Assembly: GCA_009995045.1 (NCBI GenBank)
Contig: JAACQG010000013.1
Location: 606 to 64,605, forward strand
DNA: 64,000 nucleotides
Direction of reading: 5' to 3'
Origin: Alphaproteobacteria bacterium
GTDB lineage: Bacteria > Pseudomonadota > Alphaproteobacteria > Micavibrionales > Micavibrionaceae
Shown: positions 1 to 64,000 of the stretch, one piece after another
Position numbering within the stretch: position 1 is the stretch's first letter
How the letters are laid out: every line of letters starts with the position of its first letter
Translations under genes and position numbers: made by a program
Notes under the pieces: generated by a model
What the model was told of the DNA's origin: nothing
Seen by the model: only the letters and a program-made list of their open reading frames with translations
The model's database searches: none

Positions 1-453
1 CACCATCTGGAAAAACCAGTCGGACATCACGGAATAGGATGAATTGTTATATACCTCCGCTGCCGCCGCTGTCTCCTGCACGCCTTCTTGGGCGACCATC
101 AATGCGCTCTCGGCTACGCTTGGCTCATAAAGGAATGAGAACGTACCCACAATGCCGTTAACGTCGACATACATGAGGTTGTACCCGATAAGGTAATACA
201 TGATCCCGGCAATCGAATAGAGCGCGACATTTTTCAAACAAATCGCCGCCGTATTTTGCGCCCGCACCAATCCGGCCTCTAACATGGCAAAACCCGCCGC
301 CATCCACATGACGAACGCGCCGCAAATGAGGAACATAAAGGTATTAAGGATAAAGGCTGTCTCCGCCGATACGCCAACATTCTGCGCATACGCCGCCGCT
401 CCGCCACCAATCAGCGCAAGCGTAAAAAACGAAAGAAGAGTTAAAATTCTCAT
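1..453 (-). CDS. amt: Ammonium transporter, N-terminal part (cut by window edge)
   Basis: About 151 codons are visible; the C-terminal two thirds lie beyond the left edge. I translated this strand directly. The protein begins MRILTLLSFF with a signal-peptide-like segment ending near AYAQ, as in periplasmic-out Amt proteins. The first membrane helix follows, with the Amt hallmark AAGFAMLEAGLVRAQN and then CLKNVALYSIAG. Amt/AmtB proteins are trimeric inner-membrane channels for ammonium. The gene lies directly downstream of a P-II gene on the same strand with a 47-bp gap, the classic glnK-amtB operon in which GlnK plugs the channel when nitrogen is plentiful. No sigma-54 promoter could be confirmed upstream of the pair. 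Confidence 0.93.
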   Translation of the reverse strand, partial: MRILTLLSFFTLALIGGGAAAYAQNVGVSAETAFILNTFMFLICGAFVMWMAAGFAMLEAGLVRAQNTAAICLKNVALYSIAGIMYYLIGYNLMYVDVNGIVGTFSFLYEPSVAESALMVAQEGVQETAAAAEVYNNSSYSVMSDWFFQMV

Positions 454-500
454 TGATATCTCCTGATGATATGATGGTTTACTGGTATAAAAATGACCGC

Positions 501-851
<351 letters not shown>

Positions 852-921
852 TTATCCTTTATTATTGCACTGCATATAACTATATATGAAAGCAAAGTGG
901 CACGGATTTCAAGGGATATAA

Positions 922-2136
922 ATGAAAAATGAAACGAAAAATTATGATGTGATCATTGTGGGCGGCGGCTTATCAGGGTTAACGCTCGCCTGTCTCTTGG
1001 GACAAAACAACATCAATGCGATCTGCATCGACCACGCCGATCCCAAAATTCAAAACACAGATTTGCGCACAACCGCAATTTCCTACGGTTCATCCAAGAT
1101 TCTCACCCGCGCCGGAATCTGGGATGAGATGCTCAAAACCGCAAGCCCCATCGAAGACATCCAAATTCTCGACGGCGATAGCCCGCTGCTCCTGCAATTC
1201 TTATCATCCGAAGTCAAAGACCGCGCATTCGGCTGGATCGTTGAAAACGCGCATTTGCGCAATGTCTTGTTAAAACAGGTCAAATCCCTAAAATCCTTCA
1301 CCCACCTCGCCCCCGCCAAAATCAGCGACTTTTCTGTCTCCGATAATCAGGCAAGCGTTACCCTTGATACGGGCGAAACGCTCTCCGCCAAACTCATCAT
1401 TGGCGCTGATGGCCGCGGTTCAACCCTGCGCCAATGGATGGACATCCCCACACGCCAGTGGAGCTATAACCAACGCGCTGTCATCTGCTGCGTGGCGCAT
1501 GAAAATCCGCATAACCAAATGGCGATCGAACATTTCTGGCCCGAAGGGCCGTTCGCCGTCCTCCCGATGAGCAATGCGATGCATGATGGTCAAAACCAGC
1601 ACCGCTCCTCCGTCGTTTTCACCGAACATGGCCCCGAAAAGCATTCCCTTATGCATTTCACAAATGAAGAATTCGAAATCGCTCTCAACGCCCGCTTCCC
1701 TGAAAGCTATGGCAAAGTCAGCATGATCGGCAAACGCGCGGCTTACCCGCTCAACCTCATCCACGCCACACGCTATATCGGCCCGCGCATGGCATTGGTC
1801 GCGGACGCCGCCCACGGCATCCATCCCATCGCAGGGCAGGGGCTTAATCTCGGCTTTCGCGATGTCGATAAAATCGCCGCCCTCCTGGGCGAGGCGCATA
1901 ATCATGACCAAGATTACGGCAGTGACCAATTGTTAAGCACATATCAATCCGCCCGCCGCTTTGACAATATAAGCATGGTCGCGGTCACTGACGGCCTTGT
2001 GCGTCTTTTCTCCAACAACCTCCCTCCCATCCGCCTTCTGCGGCGCACAGGGTTAAAGCTCGTCTCACGCCTGCGTCCCGCCAAACAGTTTTTTATGAAA
2101 CAAGCCATGGGCTATCATAATAAGAAAGAGCAATAA
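922..2136 (+). CDS. UbiH/UbiF/COQ6-family FAD-dependent hydroxylase (ubiquinone synthesis)
   Basis: This 404-residue flavoprotein has the three class A monooxygenase motifs. The dinucleotide-binding loop is VIIVGGGLSGL (residues 10-20), the DG motif is GADGRGSTLR (about 161-170), and the second FAD motif is ALVADAAHGIHPIAGQGLN in the last third. This pattern fits the UbiH/UbiF/UbiL/VisC family that hydroxylates the ubiquinone ring using O2. Which ring carbon it acts on cannot be told from sequence; alphaproteobacterial members are often broad. It is transcribed away from glnK, and its stop lies 1 bp before the start of the patatin-like gene, so the two are probably co-transcribed. Confidence 0.88.
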   Translation: MKNETKNYDVIIVGGGLSGLTLACLLGQNNINAICIDHADPKIQNTDLRTTAISYGSSKILTRAGIWDEMLKTASPIEDIQILDGDSPLLLQFLSSEVKDRAFGWIVENAHLRNVLLKQVKSLKSFTHLAPAKISDFSVSDNQASVTLDTGETLSAKLIIGADGRGSTLRQWMDIPTRQWSYNQRAVICCVAHENPHNQMAIEHFWPEGPFAVLPMSNAMHDGQNQHRSSVVFTEHGPEKHSLMHFTNEEFEIALNARFPESYGKVSMIGKRAAYPLNLIHATRYIGPRMALVADAAHGIHPIAGQGLNLGFRDVDKIAALLGEAHNHDQDYGSDQLLSTYQSARRFDNISMVAVTDGLVRLFSNNLPPIRLLRRTGLKLVSRLRPAKQFFMKQAMGYHNKKEQ

Positions 2137-2137
2137 A

Positions 2138-3226
2138 ATGGCCAAACCAAAATCCAAATCAAAACCCACCAAACAGCCACAGAAAAAAACCATTAACCTC
2201 GCCCTGCAAGGCGGCGGATCGCACGGCGCATATACATGGGGCGTGCTTGATTATCTCCTCGAAGATGACCGCCTCGATTTCGAAGGCGTCAGCGCAACCT
2301 CCGCCGGTGCAATGAACGCAGCCGCGCTCGCCTACGGAAAAGCCAAAGGTGGCGCACAAATGGGCCGTGAAACACTCGAAGAATTCTGGCGCGAAATCTC
2401 CAGAAGCGGTCAGGTCTTCAGCCCCGTCAAGCGCTCCGCCTTTGAGGTAAGCTCGGAAATGCACCCATTTATGCCCAATTGGAATATGGCAAATTCGGCA
2501 ATGTTTTCATTCTTTGAAAATTTCACACACGCCCTATCGCCCTATCAATTCAACCCGCTCAATCTCAACCCGCTCCGCGATGTTATCGAACGCACCATTG
2601 ATTTTGACCATGTGAATGCGTGTGATTGCATGCAATTATTCATCACCGCCACAAATGTACAAAAAGGAACCGCCAGAGTGTTCGAAAACGAAGACATTGA
2701 TATCGATGTCCTCCTCGCATCCGCCGCGCTGCCTTTCCTCTTTCACGCTGTCTCAATCAAAGATCATCATTATTGGGATGGCGGCTATATGGGCAATCCG
2801 TCCCTATGGCCTCTCTTTTATAAAGCCAAATCACGCGACATTTTAATGATCCACCTCAACCCGATCACCCGCGATGAAGTGCCCAGAGAATCCTACACGA
2901 TCGAAAACCGCATGAACGAAATCACATTCAACTCGTCCTTGCTTAAAGAGCTGCGCGCTATTGATTTTGTGAAAAAGCTGATCAATGAGGATATGCTCAA
3001 AGATGAATATAAAGACCAATATAAAGACATTCTCTTTCATGCCATCCGCGCCGATGATGTCATGTGCAACCTAACCATCGCCTCAAAATTCGATACAGAT
3101 TGGGGATTCTTGAGGGAATTACGCGACCTTGGCCGCGACCAAGCCAAAACATGGCTTGATGATCATTACGACGATATCGGCGAAAAGGGCAGTGTAGACA
3201 TCCAAAAAGACTATTTATCCGAATAA
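2138..3226 (+). CDS. Patatin-like phospholipase
   Basis: This 362-residue protein starts with a basic stretch (MAKPKSKSKPTKQ). It then has the patatin oxyanion-hole loop LALQGGGSHGAYTWGVLDYL (residues 21-40), the serine elbow SATSAGAMNA with nucleophile Ser55, and the catalytic Asp in YWDGGYMGN at about residue 214. These define the Ser-Asp dyad of patatin lipases, which hydrolyse acyl ester bonds in lipids. The usual G-x-S-x-G elbow reads A-T-S-A-G here, so the first glycine is alanine. No signal peptide is visible, so it is probably cytosolic or peripheral to the inner membrane. Substrate unknown. It follows the UbiH-like gene almost without a gap. Confidence 0.88.
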   Translation: MAKPKSKSKPTKQPQKKTINLALQGGGSHGAYTWGVLDYLLEDDRLDFEGVSATSAGAMNAAALAYGKAKGGAQMGRETLEEFWREISRSGQVFSPVKRSAFEVSSEMHPFMPNWNMANSAMFSFFENFTHALSPYQFNPLNLNPLRDVIERTIDFDHVNACDCMQLFITATNVQKGTARVFENEDIDIDVLLASAALPFLFHAVSIKDHHYWDGGYMGNPSLWPLFYKAKSRDILMIHLNPITRDEVPRESYTIENRMNEITFNSSLLKELRAIDFVKKLINEDMLKDEYKDQYKDILFHAIRADDVMCNLTIASKFDTDWGFLRELRDLGRDQAKTWLDDHYDDIGEKGSVDIQKDYLSE

Positions 3227-3231
3227 GACAT

Positions 3232-3260
3232 TTGACATGTGTATAAAACCCCGTTATAAA
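3232..3260 (+). promoter_or_regulatory. Sigma-70-type promoter for rpmH
   Basis: A perfect -35 TTGACA (3232-3237) is followed by a 17-bp spacer and a -10 TATAAA (3255-3260), about 57 bp before the rpmH start. It lies just after the patatin stop codon and is the best housekeeping promoter seen in the window. Seen in sequence; activity is inferred. Confidence 0.8.
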
Positions 3261-3316
3261 CCCCCTACTTTAAGAATTACTACTTGCAGAGGCGCTTTTT
3301 TAAAAGCGATTGAGAT

Positions 3317-3451
3317 ATGAAACGTACATTCCAACCAAGCAACCTTGTTCGCAAACGCCGCCACGGTTTCCGCTCACGTATGGCCACCAAAAACGGTCGC
3401 CACATTTTGGCACGCCGCCGCGCAAAAGGCCGCAAGTCTCTTAGCGCCTAA
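3317..3451 (+). CDS. rpmH: 50S ribosomal protein L34
   Basis: This 44-residue basic protein has the L34 pattern throughout: [20 protein letters not shown] at the start, then [19 protein letters not shown] and a short SLSA tail. L34 is a small component of the large ribosomal subunit. The gene is too short for a 60-residue cut-off, but it is complete from ATG to TAA. It has its own strong promoter upstream and a terminator-like hairpin 25 bp downstream, before rnpA. This is a common arrangement that lets the ribosomal protein be made in much larger amount than the RNase P protein. Confidence 0.97.
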
Positions 3452-3475
3452 TTAAGCCGCTAACATAGTTGAACG

Positions 3476-3507
3476 AGGCGCAGCTTGCAAAAGCATGCGC
3501 CTTTTTT
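3476..3507 (+). terminator. Terminator or attenuator between rpmH and rnpA
   Basis: The inverted repeat AGGCGCA (3476-3482) / TGCGCCT (3496-3502) has an inner GCTT/AAGC extension and is followed by a run of six T. This is a textbook intrinsic terminator on the plus strand. Since rnpA, yidD and yidC follow on the same strand, it probably acts as a partial terminator that lowers expression after rpmH. Confidence 0.75.
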
Positions 3508-3567
3508 ATATGGTGAATTGTGTTGACGTTGACAGCGCATTTCATATCTGGCCAAGGACCAAATTAA

Positions 3568-3933
3568 ATGCAAGCGAGCAAAGACCAACAAGCCACGCTG
3601 ATCCAAATTAAAAAACGCAGTGATTTTTTGAAAATCCAAAGCAAGGGCAAAAAATGGGTCTCTCACGGCCTCATCATCCAAACCATGCCCAATGAGGACG
3701 CTATAAAGCGCATTGGCTTTACCGTCACCAAACGCACCGACAAATCCGCCGTAAAACGCAACCGCATCAAACGCCGTCTGCGCGCCGCCGCCGCCGATAT
3801 CTTGCCGCAATCGGCAAAAAACGGTCACGACTACATTCTCGTTGGTCGCCCGCAAACACTCACCCGCCCCTATGACACCCTAAAAAATGACATCAAATGG
3901 TGCCTCGGCAAAATGGACTTGCTAGACCAATGA
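3568..3933 (+). CDS. rnpA: Ribonuclease P protein component
   Basis: This 121-residue basic protein has the RnpA core: the N-terminal LIQIKKRSDFLKIQSKGKKW segment, the IGFTVTKRTDKSAVKRNRIK stretch containing the RNR signature, and RRLRAAAADILP. It is the protein subunit that helps the M1 RNA cleave 5' leaders from pre-tRNAs. Length is normal. Its TGA stop overlaps the ATG of yidD in an ATGA arrangement. Two overlapping TTGAC sequences at 3523-3534 could be -35 elements of an internal promoter, but no convincing -10 is present. Confidence 0.96.
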   Translation: MQASKDQQATLIQIKKRSDFLKIQSKGKKWVSHGLIIQTMPNEDAIKRIGFTVTKRTDKSAVKRNRIKRRLRAAAADILPQSAKNGHDYILVGRPQTLTRPYDTLKNDIKWCLGKMDLLDQ

Positions 3934-4154
3934 AAGCCCTCCTCAAAGCTTTGATCAAAATCTACGCCGCGTGCGTGTCGCCATTTTTAGGGCGTAACTG
4001 CCGGTTTCAACCAAGCTGCTCGCTCTATGCGCATGACGCGATTGAAAAACATGGCGCATTAAAAGGCACTTGGCTGGCCATCAAACGCCTCTCGAAATGC
4101 CATCCATGGAACAAAAGCGACCCGATTGACCCAGTCCCCCCAAAGGCCAGTTAA
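3930..4154 (+). CDS. yidD: Membrane protein insertion efficiency factor
   Basis: This 74-residue protein starts MKALLKALIKIYAACVSPFL and has the YidD signature GRNCRFQPSCSLYAHDAIEKHG followed by W-L-A-I-K-R-L-S-K-C-H-P-W. YidD helps insert inner-membrane proteins alongside YidC. I chose the ATG at 3930, which overlaps the rnpA stop by 4 nt, over an upstream in-frame GTG because the family begins at this point and the overlap indicates translational coupling. Confidence 0.95.
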   Translation: MKALLKALIKIYAACVSPFLGRNCRFQPSCSLYAHDAIEKHGALKGTWLAIKRLSKCHPWNKSDPIDPVPPKAS

Positions 4155-4236
4155 GAAACGCCATTGATCCCCCTGATTGCATCGGCTATAAACGCACAGC
4201 ATTAGAAAAAATAATAATTAAAGGCGTAAGATCGAT

Positions 4237-6198
4237 ATGTTCGACAAGAACAACCACAACAATCCGAACAACAAAAATGCAATGCACCCCGAAGATATGC
4301 GAAACATGTTCATCTTCTTCGCCATCGCTGCTGTCTTATATTTCGCCTATAATTTCTACGTGATCGGCCCGCAAAAAGAAGCCATGCTGATTGCACAAAA
4401 GAAACAAGCCGAAATCGCCGCAAACCCACAAAGCCCCGAAGCCGTTAAGCTCGCACAAATCAAAAACCCGATAGAGCGTGACGAAGCCATAAAAAGCGAA
4501 CAACGCATCCAAATCGACAACGGCAGCGTCCACGGCAGCATCACAACCAAAGGCGCACGCCTTGATGATATCGAACTCAGCCACTACCACACCACTTTAG
4601 GCGGCAGTGAAGATGTCGCGGTATTATCACCCGCCAAAACAAAATTCCCCCGCCACGTCGAATATGGCTGGGCATCATCAGATGACCAAATCAAACTGCC
4701 TAATAAAGACACAATCTGGCAAGTGAGCGGCAACGCGGACCTCACCAAAGACACGCCTGTCACTTTGACATGGAGCAACGGCCAAGGCCTGACATTTGAA
4801 CGCACATTCTCGCTGGATGACAAATACCTCTTCACCATCACGCAAAATGTCTCAAACCAATCTGGAAAATCCGTCACACTCTATCCCTACGGCCTTGTCT
4901 CACAACAAGGAAAACCACCAAATTTTGCTGGGACTTGGATATCGCATGAAGGGCCATTGGGCTATGTCGGCGATGAAATGAAAGAGCCAAGCTACAACTC
5001 TTTACGCAAAGACACTAAAGAAGCCTCTAGCGCCAACCAGGGCTGGATCGGCATTACCGATAAATACTGGCTCACCGCGTTAATTCCCCCACAAGGACAG
5101 GACGTAAAATACAGCTTTAGCTATGCGGGTACACGCAAAGACCCCGACAATATCGGTCGTTTCCAATCCGATTTCCTCGGCGCGCCCATGACATTAACCG
5201 CGGGCACATCAAGCGCGGTTCAAAGCCGTCTTTTCGTCGGCGCAAAAGAATACGCAACGCTCCAAGATTACGAGAAAAACGCGGATATCCCCAAATTTAA
5301 CCTCGCTGTTAATTTCGGAATGCTCTGGTTCATGTCAAAACCGTTCTTCTATATTCTCCACCACGCAGGCGAGATCTTCGGCAACTTTGGCGCAGCCATC
5401 ATCTTCCTTACGATATTAATTCGTGGCGCCGTCTTCCCGCTGACCAATTTGTCATACAAATCTTTCGCAGGGATGAAAAAGGTAAACCCGCAAATTGTTG
5501 AATTGCGTAAAGAACTCAAAGACGACAAACAAAAATTACAGGCAGAATTAATCAAGCTGTATCAAAAAGAAGGCGTAAACCCCATGTCGGGCTGTTTGCC
5601 AATCTTGCTACAGATCCCGATTTTCTTCGCGCTCTATCGCGTCTTGTTTGTGACTATCGAAATGCGTCACGCGCCATTCGTTGGCTGGATCAAAGATTTG
5701 TCCGCCCCCGACCCAACAAGCATTTTCAACCTCTTCGGCCTCATCCCATGGGATCCGCCAGCTGTCCTCATGATCGGTGTATGGCCATGTCTCATGCTTG
5801 TTGCAATGGTCATGCAAAAGAACCTCAACCCACCACCCCAAGATAAACTCCAAAAAGATATGGCAACCTTTATGCCGTTCTTCTTCGCGTTCATCATGGC
5901 AAAATTCGCGGCGGGTCTTGTGATCTATTGGACATTCTCTGCGCTGATTGGCGTGCTTCAGCAAATCATCATCATGAAACGCATGAATGTGCCAATCCAC
6001 CTCTTCGGTGAAACAAAAGAAGAGGAAGAATTGGACGATCAAATTGATGATGGCCCCGCTGTTCATCCGCTGGCACAAATGGCCGAAGATGAATTCGAAG
6101 ACGCTTTAGGTCTCGATGATGGTGATGGTCAGCCGACAAAACCAATCAAGCCCCCGAAGCCTAAAACGAAACCCAAAAAGAGCAAAAAGAAGAAATAA
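4237..6198 (+). CDS. yidC: Membrane protein insertase YidC
   Basis: This 653-residue protein follows the Gram-negative YidC plan. A short Asn-rich N-terminus is followed by a first membrane helix (about residues 25-42). Next comes a large periplasmic beta domain (about 70-360), then the Oxa1/Alb3 core of five helices (about 375-595), including MSGCLPILLQIPIFFALYRV and the final YWTFSALIGVLQQ helix. The tail is acidic and then Lys/Pro-rich (EEEELDDQ, then repeated KPKTKPKKSKKKK-like residues). That basic tail probably contacts the ribosome or lipids. YidC inserts membrane proteins alone or with SecYEG. It is followed after 2 bp by engB. Confidence 0.96.
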   Translation: MFDKNNHNNPNNKNAMHPEDMRNMFIFFAIAAVLYFAYNFYVIGPQKEAMLIAQKKQAEIAANPQSPEAVKLAQIKNPIERDEAIKSEQRIQIDNGSVHGSITTKGARLDDIELSHYHTTLGGSEDVAVLSPAKTKFPRHVEYGWASSDDQIKLPNKDTIWQVSGNADLTKDTPVTLTWSNGQGLTFERTFSLDDKYLFTITQNVSNQSGKSVTLYPYGLVSQQGKPPNFAGTWISHEGPLGYVGDEMKEPSYNSLRKDTKEASSANQGWIGITDKYWLTALIPPQGQDVKYSFSYAGTRKDPDNIGRFQSDFLGAPMTLTAGTSSAVQSRLFVGAKEYATLQDYEKNADIPKFNLAVNFGMLWFMSKPFFYILHHAGEIFGNFGAAIIFLTILIRGAVFPLTNLSYKSFAGMKKVNPQIVELRKELKDDKQKLQAELIKLYQKEGVNPMSGCLPILLQIPIFFALYRVLFVTIEMRHAPFVGWIKDLSAPDPTSIFNLFGLIPWDPPAVLMIGVWPCLMLVAMVMQKNLNPPPQDKLQKDMATFMPFFFAFIMAKFAAGLVIYWTFSALIGVLQQIIIMKRMNVPIHLFGETKEEEELDDQIDDGPAVHPLAQMAEDEFEDALGLDDGDGQPTKPIKPPKPKTKPKKSKKKK

Positions 6199-6200
6199 TA

Positions 6201-6833
6201 GTGGATCAGGAAATTACCCAAGCAGAACTAGAAGACGCGCGAAAGCTTTTCGCTGGCCCTTGTGACTTCATGCTGGGCGTCGCCTCTCTCGGTCAACTGC
6301 CCGAAAGCGCGCTCCCCGAAGTCGCATTCGCCGGGCGTTCTAACGTGGGTAAATCATCCCTGCTTAACGCGCTGACCAACCGTAAGACCTTGGCCAAAAC
6401 ATCCAACACCCCTGGTCGCACGCAACAGCTCAACTATTTCAACTTGGGCGAAAAACTCTACATCGTTGATATGCCTGGTTACGGCTACGCCAAAGTCTCC
6501 AAAGAACAGCGCGATGAATGGACACGCCTCGTATTCGATTATTTGCGCGGCCGACCCACTTTGCGCTGCGTCTTTATCCTGATCGACTCCCGCCACGGCC
6601 TAAAAGATTCCGACATCATGCTCATGGAAATGCTCGACGAAGCCGCGGTCACATACCGCATCCTTCTCACCAAAACCGATAAAAGCAAAACAGCAGAGCT
6701 AGATGCGCTCATGGCAAAAACACTTGCGGTAGTCAAAAAACATGCCGCCGCCTACCCGCATATTCACGCAACAAGCTCAATCAAAGGCTACGGCATGGCA
6801 GAGCTTAAAGCCATCATAAGTTCCTACGGCTAA
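6201..6833 (+). CDS. engB: Ribosome-biogenesis GTP-binding protein EngB (YihA/YsxC)
   Basis: This 210-residue small GTPase has G1 AGRSNVGKSS (about 44-53), G3 VDMPGYGYAKV (about 89-99), and G4 LLTKTDK near residue 156. The NTPGRTQQLNYF switch region is characteristic of EngB. The family is needed for late assembly of the large ribosomal subunit. The start is GTG at 6201, two bases after the yidC stop, pointing to translational coupling in the rpmH-rnpA-yidD-yidC-engB run. It ends 3 bp before the stop of a convergent gene. Confidence 0.95.
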   Translation: MDQEITQAELEDARKLFAGPCDFMLGVASLGQLPESALPEVAFAGRSNVGKSSLLNALTNRKTLAKTSNTPGRTQQLNYFNLGEKLYIVDMPGYGYAKVSKEQRDEWTRLVFDYLRGRPTLRCVFILIDSRHGLKDSDIMLMEMLDEAAVTYRILLTKTDKSKTAELDALMAKTLAVVKKHAAAYPHIHATSSIKGYGMAELKAIISSYG

Positions 6834-6836
6834 CGT

Positions 6837-7541
6837 TTACTGATCCAGCACAATTGTATAAAACCCATACGCATTTTGCGCTTGGTTTTCCACGCATAAA
6901 GAGCGCATCTCATGACAGTCTGCGCAAACTGGCGTGCCCGATGTTGCATCGGTGGTCAATTCAACATTCGACCCCGTGTAATATGAATCATCAATCATCA
7001 CCGCCCGGATGGAATCCGATAAAACGGGAATAACAGGCGACCCATTGATCTTTTCATTAATCTTCGCGCACACTTCACGCCTGATTTGATAGGCAACCAA
7101 AATGACATCATCCGCCGCGCTGCGTGTCCATTCTACATTATTAAATTGTCCCAAATACCAACCCGCAGATGGATCAGTAAGCACCTCACGAACCGCTTCT
7201 GGAGGCAAGCGCCCCTTGGTAATGCCGCCGCCCTCGGGATGGAATACCCGATTGGATCGCGCTTTTTGCGTGCCCATATTAAACGCGGCGTCACTCGGAT
7301 CGGTAAAGTCCAATTCATCAATTTTCGCCCCCGTAAAGACCATCTGATCAAGCGCCGATTTCACCTGCGCGGCGTAAGAAATAATCTGGGTCGCATAAAG
7401 CTCCGCCCGCGTATCAGGCAGCTCATTCATATCCCCCGTCCCCGATTGACGGGACAAAGTGAAGCTAAGCGCGGCAAACAGAACAATCGCAATCAAAACA
7501 TAAATCAGGGCATTACCGGATTCTTTACACGATTCTTTCAT
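6837..7541 (-). CDS. Unknown membrane-anchored protein with prepilin-like N-terminus
   Basis: I place the start at the ATG at 7541 because AAGGA lies 8 bases upstream; a longer frame exists. The product (234 residues) begins MKESCKESGNALIYVLIAIVLFAALSF. This is a short polar leader, a Gly, then a hydrophobic helix, which resembles type IV prepilin or pseudopilin N-termini. The Glu normally found five residues after the cleavage point is absent. The rest is soluble with several Cys, including PVCADCHEMRSLC near the C-terminus. I do not recognise the family. It stands alone, convergent with engB and divergent from rmuC, whose start lies about 55 bp away. Confidence 0.75.
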   Translation of the reverse strand: MKESCKESGNALIYVLIAIVLFAALSFTLSRQSGTGDMNELPDTRAELYATQIISYAAQVKSALDQMVFTGAKIDELDFTDPSDAAFNMGTQKARSNRVFHPEGGGITKGRLPPEAVREVLTDPSAGWYLGQFNNVEWTRSAADDVILVAYQIRREVCAKINEKINGSPVIPVLSDSIRAVMIDDSYYTGSNVELTTDATSGTPVCADCHEMRSLCVENQAQNAYGFYTIVLDQ

Positions 7542-7595
7542 TTGATGTTCCTTATTTGTTTTCATTTTTTGACAAGGGCTGTTAATCTGATAGCC

Positions 7596-8942
7596 ATGCA
7601 AAACATCTTAACCCAATTCACAGACTATAGCACCATCCTTCCCGTCACCATCGGCTTTGTCCTCGGCGGGCTTATCATCGGCATGATCTTTTTCTTATCA
7701 CGCCAGAGAATAACATTCGAAAACGGCGAATATAAAAAAGAAATTGAAGAGCTTAAAACACAACTCTCTGAAATATCAGATCAATATCACGACACAAAAA
7801 GCGACCTGATCCGCACACAGGCACAAAGAGACTCCCTAAAAGATCTCATGGAAAGCCGCAAAGAAGATCAAAAATCAATGGAGATGCGGTTCGAAAATCT
7901 CTCAAACAAGATATTCGAAGAAAAAACCAAAAAATTCAAAGAAGAATCGCAAGAAAATATCGGACAGCTCCTCAGCCCGCTAAGAGAGAAAATCAACGAC
8001 TTCCATAAAAAAGTAGACGAATCCTTCGGCAATCAGGCCAAAGAACAATTCTCTCTCAAAGAGCAGATCAAAAATATCGTCGATGTTCACGAAAAAATGA
8101 CCATCCAGACCGAAAGCCTCACCAAAGCTCTAAAAAGCGACAGCAAAGCGCAAGGCAATTGGGGCGAAATTATTTTAGAAAAAATATTACAAGATTCCGG
8201 CCTGCAAAAAGGGATCGATTACATCACTCAGGGCGCTGGCCTCGGCCTTAAACATCCCGAAACAGGCGGGCAGCTAAAGCCCGATATCGTTCTGCATTTG
8301 CCCGATGAAAAACATCTGGTCATTGATTCCAAAGTATCCCTCACCGCCTATGAACGCTTTTGCAGTGAAGAAGACGAAATCGCGCGAACGCAGGATTTAA
8401 AAAACTTCCTCGCCTCGGTACGCAAACACGTCACCGATCTGGAGCAACGCCGCTACCAAGACACTGAAAACCTCGGCACGCCCGAAATCGTCCTCATGTT
8501 CATGCCAATCGAGGGCGCTTTCATGCTCGCGTTGCAACAAGATCGCGATCTCCACCAATTCGCATGGGACAAAAAAGTAGCCATCGTCTGCCCATCAACC
8601 TTATTTGCGACGCTAAAGACAATTTCCTCGTTATGGCGCCTTGCAAAACAAAACCAAAACGCACAAGAAATCGCCGATAAAGGCGGTGCGCTCTACGATA
8701 AAGTCGCTGGATTTGTCGAAGATATGCAAACCCTTGGCCGCCAAATCACAACGGCGGAAAACACCTATAAGAAAACAATGAATAAACTCAGCGAAGGGCA
8801 AGGCAATATCCTGCGCCGCACCGAACAGCTGAAATCTCTGGGCGCAAAAACATCCAAAACCCTGCCCAATGAATATATCAATGATTTTGAAACAGACGAT
8901 CCCGATCAGGACCCTGATTCGCCAGCCATAGAGCAGCAGTAA
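7596..8942 (+). CDS. rmuC: DNA recombination protein RmuC
   Basis: The product is 448 residues from the ATG at 7596; a longer frame upstream is antisense to the neighbouring gene and is rejected. An N-terminal membrane helix (FVLGGLIIGMIFFLS) is followed by a long coiled coil (about 45-180). The RmuC nuclease-like domain then carries QGNWGEIILEKILQDSGL, KPDIVLHLPDEKHLVIDSKV and EGAFMLALQQD, all hallmarks of the family. RmuC restricts DNA inversions and rearrangements and has a restriction-endonuclease-like core. The D...DSK residues of that core are present. It is followed by def on the same strand. Confidence 0.94.
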   Translation: MQNILTQFTDYSTILPVTIGFVLGGLIIGMIFFLSRQRITFENGEYKKEIEELKTQLSEISDQYHDTKSDLIRTQAQRDSLKDLMESRKEDQKSMEMRFENLSNKIFEEKTKKFKEESQENIGQLLSPLREKINDFHKKVDESFGNQAKEQFSLKEQIKNIVDVHEKMTIQTESLTKALKSDSKAQGNWGEIILEKILQDSGLQKGIDYITQGAGLGLKHPETGGQLKPDIVLHLPDEKHLVIDSKVSLTAYERFCSEEDEIARTQDLKNFLASVRKHVTDLEQRRYQDTENLGTPEIVLMFMPIEGAFMLALQQDRDLHQFAWDKKVAIVCPSTLFATLKTISSLWRLAKQNQNAQEIADKGGALYDKVAGFVEDMQTLGRQITTAENTYKKTMNKLSEGQGNILRRTEQLKSLGAKTSKTLPNEYINDFETDDPDQDPDSPAIEQQ

Positions 8943-8999
8943 AAGAAGCGCGCATAAAGCTTTTCTTGACCAAAACGCACAATCACAGTAACAAAAAGC

Positions 9000-9524
9000 A
9001 TGACACAACTTTACGACATCATAAAAGTCCCTGACGCCGTTTTGAAAGAAACCGCGCACGCCGTTGAGACCATCACGCCAGACATCCAAAAACAAATGGA
9101 TCGTATGCTTGATACAATGTATGACGCGCCGGGCATCGGCCTCGCCGCAAATCAAGTCGGCCTGCTCAACCGCGTCCTCGTCATGGATTTATCCCGCCGC
9201 GATGAAGAGGAAGAAGCAGCCCCCATCTTCATGGTAAACCCCGAAATTATCCACGAATCCGAAGAGATGAGCATAATGGAAGAGGGCTGCCTTTCCATCC
9301 CACAACAATATGCCGATGTCGAACGTCCCGCGATCGTGCGTGTCAAATATATTGATTACGATGGAAAACAAGCCGAACTAGAAGCAACAGGTTTGCTCTC
9401 GCATTGTGTGCAACATGAAATTGACCACCTCAACGGCACGCTCTTTATTGATTATCTCTCATCACTAAAACGCAACATGATCTTGCGCAAAGTTGAGAAA
9501 ATGAAAAAACAAAACATCCTTTAA
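9000..9524 (+). CDS. def: Peptide deformylase
   Basis: This 174-residue metalloenzyme has all three motifs: GIGLAANQ (residues 45-52), EEGCLSIP with metal ligand Cys97, and QHEIDH (138-143) with two His ligands and the catalytic Glu. It removes the formyl group from new N-terminal methionines. It sits directly before fmt, which makes the formyl-methionyl-tRNA substrate; this pairing is widespread. Fifteen bases separate its stop from the fmt start. Confidence 0.97.
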   Translation: MTQLYDIIKVPDAVLKETAHAVETITPDIQKQMDRMLDTMYDAPGIGLAANQVGLLNRVLVMDLSRRDEEEEAAPIFMVNPEIIHESEEMSIMEEGCLSIPQQYADVERPAIVRVKYIDYDGKQAELEATGLLSHCVQHEIDHLNGTLFIDYLSSLKRNMILRKVEKMKKQNIL

Positions 9525-9539
9525 CGCAGTGACAATGCT

Positions 9540-10478
9540 ATGACCAAACCGCTTCGCATCGCCTTTATGGGCACACCGGATTTTTCGGTTCCTGCCCTCG
9601 CCGCGTTGCATGAGGGGCCGCATGATATTGTCTGCGTGTATTCCCAACCACCACGGCCAAAAGGACGCGGCCATAAGGTTCAACCGTCCCCCGTTCATGC
9701 CTACGCCGACCAACATGGCATCCCCGTCTACCACCCCACATCCTTTAAACCGCAAGCGCAAAAAGACACCTTCGCTGATCATAACCTCGACGTGGCTGTG
9801 GTTGTTGCCTATGGCCTGATCCTGCCACAAGCGGTCTTGGACGCGCCCAAATACGGCTGCATCAATATCCACGGCTCCCTCCTGCCCAGATGGCGCGGCG
9901 CATCCCCCATACAGCGCAGCATATGGGAAGGCGACGCAGAAACGGGTGTTACCCTCATGCAAATGGATCAAGGCCTCGACACCGGCCCCGAAATCGCCAA
10001 GCAAAGCATCGCGATCACCAAAGACACAACCGCCCAAACCCTGCACGACGCGCTGTCTCAATTGGGCAGCGACATGATCGTGGGCGCGATGGATACACTC
10101 GCCAAAAATGGCAACCTCCCCTCAACCCCCCAAGATGATAGCCTGTCCAATTACGCCCCCTTACTCACCAAGGAAGACGGCAAAATCGATTGGAGCCAGA
10201 GCGCGCAGCAAATTGACCGACAAATCCGCGCCCTCAACCCATGGCCGGGAACCTACACGGGGCAGGGACAAGAGCGCATAAAAATCCAATCCGCAGATAT
10301 CAACGCAGAAAAATCAGACAAACCCGCCGGAACAATCCTTGATAAAAAAGGCAATGTTGCCTGCGGGCAGGGCACTATCCTCACACTAAAATCAATTCAG
10401 CCACCGGGCAAAAAATCAATGGATTTCGCCTCCGCCCTCAATGGCAATTACGTCGCGATAGGTGATATCTTCTCGTGA
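9540..10478 (+). CDS. fmt: Methionyl-tRNA formyltransferase
   Basis: This 312-residue protein starts with LRIAFMGTPDFSVPALAAL. It contains the SQPPRPKGRGHK loop, the catalytic region INIHGSLLPRWRGASPIQRS, and the TGVTLMQMDQGLDTGPE stretch, with an oligonucleotide-binding C-terminal domain including WPGTYT. It transfers a formyl group from 10-formyl-tetrahydrofolate to initiator Met-tRNA. Its TGA overlaps the GTG start of truA by 4 nt, so the genes are probably translated in a coupled way. Confidence 0.97.
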   Translation: MTKPLRIAFMGTPDFSVPALAALHEGPHDIVCVYSQPPRPKGRGHKVQPSPVHAYADQHGIPVYHPTSFKPQAQKDTFADHNLDVAVVVAYGLILPQAVLDAPKYGCINIHGSLLPRWRGASPIQRSIWEGDAETGVTLMQMDQGLDTGPEIAKQSIAITKDTTAQTLHDALSQLGSDMIVGAMDTLAKNGNLPSTPQDDSLSNYAPLLTKEDGKIDWSQSAQQIDRQIRALNPWPGTYTGQGQERIKIQSADINAEKSDKPAGTILDKKGNVACGQGTILTLKSIQPPGKKSMDFASALNGNYVAIGDIFS

Positions 10479-11254
10479 CACGCTATAAACTCACCATCGA
10501 ATACCAAGGCACCGATTATTACGGCTGGCAACGCCAACCCGATCTGCCCACCATCCAAGGGGAAATCGAAAAAGCCATCCACGCATTTTGTGGCCAAGAG
10601 GTCGAGGTCACCTCGGCGGGGCGTACCGATGCGGGTGTCCACGCGCGTGGTCAAATCGCGCATGTCGATCTGGATGCATTCACAAAACCCATGGATCCAT
10701 TCGCAATCTCAAAAGCAATCAACGCCCATCTACGCCCACAGCCGATCACCATCATAAGCACTGAAATCGTCGATGATGATTTCCACGCGCGCTTTGCCGC
10801 AAAAAATAAACTCTACGCCTATCGCATCATCAACCGCCAAGCCTTCCTCACATTCGACAAAGGGCGCGCATGGCATGTCAAACGCCCGCTCGATACTGGC
10901 GCGATGCATGAGGCCGCGCAATTGCTGCTGGGGCAACATGATTTCTCAACCTTCCGCGACGCCCAATGCCAAGCCAACAATCCCATCCGCACGCTTGACC
11001 GCCTGGACGTGCAAAGCTTTCAAACCGCGCCCGACAAAGACGGCCAAGGCGCACAAGAAATCTTTATCGAGGTCGAAGCCATGTCCTTCCTCCATCACAT
11101 GGTACGCAACCTTGTGGGCACGTTAACGCTGGTCGGAGAGGGAAAATGGAAACCCGAAGATATCCTAACCGCGCTAAACGCCAAGGACAGAACAAAGGGC
11201 GGCCCAACCGCGCCGTCCGACGGCCTATATCTTGTGCGCATAGATTACACATAG
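10475..11254 (+). CDS. truA: tRNA pseudouridine(38-40) synthase TruA
   Basis: This 259-residue protein has the TruA signatures: YQGTDYYGWQRQ near the N-terminus, the catalytic loop SAGRTDAGVHARGQ with Asp52, and FLHHMVRNLVGTL near the C-terminus. It isomerises uridines in the tRNA anticodon stem-loop. The start codon is GTG within the overlap with fmt. The def-fmt-truA-dapE-dapD neighbourhood is typical of Alphaproteobacteria, though here dapE and dapD face the other way and a PRC-barrel gene intervenes. Confidence 0.96.
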   Translation: MTRYKLTIEYQGTDYYGWQRQPDLPTIQGEIEKAIHAFCGQEVEVTSAGRTDAGVHARGQIAHVDLDAFTKPMDPFAISKAINAHLRPQPITIISTEIVDDDFHARFAAKNKLYAYRIINRQAFLTFDKGRAWHVKRPLDTGAMHEAAQLLLGQHDFSTFRDAQCQANNPIRTLDRLDVQSFQTAPDKDGQGAQEIFIEVEAMSFLHHMVRNLVGTLTLVGEGKWKPEDILTALNAKDRTKGGPTAPSDGLYLVRIDYT

Positions 11255-11340
11255 ATCATACAGGGCTGAATTATGAAAAGTAACTTGCTTTTTTGAATAT
11301 TGTCCTATATCACTAGCACATGGAAATTTTGGAGAAGAAC

Positions 11341-12021
11341 ATGAAGATTTTACCGCTCATAACACTGGCCGCGCTCGCAATAATAACATTGCCGAGCGTA
11401 TCTTATGCGCAAGTCAATCGCGCTATGGAACAATTAAGCGCGCTGAACCGCATCCAGCCTCTCCAAAACCCCGAATTCGAAGCAGCAGACGATATCCTCG
11501 GCCGCAAAATCATTGACCGCAAAAATAAGGTCGTCGGCAACGCAAGAGACGTGATCATCAACCAAAACGGCACAATCGCCAGCATCCAAACCGATTTTGA
11601 CCGCCTGCGTTTGGGCAGTGAGGTTAACCTCAATTTCCGCACATTGCGCATCGGCACTGTTTCAAACGCATATTCATTGAACATGGATTCCGACGAAATT
11701 GCCGCATTCTACCCGCAGCTCCTCTCCGATATTGAAACCGCATCCGGTGATAATACAGACACATTTTCAACGCGTGAGCTTCTTGGAACAACCCTTCGTG
11801 CAAAAGACGGGCGTAAACTCGGTAAGGTTGAGAGCATTTTATTCGGCGCAAATGGCGGCATCGCTTCCGCAGTATACGCAGAAATGACATATGGCACATT
11901 GCGCGGTGAAGCGCTGGCCGTACCCTTTCGCAGTGTCACCTTTAAAACCGAAAGAGGTCGTCTAGTGGGCAACGTCAGCAACGATCTTGCCGACGCCATG
12001 ATCAAAATCGCCGATGATTAA
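11341..12021 (+). CDS. Secreted PRC-barrel domain protein
   Basis: From the ATG at 11341, which has GGAG about 9 bases upstream, the product is 226 residues with a clear signal peptide (MKILPLITLAALAIITLPSVSYAQ). Two PRC-barrel-like repeats follow: DDILGRKIIDRKNKVVGNAR with VIINQNGTIASI, and LLGTTLRAKDGRKLGKVESI with GGIASAVY. PRC barrels are small beta domains used in RNA processing, photosynthetic reaction centres and envelope stress proteins. An exported tandem form suggests a periplasmic binding or structural role. Function unknown. A 7-bp hairpin (12018-12036) overlaps the stop codon. Confidence 0.78.
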   Translation: MKILPLITLAALAIITLPSVSYAQVNRAMEQLSALNRIQPLQNPEFEAADDILGRKIIDRKNKVVGNARDVIINQNGTIASIQTDFDRLRLGSEVNLNFRTLRIGTVSNAYSLNMDSDEIAAFYPQLLSDIETASGDNTDTFSTRELLGTTLRAKDGRKLGKVESILFGANGGIASAVYAEMTYGTLRGEALAVPFRSVTFKTERGRLVGNVSNDLADAMIKIADD

Positions 12022-12057
12022 TGCGCCCAGCATTAAACCTGCACAGCGCCGCGGGTG

Positions 12058-13194
12058 TTAGCCCTCAAAATACCGCACCAAAATGCGCTCATAAATACGG
12101 GTGAGATTTTCAAGATCCGAGACTTTAGCATTTTCATCAACTTGATGAATGCTCTCATTCACCGCGCCACATTCAATCACGGGACAATGCTGCACCACAA
12201 AGCGCGCATCCGATGTACCGCCATTGGTCGTATAATCCGGCGTACGCCCGGTGATGTCGGCTACCGCATCGCGCACAATTTCGCTCCACGCACCGGGTTT
12301 GGTGATAAAACTCTCCGCATTGCCTTCAAATTCAATCTCATAAGGCGCGCCCACGCTGTCCAAAATCTCGCGCAATTTTACCTTCAATGTCTCACTGCTC
12401 CATGTGTCATTAAAGCGAATGTTAAACGCTAATGTCCCATGCGCCGGAATGACATTGGTTGCTTTATTGCCCACATCAATGCTGGAAATTTCCAAATTCG
12501 TCGGCGGAAAAAACTCATTCCCCGCATCAAATCGATAGCTCGCAAGCGCATCCGCCAGTTTGACCAGACGCGGCAAAGGGTTATCCGCCAAATGTTGATA
12601 CGCGACATGCCCTTGCACGCCTTTAACGCTCAAATATCCGTTTAATGAACCGCGCCGCCCGATCTTAATCTCTTGCCCCAACTCATCGGGATTTGTCGGC
12701 TCCCCGACAATTGCAACATCTGGCGTATGGCCATTTTTCGCCATCCAATCAAGCACTTTCACCGTGCCATTAACCGCCAAATCTTCTTCATCCCCCGTGA
12801 TCAAAAGGCTAATCGAGCCGCTGGGCTTATGATCCTTAAGATACGCTGAAACCGCCGCAACAAATGCCGCAACCCCGCCTTTCATATCGCTCGCGCCGCG
12901 TCCATAAATGAAGCCATCACGAATGGTTGGCTCAAATGGCGGTGACGTCCACGCGGCCTCATCACCCACAGGCACAACATCCGTATGCCCCGCAAAACAA
13001 ATATGCGGCGACCCTGTGCCAAGGCGCGCAAATAAATTCACAATCTCACCCGTCTCATCAGAAAACGGCAAATGGTGGCATTCAAACCCCATCGCCGTAA
13101 GTGCGTCGGCCAAAACCTCCTGCGCACCCGCATCCTCGGGGGTAACAGAAGGGCAAGCAATGAGTTGTTTAAGCAATGTTATTGTATCTATCAT
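12058..13194 (-). CDS. dapE: Succinyl-diaminopimelate desuccinylase
   Basis: This 378-residue M20-family metallohydrolase has the two-metal motifs CFAGHTDVVPVGD and GRGASDMKGG, the catalytic TGDEED, and the late VVQHCPVIECG and GAVNESIHQVDE segments. It removes succinate from N-succinyl-LL-diaminopimelate in lysine and peptidoglycan precursor synthesis. dapD of the same pathway lies 2 kb upstream on the same strand, separated by an HD-domain gene. An AT-rich stretch of about 290 bp precedes it. Confidence 0.96.
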   Translation of the reverse strand: MIDTITLLKQLIACPSVTPEDAGAQEVLADALTAMGFECHHLPFSDETGEIVNLFARLGTGSPHICFAGHTDVVPVGDEAAWTSPPFEPTIRDGFIYGRGASDMKGGVAAFVAAVSAYLKDHKPSGSISLLITGDEEDLAVNGTVKVLDWMAKNGHTPDVAIVGEPTNPDELGQEIKIGRRGSLNGYLSVKGVQGHVAYQHLADNPLPRLVKLADALASYRFDAGNEFFPPTNLEISSIDVGNKATNVIPAHGTLAFNIRFNDTWSSETLKVKLREILDSVGAPYEIEFEGNAESFITKPGAWSEIVRDAVADITGRTPDYTTNGGTSDARFVVQHCPVIECGAVNESIHQVDENAKVSDLENLTRIYERILVRYFEG

Positions 13195-13484
13195 GCGGCC
13201 ATCCTAATCCAAGACGTACAATAAAGCACTGTTTTTAAGTGTGTAATTTTGCAATAAAATAAAAAGAAGGTATTTTCTATAATATAGGGGCGGTAAATTT
13301 TTTTAAATCGCAAAATCCTCGTTTTTATCAGCATATTCAATATCTTATAGGAAAATTTCACTGCATTTCGCATCTTTTCTTCCATATTACCTTTTTAGCT
13401 TCAAGTTTTAACCAAATTTACGCTGTCACATAATGACCAGAATAAAAGAAGATAATAGGAAAAATTTCCTATTTTAGCAAGGAA
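13195..13484. other. AT-rich intergenic stretch before dapE
   Basis: No convincing gene is present. The stretch is clearly richer in A and T than its neighbours and probably carries the dapE promoter on the minus strand. It includes the perfect palindrome described separately at 13454-13473. Confidence 0.5.
13454..13473 (-). terminator. Perfect palindrome after the HD-domain gene, possible terminator
   Basis: A 9-bp perfect inverted repeat (AATAGGAAA / TTTCCTATT, 2-nt spacer) lies 12 bp beyond the stop of the minus-strand HD gene. No long T-run follows, so termination is uncertain; it could also be a protein-binding site. Confidence 0.35.
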
Positions 13485-14960
13485 TTATGCAGGAGTGATA
13501 TCCGCATAAGGATAATCTGCGGGCGGTTCAAAATTTTCCCAATCATTATCAACGATATTAACTTTCACACCGCGTATAATATAGTCCATGCCGTCAAAGC
13601 CTTGCTCCATAAGCGCCTTGGCGATTTGCGTGTAAAGCGTACGATGGGCTTCTTGAAAGCGTGGATTGAAATTGATCTGTCTAAAATCACGCATCATCAT
13701 ACCAATCGGATGGCTTTCTTGATCTGTGCCCTCATAAAATTCCATGCACGCAGGAAAAAACTCAGATAAATAGATCGGGCTAACACCCATTTTGTTCGCA
13801 TTATGTTGTAAGTTGGCTGCGCTCATTCCTCGCGCCCCATCAGGGTTTTTGATGGGATCGTGATCAATATAAATGCGCGCCATACGTGACAATAAATTAA
13901 GCTGCGCGACAAGCTGATGCGCGCAGCGACCAAGCGGCGACTCTGGGTAATAAAATTGTGTCACCATATTCGCCAATCCAATACGGTTGGTAATATGATC
14001 CGTCTCGTCCAAATAGGTATCAAATTTTTCCGGATCATCCGCGTTCATCGCCGGACGTGTCGCCACACCATTCACACGATCCCCTAATTTGGTCAGCGTG
14101 TCATAAATATCTTCAGAAACAAGGCATTGCGCATAGATGTTCCATTCGGCGCGATAATCTTGTTCATCTTCCGGCGCGCTCTCTTGGCTTCCGCCATAGC
14201 GCGTGACGGTAATCACAGGCTCTTTTCGATTGTGATGATATGTCGCAAACACCTGCAAATGATCTCTGCCATGGTCCAAAACGTTCATTTTGTCCCACAG
14301 TGCGTCTTTTAGTTCTGGCAATGGAATAACCTCACCGGGCTTAAGTTTGGGCAGATCTAATTTTACACCCAAAAGCTCTTCTAGCTCACCATATTTAAAT
14401 TTACGATAATGAGTCAGGCATTCCATGCTTTTACCCGCATGATCAATAATATCGGCGTGATGGTCGGTGACCGCTCTCCCTGACTCTGCTAATTGCTTTT
14501 TGAGCAATTCAGTCAGGTCTTCATGAAACATATTAAAATCTTCACCAAGATCATGTGCAATCACGGCGCATACCCAGCGCTCCATTGAGCCATGCATATC
14601 TTCGATCTCTTTACGCTCATCGGGGCTTAATCTTTGAATGAGGTTCATGATCGGCAAGAGCTGATCAACTTCATGACCATAATCGGGTATATACCCGTTC
14701 TTGCGGATTTTATCGCCTTTTAAAGCGCGCAGTTCTTTAAACAATACGCCTGCGACATCAAAGCCCTGATCTTTAAAAAACGCGTTAAGCTGTGTGGATT
14801 TTTCTTCATAATAATCAACGAAATACTTGCGGTTCATATCCAGTTCATTGACGCTATTATTAACAGCCAGCCATAAATAACTAGCGTTACTATCTGGCGG
14901 CGTATAGGGCATGGTCTCGGCCGCAAAAGTTGATAGTAATTTTTTTAATCCGGTACGCAA
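13485..14960 (-). CDS. Divergent RelA/SpoT-like HD-domain protein
   Basis: The product is 491 residues. It contains spaced residues like those of the (p)ppGpp hydrolase domain of RelA/SpoT proteins: His96 (PDYGHEVDQLLPIM), His136-Asp137 with Glu140-Asp141 (VIAHDLGEDF), and Asp294-Arg295 (KLGDRVNG). In characterised enzymes H, HD and D bind Mn2+, and the ED pair supports catalysis. The insert between HD and the last Asp is longer than usual, and I see no synthetase domain or TGS/ACT tail. The start is TTG, chosen because AGGAG lies six bases upstream; the next Met is at 14912. It sits between dapE and dapD. The HD assignment is by motif; the substrate is unknown. Confidence 0.68.
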   Translation of the reverse strand: MRTGLKKLLSTFAAETMPYTPPDSNASYLWLAVNNSVNELDMNRKYFVDYYEEKSTQLNAFFKDQGFDVAGVLFKELRALKGDKIRKNGYIPDYGHEVDQLLPIMNLIQRLSPDERKEIEDMHGSMERWVCAVIAHDLGEDFNMFHEDLTELLKKQLAESGRAVTDHHADIIDHAGKSMECLTHYRKFKYGELEELLGVKLDLPKLKPGEVIPLPELKDALWDKMNVLDHGRDHLQVFATYHHNRKEPVITVTRYGGSQESAPEDEQDYRAEWNIYAQCLVSEDIYDTLTKLGDRVNGVATRPAMNADDPEKFDTYLDETDHITNRIGLANMVTQFYYPESPLGRCAHQLVAQLNLLSRMARIYIDHDPIKNPDGARGMSAANLQHNANKMGVSPIYLSEFFPACMEFYEGTDQESHPIGMMMRDFRQINFNPRFQEAHRTLYTQIAKALMEQGFDGMDYIIRGVKVNIVDNDWENFEPPADYPYADITPA

Positions 14961-14965
14961 AGACG

Positions 14966-14983
14966 GCTCCTATACTTAGGAGC
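14966..14983 (-). promoter_or_regulatory. Hairpin masking the ribosome-binding site of the HD-domain gene
   Basis: On the minus strand GCTCCTA-AGTA-TAGGAGC forms a perfect 7-bp stem with a 4-nt loop. Its 3' arm contains the AGGAG Shine-Dalgarno sequence of the TTG start at 14960. A folded leader would block ribosome entry, as in RNA thermometers or repressor-bound leaders. The structure is seen in sequence; a regulatory role is inferred. Confidence 0.55.
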
Positions 14984-15113
14984 AAAGGTCTAACATATCA
15001 TTTCACGTAATCACAAGATAAAAATGCATATGAAAACCCTCTAATGTAAGCATAGTATGGGCTGGGCACATTATTGCGCCGCAGCATTTTGGAGAGTTCA
15101 TCAAAGTGATCAG

Positions 15114-15950
15114 TTAATCACGAAGCAAATCATTGATGCTGGTCTTGCTGCGTGTTTGTTCATCAACACGTTTCACAATCACCGCGCATGAAAGGCTAGG
15201 GCCAGGGCTGCCATCGGGCAATGGTTTGCCTGGCATTGTTCCTGGAACAACAACTGAATATGCGGGAACGCGGCCAACAAAAACCTCGCCCGTATTGCGA
15301 TCAATAATTTTGGTTGATTGGCTAATGAAAACACCCATGGAAAGCACGGAGCCTTCTTCAACAATAACGCCTTCAACAACTTCACTGCGTGCCCCGATAA
15401 AGCAATTATCTTCAATAATTGTCGGCCCCGCCTGTAATGGCTCAAGCACGCCGCCAATACCAACGCCGCCAGACAGGTGAACATTCTTACCAATCTGTGC
15501 ACATGATCCCACGGTCACCCATGTATCAACCATTGTGCCTTCGTCAACATACGCGCCGATATTCACAAAAGACGGCATCAAAACCGCGCCCTTGCCGATA
15601 AAGGCCGCGCGGCGTACCACGCAATTAGGAACAGCGCGGAAACCCGCCGTTTCAAAATTCTTACGATCCCAACCATGGAATTTGCTCTCAACCTTATCAT
15701 ACCAATTCGATTGGTCCGGGCCGCCTGCAATCACTTGCATCGGGTTTAAACGAAACGACAACAAGACTGCTTTCTTAAGCCATTGATTGACCTGCCATGT
15801 GCCGTCAATTTTCTCGGCCACACGCGCCTCACCGGAATCCAGCTTCACCAATGCGGTTTCGACTGCATCACGAACCTCGCCTTGTGTGTTATCGTTTAAA
15901 TCCGCGCGGTCTTCCCATGCTTGCTCAATGATGGCTTTTAAATCGCTCAT
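15114..15950 (-). CDS. dapD: Tetrahydrodipicolinate N-succinyltransferase
   Basis: This 278-residue left-handed beta-helix acyltransferase has hexapeptide repeats through the middle (for example [36 protein letters not shown]) and the DapD-specific [13 protein letters not shown] and [20 protein letters not shown] segments. It transfers succinate from succinyl-CoA to tetrahydrodipicolinate, the step before succinyl-DAP aminotransferase and DapE. Length and motifs are normal. It lies between an unknown gene upstream and the SpoT-like gene downstream, all on the minus strand. Confidence 0.97.
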
Positions 15951-16034
15951 GCCGTATATCCTTTAAATATTAAAATCTGAAAAGCAATTGACCACGAAGC
16001 CGTCAACGAATCAAGGCAAAGGCGCGATTTATAG

Positions 16035-16700
16035 CTAAGAAATTTTCTCGTGTGCAATGCGCAGCTTTTTAAGATCCGCACTGCCCAGATAATCGGCATA
16101 AATGTCGAGGAGCGCAACAACAAGCGTGTAATCCTGATCGGCAAAAGCCTCCGCCGCCCTGCGGCTAGCCTCTGCAATCTGTGTATCCAAATGCGAACGA
16201 ATGCTCTGTTCAAGCAAGGTTTGCTGCATAATCTCCGCCCGCTTAATCAGCTTTTCATCAAGCGATAAAATTTTCGGATTATTGCGTATGGTATCGGCAA
16301 ACCATTTTAAAGACTGCGAAATATCCGCATCTTCCGTCAGATAGGAGAGATGCCGCGCCGAACTCGGCGTTTTACGCGCCGCTGATATCATATCGTTTAA
16401 ATTTAAGCGCCGCGCGGGATCGGGATAGACGTAAACTTCCAATGCATAATTGCGATCCCCGTAAAAAACCTCAATCGCCTGATTGTCGCGCTCATAACGC
16501 GTCACCGCATAAAACGGCGCCTTCGCTGGTTCTTTAACATCTTTATAGGGTTTGATAACCTTAAAATGACGCTGATATTCAGCCAATCCACTGAGGTATA
16601 AATACCCATGCGTTTCTTCCAAAAACCGAAACTGGCTCTCGCATTCCTTGAAAAAACACGTCAAAAGCGTGTGCGAATTTGCACTGCTGATTTGATCCAT
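16035..16700 (-). CDS. Conserved-looking protein of unknown function
   Basis: This 221-residue soluble protein begins MDQISSANSHTLLTCFFKEC with no signal peptide or membrane helix. The first half is predicted mixed alpha/beta (RFLEETHGYLYLSGL, IEVFYGDRNYALEVYVYP). The second half is strongly helical and charged (KLIKRAEIMQQTLLEQSIRS, AEASRRAAEAFADQDY). I do not recognise a family. It stands upstream of dapD on the same strand with an 84-bp gap and is divergent from the FemAB-like gene, whose start is 23 bp away. Confidence 0.7.
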   Translation of the reverse strand: MDQISSANSHTLLTCFFKECESQFRFLEETHGYLYLSGLAEYQRHFKVIKPYKDVKEPAKAPFYAVTRYERDNQAIEVFYGDRNYALEVYVYPDPARRLNLNDMISAARKTPSSARHLSYLTEDADISQSLKWFADTIRNNPKILSLDEKLIKRAEIMQQTLLEQSIRSHLDTQIAEASRRAAEAFADQDYTLVVALLDIYADYLGSADLKKLRIAHEKIS

Positions 16701-16723
16701 TGAATTAAAACACCCTGCTTGGT

Positions 16724-17662
16724 ATGACCTTTGTTATGATATGTACTATAAACTGGAATATGTTAAGTTTTCCTGAATGGGAACAAAGATTTAAGCGCGT
16801 TCAGCGCTCGACATTGCTTCAATCATACCCTTATGCCCAAAGCATGGCTGAAATGCAAAGCCAAAAGCCGCGTTGGGGCGTGATTATGATCGACAACCAA
16901 GAAGCAGGCCTCGTACAAATCACCGAGGCAGGCATTTTAAAAAACCTCATTCACGCTGTCATCCTTGATCGCGGTCCGCTCTGGTTCAAAGAATTTGGCA
17001 CCGACGCGCACATCACCGCATTTTTCACCGAATTTAACCGCAAATTCCCAAGCCGCATGGGGCGAAAACGCCGCATCATCCCCGAAACACATATCGACCT
17101 GACCCCGCTCGGCTATCGCGATGCGGGCGGCATTTATGAAACAATCTGGCTAGATGTCACAAAACCACAAGACGATTTGCGCGCTGAGCTCAAAAAGAAT
17201 TGGCGCGGCACCCTCATTAAGGCCGAAAAACGCGGCCTCACCCTCGAATGGGACAGCAAAGGCGACCACCTTGCCTGGCTCCTCCAAAGCTACGCGGTTG
17301 ATAAGGAAACGAAGGGTTATGACGGCCCCTCCGTAAAACTCTTAAGAACGCTGGCAAAATATCACCTGCCACGGGGCGAGGTTTTGATTGGCCGCGCGCT
17401 GCTCGATGGGAAAGCAGTTGCAGGAATTTTGATACTTTGTCATGGTAGTGGAGCAACATATCAAATCGGCTTTACATCCCCACAAGGCCGCGATAACGGC
17501 GCACATCATATCTTGTTATGGCAGGCGCTCGGTGTTCTTAAGTTTAAACAAATCAAGGATTTCGACCTTGGAGGCATCAATGACGATTCAGCAAAAGCCG
17601 TTAAAACATTCAAACAAGGCATGGGCGGTGAAACCGTTACACTTAGCGGCATGTACCATTAG
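16724..17662 (+). CDS. FemAB/GNAT-like peptidyl- or acyl-transferase
   Basis: The product is 312 residues with the features of the FemAB family (tandem GNAT folds). LQSYPYAQSMAEMQSQKPRW opens the first domain. The second contains ELKKNWRGTLIKAEKRGLTLEW, GRALLDGKAVAGILILCHGSGATYQIGF and LLWQALGVLKFKQIKDFDLGG. Members add amino acids to peptidoglycan precursors or transfer acyl groups in polysaccharide and exosortase systems; the substrate here is unknown. The start is uncertain (ATG at 16724, 16736 or 16760), as none has a strong ribosome-binding site. Its last 83 bases overlap the start of the DUF3108 gene. Confidence 0.8.
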   Translation: MTFVMICTINWNMLSFPEWEQRFKRVQRSTLLQSYPYAQSMAEMQSQKPRWGVIMIDNQEAGLVQITEAGILKNLIHAVILDRGPLWFKEFGTDAHITAFFTEFNRKFPSRMGRKRRIIPETHIDLTPLGYRDAGGIYETIWLDVTKPQDDLRAELKKNWRGTLIKAEKRGLTLEWDSKGDHLAWLLQSYAVDKETKGYDGPSVKLLRTLAKYHLPRGEVLIGRALLDGKAVAGILILCHGSGATYQIGFTSPQGRDNGAHHILLWQALGVLKFKQIKDFDLGGINDDSAKAVKTFKQGMGGETVTLSGMYH

Positions 17663-18497
17663 CCTGCTTGGCGCTCTCGCCATCGCGTCGCCATCACGCG
17701 CTGCTGACACATCCGAACAAACACTGGTATATGAAGTCTATGCGGGCGGCATTCACGCCGTTCAGGCAACGCTTAAAATCGACATCAAACCAAAAAATCG
17801 TTACAGCATTCACCTCGCTGCAAAAACACGCGGTCTTTTGGGCAAGCTTGCGCCATGGCGCGGCACATTCGAAAGCCATGGCTGGCGCTTCAATGACGGC
17901 GACATGCGCCCGCAGCAGCATAAATCGGTAGGCTTATGGCGCGCAGAAGAAGAGATCAAGGATTACGCCTACGCCAAAGATGGCACATTCAAACAGCTTG
18001 TTATCAAAGAACATGATAAAGATCCCGTCACTCAGGACATCGAAAAAGAGATAACATACGGTACAACCGACGCCTTAACAGCAACGCTTTTGATGCTCAA
18101 AAACTTCAACGAAACGGGAAAATGCGAAGGTACATCGTTGGTTTTTGACGGTAAACGTAGCTTCGAACAAAAATTCGTCCATCAAGAAAACGTCCAGCTC
18201 ACTGCCTCTAAATACAATATCTACGAAGGGCCCGCCGCCAAATGCACCGTCGAAGTCGTCCCCAAAAAGGGCAAATGGTACGATAAACCCCGCGGCTGGA
18301 TGTCCATTCAGGAACAGGGCCGCAAGAAAGGCACAATGCCAACCGTCTGGGTCGCGCAAATGAAAAAAGGCGCGCCCGCGATCCCTGTAAAGATTTTCGT
18401 CAAAACCGATTACGGTGCGATGTTCATGCATCTTGCGGAATACCAAAATGAAGAAACAAAACTTGTCGCGGAAAAAAGGATTCTTGAAGACGAGTAA
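17580..18497 (+). CDS. DUF3108 periplasmic protein
   Basis: The product is 305 residues from the ATG at 17580, which has GGAGG six bases upstream. The signal peptide is long (LHLAACTISLLGALAIASPSRA), and a beta-rich domain of DUF3108 type follows (LVYEVYAGGIHAVQATLKID, YSIHLAAKTRGLLGKLAPWRG, KGTMPTVWVAQMKKGAPAIPVKI). Proteins of this type are exported and associated with the cell envelope, with no established reaction. The gene overlaps the end of the FemAB-like gene by 83 nt in another frame, so the two are probably translationally coupled. The original longer frame from 17442 is rejected because the strong ribosome-binding site and signal peptide both fit 17580. Confidence 0.82.
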   Translation: MTIQQKPLKHSNKAWAVKPLHLAACTISLLGALAIASPSRAADTSEQTLVYEVYAGGIHAVQATLKIDIKPKNRYSIHLAAKTRGLLGKLAPWRGTFESHGWRFNDGDMRPQQHKSVGLWRAEEEIKDYAYAKDGTFKQLVIKEHDKDPVTQDIEKEITYGTTDALTATLLMLKNFNETGKCEGTSLVFDGKRSFEQKFVHQENVQLTASKYNIYEGPAAKCTVEVVPKKGKWYDKPRGWMSIQEQGRKKGTMPTVWVAQMKKGAPAIPVKIFVKTDYGAMFMHLAEYQNEETKLVAEKRILEDE

Positions 18498-18504
18498 CAG
18501 TTTT

Positions 18505-18534
18505 TGTCATTTCGAACGTATGTGAGAAATCTTT
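18505..18534 (+). repeat. Left inverted repeat framing the GIY-YIG gene
   Basis: This begins TGTCATTTCGAACG and ends GAGAAATCTTT. Its pattern matches, in opposite orientation, the copy at 18834-18865, which reads TGTCATCCCGATCG...GAGGGATCTTT on the minus strand. Sequences of this TGTCATnnCGA...GAnnnATCT type are widespread bacterial dispersed repeats. Confidence 0.6.
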
Positions 18535-18536
18535 GT

Positions 18537-18863
18537 ATGAGCCAAGAGAAAAACTTTTTTGTCTATATGATGACCAATTGGACTGGAAAAATTCTTTATA
18601 CTGGCATGACTAGTAATTTACAGCGGCGATATTTTGAGCACCTAACAAAGACGCATAAAGGCTTCACGCAAAAATATAACATTGATCGTTTGGTTTATTT
18701 TGAAATGTTCTCTGACCCACAAAACGCAATAACACGTGAAAAAGAAATAAAAAAATGGCGTAGGGAAAAGAAGAACAAACTTGTTGAAACTAAGAACCCA
18801 GAATGGGAAGATTTAGCAATAAGTTTGAATTGGAAAGATCCCTCCGCTTCGCGATCGGGATGA
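18537..18863 (+). CDS. GIY-YIG endonuclease-family protein
   Basis: This small single-domain nuclease-like protein is 108 residues from the ATG at 18537. It has the paired motif FFVYMMTNW...ILYTGMTSNLQRRYFEH (the GIY...YIG equivalents, with Arg), and a later Glu in ITREKEIKKWRREKK. This is the stand-alone UvrC-like/YhbQ group. Cellular function is not established. The frame is open further upstream to 18504, but those codons lie in the repeat. Its last codons, DPSASRSG, also read through the right repeat. The gene thus sits as a compact unit between the DUF3108 gene and glmU. Confidence 0.85.
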   Translation: MSQEKNFFVYMMTNWTGKILYTGMTSNLQRRYFEHLTKTHKGFTQKYNIDRLVYFEMFSDPQNAITREKEIKKWRREKKNKLVETKNPEWEDLAISLNWKDPSASRSG

Positions 18864-18865
18864 CA
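18834..18865 (-). repeat. Right inverted repeat framing the GIY-YIG gene
   Basis: This is the inverted partner of 18505-18534. It supplies the end and stop codon of the GIY-YIG gene and stops 5 bp before the glmU start codon. Confidence 0.6.
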
Positions 18866-18870
18866 TATAT

Positions 18871-20487
18871 ATGAACAGCCCGTCTAAAACACCACTCGCC
18901 ATCGTCATCCTTGCCGCCGGAAAAGGCACGCGGATGAAATCGGACACACCAAAAGTCATGCACACATTGGCGGGCAAGCCGATGATCAATTGGCTGCTTG
19001 ATACATGTGAAAAATTAAACCCTCATAAGATCATCACAATCATCGGCCCCGATATGTCGGAATTGGCAAACGCCGTCGCCCCCCATGAAACCGTAATACA
19101 GGAAACCCGCAACGGCACAGGCGGCGCGCTAAAATGCGCATTACCCGCGCTTGACGGGTTTAACGGCAATGTCCTTGTTCTGATGGGCGATGAACCACTG
19201 GTCAGCCTTGAAACGCTTCAATCCCTGATCAATGTGGGCGGGCTCAGCGTGCAAGGCTTTAACACACCAAACCCACACGGGCTAGGGCGTATGATCCTCA
19301 ATGATGACGGCACGCTCAATCGCATTGTCGAACACGCCGATTGCAACGACAGCCAAAAGCAAATCACCCTCTGCAATGCGGGTAATTACTGCATCCCCGC
19401 CGATAAGCTTGGCGGATGGCTAGGTCAGATCACCGACAATAACGCCCAAGGCGAAATCTACCTCACCGACCTTCCCGCCATCGCCGCAAAAGATGGCGTC
19501 GCGACACATGTCACGCAAAGCAATTGGACAGGCCCCCAAAACTTATCATGGGGCGTGAATGACCGCGTGCAATTGGCCGCGCATGAGAAGATGGCACAAA
19601 CCATCCTGCGTGAAACCGCTCTGAATAATGGCGTGAGCATGAGCGACCCTGAAACTGTCTATCTTTACCATGACACCCAAATTGGCGCAGGCAGTACAAT
19701 CGAACCCAACGTTGTCTTCGGCCCCGATGTTACAATCGCCCAAAACGTCACTATCAAAGCCTTCAGCCATATCGAAGGGGCCACCATAGCCAGCGGCGCA
19801 ACCATCGGCCCCTTCGCAAGGCTACGACCCGACACCATAATCGCCGAAGATGTGCGCATCGGAAATTTTGTAGAAATCAAAAAATCCAATATCGGGCGCG
19901 GCGCAAAAATCAATCATCACGGCTATGTCGGTGATTGCGATATGGGCGAAGGCGTCAATTTTTCCTGCGGCGCAATCACCGTCAATTATGATGGCTTTAC
20001 CAAGCATAAAACCACCATCGGCAATAATGTCATGGTCGGCTCTAATGTCTCCCTGATTGCCCCCATCACCATTGGCGACGGCGCATTCCTCGCCGCCGGT
20101 TCCACCCTCACCCAAAACGTAGAAAGCGACGCCCTCTCCATGACCAGACCTGACACCGAAACCAAAGCGGGTTGGGCCGCAAAATTCCGCAAGATCAAAG
20201 CCGCCGCAAAGAAGGCTGCAGTCGTGATCGCGCTCTTAGGCTGCACAACCCCAGCAATCGCCTGTGAAGGATTTAAAACCGATTTAAGCGCGCTAGAGCA
20301 AACCATGCTCGATTATCACAAAAGCGCCAATCACCAATCCATCAATCAATCAAACGCCCAATCAAATGGACAGCCTTCGCATCTGAGCTCGCTTAAACAA
20401 GATCTGGATGAACTGGAAAAACGCGTCGCCGCCCATCAGGCGCAAAAAGCCGCCGAGGCAAAAGCAAAAAACCAGCCCGTTTTGTAA
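18871..20487 (+). CDS. glmU: Bifunctional UDP-GlcNAc pyrophosphorylase / GlcN-1-P acetyltransferase with C-terminal extension
   Basis: The product is 538 residues. The uridylyltransferase half has LAAGKGTRMKSDTPKVMH (about 14-31), and the left-handed beta-helix acetyltransferase half has VEIKKSNIGRGAKINHHGYV and NVMVGSNVSLIAPITIG. The enzyme makes UDP-GlcNAc for peptidoglycan and LPS. The canonical end is GWAAKFRKIK near residue 443. About 95 further residues follow: a hydrophobic stretch resembling a lipoprotein signal (VVIALLGCTTPAIAC), then a helical Gln/Asn-rich tail with a coiled-coil-like end. No separate start codon for the tail was found. glmS follows after 85 bp. Confidence 0.94.
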   Translation: MNSPSKTPLAIVILAAGKGTRMKSDTPKVMHTLAGKPMINWLLDTCEKLNPHKIITIIGPDMSELANAVAPHETVIQETRNGTGGALKCALPALDGFNGNVLVLMGDEPLVSLETLQSLINVGGLSVQGFNTPNPHGLGRMILNDDGTLNRIVEHADCNDSQKQITLCNAGNYCIPADKLGGWLGQITDNNAQGEIYLTDLPAIAAKDGVATHVTQSNWTGPQNLSWGVNDRVQLAAHEKMAQTILRETALNNGVSMSDPETVYLYHDTQIGAGSTIEPNVVFGPDVTIAQNVTIKAFSHIEGATIASGATIGPFARLRPDTIIAEDVRIGNFVEIKKSNIGRGAKINHHGYVGDCDMGEGVNFSCGAITVNYDGFTKHKTTIGNNVMVGSNVSLIAPITIGDGAFLAAGSTLTQNVESDALSMTRPDTETKAGWAAKFRKIKAAAKKAAVVIALLGCTTPAIACEGFKTDLSALEQTMLDYHKSANHQSINQSNAQSNGQPSHLSSLKQDLDELEKRVAAHQAQKAAEAKAKNQPVL

Positions 20488-20572
20488 CACCCTGCAACAC
20501 TGTGTGAGTTGAGCTTTACGGCAATATCTATAACGTCATACGAGATGACATCAGATGCATTAAAGAGGACAT

Positions 20573-22411
20573 ATGTGCGGAATAATCGGAATACTCAGTA
20601 AAGAAAACGTAGCCCCCAGATTGATCGAGGGGTTAAGTCGTCTTGAATATCGCGGCTACGATTCCGCAGGGATCGCCGTGCTCAATGGCGGGCCAATCCA
20701 ACGCACCCGCGCCAAAGGAAAACTTCAAAACCTGCGCGATAAACTAAAAGAAAACCCCCTGCATGGCACGGCGGGCATCGGCCATACACGCTGGGCGACG
20801 CATGGCGGCCCAACCGAAGACAACGCCCACCCGCATGCCACCGAAAAAGTCGCTGTGGTGCATAACGGCATCATCGAAAACTACGCCGCCCTAAAAGCCG
20901 AATTAACAGCCAAACAAGTCCGCTTCGAAACCGACACCGACACCGAAGTCATCGCCCATCTCGTCGATGATTACCTAAAATCTGGCCACAGCCCCAAAGA
21001 AGCCGCCGATAAAACCTTCGCTCGCCTTGAGGGCGCATACGCCATCGTCATGATCTTCACCGGCGAAGATAATCTCATGATCGGCTGCCGCCAGGGCACC
21101 CCCCTTGCCGTAGGATATGGCACCGGTGAAATGTTCGTCGCGTCCGATTCATACGCGCTCGCCCCGCTCACCAAAAAGATCTGCTTCCTTGAAGACGGCG
21201 ACCGCGTCATTGTCTCCCGTGAAAAAGCCACCATCTACACCAATGATAACGACAATGTCGAACGCCCCATCCGCATCACCGCACAAAGCGGCGCAACAAC
21301 TGGCAAAGGCAATTTCCGCCATTTCATGCTCAAGGAAATATACGAACAACCCTCCGTCATCGGTGACACGCTCAACTCCTTCATCAACCCCGCAAACGGT
21401 GAGATCACGATCCCCCCCGCCGTGCTAAGCGCCCTGGAAACCACGCCGCGCATCACCTTGATCGCATGCGGGACGGCGTATTATGCCTGTATGGTCGCAA
21501 AATATTGGTTTGAACAAACCGCGCGCATCCCGTGCGAAATCGACATCGCATCTGAATTCCGCTATCGCGAACCTCCCATGCCCGAAGGCGGCCTTGCGCT
21601 CTTTGTCTCCCAAAGCGGCGAAACCCTCGATACGCTGCAGGCCTTGCGCTATTGCAAACAACAGGGGCAAACAATCCTCTCCATCGTCAACGCGGTGGAA
21701 AGCACAATCGAACGCGAATCCGACCTTGTGCTGCACACGCTCGCTGGCCCCGAAATCGGCGTTGCATCCACCAAAGCGTTCACAACGCAGCTCACAACGC
21801 TGGCCTGCCTCGCATTATCCATCGCTCTCAAAAAAGGCACAATCACCGCCGAGCAAAGCAGCGTGATCGCCGAAGAATTGCGCCACATCCCCGCACAAAT
21901 CCAAACCATTTTAAACGAAGAAGAGCGCAGCAAAAACGCCCTCACAATCGCTGGCGATATCTTCAAAAGCCAAGACATGCTTTATCTGGGTCGAAACCTC
22001 CTCTACCCCGTCGCCATGGAAGGCGCGCTTAAACTCAAAGAAGTGTCCTATATCCACGCCGAAGGCTACGCTGCAGGGGAGCTGAAACACGGTCCCATTG
22101 CATTGATCGATGATAATATGCCCATTGTCGTCCTTGCCCCGGCCAATGATCCGCTCTTTGAAAAAACCGCCAGCAACCTACAGGAAAACGTCGCTCGTGG
22201 CGCCAAAGTCTTGCTCATCTCCGATAAAAAAGGCCACGAAACCCTCAAAGATTTCGCCAAATGGACCATTGAAATCCAAGACACCCACCCCTTCGTCGCG
22301 CCCATCCTATACGCCGTTCCCATCCAACTCATCGCCTACCACGTCGCCGTCACCAAAGGCACCGACGTAGACCAACCCAGAAACCTAGCCAAATCCGTCA
22401 CGGTGGAGTAG
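20573..22411 (+). CDS. glmS: Glutamine-fructose-6-phosphate aminotransferase (isomerizing)
   Basis: This 612-residue enzyme starts MCGIIGIL; Cys2 becomes the N-terminal nucleophile of the glutaminase domain after Met removal. The glutaminase half includes RLEYRGYDSAGIA and GIGHTRWATHGGPTEDNAHP. Two SIS sugar-isomerase domains follow (CGTAYYACMVAKYW, SQSGETLDTLQALRYCK, EVSYIHAEGYAAGELKHGPIAL). It makes glucosamine-6-phosphate, the substrate that leads to GlmU just upstream. GAGG lies six bases before the start. No glmS ribozyme is expected or seen. Its end overlaps a convergent gene by 14 bp. Confidence 0.97.
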   Translation: MCGIIGILSKENVAPRLIEGLSRLEYRGYDSAGIAVLNGGPIQRTRAKGKLQNLRDKLKENPLHGTAGIGHTRWATHGGPTEDNAHPHATEKVAVVHNGIIENYAALKAELTAKQVRFETDTDTEVIAHLVDDYLKSGHSPKEAADKTFARLEGAYAIVMIFTGEDNLMIGCRQGTPLAVGYGTGEMFVASDSYALAPLTKKICFLEDGDRVIVSREKATIYTNDNDNVERPIRITAQSGATTGKGNFRHFMLKEIYEQPSVIGDTLNSFINPANGEITIPPAVLSALETTPRITLIACGTAYYACMVAKYWFEQTARIPCEIDIASEFRYREPPMPEGGLALFVSQSGETLDTLQALRYCKQQGQTILSIVNAVESTIERESDLVLHTLAGPEIGVASTKAFTTQLTTLACLALSIALKKGTITAEQSSVIAEELRHIPAQIQTILNEEERSKNALTIAGDIFKSQDMLYLGRNLLYPVAMEGALKLKEVSYIHAEGYAAGELKHGPIALIDDNMPIVVLAPANDPLFEKTASNLQENVARGAKVLLISDKKGHETLKDFAKWTIEIQDTHPFVAPILYAVPIQLIAYHVAVTKGTDVDQPRNLAKSVTVE

Positions 22412-22850
22412 CTGCGTCAGGCGGTGCCAAATCCGCTTCGATACGCTTTGCGGCATCGCTATACTCATAACACCCGCTGCCGCTGGTCTCGTATTGCATG
22501 GCTTCAATAATATTGTCTGCATTCACGAGCGCCTTAATCTCGCAATAATCAAGATATGTATCTCGCGTATAGCCGCCACCAAAAACAATACCAACCCCGC
22601 CAAACACCCCTCGGCTGGAATCATATCCGCCATATGTGCCAATGGGCCGCTCATAAGATTGCAGCGTTTGATGCCCCCACACAAAAACCTCACGCGCATC
22701 AATCGCAAACTGATTATCCGGTATGCCAAGATATTCAACCGCAACATCAATATGCCGCCCTTCCAAATGATCCAGACGCGCCCCAAAATTATTGCTCGTG
22801 CATGCCGCAACAGACATTGTTACAAAAGCCAAAAACAATAAACGCGCCAT
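22398..22850 (-). CDS. Small predicted lipoprotein
   Basis: From the ATG at 22850, chosen because AGAGG lies seven bases upstream, the product is 150 residues. It opens MARLLFLAFVTMSVAACTS, a lipoprotein signal with Cys17 in the lipobox. The mature part has LDHLEGRHIDVAVEYLGIPDNQF, VFVWGHQTLQSY and a Gly-rich FGGVGIVFGGGY loop. It resembles small outer-membrane-attached proteins with an N-terminal SmpA/OmlA-like 'G-x-P' motif, but I cannot assign a family. It converges on glmS, overlapping by 14 bp. Confidence 0.72.
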   Translation of the reverse strand: MARLLFLAFVTMSVAACTSNNFGARLDHLEGRHIDVAVEYLGIPDNQFAIDAREVFVWGHQTLQSYERPIGTYGGYDSSRGVFGGVGIVFGGGYTRDTYLDYCEIKALVNADNIIEAMQYETSGSGCYEYSDAAKRIEADLAPPDAATPP

Positions 22851-22953
22851 GGGCATGCCTCTCTAAAAGAAATGAATAATTTTAATATAATCACAAACCG
22901 CGCAAAAACAAACGGGCTTTCCAAATGCATTTCTGCGCGCTAGATTAATTGCC

Positions 22954-23637
22954 ATGAAACAAACACTAACCCCACTCTTCTGGCTATGGGTGCCGCTTTT
23001 TATTGTCATCGCACAAATCTTCATCGAGGTTTTTGTGCCCACGCAATACCTGCCTGCGCTGCACTCTGAAAACGGGCCGCATGAGACGCTACAATTCATC
23101 TTCGCGCTCATCGGTTTGATCGTTTCATTCAGATGCCTGTACCTTTTAAAGCCCTCTGAGCAGCCATTTCTAACGGCGTGGGTCATCTGTTTTTGCCTTG
23201 GATGCGCCTATATCGCTGGTGAGGAAATCAGCTGGGGACAGCATGTGATGGAGTGGAGTACACCGGAATTTTGGAACGGCCTCAACGATCAACACGAGAC
23301 AAACCTCCATATTACCTCTAGCTGGCTTGACCAAAAACCACGCCTGATATTACTCTTAGGGACGCTTGTGGGCGGCTTGATAATTCCCGCTTTGGCAAAA
23401 TTCAAACCATCAGCCTTGCCCGAAAAATTTAAAATCATCTATCCACCCGCAATATTATCGGTCACTGCTGGTCTTACCTTGATCATCAAAATCATCGACA
23501 AAGCACAAGACGCCGCAGGCACAGATATCCTCACCCGCCCAAGCGAGCTTGAGGAGCTATTTCTATTTTATTTTGTGATGCTGTATCTGATCATCCTCAG
23601 CCGACGGATTAAGGGGCTGAATGTTCAAGCGCCATAA
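22954..23637 (+). CDS. Multi-pass membrane protein with EEISWGQ motif
   Basis: This 227-residue protein has about six hydrophobic segments (LTPLFWLWVPLFIVIAQIF, TLQFIFALIGLIVSF, AWVICFCLGCAYIAG, LILLLGTLVGGLIIPAL, PAILSVTAGLTLIIKII, LEELFLFYFVMLYLIIL). Conserved-looking polar residues sit at membrane boundaries: HETLQF, GEEISWGQHV and DQHETNLHI. The clustering of Glu and His resembles membrane enzymes that bind metal, but this is inference. Function unknown. Its end overlaps the convergent gene at 23609 by 29 bp. Confidence 0.75.
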   Translation: MKQTLTPLFWLWVPLFIVIAQIFIEVFVPTQYLPALHSENGPHETLQFIFALIGLIVSFRCLYLLKPSEQPFLTAWVICFCLGCAYIAGEEISWGQHVMEWSTPEFWNGLNDQHETNLHITSSWLDQKPRLILLLGTLVGGLIIPALAKFKPSALPEKFKIIYPPAILSVTAGLTLIIKIIDKAQDAAGTDILTRPSELEELFLFYFVMLYLIILSRRIKGLNVQAP

Positions 23638-24079
23638 CGCCAATTCCAATGCAATGATCTTCGATAAATTCACCAGTAAATTCATCACCAAATGAAATCC
23701 CATACTTGTTGGCTTGGTTGATGTTTTTAACGGCTGTATAAAACAGCTTTTTCAATTCAATTTGATCAACAATATGTGCGCGCAGCTGAGTAATTTCAGG
23801 AGCTTCGTCCTTCTTCATTTTTTTCAACGCAGCGCAGACTTGCTTCTGTGTATAGGATCCGCCCAAATCAATCAGATCATTTTCACCATAAGCTGGCATA
23901 GGGGAATTGGTAGAATTAAACTTTGAACCCTGTTCTGCAACACGTGATCCTGTCGCATAATCACGCTGACTATAGACATAGATCTCTGTTAGAGATGCAT
24001 TCTCATCAAGCTGATTAAGAAATTTGGGGGCAATAACGGGCTGTATTGCTGGAACAATTTGTAACGCTGGTTTACTCAT
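23609..24079 (-). CDS. Protein of unknown function
   Basis: The product is 156 residues from the ATG at 24079; the preceding codon is an in-frame TTG. It has no signal peptide or membrane helix. Visible features are a low-complexity N-terminus (SKPALQIVPAIQPVIAPKFL), a Lys-rich helical segment (YTQKQVCAALKKMKKDEAPEI), and a helical second half rich in acidic residues. I recognise no family. It is convergent with the membrane gene (29-bp overlap). Confidence 0.55.
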   Translation of the reverse strand: MSKPALQIVPAIQPVIAPKFLNQLDENASLTEIYVYSQRDYATGSRVAEQGSKFNSTNSPMPAYGENDLIDLGGSYTQKQVCAALKKMKKDEAPEITQLRAHIVDQIELKKLFYTAVKNINQANKYGISFGDEFTGEFIEDHCIGIGVMALEHSAP

Positions 24080-24186
24080 CAAATACTCATTTATTATTTT
24101 TATTGATGAAATATGAGCGTTTTAACCCGAAAGAGTCAAAAAAATAAGACGACGCAGCGCACAAAAAATACGCACAATAATGCGGC

Positions 24187-25089
24187 TTAACGCGATAAAA
24201 TAAACGTTGTCCAGCCACCAATATTGATCGTTCTAATCACCGATAGCCCATGCGCTTTATAGGCCGCTTCCACGCTATCGGCTTGCTCGTCTAATATGCC
24301 CGACAATATAACGCGTCCGCCGTCATCAACAACCGCCTCAAGATCACCAGCCATATCCTTAAGCGGCCCTGCTAGGATATTGGCAATCACAAGCTCATAG
24401 GGCTTGCGCTGCTGCACAATCTCCGCCGCAAATCCGTCACCAACGGCGGTTAAAATATTCATTTTACCATCGGGGATAGCGTTCAAAACACGATGATGCT
24501 CTGTCACGCGCACAGATTCGGCGTCATTATCAATCGCCAGAACAGGCGTCTTCCAAAGCTTCCATGCCGCAATCGCCAAAATACCGCTGCCCGTGCCCAT
24601 ATCCAGAACATGCCAAGGACACAGCCCTTGCTCCTCTAGCCATACCATCGCCTCAAGGCATCCTGCCGTCGTGCCGTGCTCACCCGATCCAAACGCGGTG
24701 GCCGCGTCAATCTGTAGGCCAAATTTATCGGCTGGCACTGCGCCATCATGATGTGATCCGTAAATGAAAAACGGCCCCACATCAAATGCAGGAAACTGTT
24801 GGTAAGAATGCGCAAGCCAGTCAATATCGGGCGTGTCTTCAACAACAAATGCTGCATGATCCAAATCAAGATCAAGCCCTTGCGCCACCGCATCAAGACC
24901 CGCTTTCGCATTGTCCAATGATGGCGCGTCCTCACACAGCCACTCTAAAATCCAATCCGCCGTATGGTCATTGCCACCATCCGCATCCAAACGCGCCGCG
25001 CTAAAAGCAGCCGAATCAAAAAGCTCCGCAAAATGCGGAACTTCTTCATTTTTTAACGTTTTGGGTAATGTGACACGAACCGTAAACAA
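24187..25089 (-). CDS. prmA: Ribosomal protein L11 methyltransferase
   Basis: This 300-residue SAM-dependent methyltransferase has motif I VLDMGTGSGILAIAAWKLW and the PrmA-specific segments DAATAFGSGEHGTTAGCLEAM and ELVIANILAGPLKDMA (the catalytic N-I-L-A). It trimethylates amino groups of ribosomal protein L11. The start is TTG at 25089. AAGGG overlaps the stop codon of the upstream FYDLN gene and serves as ribosome-binding site, so the two genes are probably translated together. Confidence 0.93.
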   Translation of the reverse strand: MFTVRVTLPKTLKNEEVPHFAELFDSAAFSAARLDADGGNDHTADWILEWLCEDAPSLDNAKAGLDAVAQGLDLDLDHAAFVVEDTPDIDWLAHSYQQFPAFDVGPFFIYGSHHDGAVPADKFGLQIDAATAFGSGEHGTTAGCLEAMVWLEEQGLCPWHVLDMGTGSGILAIAAWKLWKTPVLAIDNDAESVRVTEHHRVLNAIPDGKMNILTAVGDGFAAEIVQQRKPYELVIANILAGPLKDMAGDLEAVVDDGGRVILSGILDEQADSVEAAYKAHGLSVIRTINIGGWTTFILSR

Positions 25090-25098
25090 GCGATGCCC

Positions 25099-25521
25099 TT
25101 ACTCTTTTGTCGGCTTGCTTGTGATATCAACATCGCCTTTAAGGTCTGACAAATCATCTTCTTCATCGTCATCATCTTCAACGATATCCAAATCAAGATC
25201 TGCATCTGCGATGTCATCACTATCATCATCGTCGTTATCTTCTTCGGCGGCTGCGTCATCAAGGCTGACAACGTCAACCTCTTCAATCTCATCATCGCCA
25301 TCATCATCATTAGATGTCTTTGGTGATGCTTTTGCTTCTGCGGCTTTGCTGTCTTCAACGGCTGCGGCGGTACGGCCACGGCGCGCACGCACTTTGATTT
25401 CACCGGTAAATTCTGTGTCACATGACGGACATACGATCGGACGTTTATTCAAATCATAAAAATGCGTCCCGCATCCCGCACAAATTCTTTTTAACCCTCT
25501 TGCATCTGCAACAGCTGCCAT
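25099..25521 (-). CDS. FYDLN-type acidic zinc-ribbon protein (TIGR02300 type)
   Basis: The product is 140 residues. The N-terminal treble includes ICAGCGTHFYDLNKRPIVCP followed by SCD, which gives two CxxC pairs for zinc and the FYDLN sequence that names the family. The rest is a highly acidic tail of Asp/Glu runs (about residues 68-125), probably disordered. The family is typical of Alphaproteobacteria and its function is unknown. It directly precedes prmA. Confidence 0.9.
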   Translation of the reverse strand: MAAVADARGLKRICAGCGTHFYDLNKRPIVCPSCDTEFTGEIKVRARRGRTAAAVEDSKAAEAKASPKTSNDDDGDDEIEEVDVVSLDDAAAEEDNDDDDSDDIADADLDLDIVEDDDDEEDDLSDLKGDVDITSKPTKE

Positions 25522-25749
25522 GGTCTTTCTCCTTAAAATACATGATTAAATTCTGCAACCCCGAATTGCCTGATTTTTAGCCGACTGTCAAATGAAACCT
25601 CAATTTTACGCGCCCATTTCGCACATGCAGCGTTAATCATGTTTGAAACCCCTCGACCCGAATCCTATATAACTGTAAGATAAGAAAGTCTTAAGACTTC
25701 TCTGCGTAAAATCTAATATACAATTTTGAATGAAGGAAAAGGGTCCACC

Positions 25750-26877
25750 ATGCACAAACCAGTTGTAATCTGCGGTTTCAAACGCTCTCCAATGCATTTC
25801 GCGAATAAAGGCGAGTTGGCAAAAACCCGTCCCGATGACATGGCCGCCGAAGTCGTCAAAGCTTTGGTCGCCGAGACAGGCGTGAACGTGGATGATATCG
25901 AAGACCTGATTATGGGCTGCGCCTTCCCCGAAGCCGAACAAGGCTTCAATATCGCCAAACTGGTGGTTCAACATGCGGGCTTGCCTGATTCTGTTGGCGG
26001 CGCAACGATCAACCGTTTCTGCGGTTCGTCAATGACCGCCATTCACACCGCTGTTGGCGCAATCAACGCGGGCGCAGGCGACGTCTTTGTCTGCGCAGGT
26101 GTTGAAAGCATGTCACGCATTCCAATGGGCGGCTTCAATCCGATGCCAAACCCTGAATTATTCGAAAAACACCCCGCCGCTTATATCGGCATGGGGGAAA
26201 CAGCCGAAAATTTGGCAAAGAAATACGACATTAAACGCGACGCGCAGGAACAATTCGCCGTTGATTCCCACCACAAAGCCGCCGCCGCCGCAAAGGATGG
26301 CAAATTCGATGACGAGATTGTGCCAATCGGTGATGTCAAAACCGACGGAACCATCCGCGGTGACTCCAGCGTCGAAAAACTCAGCACACTTAAACCCGCC
26401 TTCATCAAAGACGGAACCGTCACTGCCGCAACATCATCACCGCTCACCGACGGATCGGCTGCGGTTTTGGTTTGCTCCGAAGAATACGCCGATAAACACG
26501 GCCTTCCCAAAATCGCCCGCATCAAATCAATCGCGGTCGCGGGCTGCGCCGCCGAAATCATGGGCATCGGCCCCGTCCCCGCCACCAAAAAAGCATTGGA
26601 GCGCGCTGGCCTCACCCTCGATGATATCGACATCATCGAGCTAAATGAAGCCTTCGCCGCGCAAGGGCTATCTGTCCTCAAAGAGCTTGGCGCGGATATC
26701 AAAAAGGTCAATCTGGACGGCGGCGCAATCGCGCTTGGTCATCCACTTGGAACATCCGGCGCGCGCATCACGGGTAAAGCCGCAAGCTTGCTCAAACGCG
26801 AAGGCAAAAAATACGCCCTCGCCACAATGTGCATCGGCGGCGGCCAAGGCGTAGCCACGGTGTTGGAGGCGATTTAA
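25750..26877 (+). CDS. fadA: Acetyl-CoA acyltransferase (thiolase)
   Basis: The product is 375 residues from the ATG at 25750. It has nucleophile Cys91 in TINRFCGSSMTAIH, the His motif NEAFAAQGLSVLKEL, GHPLGTSGARI, and the second catalytic Cys in CIGGGQGVATVLEAI at the C-terminus. Degradative thiolases cleave 3-ketoacyl-CoA into acetyl-CoA and a shortened acyl-CoA. It lies 115 bp before a FadB-like multifunctional protein on the same strand, so fatty-acid beta-oxidation is the likely role. The symbol reflects this pairing. Confidence 0.92.
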   Translation: MHKPVVICGFKRSPMHFANKGELAKTRPDDMAAEVVKALVAETGVNVDDIEDLIMGCAFPEAEQGFNIAKLVVQHAGLPDSVGGATINRFCGSSMTAIHTAVGAINAGAGDVFVCAGVESMSRIPMGGFNPMPNPELFEKHPAAYIGMGETAENLAKKYDIKRDAQEQFAVDSHHKAAAAAKDGKFDDEIVPIGDVKTDGTIRGDSSVEKLSTLKPAFIKDGTVTAATSSPLTDGSAAVLVCSEEYADKHGLPKIARIKSIAVAGCAAEIMGIGPVPATKKALERAGLTLDDIDIIELNEAFAAQGLSVLKELGADIKKVNLDGGAIALGHPLGTSGARITGKAASLLKREGKKYALATMCIGGGQGVATVLEAI

Positions 26878-26991
26878 CTCCATCAGTGGATAAAACCATA
26901 GGACAAACGCACGAAACCTCACACAATCAGCACTCTCCTGACGGATGTGAGTAACGGGCATAAACACTAAAGATAAAAGAGGCTTAACAAA

Positions 26992-29427
26992 ATGAGCGCA
27001 ATCAAAAAAGTAGCAGTCATCGGATCAGGCGTCATGGGCAGCGGCATCGCCGCCCAGCTGACAAATGCGGGCATTCCCGTTGTCCTCCTCGACATCAAGG
27101 TTGAGGGCAAAGACCTTGCCGCCGATGCGGTGTCGAAAATGTTAAAAACCGAACCCGCCGCCTTCATGCGCAAACGCAACGCGAAAATGATCACAACCGG
27201 CACAATCGACGATAACCTCGACCTCATCAGCGATTGTGACTGGATCATCGAAGTGGTGCTGGAAAAATTAGAAATCAAACACGCCACATACGAAAAAATC
27301 GAAAATGCGCGCAAAAAAGGCTCTATCGTCTCATCCAACACCTCGACAATCCCGCTGCATAAATTGGTCGAAGGACAGCCCGATAGCTTCGCCAAAGATT
27401 TCATGATCACCCATTTCTTCAACCCGCCGCGCTATATGCGCCTGCTTGAGCTGATTGTTGGTGAAAAAACCGATCCAAAAGCCGTGGAAACCATCCGCGA
27501 GATTTGCGATGTCAAACTCGGCAAGGGCGTGGTTCAATGTAATGACACACCCGGCTTCATCGCCAACCGCCTCGGCGTTTACTGGCTCACCGCTGGTATC
27601 AACGAAGCCATCAAACAAGGCGTTTCCATCGAACTGGCCGATGCTGTCATGTCAAAACCCGTCGGCATTCCAAAAACAGGGGTCTTCGGCCTGATTGATC
27701 TGGTCGGTATCGACCTCATGCCAAAACTCGCCGAAAGCTTACTCTCATCGCTACCCGAAGATGATGATTACCGCACAACATTCGTCGATTATTCATTCGT
27801 CCATCAAATGATCGACGCGGGATATACCGGACGTAAAGGCAAAGGCGGCTTTTACCGCCTCAACCCCGATGCCCCCAAAGGTGTGAAAGAAAAACAAGCC
27901 GTTGATATCGGCGCACTAAACGACCCCGAAGGCGCTGTCCTTAACCCCTTTGAAGACAATAAAAGCTACATCGCCTCCGACAAGAAAACCGCAGGCGCAG
28001 ACCCCGCCGTAAAAGCAGGGCGCAAAGGCATCCGCGCCGTTGTTGAAACCGATAGCGATGGCGGCCATTACGCATGGGCTGTCCTGCGCGACACACTCAC
28101 CTACGCCGCCAATCTAGTCGGTGAGATCGCCGACACCGTCTTCGACATCGATGAAGGCATGAAGCTCGGCTATAACTGGAAAAAAGGCCCGTTCGAAATC
28201 ATTGACGAGCTAGGCCCCAAATGGTTCGCCGAAAAGCTCAAAGAAGACGGCATCACCATCCCCAAAATCCTCAGCGATCTTGGCGATAACACATTCTATA
28301 AAATCGAAGACGGCAAAATCCGCTATTTCGGCACAGACGCAAAATACCACGATGTTGTCCGCCCCGATGGTGTGTTGCTTTTACGTGATATCAAACTCTC
28401 ATCCGAGCCAATCATGAAAAACGCCAGCGCATCCGTGTGGGATATTGGCGATGGCGTCTTGTGTTTCGAACACACATCCAAAATGAACACATTCGACGAG
28501 AAAATCTTCGAAATGTTGGTCAAGGCACAAAAAACCATCGAGGGCAGCGACGACTACAAAGCGCTCGTTATCTATAACGAAGCCTCGCATTTCTCGGCGG
28601 GCGCCAATCTCGGCCTTGCTATATTTATGATTAACATCGCCATGTACCCACAAGTCGAAGAATTCGTCGCCACGGGGCAACGCGTCTTCATGGGTCTAAA
28701 ATTCTCAAACTTCCCCGTCATTTCCGCGCCAAGCGGCATGGCTGTCGGCGGTGGTTGTGAGATCCTCCTTGCCTCTGACGCCGTACAAGCCCACGCAGAA
28801 ACCTATACCGGCCTCGTTGAGGTTGGTGTCGGCCTGATCCCGGGCTGGGGCGGTTGTAAAGAAATGCTCCTGCGCTTCCAAGAACGCGAGAAAGCCGCGC
28901 ATGAAAAGAAAATAGAAAAATTTGGCCGTGATGCATTGTGGTTCTCACCCAAGACAACCCCCATGGGCGCAACCCGAAAAGCGTTCGAGACAATCGGCGT
29001 CGCAACCGTTGCAAAATCCGCACATGAAGCCATCGATATCGGCTTTTTCCGCGACAGTGACGGCGTAACAATGAACCGTGATCGCCTGCTCTATGATGCC
29101 AAACAACGCGCATTGACCATGGCCGAGGATTACACCCCACCGGAAAAAGTCACCGACATCCGCTTACCGGGTGCGGGCGGTAAAACCGCGCTTGATCTGG
29201 CGGTGATGGATCTGGAAAAATCAGGCAAAGCCACGCCATATGATGTGGTCGTCTCTGATCGCCTTGCCAATGTTTTGTCGGGCGGGGATAAGGATTACAC
29301 CGAAACCCTCACCGAAGATGATATCCTCAAATTAGAACTGTCCGAATTCATGCACCTCCTGCACGAAGAAGGCACATTCGCGCGCATTGAACATATGCTT
29401 GAAAAAGGCAAACCACTGCGCAATTAG
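26992..29427 (+). CDS. 3-hydroxyacyl-CoA dehydrogenase / enoyl-CoA hydratase fusion
   Basis: This 811-residue protein has the dehydrogenase half first. An NAD-binding VAVIGSGVMGSGIAAQLTNAG is followed by SSNTSTIPLHKLVEG, THFFNPPRYMRLLELI and the GRKGKGGFY segment. A second C-terminal dehydrogenase domain comes next (about residues 355-440). The C-terminal crotonase domain (about 465-720) includes HFSAGANLGL and MAVGGGCEILLASDAVQAHAE. This order is that of FadN-type proteins and is the reverse of E. coli FadB. It carries out the hydration and oxidation steps of beta-oxidation and works with the upstream thiolase. Confidence 0.92.
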   Translation: MSAIKKVAVIGSGVMGSGIAAQLTNAGIPVVLLDIKVEGKDLAADAVSKMLKTEPAAFMRKRNAKMITTGTIDDNLDLISDCDWIIEVVLEKLEIKHATYEKIENARKKGSIVSSNTSTIPLHKLVEGQPDSFAKDFMITHFFNPPRYMRLLELIVGEKTDPKAVETIREICDVKLGKGVVQCNDTPGFIANRLGVYWLTAGINEAIKQGVSIELADAVMSKPVGIPKTGVFGLIDLVGIDLMPKLAESLLSSLPEDDDYRTTFVDYSFVHQMIDAGYTGRKGKGGFYRLNPDAPKGVKEKQAVDIGALNDPEGAVLNPFEDNKSYIASDKKTAGADPAVKAGRKGIRAVVETDSDGGHYAWAVLRDTLTYAANLVGEIADTVFDIDEGMKLGYNWKKGPFEIIDELGPKWFAEKLKEDGITIPKILSDLGDNTFYKIEDGKIRYFGTDAKYHDVVRPDGVLLLRDIKLSSEPIMKNASASVWDIGDGVLCFEHTSKMNTFDEKIFEMLVKAQKTIEGSDDYKALVIYNEASHFSAGANLGLAIFMINIAMYPQVEEFVATGQRVFMGLKFSNFPVISAPSGMAVGGGCEILLASDAVQAHAETYTGLVEVGVGLIPGWGGCKEMLLRFQEREKAAHEKKIEKFGRDALWFSPKTTPMGATRKAFETIGVATVAKSAHEAIDIGFFRDSDGVTMNRDRLLYDAKQRALTMAEDYTPPEKVTDIRLPGAGGKTALDLAVMDLEKSGKATPYDVVVSDRLANVLSGGDKDYTETLTEDDILKLELSEFMHLLHEEGTFARIEHMLEKGKPLRN

Positions 29428-29486
29428 GAATCATAAGAACGTCGCAATTATATTGACATAATAAATATTCCATGTGATAAACGCGC

Positions 29487-30089
29487 ATGGAATATTTCGA
29501 TGCAAATCATATCCCTGATGGGTTTCTGCGGGCGCGTTTCAAAACGGCAAGCGCAGAAGAAACACTAGCCGTCATGAGGGCCTTCAACCCAGTCGTTCAG
29601 GCGTTATTAAAAAACGCTAGCCCGCAGGAAAAATTACGCATCGGCTTCATGGGTGAATATGGAACAGGCAAATCCCATTGCGCATCCCAATTGCTGGAGC
29701 AATCAATACAATCTTCATTTTCAAGAGAGTTTTTACCCGAAAAAGTGTCTAAACATTTTATTGATACGACAGACAACTGGCATTCGCATTATGATGCCTA
29801 TGCCATTGAAATGGCGAAAGCTCGCAGCGACTATCATGAACTGGTTGCCAATGATATGGCGTCGCACACAGATCATGCACAAAGCGCAATAGCGCATTAC
29901 GTTGAATGGCCAGAATGCGATACGAACTTAAATTTCAACGCAATATGGGCATTATCAACGCAGACACAGTTTATGGATCGAGAAAATGCATCAGATAGAG
30001 ACATCGCTCTCTACGTCACCGATGAAATCATGGCCCTACCCGAAACCCAAAAATTCCTACAAGACACCCAACATTTGCGTATCGCCTAA
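29487..30089 (+). CDS. P-loop protein A, TsaE-like (three-gene family)
   Basis: The product is 200 residues. Walker A is GEYGTGKS (56-63) in the context LRIGFMGEYGTGKSH. A HYDAYAIE segment (101-108) and YVEWPE (138-143) follow. In TsaE (YjeE), the ATPase of tRNA t6A synthesis, the order is P-loop, then a D-x-Y-R segment, then I-E-W-P-E, so this protein has a TsaE-like arrangement in an enlarged form. It is unlikely to be the housekeeping TsaE because the N-terminus and spacing differ. Two related genes lie at 30147 and 31875. Function unknown. Confidence 0.68.
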   Translation: MEYFDANHIPDGFLRARFKTASAEETLAVMRAFNPVVQALLKNASPQEKLRIGFMGEYGTGKSHCASQLLEQSIQSSFSREFLPEKVSKHFIDTTDNWHSHYDAYAIEMAKARSDYHELVANDMASHTDHAQSAIAHYVEWPECDTNLNFNAIWALSTQTQFMDRENASDRDIALYVTDEIMALPETQKFLQDTQHLRIA

Positions 30090-30146
30090 ATAAACGCTTA
30101 AATTTAAACCTTGAGCATTTACATATTTTTGGTGTAGGTATGCCAG

Positions 30147-30713
30147 ATGCGCTTAAGTATTAAATTTAATATATCGTCAGATTTACAATTCGATGCAATG
30201 TCCGTAGCCATTGGTCAAATTCTCAAATCCCTTGCTGATAAGGCGGGCACGATAACACCCTATAAGGATCAATTGATATATGATCCTCTACAAATCGGTT
30301 TAACAGGACAGCCCAAAACGGGCAAAAGCGCACTCATTACAAATGCTGTGAAAGCTGGCTTTGCAGATACACAGTTTGATAAAAAAGAAAAAACTGTTAA
30401 GTCACATGATCAAACAAGAGATATAAAGGTCTGGAAACGCTGGATCGCCGATAGTTTTGAAATTAGAATGCAGGATCAAAGAGCAATCAGCGCATTGCCC
30501 TACATCGCAAATGAATTGCCAAATTTTGACCGGCGAGGAATTCGCATTTTTGAACATGTATATGACGAACTAAAACCGCTATGCGAACTTCTTATGCATC
30601 TTGAAAACGCAGATAATGGCGCAAAATACCTGCATTTAAAAGCAAAAGAAAACACAGACATAAAAACAGCGTTAGAAACAATCATTCCAACAATCCAAGA
30701 TTTAAGAGTATAA
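30147..30713 (+). CDS. P-loop protein B (three-gene family)
   Basis: The product is 188 residues. Walker A is GQPKTGKS (54-61) in LQIGLTGQPKTGKSA. A SFEIRMQ segment (103-109) corresponds to the HYDAYAIE region of protein A, and IRIFEHVYDE (132-141) to its YVEWPE region. The N-terminal 45 residues, like those of A and C, are a helical region before the P-loop. It is AT-richer than the beta-oxidation genes upstream. It is the most divergent of the three, and its role is unknown. Confidence 0.62.
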   Translation: MRLSIKFNISSDLQFDAMSVAIGQILKSLADKAGTITPYKDQLIYDPLQIGLTGQPKTGKSALITNAVKAGFADTQFDKKEKTVKSHDQTRDIKVWKRWIADSFEIRMQDQRAISALPYIANELPNFDRRGIRIFEHVYDELKPLCELLMHLENADNGAKYLHLKAKENTDIKTALETIIPTIQDLRV

Positions 30714-30750
30714 GCTTGATGCTGTTTAAATATTTATGATCAAATAACAC

Positions 30751-31194
30751 ATGATTTACGCCTTCTATCCCATTTTCGCCGCCATGCTCTACGGTTTTGC
30801 TTTTGCCTTCACCGAACGCGCATTAAAGCTCACCAATATCAGCACTTATATGGCACTCAGCGCGAGCGCAGGGATGTTGGTTATGGTCGCCCTCATCAAA
30901 CTCAAGGGCGAGGCACTGTCTTTCACATTTTTAGAATCCAAATCCACCGCTGCAATCGTTCTCGCCGCTGCTATCGCCCCTTCACTCGGGTGGATTTTCA
31001 CCATGTTCGCGATCAAAACAACCTCCGCAACTTACGCATCTTTTACTGAAATTTCGTACCCGCTCTTTACGCTGATATTCCTATTCGCCTTTTTCGGTCT
31101 CCGCACAATTGATTGGACCATTCTGCTTGGCGGCGCGTTGATTATGACCGGTTCATTCATAATGGTTTACGGCCAGACAAAAATAAAAGGATAA
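30751..31194 (+). CDS. Half-size DMT/EamA-like membrane transporter
   Basis: This 147-residue protein has four to five hydrophobic helices (YPIFAAMLYGFAFAFTERAL, ISTYMALSASAGMLVMVALI, AAIVLAAAIAPSLGWIFTMF, PLFTLIFLFAFFGL, ILLGGALIMTGSFIMVYG). The pattern, including the 'TSATYASFTEISYPLFT' region, is that of one EamA domain of the drug/metabolite transporter superfamily. Single-domain members work as dimers, as SMR proteins do. Substrate unknown. Its stop lies 3 bp before the next start, so it is probably co-transcribed with the ceramidase-like gene. Confidence 0.75.
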   Translation: MIYAFYPIFAAMLYGFAFAFTERALKLTNISTYMALSASAGMLVMVALIKLKGEALSFTFLESKSTAAIVLAAAIAPSLGWIFTMFAIKTTSATYASFTEISYPLFTLIFLFAFFGLRTIDWTILLGGALIMTGSFIMVYGQTKIKG

Positions 31195-31197
31195 GCC

Positions 31198-31836
31198 ATG
31201 AATAACCCAATCGATATCTATTGCGAACGCCTCAGCGCTGGCCTATGGGCGGAACCACTGAACGCGATCACAAATCTAGCGTTCATCATCGCGGGATATT
31301 ACGCGCTAAAACTCGCCCGCAAGCAAAGCGCGCTCAACTGGCGCAGCATCGCACTCATTGCGCTGATCTTCGCCATGGGCATCGGTTCGACGCTCTTTCA
31401 CACTTTCGCAAATCTATGGTCAATGTTTGTCGATGTCCTGCCGATCCTCGCCTTTCAAATTGTATTCATTAGCGTCTATGCGCAACGTGTCATAAAGCTG
31501 CACTGCAAATGGAACATACCATTGCTCGGGCTATTTTTTGTCATGATGTACGCCTCCATGCAGCTCCCGCGACAATGGCTCAACGGCAGCCTCGAATATG
31601 CGCCCGCTCTAATCTTCGTCACCGCCTTGGGTGTCTATCATGTAAAAAACGCGACATCAGAAAAATGGGGGCTATTGGCGGCGGCGGGCGTCTTTGTGAT
31701 CTCAATGACACTACGCTCAATCGATTCCGCAATCTGCAGCGCATTCCCCTATGGCACGCATTTCGCTTGGCACATCCTAAACGCCTGCGTCCTATATCTT
31801 TCGGCAAGGGCGTATATTTTGAATGCCCTAAAATAA
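31198..31836 (+). CDS. Ceramidase-like membrane protein
   Basis: The product is 212 residues with about seven hydrophobic segments. Motifs fit the alkaline ceramidase/CREST hydrolase superfamily: AEPLNAITNLAFIIAGYYAL with the TN pair, GIGSTLFHTFANLWSMFVDV with the His and Asp ligands, and GTHFAWHILNACVLYLSA with two C-terminal His. In characterised members these His and Asp residues hold a catalytic Zn2+ that cleaves an amide bond in the membrane. The substrate in a bacterium without known ceramides is open. It pairs with the DMT-like gene. Confidence 0.8.
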   Translation: MNNPIDIYCERLSAGLWAEPLNAITNLAFIIAGYYALKLARKQSALNWRSIALIALIFAMGIGSTLFHTFANLWSMFVDVLPILAFQIVFISVYAQRVIKLHCKWNIPLLGLFFVMMYASMQLPRQWLNGSLEYAPALIFVTALGVYHVKNATSEKWGLLAAAGVFVISMTLRSIDSAICSAFPYGTHFAWHILNACVLYLSARAYILNALK

Positions 31837-31874
31837 TAGTTTACATAATTTAATAAGTCGTATATATAAGCACT

Positions 31875-32465
31875 ATGCGATTTGATATTACAAAACCATT
31901 TGGGGATGCTGTTTGCTATCTATCTACTTATATCGACCACGGCAATCACACAAAACTAGACAAGCTCGGCACAGGGGCGGCATTGGCATCTATTCTGCCT
32001 CCTTTAGCTTTAAACAATCCTAATAATGTAATCCGCATTGGCATCGCGGGGCCTGTCGCAATTGGCAAAAGTACTTTTGCACGCGCATTTAGAATGGCAC
32101 ATGCGGACTCAAGGTGTGTCGCGGGAACAAGATTGCAAAGTCATTATGAAAGTACAGCTGGCGGATTATTACTGCATTATGATGCGCGCAAAATAGAAAA
32201 TGCTAGAAAGCCTAATTATCCCGAGCAATTGGAGCCTATAGATAAAGAGTTGTTAATGGGCAAAAAAGAACGTACGCGCGGCGGCTTTGAACTTGTTGAA
32301 CACCCAGCAGAAGATACCGATAAATTTTATAATGCGCTGGTAAGTTTTCAATACCAAAGCGATTCACTAAGACTTGCAAAGATTTGTGTGCCAATCGCCG
32401 CCGCAAAATCGACGTCCTTCATGAGGTTTATGCAAGACGCAGAGCTAGAATTTTCACCGATGTAA
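31875..32465 (+). CDS. P-loop protein C (three-gene family)
   Basis: The product is 196 residues. Walker A is GPVAIGKS (59-66) in IRIGIAGPVAIGKST, then LHYDARKIE (100-108) and FELVEHPAE (138-146), the counterparts of HYDAYAIE and YVEWPE in protein A. A helical N-terminus precedes the P-loop. The upstream region is AT-rich. Together with A and B it forms a small paralogous set interrupted by two membrane genes. Function unknown; a kinase or a TsaE-like ATPase are both possible. Confidence 0.66.
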   Translation: MRFDITKPFGDAVCYLSTYIDHGNHTKLDKLGTGAALASILPPLALNNPNNVIRIGIAGPVAIGKSTFARAFRMAHADSRCVAGTRLQSHYESTAGGLLLHYDARKIENARKPNYPEQLEPIDKELLMGKKERTRGGFELVEHPAEDTDKFYNALVSFQYQSDSLRLAKICVPIAAAKSTSFMRFMQDAELEFSPM

Positions 32466-32528
32466 CTATCGTATAAAATCCAATCTATTATTTACCACTC
32501 CTTAAGATACGTTGCGTATTGTAAGGCT

Positions 32529-32837
32529 ATGTTTTGGAATAAAGATAAAAAATCCCAAAAGGGAAACAAAACAACGGACAAACGCGCGAAGGCGGGTTGT
32601 GTGGGGAGTAACAAGAACGGCGGTCATGGCTTGCAAGGGGATGCACTACGTGCACAAGCCATGGCCAATGTTCGGTCCGCAAGGGCGCATATCGGTGAAG
32701 AAACACTGGACCGTATCGCCGCAGCAATGACCAAAAAACAGCAATCCGCAACCGAAATCGCCAAACGTCAAATCCAAGGCGCAGACGTCGATAAAGTTTT
32801 AGATGAGCTAAAATGGATGCTCGACAGCAAAAACTAG
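32529..32837 (+). CDS. Small basic protein of unknown function
   Basis: This 102-residue protein has a Lys-rich N-terminus (MFWNKDKKSQKGNKTTDKRAK), a Gly/Asn linker and a helical second half (ALRAQAMANVRSARAHIGEETLDRIAAAM, then DKVLDELKWMLDSKN). There is no signal peptide. I recognise no family. The codon pattern is closer to the core genes than to the AT-rich P-loop genes. It converges with the response regulator, with 6 bp between stops. Confidence 0.62.
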   Translation: MFWNKDKKSQKGNKTTDKRAKAGCVGSNKNGGHGLQGDALRAQAMANVRSARAHIGEETLDRIAAAMTKKQQSATEIAKRQIQGADVDKVLDELKWMLDSKN

Positions 32838-32843
32838 CGCGCC

Positions 32844-33275
32844 TTAATCACCACCATATCGAAAAAACGCAAAAAAACCTTTCTTGCTCTTCGAGGCTTG
32901 ATATTGCTCAACAGATTTATTCAGGCAATTCAACAGATCGTGATGTTCGAATGGCTTTGTAAACACACCATTGATATCCATCTCACGCGCCTTATCAAGC
33001 AACCTTAAATCCCCATCTCTGAAATAGTCACCGCCCGATATGGCAATAATCGGTAAATTTTCATGCACCTCGCGTATGCTATCAATAACACCTAATCCGT
33101 TCATATCCGCTAAATGTAAATCGGTTATGACTGCGAGATAATTATTCTCTTTGACTTTCTCAATGCCATCCTTGCCATCAAACACAACATCGACTGCGTA
33201 ATTATGCCGCTCTAATAAAATCGTAAGCATGTTATGCATATGCACGTCATCTTCGATTAATAATATTCTACGCAT
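32844..33275 (-). CDS. Single-domain response regulator (CheY-like)
   Basis: The product is 143 residues from the ATG at 33275; an in-frame TTG lies just upstream. It is a receiver domain only: acidic pair IEDD (8-11), phospho-acceptor Asp in AVITDLHLADMNG, the Ser of IIAISGGD and the Lys of GVFTKPFEH. A short Ser/Lys/Phe-rich tail follows. There is no output domain, so it probably acts by protein contact or as a phosphate relay. No histidine kinase is nearby, so its partner is unknown. Confidence 0.88.
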   Translation of the reverse strand: MRRILLIEDDVHMHNMLTILLERHNYAVDVVFDGKDGIEKVKENNYLAVITDLHLADMNGLGVIDSIREVHENLPIIAISGGDYFRDGDLRLLDKAREMDINGVFTKPFEHHDLLNCLNKSVEQYQASKSKKGFFAFFRYGGD

Positions 33276-33445
33276 TTTGGGCAAATTCCATCATTTTAAA
33301 ACAACGCAAATATTATACGATCATAGGTAGAAAGCCGTAAATTTGTTTTTGATTACATACGATTGTAGCCAGTAGAAAGAAAATTTTAGGGGGTTAAATT
33401 TTAACCTTTTTGCGCTATATTATAAGAAGAGATAAAGGAGATTCC

Positions 33446-35236
33446 ATGCCCGTATATTCGCCCCCATCCGAGAACATTAAATTCATCCTGCACGACGTAT
33501 TGAACGCATCATCGCTCAGCGAATTGCCAGGCTATGAAGATGTCTCCCAAGAGCTGATTGATCAAATCATCGAAGAGGGCGGAAAGATTTGCGAAAACGT
33601 GCTCTTCCCCATCAACCAATCGGGCGACCAAGAGGGTTGCACCTATGAAAACGGTGTCGTGCGCACCCCCAAAGGCTTCAAAGAAGCATACCAAACCTTC
33701 TCCGAGGGCGGCTGGTGCGGCCTGTCATCTGATCCCGAATATGGCGGCATGGGGATGCCCGTACTTCTTAACACCGTCATGCAGGAAATGATCTGCTCCG
33801 CCAATATGTCATTTGGCATGTATCCGGGCCTCTCCCAAGGCTGTTACGAGGCGCTGCATCATTTCGGCACAGATGAGCAAAAAGCATTATATCTACCAAA
33901 ATTAATCGAAGGCACATGGTCAGGTACAATGTGCCTCACTGAACCCCATTGCGGAACCGATCTCGGTCTGATCAAGACAAAAGCCGACCCGCAAGACGAT
34001 GGCTCCTATAAGGTGACCGGGACTAAGATTTTCATCTCGGCGGGCGAACATGACCTTACCGATAATATTGTCCATCTCGTCCTCGCCAAATAACCCAACG
34101 CCCCTGAAGGCGCAAAGGGCATATCCCTCTTTGTCGTACCCAAATTCCTGCCCGACGATAACGGCGAAGCCGGCCCGCGCAACGGCGTGATGTGCGGTTC
34201 TATCGAACATAAAATGGGCATCCACGCCAATTCAACCTGCGTGATGAATTTCGACGACGCACAAGGATGGCTCGTCGGCGAACCACATAAAGGCTTGCGT
34301 GCCATGTTCATCATGATGAACGCCGCCCGCCTCGGCGTGGGCATGCAGGGGCTCGGCATCTGCGAAGTCGCCTATCAAAACGGCCTTGCCTATGCAAAAG
34401 ATCGCCTGCAAATGCGCAGCCTCACGGGCACAAAAGCCCCCGAAAAACCCGCCGACCCCATCATCGTCCATCCTGATGTCCGCCGCATGCTTTTAAAATC
34501 AAAAGCGGTCACCGAAGCGGGCAGGGCGCTATCATATTGGACAGGCATGAACCTCGACATCGCCAATAAACACGCCGATGAGGGCAAACGTCAAGAAGCC
34601 GATGACCTCGTCGCGCTCCTCACACCAATCGTAAAAGCCTATCTTACCGATATGGGCACCGAAATCGGCAACGAATGTATGCAGGTCTATGGTGGCCATG
34701 GCTACATCGCCGAATGGGGCATGGAACAATATGTCCGCGATGCGCGCATCGCCCAAATTTATGAAGGCACAAACGGCATCCAGGCTCTCGACCTTGTCGG
34801 GCGTAAAATGGGCAAAAGCTTCGGCAGATTATTACGCCGCTTCTTCCATCCCGTACAAAAATTCATCAGCGAAAACCAAGCCGACGAATCCATGCAGGAA
34901 TTCATCTTTCCGCTCGCCAAATCCTTCGCCAAACTCCAACAAGCCACCGCAATGATCGCGCAAAAAGGCATGAAAAACCCGGATGAAGCAGGCGCAGCCA
35001 GCTCCGATTACCTGCGCCAATTCGCCCTCGTCGCCCTTGCATATATGTGGTGTTTGATGGTCAAGGCTGCCCAAGCCAAGTTGGAGGCAAAAGAAGGCGA
35101 TCAGGAATTTTATGAGTCCAAAATCATAACCGCCCGCTTCTTCATGCAACGCATGCTCCCCGAAGCCGATGGTAGATTTAAGATGGTCATGGCCGGTGCA
35201 GATACGCTCATGGAATTAGACGCGAGCGGGTTTTAG
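33446..35236 (+). pseudogene. Acyl-CoA dehydrogenase interrupted by an in-frame TAA
   Basis: Codon 216 (34091-34093) is TAA within an otherwise continuous 597-codon frame. The N-terminal part has PTL-like start MPVYSPPSENIKFILHDVL, MCLTEPHCGTDLGLIKTKA and GTKIFISAGEHDL. Immediately after the stop the frame continues PNAPEGAKGISLFVVPKFLP, with MQVYGGHGYIAEWGMEQYVRD and the catalytic-region YEGTNGIQALDL further on. Length and domains match the roughly 595-residue acyl-CoA dehydrogenases with a C-terminal extra domain. A TTA (Leu) to TAA change would explain it, as would a sequencing error. AAGGAG precedes the start at 33446. No second start with a good ribosome-binding site was seen near 34187. 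Confidence 0.85.
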
Positions 35237-35261
35237 GTAAACACATCAACGAGGGGCAAAT

Positions 35262-36062
35262 ATGTCACAAGACACTGCATTGAATTTGCAAAATGCGAGA
35301 GCGAGCTTTTTCGACAAACTTCAACAATACAACGCCCTTCTCGAACAAGAAGGCGTAGACCCCGAAGATCTTGCCAAAACGCGCCTTGATCTCATCAAAA
35401 GCGCCAAACAAGAGATCGAAGCCAAAAGCTCCGCAGAAGCCATTCGCTGGTATGGCTATTGTCTCGTCACATCCGATAACGGTTTTCCGATTGATATAGA
35501 CAAAGGCATCAGCCTGTTAAACGAAGCCGTAATGATGCGCAGCCTTCAGGCAAATAGTGATCTCGGCGATATCTATTCCGGCGAAGACATCATCGTGCCC
35601 GAAGATAAAATCAATTTCGAAAAAGCGATCAAACATTATAAACAGGCCGATAACGGCTATTCCAATTACCGCTTGGGAATGATCTATTCTGAACATGAGA
35701 CATATAAAGATATCCGAAAAGCAATGGATTGCGTTGATCGATCTGTAGAGCATTTCGGCGATCCGATGGGCAAGATCATGCTCGGCGCGTGGAAATATTA
35801 CGGTGAATTGATGCCGCGAAACTTTGAGGAAGCCGCTGAACTTTTCAACAATGTATACGAAAATGACCGCACCCCTGATGGCCAATACGCCAGCTGGGCG
35901 AGTGTGTCGGCTTTATTCTTTCTCGGCGTCATGACCTATCATGGCGAGGGTATGCAACAAGACGAAGAGCAAGGCTATAAGATGATAGATGAGGCCGCGG
36001 CCTATAATGACGCCAATGCGATCCAATGGCTACAAGGATATCACGAATTTCACGGCCAATAA
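35262..36062 (+). CDS. Sel1-repeat/TPR-like protein
   Basis: This 266-residue, entirely helical, soluble protein has several Sel1-like repeats: ANSDLGDIYSGED..FEKAIKHYKQA, GYSNYRLGMIYSEHETYKDIRKAM, GKIMLGAWKYYGELMPRNFEEAAELF and ALFFLGVMTYHGEGMQQDEEQGYKMI. The YxxGEG..D...A pattern is typical. Such repeats make protein-protein contacts. An N-terminal coiled-coil region covers about residues 5-60. Partner unknown. It lies 25 bp after the acyl-CoA dehydrogenase frame. Confidence 0.8.
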   Translation: MSQDTALNLQNARASFFDKLQQYNALLEQEGVDPEDLAKTRLDLIKSAKQEIEAKSSAEAIRWYGYCLVTSDNGFPIDIDKGISLLNEAVMMRSLQANSDLGDIYSGEDIIVPEDKINFEKAIKHYKQADNGYSNYRLGMIYSEHETYKDIRKAMDCVDRSVEHFGDPMGKIMLGAWKYYGELMPRNFEEAAELFNNVYENDRTPDGQYASWASVSALFFLGVMTYHGEGMQQDEEQGYKMIDEAAAYNDANAIQWLQGYHEFHGQ

Positions 36063-36076
36063 TGAATTTGATGTGA

Positions 36077-37654
36077 TTACTGCGCCACATCCGCGCGCGC
36101 CTTATCAAGCTCCGCTTTGGCCGCATTTAATTCCTGCTCCAGCTTCGAAAGACGCGCCAGTTGCTCTTGGCTGGTCACTTCGGGGTCAAACAGCATTGTC
36201 TCAAGCTCTTTTTTCTCCATCGCCCATTGCGCGCGTTCTTTTTGCAATTGCTGACCAAGCTTTTTCATCTGACGCTCGGCCTCGTTAAAACGCATGGTTG
36301 CCCGCTCAAGATTCCAATTCTCGCTCTCAACGGTCATAACCTCTTGCTGGCTTTCTTTCAGCGAAATTTTAAGCTCATCATTCAACGCTTCATTCTCCGC
36401 CCGCGCCTTTTCAAGCGCTGTCTCAAGCGCCGTAATCTTGGCCAGTGCCTTGGTATCCGCCGTTTCAATCTTCGCGGTGGTAAAATCTGCATTGCCCTTG
36501 GATTGCGTCTTATTCACCTTCACCCGCGGCATGTCAATGGAACGCTCAGGCTGCGACAAAAAGCTTTCCGCCGCGAGCATATCTGATTTTGGCATAGTAG
36601 GGGCAGGGGTGGGATTAGGCGTGCGCTCGACCGCCGCTTCCTCTGGGGCTTTATTGGGCGCTGCGTTTGGCGCAACAACGGCTACTTCTTCAACATCAAC
36701 CACTTGCTCAACCGGCGGGTCCATCACAACCACAATCGGCTCCGGTGAAACTTCGCGCACCGCATTAACAATCACAGGCTCCGGCGTAAACGGCTCATCC
36801 TCAAATGCTGTTCCTGCTTCTGGCACAACGCTCATGCTTTGTGGCTCAATCGGTTCCAGATCATCTGCCTTGGGCGCACGCGCTGGTGGTTTATTATTTT
36901 GCAACGACATCGCCTCAACCGCGCTGGCATTAAGCGCCGCAACCGCGTCTTCTTCTTCAACCGCTGGCTTGGCAACGCTAACATCCTTGCTCTGAACTTC
37001 TTGTTGCTCAAACGCGATCGATTCATTAACTAAAAACGCTTTTTCAGCCTCGCTCAAACTCTCTGAACTCACACTGATATCAGGATTTTTAATTGCCTCT
37101 AATGTATCATCGTCACGAATATTTTTCGCCGCAACCACGCCCGGCGCGCCGCCCGCCATGCACCGCTCAAATTTGTTAGCCGCCTCGATAAAGCGGGTTA
37201 AAAAGAAACGGAATTGATGCCCCTCAATGGCAATGTCCAAAACACCATTATCACGTATAGCCTTAAACAGCTCTTTTTGCCCCTTCATCGGCACAGAAAT
37301 AATATTATCACGATGCGCAACACTGTTAATGACAGCTTCTTCATGACCTGGCACACGCAAGGAAACATCATAATGATTACCAACAACAAACGCGCTTTGG
37401 CGAATATTCAAATTCAGCTGCTGAACCCAATTGCTTGATCCGTTGATCTGAAGCAAAAACCCGTTATTAAATTCGGTCTGAATAATACATTCACCGCTAT
37501 AATCGCTCACCGCTTTGATGGAGCCAACTTGCCACGCTTTGGCCGGATAAAAATGCGAGGATTTATCAAGCTCATCTTGAGCTTTCGCGCTATGTGTCAT
37601 CATCAATGCGGTACAAGCAACGCCAACCGCGAGTATCCGTTTAAAATGAGTCAT
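36077..37654 (-). CDS. Exported Pro/Val-rich coiled-coil protein of unknown function
   Basis: The product is 525 residues from the ATG at 37654; a TTG lies 12 bases upstream in frame. It has a signal peptide (MTHFKRILAVGVACTALMMTHSAKA) and a globular N-terminal domain to about residue 170 (FNNGFLLQINGSS, FRFFLTRFIEAANKF). A long Pro/Glu/Val-rich, probably disordered region follows (about 190-390). The C-terminal coiled coil (about 410-525) is rich in Glu, Lys and Leu (ALEKARAENEALNDEL and so on). The layout suggests a periplasmic scaffold or spanning protein. I do not recognise a family. Confidence 0.72.
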   Translation of the reverse strand: MTHFKRILAVGVACTALMMTHSAKAQDELDKSSHFYPAKAWQVGSIKAVSDYSGECIIQTEFNNGFLLQINGSSNWVQQLNLNIRQSAFVVGNHYDVSLRVPGHEEAVINSVAHRDNIISVPMKGQKELFKAIRDNGVLDIAIEGHQFRFFLTRFIEAANKFERCMAGGAPGVVAAKNIRDDDTLEAIKNPDISVSSESLSEAEKAFLVNESIAFEQQEVQSKDVSVAKPAVEEEDAVAALNASAVEAMSLQNNKPPARAPKADDLEPIEPQSMSVVPEAGTAFEDEPFTPEPVIVNAVREVSPEPIVVVMDPPVEQVVDVEEVAVVAPNAAPNKAPEEAAVERTPNPTPAPTMPKSDMLAAESFLSQPERSIDMPRVKVNKTQSKGNADFTTAKIETADTKALAKITALETALEKARAENEALNDELKISLKESQQEVMTVESENWNLERATMRFNEAERQMKKLGQQLQKERAQWAMEKKELETMLFDPEVTSQEQLARLSKLEQELNAAKAELDKARADVAQ

Positions 37655-37853
37655 GTCTTTATCCAATTCGAACTGTAAAATTTATAAAAGTTAAGCTGTA
37701 AAAAGTTTAGCATCAGCCTCACCGTCCTACAATCCACTTTTCTATTGCCCTTTTCAAGTCACACCCGATATATCAACGATATATGTGGTGACTCAATCAA
37801 AATCTTCCTCTACCCTAAGGGAAGAAACAATCAATAAACGAGGATCACAAACC

Positions 37854-38156
37854 ATGTCCAGCGACGCAATCATGGCAAAAATTAAACAAAAAATGGCACT
37901 CGCATCAAGCTTGAATGCAAAGCTCAAATTCGATTTCGGTGATGATGGCATTGTCTTCGTTGACGCCACACAAAACCCGCCAGTCATTTCCGAAGAAGAT
38001 GCAGAAGCCGACACGACATTGGTCACATCAATCGACACATTCAAGGCAATCTTAGAAGGAACCCAAGACCCAAATATCGCCTTCATGATGGGCAAGCTTA
38101 AGGTCAAAGGATCAATGGGCATAGCCATGAAGCTTAACGGCATCCTCGAAGATTAA
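37854..38156 (+). CDS. SCP2 sterol-carrier-like lipid-binding protein
   Basis: This 100-residue protein has the SCP2 fold pattern: KLKFDFGDDGIVFVDATQNPP, then DTTLVTSIDTFKAILEGTQDPNIAFMMGKLKVKGSMGIAMKL. It has the conserved 'F..G.L...G....A..L' end that lines the hydrophobic cavity. Bacterial single-domain SCP2 proteins bind lipids or acyl-CoA. I chose the ATG at 37854 over a longer frame because GAGGA precedes it and family homology begins there. It lies 5 bp before a thioesterase gene, which supports a shared role in acyl-chain handling. Confidence 0.85.
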   Translation: MSSDAIMAKIKQKMALASSLNAKLKFDFGDDGIVFVDATQNPPVISEEDAEADTTLVTSIDTFKAILEGTQDPNIAFMMGKLKVKGSMGIAMKLNGILED

Positions 38157-38161
38157 ATTCC

Positions 38162-38716
38162 ATGAATCTCTATATCCGCCTCGTCCTTGTGCTCATCAAA
38201 TCTCTATGGCGCAAGAGATTGGCCTTGCTGGAAACATCAATCACCCATTTCCACGTTCTGCCCAATGACCTTGATTTGAACATGCACATGAATAACGGGC
38301 GGTATTTAACCGTGATGGATTTGGGGCGCATTGATTTGATGATGCGCTGTGGCCTCCTCCAAAAAGCGTTAAAACATAAATACGCCCCTGTCCTTGGCTC
38401 CGTCAAAATGCGCTACCGCCTGCCTCTCTTACCTTTTCAACCATACGAACTGCAAACCCGCATTGTCTGTTGGGATGAAAAATGGGCGTATATGGAACAG
38501 CGTTTCATCATAACATCAGGCACCAAAAAAGGCGCCATCGCCGCCATCGCCATCATAAAAGCCGGCATGTATGACCCCAAAGCCAAGGAAACAGTTAAGC
38601 CAGATGCGCTGATGAGCTTGCTGGAATTGGGGCAGGTTGCATCCCCCGACATGCCCGATTATTTCAAAGATTGGGTAAAGGCCGAAAGCGCCCTCCAAGC
38701 CGTCACCGCCCAATAA
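38162..38716 (+). CDS. Hotdog-fold acyl-CoA thioesterase
   Basis: The product is 184 residues. The motif VLPNDLDLNMHMNNGRYLTVMDLGRIDLMMRCGL is typical of 4HBT-like thioesterases of the THEM6/FcbC group, with the NMHMNNGRY loop and an active-site Asp. The first 20 residues are hydrophobic (LYIRLVLVLIKSLW) and may lie at the membrane. It probably hydrolyses acyl-CoA esters; specificity unknown. It is co-oriented with the SCP2 gene and followed by a strong hairpin. Confidence 0.85.
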   Translation: MNLYIRLVLVLIKSLWRKRLALLETSITHFHVLPNDLDLNMHMNNGRYLTVMDLGRIDLMMRCGLLQKALKHKYAPVLGSVKMRYRLPLLPFQPYELQTRIVCWDEKWAYMEQRFIITSGTKKGAIAAIAIIKAGMYDPKAKETVKPDALMSLLELGQVASPDMPDYFKDWVKAESALQAVTAQ

Positions 38717-38717
38717 A

Positions 38718-38748
38718 AAAAGCCGCCCTCCGAAGGAAAGCGGCTTTT
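38718..38748. terminator. Bidirectional terminator between thioesterase gene and fadL
   Basis: A 9-bp perfect stem, AAAAGCCGC (38718-38726) / GCGGCTTTT (38740-38748), has A-runs and T-runs on both sides. It lies between two convergent genes and can serve both. Confidence 0.85.
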
Positions 38749-38769
38749 CAAAATTTCAAAATCTATTGC

Positions 38770-40074
38770 TTAGAATTTATACGTCAAACCAAGTGAGACA
38801 ATACCAACATTACCTTCTGTCTTGGCCTTAACATTAGTAGAGCTAATGCCTGCATTGCGCGTCACATCAATTGTGCCGTCTTCAATCCAGATATAAGTCG
38901 CCGCCATATCGACATCGATATTGTCATTCAGGCTATATGTCGCACCACCTGATAACCATGTGCGGTCACCATCGGGTGTACGTGATGTACGGTATTCGTT
39001 GGTTGTTGGTGTTTCGTCAAACTGCATACCACCGCGGAATGCCCATTTGTCAGAATAATCATATTCCGCACCAACCGCAAAAGCCCAAGTCGACTGATAG
39101 TTTTGCACTGTTGTCGAAACTGCTTGTCCTGGCGTACGGGTAAAGCCGGCCGCCGTATTGATGTTTTCATTTGTGATCGCAGTAATATCTTGGAAGTTAT
39201 TCCAACCAAACCATGTCGCTTGTCCCATAAGGGTCAATTTATCGTTCAAATCATGAGAAATACCAAGCGTTGCAATATCAGGCAAATCAAGATCCGCTGT
39301 GCCCGCAACATCGAAATCATTCAGCGTTGTGCCTTCAGATTTCACACGCCCTTCAAGCTCATGACTAATCGCGGAGTGATACGATAAACCGATTGTTGTA
39401 GTTTTAAGCGGCTTGATCTGCGCACCCAAAGTATAACCAAAAGACCAATCATCACCTTCAAGTGTTGAAGTACCCTCGGTCAAACCACCACCAGTGACAC
39501 CAGTCGCACTTTTAAGCTCAGCATCAGAATGTTGAATATTAATCCCACCAGCGATCGAAATCATGTCATTGATCTTAAACGCAAGGCTTGGCTGAACATC
39601 AATCACGGCCAATTCTGTTTTTGTTGAATCGAAACGTCCGAACCATCCGTCACCGTAATCATTGGCAAGGCCGAAAGGCGCGGTAATACCAATACCCGCC
39701 CATAATTGATCATTGATCTGATGTGTAACAAAACCGTTAGGAACAGGAGTAGGGCTGTATGGGTTGCCGCCATCGCCTGTATTTGCTGCAGAAACGCCGG
39801 TTGAGCCATTATCCGTCAAGCTTGATGAAGGAATTAATAAATGTGTACTCAACTGTGTTTGCGTGCCGGATAATTTCGTCATACCCGCCGGGTTGAAATA
39901 AACCGTACTTGGATCATGTAAATTTGTCGCTGACCCGGAAAACGCAGATCCCAAACCAGTAACCGATTGTTCTTGAATATAAAAACCTGCAGCATTTGCA
40001 GCCATAGGTGAAAGCGCAGTCCCCAAAGCGCATAAGGATAAAAGGGATAGAAGTTTTTTAGATTGAACTGACAT
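38770..40074 (-). CDS. fadL: FadL/OmpP1-family outer-membrane long-chain fatty-acid transporter
   Basis: The product is 434 residues from the ATG at 40074, chosen because GGAGA lies upstream. The signal peptide (SKKLLSLLSLCALGTALSPMAANA) is followed by AGFYIQEQSVTGLGSAFSG, the FadL N-terminal hatch segment, and AGMTKLSGTQTQLSTHLL. The rest is an alternating beta-barrel pattern ending in the terminal Phe of LGLTYKF, as required for outer-membrane insertion. It takes up hydrophobic compounds. It fits the fatty-acid genes elsewhere in the window (thiolase, FadB-like, acyl-CoA dehydrogenase). Confidence 0.93.
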   Translation of the reverse strand: MSVQSKKLLSLLSLCALGTALSPMAANAAGFYIQEQSVTGLGSAFSGSATNLHDPSTVYFNPAGMTKLSGTQTQLSTHLLIPSSSLTDNGSTGVSAANTGDGGNPYSPTPVPNGFVTHQINDQLWAGIGITAPFGLANDYGDGWFGRFDSTKTELAVIDVQPSLAFKINDMISIAGGINIQHSDAELKSATGVTGGGLTEGTSTLEGDDWSFGYTLGAQIKPLKTTTIGLSYHSAISHELEGRVKSEGTTLNDFDVAGTADLDLPDIATLGISHDLNDKLTLMGQATWFGWNNFQDITAITNENINTAAGFTRTPGQAVSTTVQNYQSTWAFAVGAEYDYSDKWAFRGGMQFDETPTTNEYRTSRTPDGDRTWLSGGATYSLNDNIDVDMAATYIWIEDGTIDVTRNAGISSTNVKAKTEGNVGIVSLGLTYKF

Positions 40075-40255
40075 AGGATTCTCCACACGAAAATTGCTAG
40101 AAAGGTGACTTATTTGTAAGGATATACTAACCGAAAAGACAATGCCCGTCTAAAACCAAACGTTGTGCACAGCAGCACAATGCACCCATGTGTGACATAT
40201 TTGCTACACGTCTTATATGTGTCGTGTCATTTGGTTAGGCTATGAGGTCAGCAAA

Positions 40256-40367
40256 GCAAACCGTAGGTTTTTTTGCCACTAGGACGCAGTCCGTAAAAAG
40301 CGCAAACCGTAGGTTTTTTTGCCACTAGGACGCAGTCCGTAAAAAGCGCAAACCGCAGGTTTGTTTG
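40256..40367. repeat. 46-bp tandem repeat, 2.4 copies
   Basis: Two identical 46-bp units (40256-40301, 40302-40347) are followed by a partial third (40348-40367) that has changed bases. Each unit holds two small hairpins, AAACC-gta-GGTTT and GGAC-gca-GTCC, the second followed by GTAAAA. Related single hairpin modules recur at about 40448-40466 (CGCAC-ggA-GTGCG) and 40471-40487 (GGACGCAGTCCGTAAAA). They lie between fadL and the end of the SCO1 gene. Confidence 0.9.
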
Positions 40368-40467
40368 TTAAGTAGAGCAAGGCCCTTATGTATAAAAAAC
40401 AGTGATTTTAAATTTCACGAATTTAAAATTGTACCGAGCAAGCGCGAGGCGCACGGAGTGCGTAAAA

Positions 40468-41136
40468 TCAGGACGCAGTCCGTAAAACAACATCATCATA
40501 AATATAATCCGCATCATCATCCATCCGATAAAGACCAAGCAAATTACCCTCTGGCCCCATCAAATAAAGATAACTGGAATGATCCATCGTGTAATCTTCC
40601 GCTGGATTATCACTATCGGGATCTTCAACTTTGCGCGCAAAGATCCGATACGCCTTGGTCACAAAATCAATCTGCGGCTGCGTCCCCGTAAGACCGATAA
40701 TCTTTGGATGAAACAAACTCACATAATCCTTCATGACTGGAACCGTGTCGCGCGTTGGATCAATCGTGATAAACAGCGGCTGAAACTGCGCCGCAATCTC
40801 CGGCTTGTTCTTTTCAAGCGCTTTCATCACGCGGCTGACTTTCTGAAGCTCCGTCGGGCAAATCGCGGGGCAAAACGTAAAGCCGAAATAAATCAGCTTA
40901 TATTGATCCGCGTAAGTCTCCTGCGTCACCGCCTCACCAAGATGATTGGTCAACGAAAACGGCCCGCCAATCTCTAATCCCGCAATCGGCGAAGCCCCCT
41001 TGCTCGCCGAATCCTGTCCACGCACATGCGCGGTCTGAAATCGAACCTGATAATACGCCACACCCGCACCAATGATGAGAGCAACAATAGAAAGAATAAA
41101 GATCCGCAAAATGCGATTTTTTGTTTGTGTGTTCAT
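40468..41136 (-). CDS. SCO1/SenC/PrrC-family thioredoxin-like copper protein
   Basis: The product is 222 residues from the ATG at 41136; a TTG start two codons upstream is also possible. An N-terminal membrane anchor (IFILSIVALIIGAGVAYYQV) is followed by a thioredoxin fold with the copper-binding CxxxC in FGFTFCPAICPTEL and the third ligand His in YTMDHSSYLYLM. SCO proteins deliver copper to the CuA site of cytochrome c oxidase. The final residues VLRTAS and the stop codon are encoded by a copy of the hairpin repeat module, so the end of the protein has been altered by the repeat. Confidence 0.92.
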   Translation of the reverse strand: MNTQTKNRILRIFILSIVALIIGAGVAYYQVRFQTAHVRGQDSASKGASPIAGLEIGGPFSLTNHLGEAVTQETYADQYKLIYFGFTFCPAICPTELQKVSRVMKALEKNKPEIAAQFQPLFITIDPTRDTVPVMKDYVSLFHPKIIGLTGTQPQIDFVTKAYRIFARKVEDPDSDNPAEDYTMDHSSYLYLMGPEGNLLGLYRMDDDADYIYDDVVLRTAS

Positions 41137-41240
41137 ATTCAATATATAGATAACCTCACCCCGCTTGGCAACGAGATTGGGAAATTAAAACGTCACACCT
41201 TGACAAATTCTCCCACTATGCAAATGTCAAATCTTACTAG

Positions 41241-41320
41241 AAACCTTCGGGGTGTTTGAGAAATCTCAAACTGAGAAATACCCGCACAACTTGAACCGAT
41301 TAGAATCGGCGTAAGGAAAG
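41241..41320 (+). promoter_or_regulatory. TPP riboswitch (THI element)
   Basis: The conserved core is present in order: CCTTCGGGGTG (41244-41254), hairpin TTTGAG-aaat-CTCAAA, then CTGAGA (41271-41276), ATACCCG, TTGAACCGAT (41291-41300), a short CCGAT/ATCGG stem, and CGTAAGGAAAG. The outer CCTT/AAGG pairing closes it. It lies 8 bp before the first gene of the thiC operon. A -35-like TTGACA is at 41200-41205. Binding of thiamine pyrophosphate would reduce expression of the operon. Confidence 0.93.
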
Positions 41321-41328
41321 GACATACT

Positions 41329-43505
<2,177 letters not shown>

Positions 43506-44111
43506 ATGATTGAGCTAGTTAATAAAGTATTGAACTCAGATACCTTGGGGAATTTTGTTACAAATCCTCAGTTCATTGCTTTTTTAATCGCAATATCATT
43601 AGAATTTTTTAGAAGAATAATAATGCCAAAGGCTCGAATAATTTGGGGCGTAGGTCACGGTTTTAATTTTCTTATACCCCAAAGACCTGATACTGAGCGT
43701 GCACAAGCTATTCCGAATTTGCCTGTAAATACGCGTAGTATGTATGTAAAAAATAATGGTAGGGCAGTAGCTAAAAATGTAGAGTTTTATTTTAACTACA
43801 AGCCTGAGCATTATGAGTTATGGCCTGTAATAGAATACAATGTGGTGAATACGCCAAATGGAAGGTTTATTATTAAAATTCCCTTTATTGGAAAAAAGGA
43901 ATTTTTTAGAATTGAATTAATTCATTCAAATAGCAATCCTCCTGAGGTAATGAACGTAAGAGCAGAAAGTGGTGTGTGTCATGAGGTAAACATGGCGCCA
44001 ATCCAAGTTTTTTCTAGTTTTGTAAACTTTCTTATTCTTTTGACCATGTTCTTAGGTATTGTTCAGATAATATCTATTTTTGTATCTTTAATACAGGCAT
44101 TTGTAATTTAA
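43506..44111 (+). CDS. AT-rich gene for a two-helix membrane protein, unknown function
   Basis: The product is 201 residues. Hydrophobic segments lie at the N-terminus (FIAFLIAISLEFFRRIIM) and C-terminus (FVNFLILLTMFLGIVQIISIFVSLIQAFVI), with a soluble middle that looks beta-rich (SMYVKNNGRAVAKNVEFYFN). The ATG follows the thiC stop directly. The codons are AT-rich (many AAT, TTT and ATA), unlike thiC with its C-ending codons. That points to recent acquisition or different selection. I recognise no family. Confidence 0.7.
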   Translation: MIELVNKVLNSDTLGNFVTNPQFIAFLIAISLEFFRRIIMPKARIIWGVGHGFNFLIPQRPDTERAQAIPNLPVNTRSMYVKNNGRAVAKNVEFYFNYKPEHYELWPVIEYNVVNTPNGRFIIKIPFIGKKEFFRIELIHSNSNPPEVMNVRAESGVCHEVNMAPIQVFSSFVNFLILLTMFLGIVQIISIFVSLIQAFVI

Positions 44112-44141
44112 ATAAAAAGTTCGAGAGCCTTTTAAAATTTA

Positions 44142-44756
44142 ATGTCATATAAAAATGTACCAAGTAATTTAAACGCTCACATCGCCCTGCCCAATATCAC
44201 GCTTGATTGGCATAAAACGCCAACAATGAAAGCGCTTTTTGAGAGTAAGCAGAATGATAAAGAGGTTGATCTCGAACACCTAAAAACCCGTGGCGTTTAT
44301 ATCTCTGTTTATTCGGTGGATGCGTTTTCCCGTCCCGGATATTACGCGGGCACCACTGGCAATATTTACAACCGAACTTTGCATCACGCCCGCAATATAA
44401 TGGCGGGCAATTCCTTTATCCCGCATGAGAAAAACGCGCGTTTCGATGTCGCCGAATATAAACGCAACGACAACATCTCCGACTTTGCCAACGACGCTAT
44501 GTTTGAGCGCTTAAAAAAGGTCATGTTCAGCAGCTATATTTTCTATGCCCTGTGCGACGATATGCAAATTTGTAATGGTATTGAGCGCGCATTGATCAAA
44601 CATATTAAAGATGGTGAGAGCGATAACGGATATTTCTCGGGCAATCGCGGTTTTCGCGGCTGCCGAAACTGCCCGCATGAACTGTTAATCACCAATGAGG
44701 GACATAACGAAATTATTGATTTACTCGGCGCTAAACTTGCATTCTCCCCTCCATAA
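44142..44756 (+). CDS. GIY-YIG-like nuclease domain protein
   Basis: The product is 204 residues. The segment GVYISVYSVDAFSRPGYYAGTTGNIYNRTLHHAR fits the GIY...YIG pattern, with the GVY and YYAG triads, Arg in the following helix, and a later Glu in CNGIERALIKHIKD. It ends with a Cys-containing segment (GFRGCRNCPHELLI). There is no DNA-binding domain I can identify, and it is unrelated in detail to the small GIY-YIG gene at 18537. It lies after the AT-rich membrane gene and is followed by a terminator, which suggests an acquired block between thiC and the genes beyond. Confidence 0.7.
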   Translation: MSYKNVPSNLNAHIALPNITLDWHKTPTMKALFESKQNDKEVDLEHLKTRGVYISVYSVDAFSRPGYYAGTTGNIYNRTLHHARNIMAGNSFIPHEKNARFDVAEYKRNDNISDFANDAMFERLKKVMFSSYIFYALCDDMQICNGIERALIKHIKDGESDNGYFSGNRGFRGCRNCPHELLITNEGHNEIIDLLGAKLAFSPP

Positions 44757-44769
44757 GCCCACACAAAAA

Positions 44770-44795
44770 AACGGGCAGCCCTTAAAGCCGCCCGT
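44770..44795 (+). terminator. Terminator after the GIY-YIG-like gene
   Basis: The inverted repeat ACGGGC...GCCCGT, with inner pairing AGCCC/GCC-type bases, is flanked by an A-run at the left and CCTTA at the right. The A-run means it can also serve the minus-strand gene at 44824. Confidence 0.65.
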
Positions 44796-44823
44796 CCTTA
44801 AATTCATGTATGTATAATACCCG

Positions 44824-45000
44824 TTAAACGCCTTTTTTCGCGCCGATCAGGAACCAAAGCGCCATACCGATAACCGGCAAGGCCAGAACGACCACAATCC
44901 ACACGACTTTCATCAATGTATCAAGCCCGCTTTTTAGAATGCCGAGTATCGCAATGATGTCGAGCACGAGGACAATCAGTCCCAATAGTCCATATTCCAT
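44824..45000 (-). CDS. Small two-helix membrane protein, PLDc_N type
   Basis: The product is 58 residues, translated directly. It begins MEYGLLGLIVLVLDIIAIL, followed by a KSGLDTLMKVVWIVVVLALP segment and VIGMALWFLIGAKKGV. This matches the phospholipase-D-nuclease N-terminal (PLDc_N) two-helix module found alone in many bacteria. AAAGGAG lies about 8 bases before the ATG. Function unknown, perhaps stress-related membrane protein. It is shorter than 60 residues, so it is easily missed. Confidence 0.8.
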   Translation of the reverse strand: MEYGLLGLIVLVLDIIAILGILKSGLDTLMKVVWIVVVLALPVIGMALWFLIGAKKGV

Positions 45001-45271
45001 TTAAAAATCTCCTTTGTAAGTATTCTCAAAAGACCCAACGGCTCATGGCCTCCATTGGTTCCATGCCCCCGCCAAGCGCCCAAGAATAAACACCCACGCC
45101 CCTTGACCAATTCCAAAATAAACAGGATAATAATCCTATCATCAAAAACAGCGGCAAGCACCGCCCAAACCGAAGGAGAACCACCCACCCGCAAAACCGA
45201 TATTCCCGATCATTTCAACACATGACTGAAATACATATGGAACCAAGCGCGCCATCCATCGTTGGCGCAGC

Positions 45272-45484
45272 ATGAATATTGCAACAAAGCTAAAAATCGG
45301 ATCCCTCGGCCTATTCACCTCAATCGTCCTCCTTTTGTGGTTTTTCGGCGGAATTTTGGGCGCAATCACGGGGATTATCAAAGGAGAAGCCCTCTTCGCC
45401 GTCGCAAGCCTGATTATTCCGGCATTCGGCGCACTCTACACCGCCATCAGCGCAATTGGCGCGTTACTGGGCCTCATCTTTTAA
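45272..45484 (+). CDS. Possible small membrane protein
   Basis: This 70-residue frame has two hydrophobic helices (GLFTSIVLLLWFFGGILGAITGII and LFAVASLIIPAFGALYTAISAIGALLGLIF) separated by KGEA. The amphipathic and codon pattern look like a real membrane protein, but no good ribosome-binding site precedes the ATG, so it may be spurious. Confidence 0.5.
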   Translation: MNIATKLKIGSLGLFTSIVLLLWFFGGILGAITGIIKGEALFAVASLIIPAFGALYTAISAIGALLGLIF

Positions 45485-45649
45485 TACGATCACAACACGC
45501 CCGTACCCACCCCGTAAAACCCGTCAAACGAACCGAAGAAACAGCAATATAGTCCATCATTTCAACATCTTAAAACCCATAAAATAACAAAAATGTGGAA
45601 CCGAACGCACCGCCCATGCATTAGCCCTGTAAAATAACGGGAAAATACC

Positions 45650-46588
45650 ATGGAAAAATTGCTGAATATCGAACTGCTCACCCCCCTTTATGATCAAATC
45701 ACGTCAATGGCGGTGGGCTTTATCAAAATCCTTCCCATGCTCGGCATCGGTATTTTTGTCCTCGCCATCACATGGGCCATCAGCAAGGCCGTCTCGAAAA
45801 TTCTTCGAAAATCCCTCTCCCACACCAAAATGCGTCCCTCGCTAAAAAGCTTGTTCGCAACCCTCGCAAAGGTCGCCGTGTGGACATTCGGTATCATGAT
45901 CACCGCAACCGTGGTCTTCCCCTCCCTCACCCCCGCCAAAATGCTCGCAACACTAGGCCTAGGGTCAGTCGCAATTGGTTTTGCGTTTAAGGATGTGTTT
46001 GAAAACTTCCTTGCGGGAATTCTCATCATGCTGCGCGATCCTATGCGTATCGGCGATTACATCGAATGCGAAGGAGTGGAAGGACGCGTTGAGCATATCT
46101 CGATCCGCGAAACATATATTCGCGAAACCGATGACGAGCTTGTCCTCGTACCCAATAGTTACCTGTTCAAAAACCCGCTCACCGTGGTCACTGATAAAGC
46201 TTTGCGTCGCTTCGAAATCACCGCTGGCGTCGGCTATGGCGAAGATGTCGACAAATGCCGCGAGATTATCCAAAACGCGGTCGAAGGCGCAGAGTTCATC
46301 GAAAAAGACAAACCCGTACAGGTCTTCGCCAAGGAATTCGGCGACTCCTCCATCAACTACACCGTGCGCTGGTGGTCACAATCCGCGCCAGTCAACAAGC
46401 ACAAAAGCCGCGACAAAGTGATCTCCGCGATCAAACGCGCGTTAGATGAGGCAGGCGTAGAAATCCCATTCCCATACCGCACAATGACCTTCAGCGAACC
46501 CCTCATCATCAAACAAGACAATGACAGGGGCAAAGACAGCCAAAACAGCCAAGATAAGGGCGAAAAGCAAGCTGGCGCGAAAAAATAA
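45650..46588 (+). CDS. MscS-family mechanosensitive channel 1
   Basis: The product is 312 residues. Three membrane helices lie in the first 120 residues, and the pore helix region reads AKMLATLGLGSVAIGFAFKDVFENFLAGILIML, the MscS TM3 Gly/Ala packing pattern. The cytoplasmic beta domain (GDYIECEGVEGRVEHISIRETYIRETDD, VPNSYLFKNPLTVV) and alpha/beta domain follow. A polar C-terminus rich in Gln and Lys ends the protein. It opens under osmotic downshock to release solutes. A second MscS gene lies 38 bp downstream on the same strand. Confidence 0.92.
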   Translation: MEKLLNIELLTPLYDQITSMAVGFIKILPMLGIGIFVLAITWAISKAVSKILRKSLSHTKMRPSLKSLFATLAKVAVWTFGIMITATVVFPSLTPAKMLATLGLGSVAIGFAFKDVFENFLAGILIMLRDPMRIGDYIECEGVEGRVEHISIRETYIRETDDELVLVPNSYLFKNPLTVVTDKALRRFEITAGVGYGEDVDKCREIIQNAVEGAEFIEKDKPVQVFAKEFGDSSINYTVRWWSQSAPVNKHKSRDKVISAIKRALDEAGVEIPFPYRTMTFSEPLIIKQDNDRGKDSQNSQDKGEKQAGAKK

Positions 46589-46626
46589 TATCCCTTTAAA
46601 CCCGCATATGGTGTAAAAATAAAAGC

Positions 46627-47691
46627 ATGGCTGAAAATACAAATCCGCAAATCCTGACCGATCCTATCGACTTTAAAGATGGCTTCGCTCTGGCGTATAA
46701 TACGGTCGAAAACTGGGCTACGGGTTTTTACGCGATGCTTCCAAACCTCGTGGTTGGCGTAACCTTTCTCTGCATTTTTGCGATATTGTCATACGCAATC
46801 GCGCATCTCATCCGTAAATATTTTGAACGTAAAAATCGCATCGACCTCGGAAATATCTTAGGCGATCTCGGCTTTTGGGGATTTATCATCATCGGTTCGC
46901 TGATATCGCTGACCATCATTATGCCCTCGCTCAAACCATCCGATCTTCTCGCAAGCCTGGGGATTGGTTCAATCGCGGCGGGTTTCGCGTTTAAGGAAAT
47001 CCTGCAAAACTGGCTCGCTGGATTATTGATCCTGCTGCGCATGCCATTTCGCCGCGGTGACCAAATTCAGGTATTGGAAGCCGAAGGAACCGTCATGCGC
47101 ATCGAACCGCGCGCAACCATCATCCGCACATATGACGGGCGTGACATCGTCGTACCAAACACCATGATTTTCAACAACATGGTGCTCGTCCATACCTCGC
47201 AACCGCAACGCCGCGTGGAAATGGATCTCACTGTCGGCTATGATTACGAGGTTCGCCACATCACCCAAATCATCCAAATGGCGCTGATCAATATTGAGGA
47301 AATCCTCGATGATCCATTGCCACAAGTCATGTGCTGGGAATTGGGCTCAACGTCACTGGGCATCAAATTACGCTGGTGGATCGATTCCGAACGCTCCGAA
47401 GAAGTCATCTCACGCGCGCGCGCAGTACAGGCAATCAAAGAAGCCTTCGAAGCCAACGACATCGACCCAACAGATCCGCAGCTCATCTATTACCAAAGCG
47501 CCAATAAACTCCCTATGGATGACGATAAAAAGCCTCAATCCGCCGCCAGCAGGCGCGACAAAGCCAACAGCAGTGAAATCATAGTCTCACCGCTACCACC
47601 GCCAAATTTTGAAGCCTCCAGCGCCGACCCGGAATCCGAAACACCAAAAATCGATGAAAAATCCAAAACCATGCTAAGCGATGATCAATAA
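46627..47691 (+). CDS. MscS-family mechanosensitive channel 2
   Basis: The product is 354 residues with the same plan as the channel upstream: hydrophobic segments (VVGVTFLCIFAILSYAIAHLI, GFWGFIIIGSLISLTIIMP), then DLLASLGIGSIAAGFAFKEILQNWLAGLLILLR as the pore helix, and VLEAEGTVMRIEPRATIIRTYDGRDIVVPN in the beta domain. The two proteins are clearly related but not identical, and may form separate channels or mix. The C-terminus is a low-complexity Ser/Pro/Lys tail. Confidence 0.92.
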   Translation: MAENTNPQILTDPIDFKDGFALAYNTVENWATGFYAMLPNLVVGVTFLCIFAILSYAIAHLIRKYFERKNRIDLGNILGDLGFWGFIIIGSLISLTIIMPSLKPSDLLASLGIGSIAAGFAFKEILQNWLAGLLILLRMPFRRGDQIQVLEAEGTVMRIEPRATIIRTYDGRDIVVPNTMIFNNMVLVHTSQPQRRVEMDLTVGYDYEVRHITQIIQMALINIEEILDDPLPQVMCWELGSTSLGIKLRWWIDSERSEEVISRARAVQAIKEAFEANDIDPTDPQLIYYQSANKLPMDDDKKPQSAASRRDKANSSEIIVSPLPPPNFEASSADPESETPKIDEKSKTMLSDDQ

Positions 47692-47736
47692 GCGAAAAAC
47701 ATTGTGCGTGCGCCATTAAACCTATACAAAATCCAC

Positions 47737-48003
47737 ATGAGCGAAACACAAAGCCAAAACGAACAGATCGACGCCCTCATCCTCACCGCCGCAAGCGATG
47801 AGTTTGTCAAAATCGCTGTGATCATATCAAAAGTCTATGACGCAATGCCCGAAGCAGGGATCACGCCGCATATCGATTCCGGCAAAGACATCGCCGAGCG
47901 TCTTTACATCCTCGTCGATAATGGCCGTTTAGAGGTCAAAGGCAATATGCGCCGCTGGCGGGATTCCGAAATCAAACTGATCCATCTGAAAAAACCCGCA
48001 TAA
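47737..48003 (+). CDS. Small DUF3658-like protein
   Basis: The product is 88 residues from the ATG at 47737; an upstream GTG in frame at 47704 gives 99. The helical core FVKIAVIISKVYDAM with IAERLYILVDNGRLEVKGNMRRWRDSEIKLI matches the short winged-helix-like DUF3658 pattern, in which a 'L..L...G.L...G.....R..E' end is conserved. No function is established. It follows the second MscS gene on the same strand. Confidence 0.68.
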   Translation: MSETQSQNEQIDALILTAASDEFVKIAVIISKVYDAMPEAGITPHIDSGKDIAERLYILVDNGRLEVKGNMRRWRDSEIKLIHLKKPA

Positions 48004-48008
48004 CGATC

Positions 48009-48638
48009 CTAATCCTGCATGCGCGCCGCGCCTGCATCGGGTTTTTGGAATATATGATGTTCCACCATATGCATCCCCAAATCCGCGAACGTCTTAAGCA
48101 CCATGAAAATTAGCATCCCAAACCCGCTGAGGCTGCCGAAAATAATCGTCAGATGCATGGGAATAATCCGCATATACGGATAGAACATCAGCGTGCCTAA
48201 ATTCGGTTTTTTCTGCTTAAAATCACGCCCCATATTATGCGTCAGGGAAAATGAGTGGCTCAACACGAACGCGGATAAACACACAATCATCAACGCCGCA
48301 GTTGTATCATTAATCGCAGCCAGCGGCATTTCCGCCCATAAAAACACCGCGTAGCCAGCATGAAACATCCCATAATGAATGGCAAAGAATATGGCGGTCG
48401 ACCGCTTACCTGCCTCGGTTGCGGGAACGGGAGATCCGTTAGACGTCAGCCCTTCTGTCGAGAATTCTCTCAGGGACATCATGCGAATAAAATTGGTCAC
48501 ACCGATCACAACGCTCTGACCCCAATAAATCCACATCACCTCCCCCAGCGACCATCCATATTTCACCGCCATGACAGCGCTTAAAACATTACCAAATAAT
48601 AGCGCCAATAATGATACGTCACGTTTCGCTGAATACAT
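48009..48638 (-). CDS. DUF6498-like membrane protein
   Basis: The product is 209 residues from the ATG at 48638, with AAGGA upstream. It has about six hydrophobic segments (LLALLFGNVLSAVMAV, VMWIYWGQSVVIGVTNFIRMM, AIFFAIHYGMFHAGYAVFLWA, ALMIVCLSAFVLSHSFSL, IPMHLTIIFGSLSGFGMLIFMVL). The WIYWGQSVVIG and FFxIHYGMFHxGY motifs fit the DUF6498 group, with His residues inside helices. Function unknown. A terminator for phoH lies 5' of it on this strand. Confidence 0.78.
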   Translation of the reverse strand: MYSAKRDVSLLALLFGNVLSAVMAVKYGWSLGEVMWIYWGQSVVIGVTNFIRMMSLREFSTEGLTSNGSPVPATEAGKRSTAIFFAIHYGMFHAGYAVFLWAEMPLAAINDTTAALMIVCLSAFVLSHSFSLTHNMGRDFKQKKPNLGTLMFYPYMRIIPMHLTIIFGSLSGFGMLIFMVLKTFADLGMHMVEHHIFQKPDAGAARMQD

Positions 48639-48654
48639 ATTCAAATCCTTATGA

Positions 48655-48690
48655 TGAAAAAAAGACGCACCCAATTGTGAGCGCGTCTTT
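48655..48690 (-). terminator. Terminator after phoH
   Basis: The stem AAAGACGC (48661-48668) / GCGTCTTT (48683-48690) is preceded on the plus strand by an A-run, which gives a T-run on the minus strand after the phoH gene. A good intrinsic terminator. Confidence 0.8.
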
Positions 48691-48734
48691 CAAGGTAAGT
48701 AAACACAGTGGGAGTGTAAAGTGGGAATTAAAAC

Positions 48735-49481
48735 CTATAAAACATCCAGCATTTCCGCAACCAATGGATGACGCACGATATCACCATTGCTCAGGCGGCA
48801 AACCGCGATATTGGGCAATGCTTCCAATCGACTTGAAATATCATCAAGGCCGCTCATCCCGTCGAGCAAATCCGATTGCTTTGGGTCACCTGTCACAACC
48901 ATGGTCGAATGCCAACCAAGCCGCGAGAGGATCATTTTAAGCTGACCGTAGGTACAATTTTGCGCCTCATCAATCACAACAAATGAATTATTGAGCGTAC
49001 GACCACGCATAAATCCAATCGGCGCAATCTCGATCGTGCCGTCCTCGATATATTGACGTACTTTCTTGCCGCCCATACGATCACCAAGACAGTCATACAG
49101 CGGCCTTAAATACGGCGCCATTTTCTCTGCCATATCACCAGGAAGATAACCAAGAGATTCCCCTGCTTCCATCGCCGGACGTGAGAGGATAATCCGCTCA
49201 ATTTGCCCCTTATCAAGGGCTTCTGCGGCTTTTGCGATTGCGATATATGTCTTACCCGTTCCTGCCGGCCCAATCGCCATAGTGAGGGAATGCGTATCAA
49301 TGGCGCTCATCAAATCGGCCTGCCCGTCGGAGCGCGGCTTTATGTTCTTTACATATTTTTGATCGCGCCGTCCGTTAATCTCGGAATCAAGCGGGTGCCA
49401 ATCGGCGCCGCCTTCATGAGCCTCGAATGAGGGATGAACAATATTATTGTCTTTACGGTTTTTACGGATTTTTTTAGCCAT
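48735..49481 (-). CDS. PhoH-like ATPase
   Basis: The product is 248 residues. Walker A is GPAGTGKT (71-78) in LTMAIGPAGTGKTYIA, and Walker B is SFVVIDEAQNCTYGQLKMIL. SRPAMEAGESLGYLPGDMAEKM, which is conserved in PhoH, and VVTGDPKQSDLLDG also occur. The family is an RNA helicase-like ATPase that in many bacteria is encoded next to ybeY. Here no ybeY is present, and the N-terminus lacks the KH-like extension, so it is a second, shorter PhoH type. Stand-alone gene followed by a terminator. Confidence 0.9.
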   Translation of the reverse strand: MAKKIRKNRKDNNIVHPSFEAHEGGADWHPLDSEINGRRDQKYVKNIKPRSDGQADLMSAIDTHSLTMAIGPAGTGKTYIAIAKAAEALDKGQIERIILSRPAMEAGESLGYLPGDMAEKMAPYLRPLYDCLGDRMGGKKVRQYIEDGTIEIAPIGFMRGRTLNNSFVVIDEAQNCTYGQLKMILSRLGWHSTMVVTGDPKQSDLLDGMSGLDDISSRLEALPNIAVCRLSNGDIVRHPLVAEMLDVL

Positions 49482-49801
49482 AGATAAGGGTTCCTTACAT
49501 GCTAGGGTTGGGTAAACGCAGTGATAAAACGGGAATGTATGAGGGGTGGAAAAGCGACGCGAAGCGGGAAAAGAAGGGGAGAATAAATATTAAAACGCTC
49601 CGTTTGGTATTTATGATACCAAAGCCTTCGCGTCTAATATGTGAGGTATGAGAATAAATCAGATATAATCCCTCAATAAGTCATCTCACTATACCAGAAT
49701 CGAGACGCAATTCCTAATTTCATACCAAATTACACACATAAATTTTTGCCTTTTACGACAATTCGTTATAACTTGGCGTCTCACTTAACGAGGGCAACCA
49801 G
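49482..49801. other. Intergenic stretch before ilvA
   Basis: No gene is visible in these 320 bases. The stretch holds a perfect 8-bp inverted repeat, TTTGGTAT/ATACCAAA (49603-49623, 5-nt loop), and a TATAAC-like -10 near 49767. It separates two divergent genes and so probably holds both promoters. Confidence 0.5.
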
Positions 49802-51013
49802 ATGACGCTGACATTCGAAGACGTAAAGACCGCATATGATGCGATCAAAGATGCAACAATCCGCACACCAACCGTCAAGGCATCGCGCATTTCCCTGCAT
49901 CTGGGCATTGATCTCTACCTTAAATTAGAAAACCTGCAACACACCAACGCATTTAAGGCACGCGGCGCGCTCAATAAGCTTTTAACGCTCAGCGAAGAAC
50001 AACGCAAAAAAGGCGTCATCGCATGCAGCGCGGGCAATCACGCACAAGGGCTTGCCTATCACGCAACGCGCCTTGGCATTCCCTCAACCATCGTGATGCC
50101 CGAAGGAACACCGTTCAACAAAATCCAACGCACCGAAGATTTCGGCGCAAAAGTTGTCCTGCATGGCACAAGCTTTGATGAGAGCGTTCAATTCACTATG
50201 GACATGGCCAAGGATAATAATTTCACCTTCATCCACCCATTCGACGACGAAACCGTTGTCGCAGGGCAGGGGACAATCGCGCTGGAAATGCTAGAACAAG
50301 TGCCGGATCTTGATGCCATCGTTGTGCCAATCGGCGGCGGCGGGTTGATTGCGGGCATGGCTTTGGCGGCAAAAAGCATAAATCCTGACATCGAAGTCAT
50401 CGGCGCCCAGGCCGAAAAATTCGACGCCATGAAAGCAAAATTCGAAAAGAGCGAGACCCATTTCGGCGGCTCGACATTGGCCGAAGGCATCGCCGTACGC
50501 GAACCATCCGATAACAACCTCGCCATCATCAATCAATATGTCGACCGCATCGATAGCGCAACCGAAGCCGAAATTGAAGACGCGGTATTTGACCTGCTGT
50601 CCTCCGAAAAACTGGTTGTTGAAGGCGCACCTGGCGCTGGCCTTGCGGTGATCAAAAACAATTTGAAAAAGTTTAAAGGAAAGAAAGTCGGCCTTGTTAT
50701 CTGCGGCGGTAATATTGATTCGCGCTTGCTCTCCACGCTCATCTTGCGCGGCCTTGTCCGTGATGGCCGCATCACGCGCCTGACATTCGAAATCGACGAC
50801 ACCCCCGGGCAGCTTGCCGATATCTCCCGCATCATCGGCGAGAGCGGCGCAAACGTGGTCGAGGTCATCCACCAACGCATGATGCAAAGCGTCTCTCTCA
50901 AACAAGCCGAGCTTGAAGTGGTCGTGGAAGCCCGGGACAAACAGCATGTCAAACATCTGGTCAAAACCCTGCGCGCCCAAGGCTTTAAAGTCCGCACCGA
51001 TAACGAAGTTTAA
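49802..51013 (+). CDS. ilvA: Threonine dehydratase (catabolic/biosynthetic type with ACT domain)
   Basis: The product is 403 residues. The PLP-binding Lys52 lies in HTNAFKARGAL; other motifs are ACSAGNHAQGLAY, PIGGGGLIAGMAL and VICGGNIDSRLL. A C-terminal ACT-like domain (about 327-403, FEIDDTPGQLADISRIIGESGANV) suggests control by amino acids. It deaminates threonine to 2-oxobutanoate, the first step of isoleucine synthesis. The single short ACT domain fits the TdcB/IlvA short form, so the name is tentative. The last 4 bases overlap the convergent MATE gene. Confidence 0.92.
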   Translation: MTLTFEDVKTAYDAIKDATIRTPTVKASRISLHLGIDLYLKLENLQHTNAFKARGALNKLLTLSEEQRKKGVIACSAGNHAQGLAYHATRLGIPSTIVMPEGTPFNKIQRTEDFGAKVVLHGTSFDESVQFTMDMAKDNNFTFIHPFDDETVVAGQGTIALEMLEQVPDLDAIVVPIGGGGLIAGMALAAKSINPDIEVIGAQAEKFDAMKAKFEKSETHFGGSTLAEGIAVREPSDNNLAIINQYVDRIDSATEAEIEDAVFDLLSSEKLVVEGAPGAGLAVIKNNLKKFKGKKVGLVICGGNIDSRLLSTLILRGLVRDGRITRLTFEIDDTPGQLADISRIIGESGANVVEVIHQRMMQSVSLKQAELEVVVEARDKQHVKHLVKTLRAQGFKVRTDNEV

Positions 51014-52407
51014 CTGTGCTGCGGCTCTAAGCGTGCCAACCGCCAAAATGCGAATATAGCAACACCAACCGCCGCGAGGGCGTTTGACACGGCAATAGCG
51101 ATAAAGACTGCTTCAATATCACTAAACATCACACTGGCAAGCCAGCTGAGCGGAATATAAAACGCCGCCGTGCGTAAAAGATACGTGCTAAGCCCCGTCA
51201 GGGGGCGTCCAATCGCATTAAAACAGCCCGCCGCAACCATCGTAATCCCATACCCAGACAGGCTGATCGGCACCAAAATAAGGTAACGGCTGATCTTGTT
51301 TTGCACCGCTGGCTCATCAACAAAAATGGCGGAGATAAAATCGGCTGTGAAATATAAAAGCAATGCCATCAACAATGACCACGCCACACAAAAGCCAAAG
51401 CTTTGCGCCAGCGCAGTTTTCACGCGCGCCTTATCGCCCGCCCCCCAATTTTGTCCCGCCATCGGCCCAATCGCCGCCGACAGTGCAAACATGGGAATGC
51501 AGATCATGGATTCAATGCGTGTCGCCGGTCCAAACGCCGCAACAGCCTCGTTTCCGAATGTGGCAATGATCGCAGTCACGACGGCCACACCAATCGGATT
51601 AACCGCATTGCCTATCGCCGCGGGAATGGCAATTTTGACGATATCAACGCAGGATGTAATAAAGTCTTGAAGCGGTGGAAGCACAAGCGAGATCATTTTC
51701 TCCCGATAGATCAAAAGCCACAGCGCCATCGCAAAAGACACCATCCGCGCAATCATCGTCCCAATCGCCGCGCCCTCAACATCCATGGCGGGCACAACCC
51801 AAAACCCAAAGACAAAAGCAGGCGTGATAACGATATTGATAATCGCCGATATCGTCATCACCATACTCGGCCAAAATGAATCTCCTGCCGCGCGGATTAA
51901 TGCATTGGCAACCATCGGAATAATCATAAACGGCATGGATATATACCAAATGCGCATATAGCGCACGATAATGTCCAAAACCTCTCCCGACGCGCCAAGC
52001 GCCGAAAACAAAGGGCGAATGGTGAAATATCCGATCACAGAGATGAGCATCACAATGAATATCGCAAGCACAATGCTGTCTGTGGATCGCCGGCATGTTT
52101 TTGCCTCATCACGAACCCCGATAGAGCGCGAGACAACCGACCCCGCCCCCGCGCTTAAGCCAATCGCAAGGCTTGAGATGGTCAGCGATACGGGGAATGT
52201 GAATGACAGCGCCGCCAGCGGATTCGTCCCTAGCTGCCCAACATAATAGGTATCAGCAAGCGAGATCGACATAATCGCAAAAATCCCGATCACCATCGGC
52301 AAGCCGAGGCGCACAAGATTGATAAACACCGACCCCGATGTAAGGTCACGTTTATCGCGGTTATCACTCTTTTGTTGCGCAGCGGGTTGTTTAGAAGTTT
52401 CAGGCAT
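51010..52407 (-). CDS. MATE-family multidrug exporter
   Basis: The product is 465 residues from the ATG at 52407. It has twelve hydrophobic segments in two similar halves. MATE-type segments include ISLADTYYVGQLGTNPLAALSF, SAGAGSVVSRSIGVRDEA, AAIGPMAGQNWGAGDKAR and AAGCFNAIGRPLTGL. It exports cationic compounds with H+ or Na+ entry; which ion cannot be told. It is convergent with ilvA (4-bp overlap). Confidence 0.93.
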   Translation of the reverse strand: MPETSKQPAAQQKSDNRDKRDLTSGSVFINLVRLGLPMVIGIFAIMSISLADTYYVGQLGTNPLAALSFTFPVSLTISSLAIGLSAGAGSVVSRSIGVRDEAKTCRRSTDSIVLAIFIVMLISVIGYFTIRPLFSALGASGEVLDIIVRYMRIWYISMPFMIIPMVANALIRAAGDSFWPSMVMTISAIINIVITPAFVFGFWVVPAMDVEGAAIGTMIARMVSFAMALWLLIYREKMISLVLPPLQDFITSCVDIVKIAIPAAIGNAVNPIGVAVVTAIIATFGNEAVAAFGPATRIESMICIPMFALSAAIGPMAGQNWGAGDKARVKTALAQSFGFCVAWSLLMALLLYFTADFISAIFVDEPAVQNKISRYLILVPISLSGYGITMVAAGCFNAIGRPLTGLSTYLLRTAAFYIPLSWLASVMFSDIEAVFIAIAVSNALAAVGVAIFAFWRLARLEPQHS

Positions 52408-52443
52408 CAAGGTAATTTAGGGCGATCAAAATTTTAGGCAATA

Positions 52444-52475
52444 AAAAACTGCTGGCATGATGCTCAGCAGTTTTT
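52444..52475 (-). terminator. Terminator after the FTR1 gene
   Basis: The stem AAAAACTGCTG (52444-52454) / CAGCAGTTTTT (52465-52475) is a perfect 11-bp stem with a 10-nt loop. On the minus strand it ends in a T-run, just after the iron permease stop at 52497. Confidence 0.85.
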
Positions 52476-52496
52476 AAAAAATGGATATGAATTAAT

Positions 52497-53345
52497 TTAT
52501 TCTGCAGCCACGGCGCCGGAAAGAGATTTTGCATTTGGCTTTTGTGATCTTCCAACACATTTATATGAAAGGCCAACAACCAGCAAAACAGCGAGACAGA
52601 ACACAAGCTCCATCCCCGAAGGTTTAGGCGTATATCCCACCAAAACCTTCAGTGTTCCACCAAAAAATCCATGTCCGGAAATAATCGCGGATGTATCCCA
52701 AACTTGGCGCGTGAGCGACGGCAAGATATCAGCGGCGATAAGGAAATTCGCCCCTTGCGCCGCCATGCCTGCCGCCAAGATAATCAGCATCCAGCTTGTC
52801 ACGGTAAAGATATGTCTCTGTGAGGCTTTGAGCAATCCAAGATATAACATTGCGCCAACGCAAACGCCGCCAATCATGCCGATCAAACCACCGAGCGCAA
52901 CCTGCGTAAGGCTATACGCGCCTGATGCGCTCATACCATAGGTAAAGAGCGCAATTTCGGCGCCTTCACGCAGCGTTGACAACGCGACAACACCCACTAA
53001 AACATAAGCAGATTTCTGACCCGAGATAACATCCGCGCCAACCGCTTTAATATTCTGCGCCAGCTCTCGCCCATGGGTTTTCATCCAAATCACCGTCCAG
53101 CTAATGAAAATCACCGCAATAAACATGATCACAGCATTAAAAATTTCCTGCCCCATGCCTTCAATCGCAGATGAAATGCTCTGTGTGAAAAAGGCAATAA
53201 TCGCTGACCCTAAAACACCAAGTCCAAGCCCCGCCAGCACAAGATGAACACGTCCCGGTAATCCGCGGGTCGCGGCCATCACGATGCCAATAACAAGCGC
53301 GACTTCGATAATCTCTCTAAAAACAATGGTGGCTGTCGGAAACAT
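52497..53345 (-). CDS. FTR1-family iron permease
   Basis: The product is 282 residues with seven hydrophobic segments. Two Arg-Glu motifs of the family are present: FREIIEVA (REIIE, 10-14) and TLREGAEIAL (REGAE, 123-127). These Glu residues bind ferric or ferrous iron for transport. The gene lies 7 bp after a cupredoxin-like secreted protein on the same strand, and a Fur-like box is upstream of that gene, so it is an iron-regulated import pair. No peroxidase (EfeB) is present. Confidence 0.92.
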   Translation of the reverse strand: MFPTATIVFREIIEVALVIGIVMAATRGLPGRVHLVLAGLGLGVLGSAIIAFFTQSISSAIEGMGQEIFNAVIMFIAVIFISWTVIWMKTHGRELAQNIKAVGADVISGQKSAYVLVGVVALSTLREGAEIALFTYGMSASGAYSLTQVALGGLIGMIGGVCVGAMLYLGLLKASQRHIFTVTSWMLIILAAGMAAQGANFLIAADILPSLTRQVWDTSAIISGHGFFGGTLKVLVGYTPKPSGMELVFCLAVLLVVGLSYKCVGRSQKPNAKSLSGAVAAE

Positions 53346-53352
53346 ATTTCAA

Positions 53353-53712
53353 CTACTCTGCTGTGATAGTACCGTTGGCTGTATCGCTATTAAATTCACC
53401 AACGAAATCATACGTGCCTGCCTCAAGCGCTTTAAGCTGAATGATCGCTTTTGAACGACCTGCAATCACTTTTTCACGGCGAAGATCATCGCTCTCGAAT
53501 TCTTCAGGTGTTGCATCGTCATTATAAACAACCAATGTAATCTCTTCACCCGCAGGGACGATAAGCGCATCAGGCGTAAAGACATGATCTTTAATGTGAA
53601 GCTCATACGTGTTTTCTTCTGGCGCTGTCGGCGTCGTATCTTCAGCATGGGTATAAGATGAAAACCCAATGGAAAGGGCGCAGGCAAGAAGAAGGAGTGA
53701 TGTTTTTTTCAT
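53353..53712 (-). CDS. Secreted cupredoxin-domain protein of the iron-import operon
   Basis: The product is 119 residues from the ATG at 53712. It has a signal peptide (MKKTSLLLLACALSIGFSSYTHAE), then a cupredoxin beta-sandwich (HVFTPDALIVPAGEEITLVVYNDDATPEEFESDDLRREKVI, GTYDFVGEFNSDTANGTI). The usual copper-ligand His of NDDATxHEF is Glu in PEEFES, and there is no C-terminal Cys/His/Met set. This resembles the EfeO-type N-terminal domain, not a blue-copper protein. It probably hands iron to the FTR1 permease. Confidence 0.87.
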   Translation of the reverse strand: MKKTSLLLLACALSIGFSSYTHAEDTTPTAPEENTYELHIKDHVFTPDALIVPAGEEITLVVYNDDATPEEFESDDLRREKVIAGRSKAIIQLKALEAGTYDFVGEFNSDTANGTITAE

Positions 53713-53736
53713 GATATAAACCTTATTTTGTATTGT

Positions 53737-53755
53737 AATGAGAACTATTCTCATT
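53737..53755 (-). promoter_or_regulatory. Fur-type box for the iron-import operon
   Basis: A perfect 8-3-8 inverted repeat, AATGAGAA-cta-TTCTCATT, lies 25 bp before the start of the cupredoxin gene. It resembles Fur/Irr-type operators. Regulation by iron is inferred from motif and gene function. Confidence 0.75.
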
Positions 53756-53810
53756 GCAGCCATATAAATCCTCTGCGCATCAATAATCAAGATATTATTT
53801 GTTTAAAAAG

Positions 53811-53845
53811 AAAAAAGCCGCCAAACGCAAAATTTGACGGCTTTT
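53811..53845 (-). terminator. Terminator after nrdB
   Basis: The stem AAAAGCCG...CGGCTTTT has inner CAAA/TTTG pairing (53813-53845). An A-run at the left gives a T6 tail on the minus strand after the nrdB stop. Confidence 0.8.
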
Positions 53846-53866
53846 ATAAATAGGGTTTAGCGCGGA

Positions 53867-54961
53867 TTACTCAGCCGCAATCACGCCGTCTTTTTTGTCG
53901 GAATTATCACCAGACGCGTTACTCATATTCGTCTCGTTCTTCTCATCTACGCCGTATTTACCCGCAAAGACATCACTTTCGAAAACGCCTTCCCATGTCC
54001 CTTGGGTGGACGCTTTTGAATATTCTGTCGCACGGTTTTCGAAGAAATTCGTATGTTCCGCACCATTCAACATTTCATCCATCCATGGAAGTGGATTTTC
54101 GGTGACGCCGTAAATCGGCTCAAGGTTAAGCTGCTGTAAGCGACGATCACCGATATAGCGGATATATTGCTTCACATCGACTGGCTCCATCCCTTCAATC
54201 GCGCCTTGTTCGAAACAAAGATCGATAAACGCATCTTCATGTTCAACCGTAATCTTACAACTTTCTGTGATCTCTGCCTTAAGCTCGTCATCCCAGATAT
54301 CTGGATGCTCATCAACGAATGTGTTGAACAATTTAATCATGGAGAGGCAGTGAAGCGTTTCATCACGCACTGACCATGTCACGATCTGACCCATCCCTTT
54401 CATCTTGTTAAAGCGCGGGAAGTTCATCAAAATCGCAAAAGAAGCAAAGAGCGCAAGACCTTCGGTAAACGCGCCAAACATCGCCATTGTTTTGGCAATA
54501 TCGCGTGGATTTTCCATCGATACATTTTGCATGTAATCGAATTTGTCTTTCATTTCTTTGTATTTAAGGAACGCGGAATACTCAACTTCGGGCATGCCGA
54601 TTGTATCAAGAAGGTGAGAATAGGCGGCAATATGAACGGTTTCGATGTTAGAAAATGCAGAGAGCATCATTTGAACTTCAACCGGGCCGAACACTTGTGA
54701 GTAATGCTTCATGTAGCAATTATTCACTTCAACATCTGATTGCGTAAAGAATCGGAAAATTTGAGTCATCAAATTCTTTTCAGACGGCGTCAGCGTCTTT
54801 TTCCAGTCATGCACGTCTTGCGCAAGTGGCACTTCTTCAGGGAGCCAGTGAATGCGTTGCTGCGTAAGCCACGCTTCATAGCACCATGGGTATAAAAACG
54901 GTTTATATACGTGACGCTCTTGTAATAGAGGCGATCCGGATTTTGGTGCATCGAGTGGCAT
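53867..54961 (-). CDS. nrdB: Ribonucleotide reductase small subunit (class I)
   Basis: The product is 364 residues. Helical ferritin-like core with metal ligands: Asp/Glu in SDVEVNN, FSNIETVHIAAYSHLL (E, H, and Tyr at the radical position), GLALFASFA, and RDETLHC plus EHEDAFIDLCF (E and H). The conserved Tyr in HIAAY indicates a tyrosyl-radical type (Ia/Ib-like). It forms the radical that NrdA uses to reduce ribonucleotides. The C-terminus ends in an acidic/polar tail. Paired NrdR boxes lie upstream. nrdA is 1.7 kb away, also on the minus strand. Confidence 0.94.
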   Translation of the reverse strand: MPLDAPKSGSPLLQERHVYKPFLYPWCYEAWLTQQRIHWLPEEVPLAQDVHDWKKTLTPSEKNLMTQIFRFFTQSDVEVNNCYMKHYSQVFGPVEVQMMLSAFSNIETVHIAAYSHLLDTIGMPEVEYSAFLKYKEMKDKFDYMQNVSMENPRDIAKTMAMFGAFTEGLALFASFAILMNFPRFNKMKGMGQIVTWSVRDETLHCLSMIKLFNTFVDEHPDIWDDELKAEITESCKITVEHEDAFIDLCFEQGAIEGMEPVDVKQYIRYIGDRRLQQLNLEPIYGVTENPLPWMDEMLNGAEHTNFFENRATEYSKASTQGTWEGVFESDVFAGKYGVDEKNETNMSNASGDNSDKKDGVIAAE

Positions 54962-55275
54962 AGTTTCTCTCCTTGTTAAACTTTATTTAAAACTCAAATT
55001 ACGATTCTTTATACTAGTAAGTGTAGGGTTCTAATCTCGATAACCGAGTCATTCTTGAATTTTATGTTTGAATAACGGGGATAAGTTTGGCGAAGCCACC
55101 CGAGAAAAGAAAACATCCACATATTGTGTGAATAAAAATAGTAAACCACCATATATTGTGTTTTTCAATCCCTCTTTTAAAAAAAATCCCAATAATTTTA
55201 ACAGCTTAACTTTTTCATAACTAATATCCTGTTTAATAGAACTCTATCTTATGAAAATGAAAAGGGGAATCTACA
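54962..55275. other. Intergenic region upstream of nrdB
   Basis: No gene is visible in these 314 AT-rich bases. The stretch holds the two NrdR-like boxes described separately and, further right, the promoter area of the plus-strand secreted-protein gene at 55276. Nothing else stands out. Confidence 0.5.
55115..55161 (-). promoter_or_regulatory. Paired NrdR boxes upstream of nrdB
   Basis: Two copies of the NrdR-type palindrome occur: CCACATATTGTGTG (around 55117-55130) and CACCATATATTGTGT (55147-55161). Their TTGTGT ends are exactly 32 bp apart. Paired ACACwATATwGTGT-like boxes about three helix turns apart are the normal target of the NrdR repressor of reductase genes. Confidence 0.75.
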
Positions 55276-55893
55276 ATGAAAATCAAAGGGCTATTAATGA
55301 TGGGGGCGGCTTTGGTCGTCTGTGGGGCAACACATTCAGCGCAAGCAGCAGAGCGATTATCACTCAGTGAAGTGAATAATTTCGTCGCCAAGCTGACAAA
55401 TGCGGTGAACAGTCCTGATCCAAATGTCGCACGCTCATTCTTACACAGAACAGTCAGCGCCAGCGCGACATATTCCAACACGCTCAATACGCCGTCCATG
55501 GATCCGAGATACGCGTATCAGGTTAATAATGGCTACGGATTATCGCCATATTATCGTTATCCATACGCCTATAACACATATCTGAAACCAACAAGTTATA
55601 GCGCCGTGGGCAAAGCTGGGTTGATCAATCAAATTGATCACAAGAAAGCGATGATTCCGCATTATCATCAAACAATGGATATCCTCGGCACACGTATGCC
55701 AGCCGATGCTTCATCTGCCTTGGTCGATGTGAGTATGCGTGAATTCGGGCTTAGCTATGCCATGGCACCATATGGTGTGCAACACGGACAAAAAGTGCAG
55801 CACACCAATGCGAGATGTCAGCTGAACGTCGGTAAGCAAGACGGACAAGTGATGCTCAAGGGTATGTCCTGTAATACAGTGCCAACGCTTTAA
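55276..55893 (+). CDS. Secreted protein, paralogue 1 of a tandem pair
   Basis: The product is 205 residues with a signal peptide (MKIKGLLMMGAALVVCGATHSAQA). The region SPDPNVARSFLHRTVSASATYSN resembles NTF2/SnoaL-type folds. A Tyr-rich insertion (YGLSPYYRYPYAYNTYLK) follows, then a KAGLINQIDHKKAMIPHYHQTMDIL segment. Two Cys near the end (NARCQLNV, MSCNTV) could form a disulfide. The gene at 56028 has the same layout. Function unknown. It lies between nrdB and nrdA but on the opposite strand. Confidence 0.75.
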   Translation: MKIKGLLMMGAALVVCGATHSAQAAERLSLSEVNNFVAKLTNAVNSPDPNVARSFLHRTVSASATYSNTLNTPSMDPRYAYQVNNGYGLSPYYRYPYAYNTYLKPTSYSAVGKAGLINQIDHKKAMIPHYHQTMDILGTRMPADASSALVDVSMREFGLSYAMAPYGVQHGQKVQHTNARCQLNVGKQDGQVMLKGMSCNTVPTL

Positions 55894-55912
55894 AAATTCT
55901 AACGAAACACTT

Positions 55913-55943
55913 AAAAGCCCTGCATTGCTATGCGGGGCTTTTT
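55913..55943 (+). terminator. Terminator after secreted protein 1
   Basis: The stem AAAAGCCC-t-GCA / TGC-g-GGGCTTTT with a T-run is an intrinsic terminator of the plus-strand gene. Confidence 0.82.
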
Positions 55944-56027
55944 ACATGACTCACGTATTTTTATTGACATAATGCAAGGTAAGCGTCTATAGTCTCTCCA
56001 ATTCACAAGCCGAGGGATATTAAGACG

Positions 56028-56585
56028 ATGAAACACATAACAATAAAAGCGATAACGCTAATATCAATCTTAACAATATTACCAATCTCCACGCTGAACA
56101 GCGCGAATGCCAAGCGCGATGTGATTAGCCAGCTTAAAGAAAACAACGCGCAATTTTCACAAATTTTGAACGCAAAATCTGATCCAGAAATTTTGCTGGA
56201 CTTCCTGCATAACAAAATTGACGACAGCGCAGACATTACAATCAGCGTTAAAAATCCGCAAATCAACAATGCCGGTGCGATTGAGATGAAACTCACCAAA
56301 GCCGATTACATCAACAGCTACCTCTATGGCCCGCGCCAAGTTAAAAACTACCATGCCGATATTAAGACATTGAATGCAAAAATGGACGATGAGACAAACA
56401 CCCTCAACACGAAGGAAATCCTCACCGAAAGCGGTACAATGCTAAACCCGCATGACTATGCAGATCCGGGCCGCCCCTATAGCAGCATCACCGCCTGTGA
56501 GTCTCAATACAGCGTGGAAAGCGGACAGCCAACCCTCAAAAAAGCCACCTGTAAAACACAAATCGCATACGAAGAAGCGGTCTAG
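56028..56585 (+). CDS. Secreted protein, paralogue 2 of a tandem pair
   Basis: The product is 185 residues with a signal peptide (ITIKAITLISILTILPISTLNSANA). SDPEILLDFLHNKIDDSADITIS corresponds to the DPNVARSFLH region of the first paralogue. KADYINSYLYGPRQVKNYHADIKTLNAKM corresponds to its AGLINQ...HYHQTMDIL region. Two Cys (ITACESQY, KATCKTQ) also correspond. The pair thus arose by duplication followed by strong divergence. Function unknown; an NTF2-like fold is possible. Confidence 0.75.
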   Translation: MKHITIKAITLISILTILPISTLNSANAKRDVISQLKENNAQFSQILNAKSDPEILLDFLHNKIDDSADITISVKNPQINNAGAIEMKLTKADYINSYLYGPRQVKNYHADIKTLNAKMDDETNTLNTKEILTESGTMLNPHDYADPGRPYSSITACESQYSVESGQPTLKKATCKTQIAYEEAV

Positions 56586-56595
56586 CCATAGAAAA

Positions 56596-56613
56596 AGGAG
56601 CCAATCGGCTCCT
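56596..56613. terminator. Terminator between secreted protein 2 and nrdA
   Basis: The 7-bp stem AGGAGCC/GGCTCCT has an A-run on its left side, so on the minus strand it ends nrdA with a T-tail. It may also slow the plus-strand transcript. Confidence 0.7.
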
Positions 56614-56640
56614 CTCTCAAATTCTTATCTATCGCTTAGC

Positions 56641-58467
56641 CTATTGGCAAGCTAGGCATTCTTCGTAATTGCTGCTTGCGGCTGCTTCGGCGGCGGCTTT
56701 TGATGCATCATCGGCTTGTGTACGTTTCCACGATGCGTTGCTTTCTGCGCGCTGCACTGATTTAGAGCGACAGTAATAAAGCGATTTTACGCCTTTCTTC
56801 CACGCATCCCAGTGAACCTGATGAAGCTCTGCCTTTTGAACATTCGCAGGAAGGAACACGTTCAAGCTTTGTGCCTGACACACAAATTTGGAACGATCGC
56901 CCGCATGCTCAATCAACCAACGCTGGTCAATTTCAAACGCAGTCTTGAACACGTCTTTTTCAAGATCGGAAAGGAAATCCAAATCTTGGACAGACCCTTC
57001 ATTGGTGAAGATCGAAGACCAAACATCATCTGTGTTCATGCCTTTTTCTTCCAAAAGCGCGACAAGATATTTGTTCTTAACAGGGAATGAACCGGACAAT
57101 GTTTTATGCGTATACGCATTTGCCGCATTTGGCTCAATACCCGGTGACGCGCCACCACAGATGATAGAGATCGACGCCGTTGGCGCAATCGCCGTCTTGT
57201 TCGAAAATCTTTCCATGATACCGTAATCCGCCGCATCAGGACACGCACCGCGCTCCTCGGCAAGTTTCACAGACGCATCATCAGCTTGACGTTTGATGTG
57301 TTGGAATATCTTACGGTTCCAGACTTTAGACATCACGCCTTCCATCGGGAGCATTTTAGATTGCAAGAAACCATGGAAACCCATAACACCAAGACCAACC
57401 GAACGCTCACGCATTGCTGCGTATTTCGCACGCTTCATGGAATCGGGGGCTTTTTCGATGAAATCAGACAACACGTTATCAAGGAAACGCATCACATCTT
57501 CAACAAATGTTGGATGATCCTGCCACTCGTCATATTTCTCCAGATTGAGCGATGACAAACAACATACCGCCGTTCGATCATTCCCCAAATGGTCAACACC
57601 AGTCGGCAATGTGATCTCTGAACACAGGTTAGACATCTTAACATTCAAACCGGCCATCTTGTGATGCGCAGGAATTTGATCGTTTACATGGTCGATATAG
57701 ATAATATAAGGCTCGCCAGTTTCCACACGCGCCGTAAGAAGACGGACCCAAAGATCACGCGCGGGAATCGTGTCAACAACCGCATTATCTTTTGGTGATT
57801 TCAGCGCATAATCTTCGTTCGCTTCAACCGCTTTCATGAACTTATTGTCCACCAAAACACCATGGTGAAGGTTGAGGGCTTTACGGTTTGGATCCCCACC
57901 TGTTGGGCGACGAATTTCAATAAATTCTTCAATTTCAGGGTGCCAGATAGGCAGATAAATCGCAGCAGACCCACGACGAAGTGACCCTTGGGAGATCGCA
58001 AGTGTAAGTGAATCCATCACACGGATGAACGGAACGATCCCTGATGTTTTACCATTACGGCCAACCTTTTCACCAATAGAGCGAACATTGCCCCAGTAAG
58101 AACCAATGCCCCCACCAAGTGACGCAAGCCATACATTCTCATTCCAAAGCTCAACAATATCACCTAAGGAGTCTTGTGTTTCGTTGAGGAAACAAGAGAT
58201 TGGCAAACCGCGCGATGTACCACCATTCGATAGAACAGGCGTGGACGGCATAAACCAGAGTTTGGACATATAATCATACATGCGCTGTGCATGCTCACTA
58301 TCATCCCCGTAGTAAACAGATACGCGTGCAAATAGATCTTGGTACTGTTCCTCCGGCATTAAATAACGATCCGTAAGGGTCGCCTTACCAAAGTCAGTTA
58401 AATTTTCATCGCGGGACCGATCGATTTGAACACGATTTCCCCGCTCCATTTGCGCAACGTCAAACAT
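56641..58467 (-). CDS. nrdA: Ribonucleotide reductase large subunit (class I)
   Basis: The product is 608 residues. It has the catalytic site region SNLCSEITLP, the loop GGGIGSYWGNVRSIG, FMPSTPVLSNGGTSRGLPISC with the active-site Cys, and the C-terminal redox pair ECLAC (CxxC) that is re-reduced by thioredoxin or glutaredoxin. The N-terminus is short and shows no obvious ATP-cone, so allosteric activity control through that domain may be missing. It reduces ribonucleotides together with NrdB. A 1.7-kb gap with two oppositely oriented genes separates it from nrdB. Confidence 0.94.
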   Translation of the reverse strand: MFDVAQMERGNRVQIDRSRDENLTDFGKATLTDRYLMPEEQYQDLFARVSVYYGDDSEHAQRMYDYMSKLWFMPSTPVLSNGGTSRGLPISCFLNETQDSLGDIVELWNENVWLASLGGGIGSYWGNVRSIGEKVGRNGKTSGIVPFIRVMDSLTLAISQGSLRRGSAAIYLPIWHPEIEEFIEIRRPTGGDPNRKALNLHHGVLVDNKFMKAVEANEDYALKSPKDNAVVDTIPARDLWVRLLTARVETGEPYIIYIDHVNDQIPAHHKMAGLNVKMSNLCSEITLPTGVDHLGNDRTAVCCLSSLNLEKYDEWQDHPTFVEDVMRFLDNVLSDFIEKAPDSMKRAKYAAMRERSVGLGVMGFHGFLQSKMLPMEGVMSKVWNRKIFQHIKRQADDASVKLAEERGACPDAADYGIMERFSNKTAIAPTASISIICGGASPGIEPNAANAYTHKTLSGSFPVKNKYLVALLEEKGMNTDDVWSSIFTNEGSVQDLDFLSDLEKDVFKTAFEIDQRWLIEHAGDRSKFVCQAQSLNVFLPANVQKAELHQVHWDAWKKGVKSLYYCRSKSVQRAESNASWKRTQADDASKAAAEAAASSNYEECLACQ

Positions 58468-58890
58468 GAGCTTACTCCTATAGCTTATTTATAGACCCGA
58501 GTTTTGAATTTAACCCATACAGATCAATTATTTTTGGGATGCCGATTATGCGTGAAACACAATCTGTAGCGTTTTGTTAAATTTAAGCTACTACATCTCG
58601 TGGTATGCCGCAATACGACTATATTCCTAAAATCTGCAGATTTTCTTCAAAAATCTTTGTTTTTCAATTTATTATTCAACCTATCCACGACCATATCCCC
58701 ATGCATTTTTCTGTCTTTTCGCCATATTTGACATGTATAAGACACAATATTTCAAGATTCTGGCCAAGCCGTGATCCTTAATATTGGAATGTTTACGCGG
58801 TTATGAATAACAAACGCACCCTAGGCCAAAGAATCGATTCCATGCTATGATTCGTAGGTAAAGCTACTCTCTTTTGTGAGGATAAAACAC
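58468..58890. other. Intergenic region between nrdA and pyk
   Basis: No gene is visible in these 423 AT-rich bases. It should hold divergent promoters. A TTGACA (58728-58733) lies about 160 bp before pyk, without a good -10. A degenerate NrdR-like ACACAATCTGTAG is at about 58557-58569, about 90 bp before nrdA; no matching partner 31-32 bp away was clear. Confidence 0.45.
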
Positions 58891-60333
58891 ATGACCAATC
58901 CCTCTGACGCCAAACGCCAAACCAAGATTCTCGCCACGCTCGGCCCTGCATCAAACACCAAAGACAAGATTCGCGCGCTCATCGACGCAGGCGTCAACGC
59001 ATTCCGTCTGAATTTCAGCCACGGCACGCATGATGACCATAAGGCAATGCTGGAGATCATCCGCGAGCTCGAATCGGAGATGAAGCGCCCAATTGCGATT
59101 GTAGCCGATATGCAGGGGCCAAAATTACGAATCGGCACATTCAAAAATGATTCGGTTCAAATGGAACGCGGCATGCGCATCACATTCGATTCGAACCCCG
59201 AACCCGGCGACGAATCGCGTGTCTACCTGCCGCACCCCGAAGTGATGAAAGCGCTAGAGATAGATGGCCTCTTCTTTCTTGATGACGGAAAGGTCCGCTG
59301 CCGCATCCGTGAAAAAGGAAATGACGAGCACGGCCCCTATGTAGTCGCAGAGATTCGCGCAGGGGGAAAACTCTCCAATAAAAAAGGCCTCAATGTACCG
59401 GGCGCTTATCTGGAAATTCCTGCGCTGACGGAAAAAGACAAAACCGATCTTAAGGCCGCCCTCGACATGGGCGCGGATTGGATCGCACAAAGTTTCGTGC
59501 AAACCGCCGAAGACGTACAAGAAGCATTAGACTTGATTGATGGCCGCGCTGCGCTGATCGTGAAGTTAGAAAAACCCGCGGCAATAGAAAATCTTGAAGA
59601 CATCGTCGCCCTTGCCGATGGTGTCATGCTCGCGCGCGGCGATCTTGGCGTAGAAATCCCGCCCGAAGATGTACCGAGCGTACAAAAACGTGTCGTGCGC
59701 TATGTACGCGCGGCGGGTAAGCCGATGGTGGTTGCGACCCAAATGCTCGAATCGATGATCACCTCTTCACGCCCCACCCGCGCCGAAGCCTCCGATGTTG
59801 CCACTGCTGTCTATGATGGCGCGGATGCTGTGATGCTCTCCGCTGAAACCGCTGCGGGAGAGCATCCGATTCGCTCCGTCGATATGATGCATAAAATCTG
59901 CGCGCGCACTGAACAAGACGATATATACGACCAGTTTATGACCGACACCCACCCCGATACAATCGGTGACCCATCGGATTCAATCGCAACCGCCGCTGGC
60001 TATGTTGCCGAAGATATCGAAGCCACGGCAATCGTCACCTATACGATGTCCGGCTCAACCGCATACCGCATGGCGCGTCAACGCCCCGCAGTACCGATAC
60101 TTTGCCTCACACCAAACATCGCCGTCGCCCGCCGTCTTGGCCTCGCTTATGGCGTACACAGTGTACATGACCCGGAAATCCAAGGTGATTTCAGCGGTCC
60201 AGTCCCCCATGCTTGCCAAATCTTACAGCAACAAAACCTCGCAAAAATAGGCGACCGCTTCGTCATGACCGCAGGCGTGCCATTCGGCGTGGCGGGAACA
60301 ACGAATATTTTAAGAATTGCGGAAGTGGAGTAA
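58891..60333 (+). CDS. pyk: Pyruvate kinase
   Basis: The product is 480 residues from the ATG at 58891 with GAGGA upstream; a longer start five codons earlier is possible. Motifs are TKILATLGPASNT, NAFRLNFSHGTHDDH, VADMQGPKLRIGTF, LVKLEKPAAIENL (the catalytic Lys region), MLARGDLGVEIPPEDVP, KPMVVATQMLESMI and SAETAAGEHPI. It converts phosphoenolpyruvate and ADP into pyruvate and ATP. The length is standard. It is followed by a palindrome shared with the convergent gene. Confidence 0.97.
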   Translation: MTNPSDAKRQTKILATLGPASNTKDKIRALIDAGVNAFRLNFSHGTHDDHKAMLEIIRELESEMKRPIAIVADMQGPKLRIGTFKNDSVQMERGMRITFDSNPEPGDESRVYLPHPEVMKALEIDGLFFLDDGKVRCRIREKGNDEHGPYVVAEIRAGGKLSNKKGLNVPGAYLEIPALTEKDKTDLKAALDMGADWIAQSFVQTAEDVQEALDLIDGRAALIVKLEKPAAIENLEDIVALADGVMLARGDLGVEIPPEDVPSVQKRVVRYVRAAGKPMVVATQMLESMITSSRPTRAEASDVATAVYDGADAVMLSAETAAGEHPIRSVDMMHKICARTEQDDIYDQFMTDTHPDTIGDPSDSIATAAGYVAEDIEATAIVTYTMSGSTAYRMARQRPAVPILCLTPNIAVARRLGLAYGVHSVHDPEIQGDFSGPVPHACQILQQQNLAKIGDRFVMTAGVPFGVAGTTNILRIAEVE

Positions 60334-60338
60334 CAAAA

Positions 60339-60360
60339 AACGCGAGGCATGCCCCGCGTT
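60339..60360 (-). terminator. Terminator of the convergent peptidase gene
   Basis: A 22-nt near-perfect palindrome, AACGCG-a-GGC-at-GCC-c-CGCGTT, is preceded by A6 on the plus strand, which becomes T6 on the minus strand after the peptidase stop. It may serve pyk as well. Confidence 0.78.
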
Positions 60361-60386
60361 CATATTCGACCAATATATTCTTTAAA

Positions 60387-61307
60387 TTAATCCGCGCTCG
60401 CAACAATGGTGTTGGTTGGTGCTTGATGCAACCACCATGCTTGGCGATTGATGGAGTAAATCGGGCGGTAACGCCCCGCGCGTTCGGCGTCAACCAAAGT
60501 CTTGATCTGATTATCGAGGATATATGCGCCTTCATTCGTGTAAGCCACCAAAACCGCATGTGGAATATTCTTAACCGTGTCTTGAACAATCGCAATACGA
60601 AGACGCTCTTCCGGGAAACCCAATGATTTAAGCGCCGCATATTTCGCAATCGCAAAATCTTCACAATCGCCGCCGCGTTTCAAAAACTCGACCGGTGTTG
60701 CCCAATAATCGCTCTGACCCCAGTTACGCTGATCAACAATGTAACGTGTCTGATTAACAAGCTTGTTAACGCCGCGCACCATGTCTTTCATGGATTGTCC
60801 TTTAAATGTGTTCACGTCTTTTTGAAAGTCGCGCACCACATCAAGATTGGCTTGTTGCTTAAGCTGGCGATCAAACCGCGCAAACATCCCTGTCCATTTT
60901 GTAAACGCCTTAAGGTTGCGATCTTTTTTCTCGGCAGTGCCAAGCAAATTAGGGTAAGACGCAACGCGGCCAAACTCGGCGCTTGCGCTAGCCATTTGAA
61001 CGCCTTTCATCGGCTCGGCATGCGCACGCTTGCCATGAAGGCTGGTCAATGACGCCGCAAATAACAATGCTGTCGCTGCGGTGCGCAATGCATATTGACG
61101 CCCGAGAAGCATTTTAAGTTGGAATGGAGAGATTTTAGAGGTGTCTACAAGGATTTGTCCCAAAGGACGCGCCGTTTCTTTTTGTGCATGCAGTGCGTGA
61201 CGCAATTCGTGTTGGTCGATGACACCTTTTTGAACCAAGATCTCGCCGAGCTTATTGCGCTCGATCGTCTTACGAATACTGCTTAAAAATCCTGTTTTCT
61301 TACTCAT
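60387..61307 (-). CDS. Transglutaminase-like cysteine peptidase fused to MshE-type c-di-GMP-binding repeats
   Basis: The product is 306 residues. The C-terminal half is a BTLCP/LapG-like papain-type fold: Cys215 in RGGDCEDFAIAKY, His250 in NIPHAVLV and Asp265 in YILDNQ. The N-terminal part has two 24-residue repeats of the MshE N-terminal type. They share LGxxL(I)V...L....L..Q positions (19-42: L20 G21 L24 V25 G28 I30 L35 A38 L39 Q42; 48-71: L49 G50 L53 V54 I59 L64 L68 Q71) and have a 5-residue spacer. In MshE such repeats bind c-di-GMP. A hydrophobic segment (75-90) then crosses or enters the membrane. LapG-type enzymes cut surface adhesins; the adhesin is not in the window. Confidence 0.87.
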   Translation of the reverse strand: MSKKTGFLSSIRKTIERNKLGEILVQKGVIDQHELRHALHAQKETARPLGQILVDTSKISPFQLKMLLGRQYALRTAATALLFAASLTSLHGKRAHAEPMKGVQMASASAEFGRVASYPNLLGTAEKKDRNLKAFTKWTGMFARFDRQLKQQANLDVVRDFQKDVNTFKGQSMKDMVRGVNKLVNQTRYIVDQRNWGQSDYWATPVEFLKRGGDCEDFAIAKYAALKSLGFPEERLRIAIVQDTVKNIPHAVLVAYTNEGAYILDNQIKTLVDAERAGRYRPIYSINRQAWWLHQAPTNTIVASAD

Positions 61308-61481
61308 GTTAATATTGCCCTCTTTTTTTACTCAGCAATTACGAATGCCCTATATGTCGTAAATTACCCTATTTAATATGAACCCTAGATTTATTATGCC
61401 TGAGAAAGATTGACGAATGCCTAACGAAGCGGCATATTTCCCTCAAATTGTATCTATTTATACGCAAGTGAAAAATACGCC

Positions 61482-63008
61482 ATGAGCGACCCTAAGCAGC
61501 TGAAAGAATTAGTAAATTTAATGAGTGATGTGCCTGTGCTCGTCATTGGCGATATCATGCTCGATAAATTTATTTACGGAAATGTTGAAAGAATTTCACC
61601 CGAAAGCCCTGTTCCTGTCCTATCCGTAAAGCGCGAAGACCAGATGTTGGGCGGCGCTGGTAACACGCTTGCGAACCTTGCGGGGCTAAATGCCGCGCCA
61701 CATATTATAAGCGTTATCGGCGAAGACGCCGCCGCCGACTCCCTAAAGGCGCAGCTAAAAGCGTTAAACATTGATGATGAAAACCTCGTGATCGAACAAA
61801 ACCGTCCGACAACCTTAAAGACACGCTTCCTCGCAGGGCATCAACAACTCCTGCGCAGCGACTACGAATATAAAACCCCCATCGCCGAAGCAACCAAAGC
61901 CGCTATCCTTGCCAAGGCCGCAACATTGATCCCATCGGTAAAAGCGATCATCATCTCCGATTACGGCAAGGGCATGCTATCCAAGGCGCTGATTGCGGAC
62001 GTTATGAATTTGGCCAATGATGCGGGTATACCCGTGATTGTCGATCCGAAGGGACAGGATTTTTCTATCTATAAAGGGGCAACCGCGATCACCCCCAATA
62101 AGAAAGAGCTTTCCGATGCAACAAAAGGGCGCAGCGTCGATCAGGACGCGCAAGTGGTTGCCGCTGCCAATGAATTGATCGAGACATGCGGCATTCAATC
62201 AGTCATCGCCACACGCTCAAAAGATGGCATGAGCGTCATCGAAAAAGACAAAGCACCGCTGCATCTGCGCTCTTCTGATATCGAAGTTTATGATGTATCC
62301 GGCGCAGGCGATAGCGTGATCGCAACCATCGCCGCGTCATTGGCTGCTGGCGGCTCCCTCCAAGATGCGGCAAGGCTCGCCAATATATCAGGCTCAATTG
62401 TTGTCACAAAAGTGGGCACCGCCCCGATTCGGGCGCGGGAGTTGATTGACGCCCTCGACAGCGATCTTGGTGATGTCCTGATCAAACATTACGCCAAATC
62501 AAAAACCCTCCTGCGACAGGCCGAATGTCTGGAATGGGATGAAGCCGCCGAGCGTATCAAGCGCTGGAAAGCGCAAGGGTTGAAAGTAGGCTTTACCAAT
62601 GGCTGTTTCGATGTTTTGCATTCCGGTCATGTGCGCTACCTCGATCAGGCGCGTGAATTATGTGACCGCCTCGTCCTTGGCCTCAATTGTGATTCCTCGG
62701 TAAAAATCCTAAAAGGGCCAAGCCGCCCGATCCATGATGAGCAATCCCGCGCCGATGTGTTGGGCGCATTATCTTCGGTCGACCTTGTCGTGTTATTTGG
62801 AGCAAAAGAATCAGGCGACGACAATACCGCGATTGAACTGCTTAAAACCATTAAGCCGGATTTCTATGTTAAGGGCGGAGATTACACCGTCGACCAAATC
62901 CCCGAGGCGCCAACCGTGATCGGTTATGGCGGTGAAGTCAAAATCATGTCCGTCTTCGAGGGGCATTCCACTACAAACTCCGTCAAACGTATGAACGCGG
63001 CGGAATAA
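61482..63008 (+). CDS. hldE: Bifunctional heptose kinase/adenylyltransferase
   Basis: The product is 508 residues. The N-terminal PfkB-type kinase domain has VIGDIMLDKFIYGNVERISPESPVPVL, LGGAGNTLANL, SDYGKGMLS and the DVSGAGDSVIATIAASLAAGGSL anion hole. The C-terminal nucleotidyltransferase domain has GFTNGCFDVLHSGHVRYLDQA (the HxGH motif), and DFYVKGGDYTVDQIPEAP. It phosphorylates heptose-7-phosphate at C1 and adenylates it for LPS inner-core synthesis. The length is normal for the fused form. Confidence 0.96.
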   Translation: MSDPKQLKELVNLMSDVPVLVIGDIMLDKFIYGNVERISPESPVPVLSVKREDQMLGGAGNTLANLAGLNAAPHIISVIGEDAAADSLKAQLKALNIDDENLVIEQNRPTTLKTRFLAGHQQLLRSDYEYKTPIAEATKAAILAKAATLIPSVKAIIISDYGKGMLSKALIADVMNLANDAGIPVIVDPKGQDFSIYKGATAITPNKKELSDATKGRSVDQDAQVVAAANELIETCGIQSVIATRSKDGMSVIEKDKAPLHLRSSDIEVYDVSGAGDSVIATIAASLAAGGSLQDAARLANISGSIVVTKVGTAPIRARELIDALDSDLGDVLIKHYAKSKTLLRQAECLEWDEAAERIKRWKAQGLKVGFTNGCFDVLHSGHVRYLDQARELCDRLVLGLNCDSSVKILKGPSRPIHDEQSRADVLGALSSVDLVVLFGAKESGDDNTAIELLKTIKPDFYVKGGDYTVDQIPEAPTVIGYGGEVKIMSVFEGHSTTNSVKRMNAAE

Positions 63009-63092
63009 AACGCATAATGAATAGACAATAATCACTACATGTTGTGGCTTGTGAAAAAGATGCAACAATATGTTGACTTTGCATGATTCTTA

Positions 63093-63111
63093 AATGAGAA
63101 TGATTATCATT
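63093..63111 (+). promoter_or_regulatory. Fur-type box upstream of a small gene
   Basis: AATGAGAA-tga-TTATCATT is an 8-3-8 inverted repeat with one mismatch, very close to the classic Fur box. A TTGACT (63073-63078) lies 17 bp before a GAGAAT (63096-63101) inside the box, so a repressor would block that promoter. Confidence 0.75.
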
Positions 63112-63141
63112 AACGAAACCCTTTATTCTAAGGAGCTTACC

Positions 63142-63378
63142 ATGATCCTCTCTGATTTCCTCACCCTCGACACCTATTTCGACAACCAGGCATCCGCGCA
63201 ATTTTTCGAAGAATGCAGCCATAAATACGGCGTAGAGCCGATACGAAAATGCCTGAGGGCAGGGGATTTGGCGTGTCGAAAAATCCTGATGGGCCCGGAT
63301 GTTGGCAAAACGCTGCTCTGGATCACGGAAAAAGGTCGACAAAAAGCCCGCGAGAGCGCAATGACAAACGCCGTATAA
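63142..63378 (+). CDS. Small protein with an upstream Fur box, unknown function
   Basis: The product is 78 residues from the ATG at 63142 with AAGGAG eight bases upstream; a longer frame runs over the Fur box and is rejected. It begins MILSDFLTLDTYFDNQASAQ, contains FFEECSHKYGVEPIRKCLRAGDLACRKI with three Cys, and ends basic. No signal peptide is present. It reads like a small regulator or a redox/metal-related protein. I recognise no family. The upstream box suggests it is made when iron is scarce. Confidence 0.78.
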   Translation: MILSDFLTLDTYFDNQASAQFFEECSHKYGVEPIRKCLRAGDLACRKILMGPDVGKTLLWITEKGRQKARESAMTNAV

Positions 63379-63451
63379 ACAGGGCTATACCTAAAGCGAA
63401 ACTCTTGCTATCATAAACATGTAATTTCGATCCCATTCAGGAAGCTTTCAC

Positions 63452-64000
63452 ATGCAAAAATTCGCTCTCATCCTTGGTCTCTCCGCCGCAACCATATCCC
63501 TCAACGCTTGTAAAACAGTCATGAACCCGACATTCATTCCATCGGGCTACGCGCATCACCACGGTGAATTCAAAGCACCACCGGCCGATGACCCATGGAG
63601 CATCGGGTATGATTACACCCGCGCAGAAAATGCAGCAGTGTTAAACCAATGGAAAGCAGTCGCCGCGGATCTAACGGATAAAATTGAAGATGTTGCCCCG
63701 CTATCAGGCGCGCCAATTTTCCTCTCATCACCAAAACTTGATAACGCATTTACATTAAGCCTCGACCATGCATTGCGTGAAGAATTCCGCGAGCGCGGCT
63801 ATCGCTTGGCCTCCATCCCTAGCGAAGACACAATCAAGCTCCAGGTCTCTAGCTATGATCCGGAATTTACAGATGTGATGCGCAGCTATGAATTAAATGA
63901 TCAGGAAGAAATCGACCGTCCCGAACCACCCGCCGAAATCACCAAAGATTTAATATTGAAAGTCGACGGCCTTGTCGGTGACACCCCAACAACATTGGTG
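63452..64000 (+). CDS. Predicted lipoprotein, 5' part (cut by window edge)
   Basis: All 183 visible codons are open. The protein begins MQKFALILGLSAATISLNACKT, a lipoprotein signal with Cys20. The mature part continues with HHHGEFKAPPADDPWSIGYD, NAAVLNQWKAVAADLTDKIED and FTLSLDHALREEFRERGYRLA. The general plan (a small outer-membrane lipoprotein with a two-domain 'SHS2/FlgO-like' feel) suggests an envelope-assembly factor, but I cannot assign it. GGAAG lies upstream. Confidence 0.85.
   Translation, partial: MQKFALILGLSAATISLNACKTVMNPTFIPSGYAHHHGEFKAPPADDPWSIGYDYTRAENAAVLNQWKAVAADLTDKIEDVAPLSGAPIFLSSPKLDNAFTLSLDHALREEFRERGYRLASIPSEDTIKLQVSSYDPEFTDVMRSYELNDQEEIDRPEPPAEITKDLILKVDGLVGDTPTTLV

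Follow-up and report, generated by a model that had tools for sequence, protein, structure and literature searches.

Is an MshEN-type c-di-GMP receptor domain really joined to a LapG-like peptidase in one gene of the window (the whole stretch of 64,000 nucleotides that was analysed), and if so, at which step could the messenger act on the enzyme? The joining, proposed in a sequence-only reading of the locus, was borne out, as both NCBIfam NF053729 (repeat pair) and Pfam PF06035 (peptidase) match the protein above their cut-offs. Translation of the open reading frame gives two 24-residue repeats at residues 19–42 and 48–71 with a 5-residue spacer, as had been described, followed by the hydrophobic segment and by a C93 peptidase with the Cys215/His250/Asp265 triad in place (Table 1). 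The frame is complete, and its ATG is preceded by an SD-like AGAGGG. Conservation was read from an alignment of 66 fusions, comprising the window protein and 65 of the 70 named loci L063–L132; L072, L089 and L123 were left out on account of undetermined residues, and L075 and L088 because their N termini were not placed by the start rule (L088 matches from residue 43).

Table 1 Features of the fusion gene and of second C93 peptidase genes near its relatives.
Feature	Coordinates	Strand	Remarks
Complete fusion gene, MshEN - signal peptide (putative) - C93 peptidase	60387..61307	minus	306 aa, stop included, ATG start
MshEN motif I, residues 19-42 (K19 L20 G21 ... L35 ... L39 ... Q42)	61182..61253	minus	NF053729 match
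MshEN motif II, residues 48-71 (P48 L49 G50 ... L64 ... L68 ... Q71)	61095..61166	minus	NF053729 match
R75 and hydrophobic region, residues 75-90, putative signal peptide	61038..61085	minus	one predicted helix 61-89 with motif II end
Putative signal peptidase I site A95-H96-A97, predicted cut before E98	61017..61025	minus	-3/-1 conservation
C93 (LapG/BTLCP-type) peptidase domain, residues 121-295	60423..60947	minus	
Catalytic Cys215	60663..60665	minus	66/66 fusions
Catalytic His250	60558..60560	minus	66/66 fusions
Catalytic Asp265	60513..60515	minus	66/66 fusions
Terminator-like hairpin and T run just after stop	60338..60361	minus	pattern scan, consensus match only
Second C93 peptidases	L092:9024-9698, L095:9095-9745, L106:9077-9751, L120:9772-10425, L121:9286-9834 (start uncertain)		

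The NF053729 profile, built for an MshE-related c-di-GMP domain, aligned with residues 19–71 over its entire length (profile positions 1–53 of 53) and scored 53.9 bits (curated cut-off, 38; E = 1.1 × 10−14, far beyond chance). The profile search against the MshEN family was thus upheld with NCBIfam and not with Pfam, whose MshEN model (PF05157) gave no match in the window's fusion protein. In two ATPases of the same order, PF05157 maps to the segment that follows the repeat pair (G000:C7, pair at 66065–66220 and PF05157 at 66227–66373; L201, PF05157 at residues 103–187), which indicates that the fusion lacks the C-terminal MshEN subdomain, the pair itself being present. When residues 1–97 were compared with solved structures by phmmer, PilF (7 × 10−14) and MshE 5htl (7.8 × 10−8) were retrieved, and the predicted fold of the pair superposes on c-di-GMP-bound MshE and PilF, with 38% identity and an rmsd of 1.2–1.3 to MshE 5htl in Foldseek. 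Two 24-residue motifs and a 5-residue spacer are thus shared with MshE, PilF and NfrB, whereas the position of the pair, ahead of a putative signal peptide and without the PF05157 subdomain, is not.

Both motifs are 24 residues long in all 66 fusions, and the spacer is 5 residues in 63/66 and 8–9 in 3. The window protein has the position-3 Gly (G21, G50), the stacking Leu triads (L20, L35, L39 and L49, L64, L68) and the terminal Gln (Q42, Q71). In the alignment G21, G50, L35 and Q71 are invariant, L68 is kept in 65/66, L39 in 64/66, G28 in 62/66 and Q42 in 52/66, and positions 20, 24, 30, 35, 39, 49, 53, 59, 64 and 68, which include the stacking-Leu positions, are hydrophobic throughout (66/66). 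The 14 columns that contact c-di-GMP in MshE, mapped by motif register from PMC5013675, have a mean entropy of 0.80 vs. 1.94 for the domain, a value as low being reached in 1 of 100,000 random draws.

The window protein departs from the full published consensus (Arg at position 1 and Gly at position 10 of both motifs) at K19, P48 and S57; the sequence-only reading had correctly noted the missing Arg (P48) and S57 of the second repeat and was silent on K19, a Lys in place of Arg, in the first. The relaxed search motif given by the authors of PMC5013675 allows K/P and S; K58 falls outside the hydrophobic class of that motif. In view of these four deviations we call the domain MshEN-type and its c-di-GMP binding putative. 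The expectation that the missing Arg and S57 would weaken binding was not supported: PilF GSPII-B, whose two motifs begin with Lys and Leu, is reported to bind c-di-GMP with a KD of 6 nM vs. 500 nM for MshE (PMC11731258), and position 57 (motif II position 10) is not conserved in the family anyway, being Gly, Ala or Ser in 36/66 fusions and another residue in 30/66. Position 1 of motif II, Pro in the window protein, is R, K, P or N in 45/66. Isolated N-terminal subdomains still bind according to the same source (MshE, 350 nM; PilF, 54 nM; PMC11731258).

Conceivably, the domain has lost c-di-GMP binding and now serves as a structural or targeting leader. The deviant second repeat (P48, S57, K58), the varied position 57 and the incomplete retention of Q42 would be compatible with such a loss, as would the existence of a non-binding MshEN homologue, PilF GSPII-A, which lacks both Gln and one Gly and is reported to bind no ligand after these are restored (PMC12002112), so that sequence alone cannot prove binding. 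However, both position-3 Gly and Gln71 are kept in all 66 fusions, the stacking-Leu positions remain hydrophobic, the contact columns vary less than the remainder of the domain, and the 6 nM binder PilF GSPII-B likewise starts its motifs with Lys and a non-Arg residue (PMC11731258). We consider loss of binding improbable, and the least probable of the readings weighed here.

Sec signal peptides combine a positive residue, a hydrophobic core and small residues at positions −3 and −1. In all 66 fusions, exactly three residues separate Q71 from an Arg or Lys at position 75, which is followed by 10 to 21 residues (median 17) with no D, E, K, R, N, Q or H among them; position −1 of the putative cleavage site is Ala97 and position −3 is A, S, V, T or G, likewise in 66/66. 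Between residues 72 and 120 of the alignment, R75 and A97 are the only columns whose entropy falls below 1. Thus, the hydrophobic segment looks like a cleavable Sec-type signal peptide, which the sequence-only reading had missed, and the topology that it had proposed, with the repeats in the cytosol and the peptidase outside, fits this anatomy. In the predicted model, helix 61–89 runs unbroken from the last ligand-binding helix (L64, L68, Q71) into the hydrophobic stretch; together with the fixed spacing, this suggests that the sensor is rigidly coupled to the export signal. The linker from A97 to F135, by contrast, varies between 37 and 51 residues across the fusions and is modelled with low confidence.

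The proposal that sensor and peptidase are one polypeptide stands as far as the gene is concerned, the two lying in one frame; with a signal-peptidase-I-like site between them in 66/66 fusions, maturation probably separates the enzyme from the sensor. The model advanced earlier, in which the hydrophobic helix is a permanent anchor and cytosolic c-di-GMP alters a tethered periplasmic peptidase, for example through dimerisation or through the distance of the peptidase from the membrane, would draw on the same continuous helix, predicted to extend from the binding site across the membrane segment, on an uncharged run with a median of 17 and up to 21 residues, and on DvhG of Desulfovibrio vulgaris, a membrane-anchored LapG homologue (PMC13090378). 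Such a model does not account for the universal −3/−1 motif, with A97 one of the two low-entropy columns of its region, and a periplasmic linker of variable length and low model confidence would be a poor path for allostery. We regard an uncut switch as unlikely, if still the best placed of the alternatives.

In the plain C93 relatives, an ordinary signal sequence was seen by eye at the corresponding place (nine of the ten loci L133–L142; G041), and most simply, an ordinary secreted C93 enzyme would have gained an MshEN pair ahead of its signal peptide and retained the cut site. An internal start that skips the MshEN domain and yields a plain secreted peptidase was considered and rejected as a general feature: an in-frame ATG occurs at alignment columns 57–79 in 37/66 fusions, there is no conserved Met column, and an SD-like core precedes the start codon in only 2/66. 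The anatomy of the signal peptide is strong enough that the peptidase could always be freed, the leftover MshEN-helix portion acting as a separate membrane-bound receptor or placing the precursor near c-di-GMP-bound machinery. Such constitutive processing would agree with the retention of the MshEN contact residues and with the second, longer MshEN frame of about 600–800 residues that is found in many genomes of the order (a T2SSE-type secretion ATPase in G044; a contig-end fragment with a weak PilB match in G000). Yet the fixed Q71–R75 spacing points to the importance of the connection between sensor and export signal, and a free receptor would not need fusion to a peptidase; we give this alternative somewhat less weight than the tethered enzyme.

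The survey of other genomes shows that the fusion is not confined to the window. Comparison of the coordinates of C93 and MshE-type domain matches, genome by genome, placed both domains in one open frame in 51 of the 58 genomes of the same order (Micavibrio relatives), the window's own included. C93 matches were found in 55/58 genomes (54 over the cut-off) and the MshE-type domain in 56/58. Among the other genomes, G057 has the fusion in two halves at two contig ends, G008 has a frame broken inside the MshEN part (L200; assembly error or decay), and G021, G022 and G039 (84, 84 and 62% complete) have no C93 match. In G033 (98% complete) no fusion was found, only a weak C93 match, and the peptidase of G041 (73% complete) has an ordinary signal peptide and lacks MshEN; the fusion is therefore not indispensable.

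Among the best 80 of 549 confirmed loci in the scan of named genomes, L063–L132 match the query from residue 1–16 (69 loci) or 43 (L088), and their titles name Micavibrio or Alphaproteobacteria, with two entries for a Rhodospirillaceae or Rhodospirillales bacterium; from these titles we take the order to be Micavibrionales. The matches of L133–L142 (Dongia, Rhodospirillaceae and others) start no earlier than residue 100. In a class sample of 385 genomes, 114 had a match at 1e-10, and among the matches listed only four begin ahead of position 74 in the model of 313 positions, all four from the window's own family. In a phylum sample of 398 genomes, 279 matched at 1e-5, and among the matches listed only the window's own spans the N-terminal part. 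Thus, in the matches listed for these two samples, none outside the window's family spans both domains. No description of an MshEN–C93 fusion was found in the open-licence literature; PMC5013675 names ATPases, glycosyltransferases "and other domains" as MshEN partners, and the words peptidase and transmembrane are absent from its main text. The architecture is real, order-wide, made of two known domains and undescribed in the literature searched.

The peptidase itself matches PF06035 (Peptidase_C93) at residues 170–278 with 80.3 bits against a cut-off of 27, and the LapG equivalog NF045674 with 102.4 bits, under the cut-off of 320; the fusion is accordingly filed as a C93 peptidase variant, neither a LapG equivalog nor a LapD–LapG system. 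LapD recruits LapG at high c-di-GMP (PMC4359373; PMC13090378). Unlike LapG/LapD of Pseudomonas fluorescens and Legionella, the fusion carries its control domain on the same gene, and no LapD domain or LapA retention module scores over the cut-offs in the 58 genomes. HvyA and other alphaproteobacterial BTLCP/C93 proteins share with the fusion the bacterial class and a catalytic domain behind a Sec signal sequence; however, HvyA is described as a signal sequence and BTLCP only, encoded at a capsule-export locus and controlled by abundance (PMC4241560), whereas the fusion has an MshEN pair before the signal, and hldE and pyruvate kinase as neighbours. In DvhG/DvhD of D. vulgaris, a C93-type peptidase likewise follows an N-terminal membrane segment and belongs to a c-di-GMP pathway, but the messenger is detected by a separate protein, of the HD-GYP type; besides its transmembrane helix, DvhG contains about 180 disordered residues, and the word MshEN is absent from the main text of PMC13090378.

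Matches to GGDEF in 58/58 genomes of the order, 7 of them in the window's own genome, make c-di-GMP synthesis likely. The absence of a separate LapD receptor, implied by the one-protein proposal, agrees with the search for LapD_MoxY_N, in which none of the 58 genomes reached the cut-off (a single weaker match, at 18.5 bits, is in G055) and none of the 14 control genomes did either, so that this search has no positive control. The only c-di-GMP input found for the peptidase is putatively its own leader. An LssB-type type I secretion ATPase, which we take to be LapB-like, scores over the cut-off in 54/58 genomes, and in the window's own genome RTX repeats occur in one frame of 961 residues. M. 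aeruginosavorus, the described relative, is reported to encode six RTX proteins that carry type I signals and to differ strongly in transcription between attack and attachment phases; the main text of that report has no occurrence of c-di-GMP, GGDEF or transglutaminase (PMC3189940).

The suggestion that the enzyme releases an adhesin was not supported: the LapA retention module NF033682 scores over the cut-off in 0/58 genomes, with partial matches in 44/58. LapA-type adhesins are cleaved at [T/A/P]AAG. The 25 proteins extracted from these partial matches, candidate secreted proteins that were tried as LapA-type substrates and rejected, form one family with no shared AAG-type site, such a tetrapeptide occurring in 10/25 at positions scattered from 147 to 1139; two scanned members have a FecR domain over the Pfam cut-off. 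HvyA limits capsule in Caulobacter (PMC4241560), and the substrate of the fusion thus need not be an adhesin. The partial-match family in its own right (L148:6371-9016 and 24 relatives, L150–L153 and L176–L195; 733–1963 residues) is encoded a few kb from an LssB-type secretion ATPase in several genomes, and in L152 a FecR-type gene is flanked by genes for a cyclic-nucleotide-binding EAL protein and a CHASE2/adenylate-cyclase protein (5563-6786, 10580-12862).

The fusion gene appears to stand alone. It is flanked by pyruvate kinase and hldE, the latter lying immediately upstream in 53 of the 67 neighbour sets in which the fusion gene is called; across all 71 sets (70 named loci and the window end; annotated clusters, hldE and pyruvate kinase), the cluster with the window's hldE is present in 56 and that with pyruvate kinase in 37. 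The hairpin after the stop would fit a single-gene transcript; the terminator pattern scan found 2 sites vs. 1.5 expected in shuffles. No Rfam family reached its gathering score near the fusion gene in the riboswitch search; elsewhere in the window, a TPP riboswitch (41238-41334, plus strand, 61.9 bits) lies ahead of a ThiC gene (41637-43505), and two plus-strand frames (56028-56585, and 63452-64000, which runs off the window) begin, by eye, in a signal-like manner and match no NCBIfam family at 1e-3. In 5/70 named loci, a second C93 peptidase of about 183–242 residues without MshEN is encoded downstream of the fusion and on its strand, and in G044:C9:1081-6538 six consecutive C93 matches share one strand. 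Another gene with an MshEN pair lies 2–3 kb from the fusion in L201:5155-9700 (G044), G053 C79 and G056 C1; in L201 it is the T2SSE-type ATPase, with hldE, identified by eye, in between. C93-type peptidases are also encoded on 31 viral contigs (IMG/VR L032–L062). A viral origin of the fusion was rejected, no match listed among these 31 loci beginning before query residue 113, as was a plasmid origin, none of the 140 matching PLSDB records covering 80% of the query.

Since ligand helix and hydrophobic core are predicted to form one helix at a fixed spacing and the link to the peptidase is loose, we place the control on the leader. The main reading, to which we assign a probability of about 0.4, is that c-di-GMP acts on the insertion, translocation or cleavage of this leader and so sets the export or release of the peptidase; it ranks above the tethered enzyme, constitutive processing and loss of binding, in that order. 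The pre-protein would comprise a cytosolic MshEN-type c-di-GMP receptor domain (residues 1–71), a Sec-type signal peptide (75–90) whose hydrophobic core would continue the last ligand-binding helix, a signal peptidase I site at A95-x-A97 and a periplasmic C93 cysteine peptidase (residues about 98–306). Bound c-di-GMP would change the insertion or cutting of the adjoining signal peptide, and the amount of free periplasmic peptidase would be set by the c-di-GMP state of the leader; on the model of LapD/LapG, the enzyme would be retained while c-di-GMP is high and, once the level drops, would be free to cleave an attachment-related envelope protein.

Against gating stand the uncharged stretch, which at up to 21 residues in some members is long enough for a stable membrane anchor, the loss of Q42 in 14/66 fusions and of Gly/Ala/Ser at position 57 in 30/66, G033, in which no fusion was found, and G041, whose peptidase lacks MshEN. 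A sequence that resembles the consensus need not bind, as PilF GSPII-A illustrates (PMC12002112). In its sharpest form, the gating proposal holds that an intact receptor domain serves as the n-region of a cleavable Sec signal and that the messenger decides on export or release; this more specific claim is put forward tentatively, as rather less probable than control at the leader in general. To our knowledge, there is no precedent for a ligand-gated signal peptide.

If c-di-GMP does gate the leader, one gene would do what the LapD–LapG pair does with two, and the messenger would have a new route to the outside of the cell, with control exerted at the export signal itself rather than through a transmembrane receptor. 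The fusion is widespread in the order of the epibiotic predator Micavibrio, which alternates between attack and attachment phases (PMC3189940), and would allow such a switch to be studied in a single gene.

What the first reader, a model, noticed from the sequence alone, without database searches (positions are those of the whole stretch)
60387..61307. LapG-like peptidase fused to a complete MshE-type c-di-GMP-binding repeat pair
Residues 19-42 and 48-71 form two 24-residue repeats with exactly the 5-residue spacer seen in the c-di-GMP-binding N-terminal domain of MshE-type ATPases. They precede a hydrophobic segment and a transglutaminase-like cysteine peptidase with an intact Cys215-His250-Asp265 triad. 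In known LapD/LapG systems c-di-GMP control comes through a separate receptor. Here sensor and peptidase may be one polypeptide, which would be a one-protein adhesin-release switch. The second repeat lacks its leading Arg and its Gly is Ser (S57), so binding may be weaker or need a dimer. Topology is the open point: repeats in the cytosol, peptidase outside.
Basis: partly seen in the sequence, partly recalled or inferred. Interest (0 to 1): 0.78.

Follow-up and report, generated by a model that had tools for sequence, protein, structure and literature searches.

The report
c-di-GMP sensor fused to envelope protease
One gene, found in most sampled genomes of its bacterial order, joins a probable sensor for the messenger c-di-GMP to an envelope protease, with a conserved likely cut site between them that suggests sensing happens before the protease is cut loose.

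Summary
The fusion is real and widespread. The ORF (306 aa, minus strand) has a complete c-di-GMP-binding motif at residues 19-71 (NCBIfam NF053729, E=1.1e-14, above cut-off), followed by a LapG-type BTLCP peptidase whose triad is invariant in 119 aligned members. The model superposes on c-di-GMP-bound MshE and PilF. A match spanning both halves occurs in 49 of 55 genomes sampled from the order. In a 70-sequence alignment seven motif columns are invariant, and all seven are MshE ligand contacts.

The hydrophobic segment is signal-peptide-like and is followed by a signal-peptidase-I-type AxA site: 118 of 119 members and 26 of 26 in a divergent alignment. Sensor and protease are therefore probably separated on export. 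The adhesin-release role is unsupported: 0 of 55 genomes reaches the cut-off for a LapA retention module, though that search had no positive control.

Best model: c-di-GMP acts on the membrane-bound precursor and controls release of the protease. Binding, cleavage, coupling and substrate are untested. New variant of a known kind; my searches listed no paper on this fusion.

The parts
60387..61307 (-). whole ORF, 306 aa: MshEN_N + export segment + BTLCP peptidase
   Evidence: single BTLCP match at E<=0.1 in the held genome
61318..61323 (-). candidate ribosome-binding sequence AGAGGG, 10 nt before the ATG
   Evidence: read by eye from sequence
61095..61253 (-). residues 19-71: complete 53-residue c-di-GMP-binding (MshEN_N) motif pair
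61035..61091 (-). residues 73-91: hydrophobic export segment, modelled as one helix (61-91) continuous with MshEN helix 4
   Evidence: KD hydropathy 1.33 over 17 aa
61014..61025 (-). residues 95-98 (A-H-A|E): conserved signal-peptidase-I-like -3/-1 site
   Evidence: 118 of 119 at this column; 55 of 61 in the locus alignment; 26 of 26 in alignment A2, which holds the six misses
60948..61016 (-). residues 98-120: linker after the putative cut, low confidence in its first half
   Evidence: pLDDT under 50 at 92-110
60414..60947 (-). residues 121-298: BTLCP / LapG-like peptidase domain (extent from the model)
60663..60665 (-). catalytic Cys215
   Evidence: 119 of 119
60558..60560 (-). catalytic His250
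   Evidence: 119 of 119
60513..60515 (-). catalytic Asp265
   Evidence: 119 of 119
61482..63008 (+). divergent hldE gene (heptose kinase and adenylyltransferase domains), conserved neighbour
   Evidence: TIGR02198 and TIGR02199 over cut-off; same cluster in 49 of 60 fusion loci, next to the gene and divergent in 48

Best explanation
The gene makes a membrane-inserted precursor. Its N-terminal MshEN_N domain sits in the cytosol and binds c-di-GMP. Helix 4 of that domain carries three of the ligand contacts (L64, L68, Q71) and runs straight into a signal-sequence-like helix. The C-terminal LapG-type cysteine peptidase is translocated to the periplasm. Signal peptidase I then cuts at the conserved A-x-A site and frees the peptidase, leaving a c-di-GMP-binding membrane stub. 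I propose that c-di-GMP acts while the two halves are still joined, and so sets how much active peptidase is released into the envelope. The direction of the effect is not known; by analogy with LapD, high c-di-GMP would hold the peptidase back. Shown by computation: domain identities, conserved ligand contacts, triad, hydrophobic segment and site, wide conservation in the order. Inferred: c-di-GMP binding, N-in/C-out topology, cleavage, and coupling of binding to release. Unknown: the substrate.
For: NF053729 above cut-off and in 10 of 10 homologues picked. The model superposes on c-di-GMP-bound MshE and PilF structures. All 7 invariant columns of 19-71 in a 70-sequence alignment (G21 L35 L39 G50 L64 L68 Q71) are among 12 MshE contact positions taken from Wang 2016 passages, with the offset of 10 seen; hypergeometric P 5e-6. 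A relaxed contact set that leaves out positions 42 and 48 is met by 118 of 119 and 61 of 61 sequences. The genome has matches to c-di-GMP enzymes: 7 GGDEF, 5 EAL. SPase-I-like site: 118 of 119. In A2 (26 sequences, own protein included, picked by me to include divergent ones) the -1 Ala is the only invariant residue between the last MshEN Gln and the catalytic domain; -3 is A/S/V and +1 is never Pro. The site lies in low-confidence linker in both models. Precedent for signal peptidase cutting a membrane-anchored protein on cue: RsiV and RsiP (abstracts).
Against: No binding, cleavage or activity data. If cleavage is fast and constitutive, c-di-GMP could not gate it. A conserved basic pair (93-94) just before the site is unusual, to my knowledge, for a signal-peptide c-region, though several divergent members lack it. 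In A2 only four motif columns (G21, L35, G50, Q71) stay invariant, and L64 drops below 90%. Q42 is Ser in 10, Glu in 2 and His in 2 of 61, so some members may not bind. PilF GSPII-A shows that a near-consensus domain can fail to bind. The Pro lead residue of motif II was not tested in the passages I read. A random 19-aa window of the peptidase part contains an [AVST]xA motif 24% of the time, so the motif alone is weak; its fixed place is the evidence. The fold match of the small helical domain is modest by Foldseek E-value (0.056).
Confidence: 0.4

Rival explanations
1. Uncleaved tether: sensor and peptidase stay one polypeptide. c-di-GMP acts through the single transmembrane helix (probably in a dimer) to hide or expose the active site, a LapD and LapG in one molecule.
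For: Helix 4 of the c-di-GMP domain is modelled as continuous with the membrane helix in two homologues. The conserved basic pair after the segment could hinder cleavage. DvhG of D. [quoted passage not shown]
Against: Conserved A-x-A site, 118 of 119 and 26 of 26. The own hydrophobic segment is weak for an anchor (KD 1.33 over 17 aa, 1.22 over 19 aa; family mean 1.57 over 17 aa, range 0.58-2.28). The linker is low-confidence, so rigid coupling to the peptidase is unlikely.
Confidence: 0.2
2. Constitutively processed pair: one gene yields two independent products, a membrane-bound c-di-GMP receptor stub and a soluble periplasmic peptidase, and c-di-GMP does not control the peptidase.
For: The cleavage-site evidence above. 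Free-standing MshEN proteins of 101 and 112 aa with a C-terminal hydrophobic segment exist in the same order and exceed the NF053729 cut-off, so an MshEN plus membrane helix unit can stand alone. HvyA is a simple secreted BTLCP (passages).
Against: Both halves are found together in 49 of 55 genomes; independent products would be expected to split more often.
Confidence: 0.25
3. The MshEN-like domain no longer binds c-di-GMP and is a docking or localisation module for another inner-membrane machine.
For: PilF GSPII-A fails to bind although close to consensus (passages of PMC12002112). Motif II lead residue is Pro in 103 of 119. Q42 is not Gln in 14 of 61.
Against: In the 70-sequence alignment the ligand contacts are the invariant positions. 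Position-1 variation is tolerated: PilF GSPII-B has Lys and Leu and binds at 6 nM.
Confidence: 0.13

Closest known systems
LapG (P. fluorescens, L. pneumophila) of the LapD/LapG/LapA system
   Different: LapG is a separate protein held by the receptor LapD (passages). Here the c-di-GMP motif is on the same polypeptide, and the LapG equivalog cut-off is not reached (102 of 320 bits). No LapD_MoxY_N match in the own genome; no retention module over cut-off in 55 genomes; neither search had a control genome over the cut-off
DvhG / DvhD (Desulfovibrio vulgaris)
   Same: BTLCP with a transmembrane domain, under c-di-GMP control (passages of PMC13090378)
   Different: Control comes through DvhD; the passages I saw mention no c-di-GMP domain on DvhG
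HvyA (Caulobacter), alphaproteobacterial BTLCP
   Same: Periplasmic BTLCP in a genome without LapA (passages of PMC4241560)
   Different: Classical N-terminal signal sequence; controlled by cell-cycle expression
MshEN domain proteins (MshE, PilF, NfrB)
   Same: Same 24+5+24 motif; known to fuse to many domains
   Different: The section read lists no peptidase partner, and 'transglutaminase' occurs 0 times in the main text; its supplementary tables of architectures were not seen
RsiV / RsiP anti-sigma factors
   Same: Membrane-anchored proteins that signal peptidase cuts on cue (abstracts; their layout is partly recalled)
   Different: There the cue is outside and the output inside; here the reverse is proposed

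Membership tests
MshEN c-di-GMP-binding domain | two 24-residue motifs with a 5-residue spacer | tested here: met
   NF053729 full-length match, E=1.1e-14, above cut-off
MshEN c-di-GMP-binding domain | ligand-contact residues | tested here: met
   K19 L20 G21 L35 L39 Q42 L49 G50 L64 L68 Q71 present; only P48 departs from R/K; P is allowed in the relaxed motif
MshEN c-di-GMP-binding domain | four-helix fold | tested here: met
MshEN c-di-GMP-binding domain | binds c-di-GMP | not testable with these tools
   needs ITC or similar
BTLCP / Peptidase_C93 | profile match and Cys-His-Asp triad | tested here: met
   PF06035 80.3 bits, cut-off 27; triad 119 of 119
LapG equivalog | NCBIfam NF045674 cut-off (320 bits) | tested here: not met
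   102.4 bits
LapD/LapG/LapA system | separate LapD-type receptor | tested here: inconclusive
   PF16448: 0 matches at E<=1 in the own genome, 93.75% complete, but no control genome exceeded the cut-off. A 732-aa GGDEF-EAL protein with two hydrophobic segments (19-aa windows at 45 and 201) could be a LapD- or DvhD-like receptor. The order was not tested (cap)
LapD/LapG/LapA system | adhesin with retention module and [TAP]AAG site | tested here: inconclusive
   0 of 55 genomes over the NF033682 cut-off, 35 of 55 with weak matches, no positive control. Of 12 partial ORFs aligned, 4 hold any [TPASV]AA[GADV] tetrapeptide, none at a shared place. One adhesin lacks its N-terminus in the assembly
LapD/LapG/LapA system | LapB/LssB-type secretion system | tested here: met
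   two transporters over the TIGR03375 cut-off
LapG-type calcium dependence | acidic residues flanking the catalytic Cys | tested here: inconclusive
   D214 and E216 are 119 of 119; their calcium role is recalled, not tested
Signal-peptidase-I substrate | hydrophobic segment, small residues at -3/-1, no Pro at +1 | tested here: met
   118 of 119; 26 of 26; actual cleavage not tested, no signal-peptide predictor was available

The most novel reading that the evidence does not exclude
A second messenger controls signal-peptidase processing: c-di-GMP binding in the cytosol decides whether a periplasmic protease is cut loose from its own sensor. This would be inside-out c-di-GMP signalling by regulated release, in one protein, used as a core function by an order of largely uncultured, partly predatory bacteria.
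Probability: 0.3. Interest if true: 0.85.

Novelty: new variant of a known kind. Interest (0 to 1): 0.6.

Why it matters
In the known systems named here c-di-GMP controls envelope proteolysis through a separate multidomain receptor (LapD or DvhD). A one-gene version would be a very simple route for carrying c-di-GMP information across the inner membrane. A conserved signal-peptidase-like site between sensor and enzyme raises a sharp, testable question: can a second messenger gate signal-peptidase processing? The gene is in 49 of 55 sampled genomes of its order. Related loci include Micavibrio, whose named species is an epibiotic predator that switches between a motile attack phase and an attached phase (PMC3189940 passages), so the gene is a candidate control point for that switch; this link is inference.

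Tried and rejected
Internal start: the ORF could start at Met66, giving a plain signal peptide. Rejected: Met is at that column in only 17 of 119, and residues 1-97 show dN below dS.

LapA-type adhesin as substrate: the own-genome retention-module match (41 bits, cut-off 50) is a FecR-domain protein. It and 11 relatives (partial ORFs) share no [TAP]AAG-like site. A BapA/LapF-like adhesin C-terminus with TolC, LssB and HlyD genes lies at the start of contig C21; NF045619 there is below its cut-off (154.9 of 180). Its N-terminus was not found elsewhere in the assembly, so an adhesin target is not excluded.

Neighbour genes as clue to substrate: hldE and pyruvate kinase, S11 carboxypeptidase, FlgO, ribonucleotide reductase and others. 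Not decisive. L009 has a GGDEF-EAL gene beside hldE; six other fusion loci have shorter or longer ORFs of the same BLAST cluster, not examined.

Post-site amphipathic helix as in RsiV: hydrophobic moments of windows from residue 98 on are at most 0.46; not pursued.

The VIA listing is dominated by the peptidase; families absent from it are not excluded.

A first site test that located the hydrophobic segment automatically gave 117 of 120 and 57 of 61; the four locus misses (L019, L058, L059, L062) had the window placed in the MshEN region.

Dropped rows: P0002 (near-identical) and P0081 (fragment) from the 121-protein set. Of 85 ORF matches, three are self copies and 22 do not start at the N-terminus; of those 22, L027 looks like a fusion with a short ORF call and L081 is cut by a contig end. 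L071, L075 and L079 gave no ORF match and were not examined. Regions L098-L105 and L132 were fetched but not analysed; L135, L136 and L138 gave no frame with the searched motif.

Full report
What is there. The finding's coordinates hold a 306-aa ORF on the minus strand. Residues 19-71 match the 53-position MshE-related c-di-GMP motif of NCBIfam at E=1.1e-14, above the curated cut-off. By sequence, solved relatives of this part are PilF and MshE (5htl, residues 17-76 onto 7-66). Residues 170-278 match Peptidase_C93/BTLCP, and LapG structures are the top solved relatives.

Is the motif real and functional-looking? In a 70-sequence alignment the invariant columns of 19-71 are G21, L35, L39, G50, L64, L68 and Q71; in the larger 119-member set the same columns hold except that L39 is Met in 2 and one sequence has a gap at G21. 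With the MshE offset of 10 they correspond to G11, L25, L29, G40, L54, L58 and Q61, all named as contacts in the passages of Wang 2016 that I read (PMC5013675). If 7 invariant columns were placed at random among 53 positions, the chance that all fall on the 12 contacts is 5e-6. Gly and Leu are also structurally constrained, so this overstates the case. In the more divergent A2 alignment only G21, L35, G50 and Q71 stay invariant. The Pro at the first position of repeat 2 (103 of 119) and the Ala/Ser at the turn are within the relaxed motif of that paper. PilF GSPII-B binds at 6 nM with Lys and Leu at the two lead positions (PMC11731258 passages). Against this, PilF GSPII-A does not bind despite close similarity (PMC12002112 passages), and position 42 is Ser, Glu or His in 14 of 61 locus-set sequences. 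Only the N-terminal MshEN subdomain is present; Wang 2016 reports that this subdomain alone binds (KD 0.35 uM; section read).

Topology and the cut site. The AlphaFold model (mean pLDDT 81.8) has helices 20-26, 32-45, 49-55 and a single helix 61-91 that joins motif II to the hydrophobic segment. A low-confidence stretch (92-110) follows, then the peptidase. A second model, of the locus L058 homologue, has the same layout (mean pLDDT 84.1). The hydrophobic segment is modest (KD 1.33 over 17 aa). It ends in an [AVST]-x-A site at residues 95-98 in 118 of 119 members; the next best column reaches 84 of 119. In the 61-sequence locus alignment the column test is met by 55, and the six misses (L051, L053, L058, L059, L060, L062) all have the site when realigned in A2. 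There, in 26 sequences, the -1 Ala is the only invariant residue between the last MshEN Gln and the catalytic domain, and +1 is never Pro. Several divergent members read like textbook signal-peptide ends without the basic pair. I take this as strong sequence evidence for signal peptidase I processing, hence for separation of sensor and peptidase. It is not proof, and no signal-peptide predictor was run.

Distribution. A protein search gave 1868 homologues at E<=0.001, of which 120 were listed. In the order, 54 of 55 genomes have some match. In 49 the best match spans both halves; 17 of these 49 matches contain one or two stop codons of unexamined place, but all 49 lie in open frames of 299 aa or more, as expected if the stops are at the C-terminal end. 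The other five are a match in two frames (G049), a partial one (G006), contig pieces (G027) and two with only a short MshEN-region match in a long frame (G050, G053). G004, 62% complete, had none. The 60 loci whose ORF starts at the N-terminus are labelled Micavibrio, Alphaproteobacteria, Rhodospirillaceae or Rhodospirillales. A second BTLCP gene without the N-terminal half lies downstream within about 1 kb in L031, L034, L043, L054 and L055; most BTLCPs of other loci begin with signal-like stretches by eye. NCBI taxonomy places Micavibrio in Bdellovibrionota; I recall that GTDB places it in Alphaproteobacteria.

System context. The held genome (93.75% complete) has 7 GGDEF and 5 EAL matches and one BTLCP. 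It has no LapD_MoxY_N match at E<=1 (no control genome over the cut-off). It does have a 732-aa GGDEF-EAL protein with two hydrophobic segments, so a separate LapD- or DvhD-like receptor is not excluded. A second MshEN motif lies in a PilB-like protein at a contig end. Two LssB-type secretion ATPases are over cut-off, and one follows a BapA/LapF-like adhesin C-terminus. Retention modules: 0 of 55 genomes over the cut-off, 35 of 55 with weak matches to about the first half of the model; the own-genome one is a FecR-domain protein, and 12 aligned partial ORFs share no LapG-like site. So the substrate is open.

Mechanism. I favour regulated release: c-di-GMP is read while sensor and enzyme are joined, and signal peptidase then frees the enzyme. 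RsiV and RsiP show that signal peptidase can act on membrane-anchored proteins on cue (abstracts). An uncleaved tether and a constitutively cut pair remain serious rivals.

Literature. Searches for MshEN with c-di-GMP (30 of 56 listed), BTLCP terms (20 of 20), Micavibrio, c-di-GMP, transglutaminase (20 of 57), MshEN with transglutaminase (one unrelated hit) and LapG/LapD with 'fused' (12 of 25) listed no paper that by title or abstract start describes this fusion. I read listings, abstracts, passages and one section, no whole text and no supplements, in an open-licence library.

The LapD and adhesin rows went from 'not met' to 'inconclusive'.

Noticed in passing
A protein search with the 101-aa one gave 5 matches of 5 candidates, 88-100% identical.
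   Followed up: partly
L114:1-8842 (G000 contig C21 start): C-terminal part of a BapA/LapF-like large adhesin, cut by the contig end, followed by an uncharacterised 350-aa ORF and TolC, LssB and HlyD genes.
   Followed up: partly
L117:11371-14016 (+): 881-aa FecR-domain protein with a weak retention-module match; such weak matches occur in 35 of 55 order genomes. Possibly a type I secreted surface protein.
   Followed up: partly
L115:18545-19759 (-): 404-aa protein with a CRP-like N-terminus and an EAL domain, near a second LssB-type secretion operon.
   Followed up: no
L086:649-2847 (-): 732-aa GGDEF-EAL protein with two strong hydrophobic segments, a layout like LapD or DvhD.
   Followed up: partly
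L031, L034, L043, L054, L055 downstream of the fusion gene: A second BTLCP gene without MshEN domain within about 1 kb downstream; these five loci also carry Ser at the Q42 ligand contact of the fusion protein.
   Followed up: no
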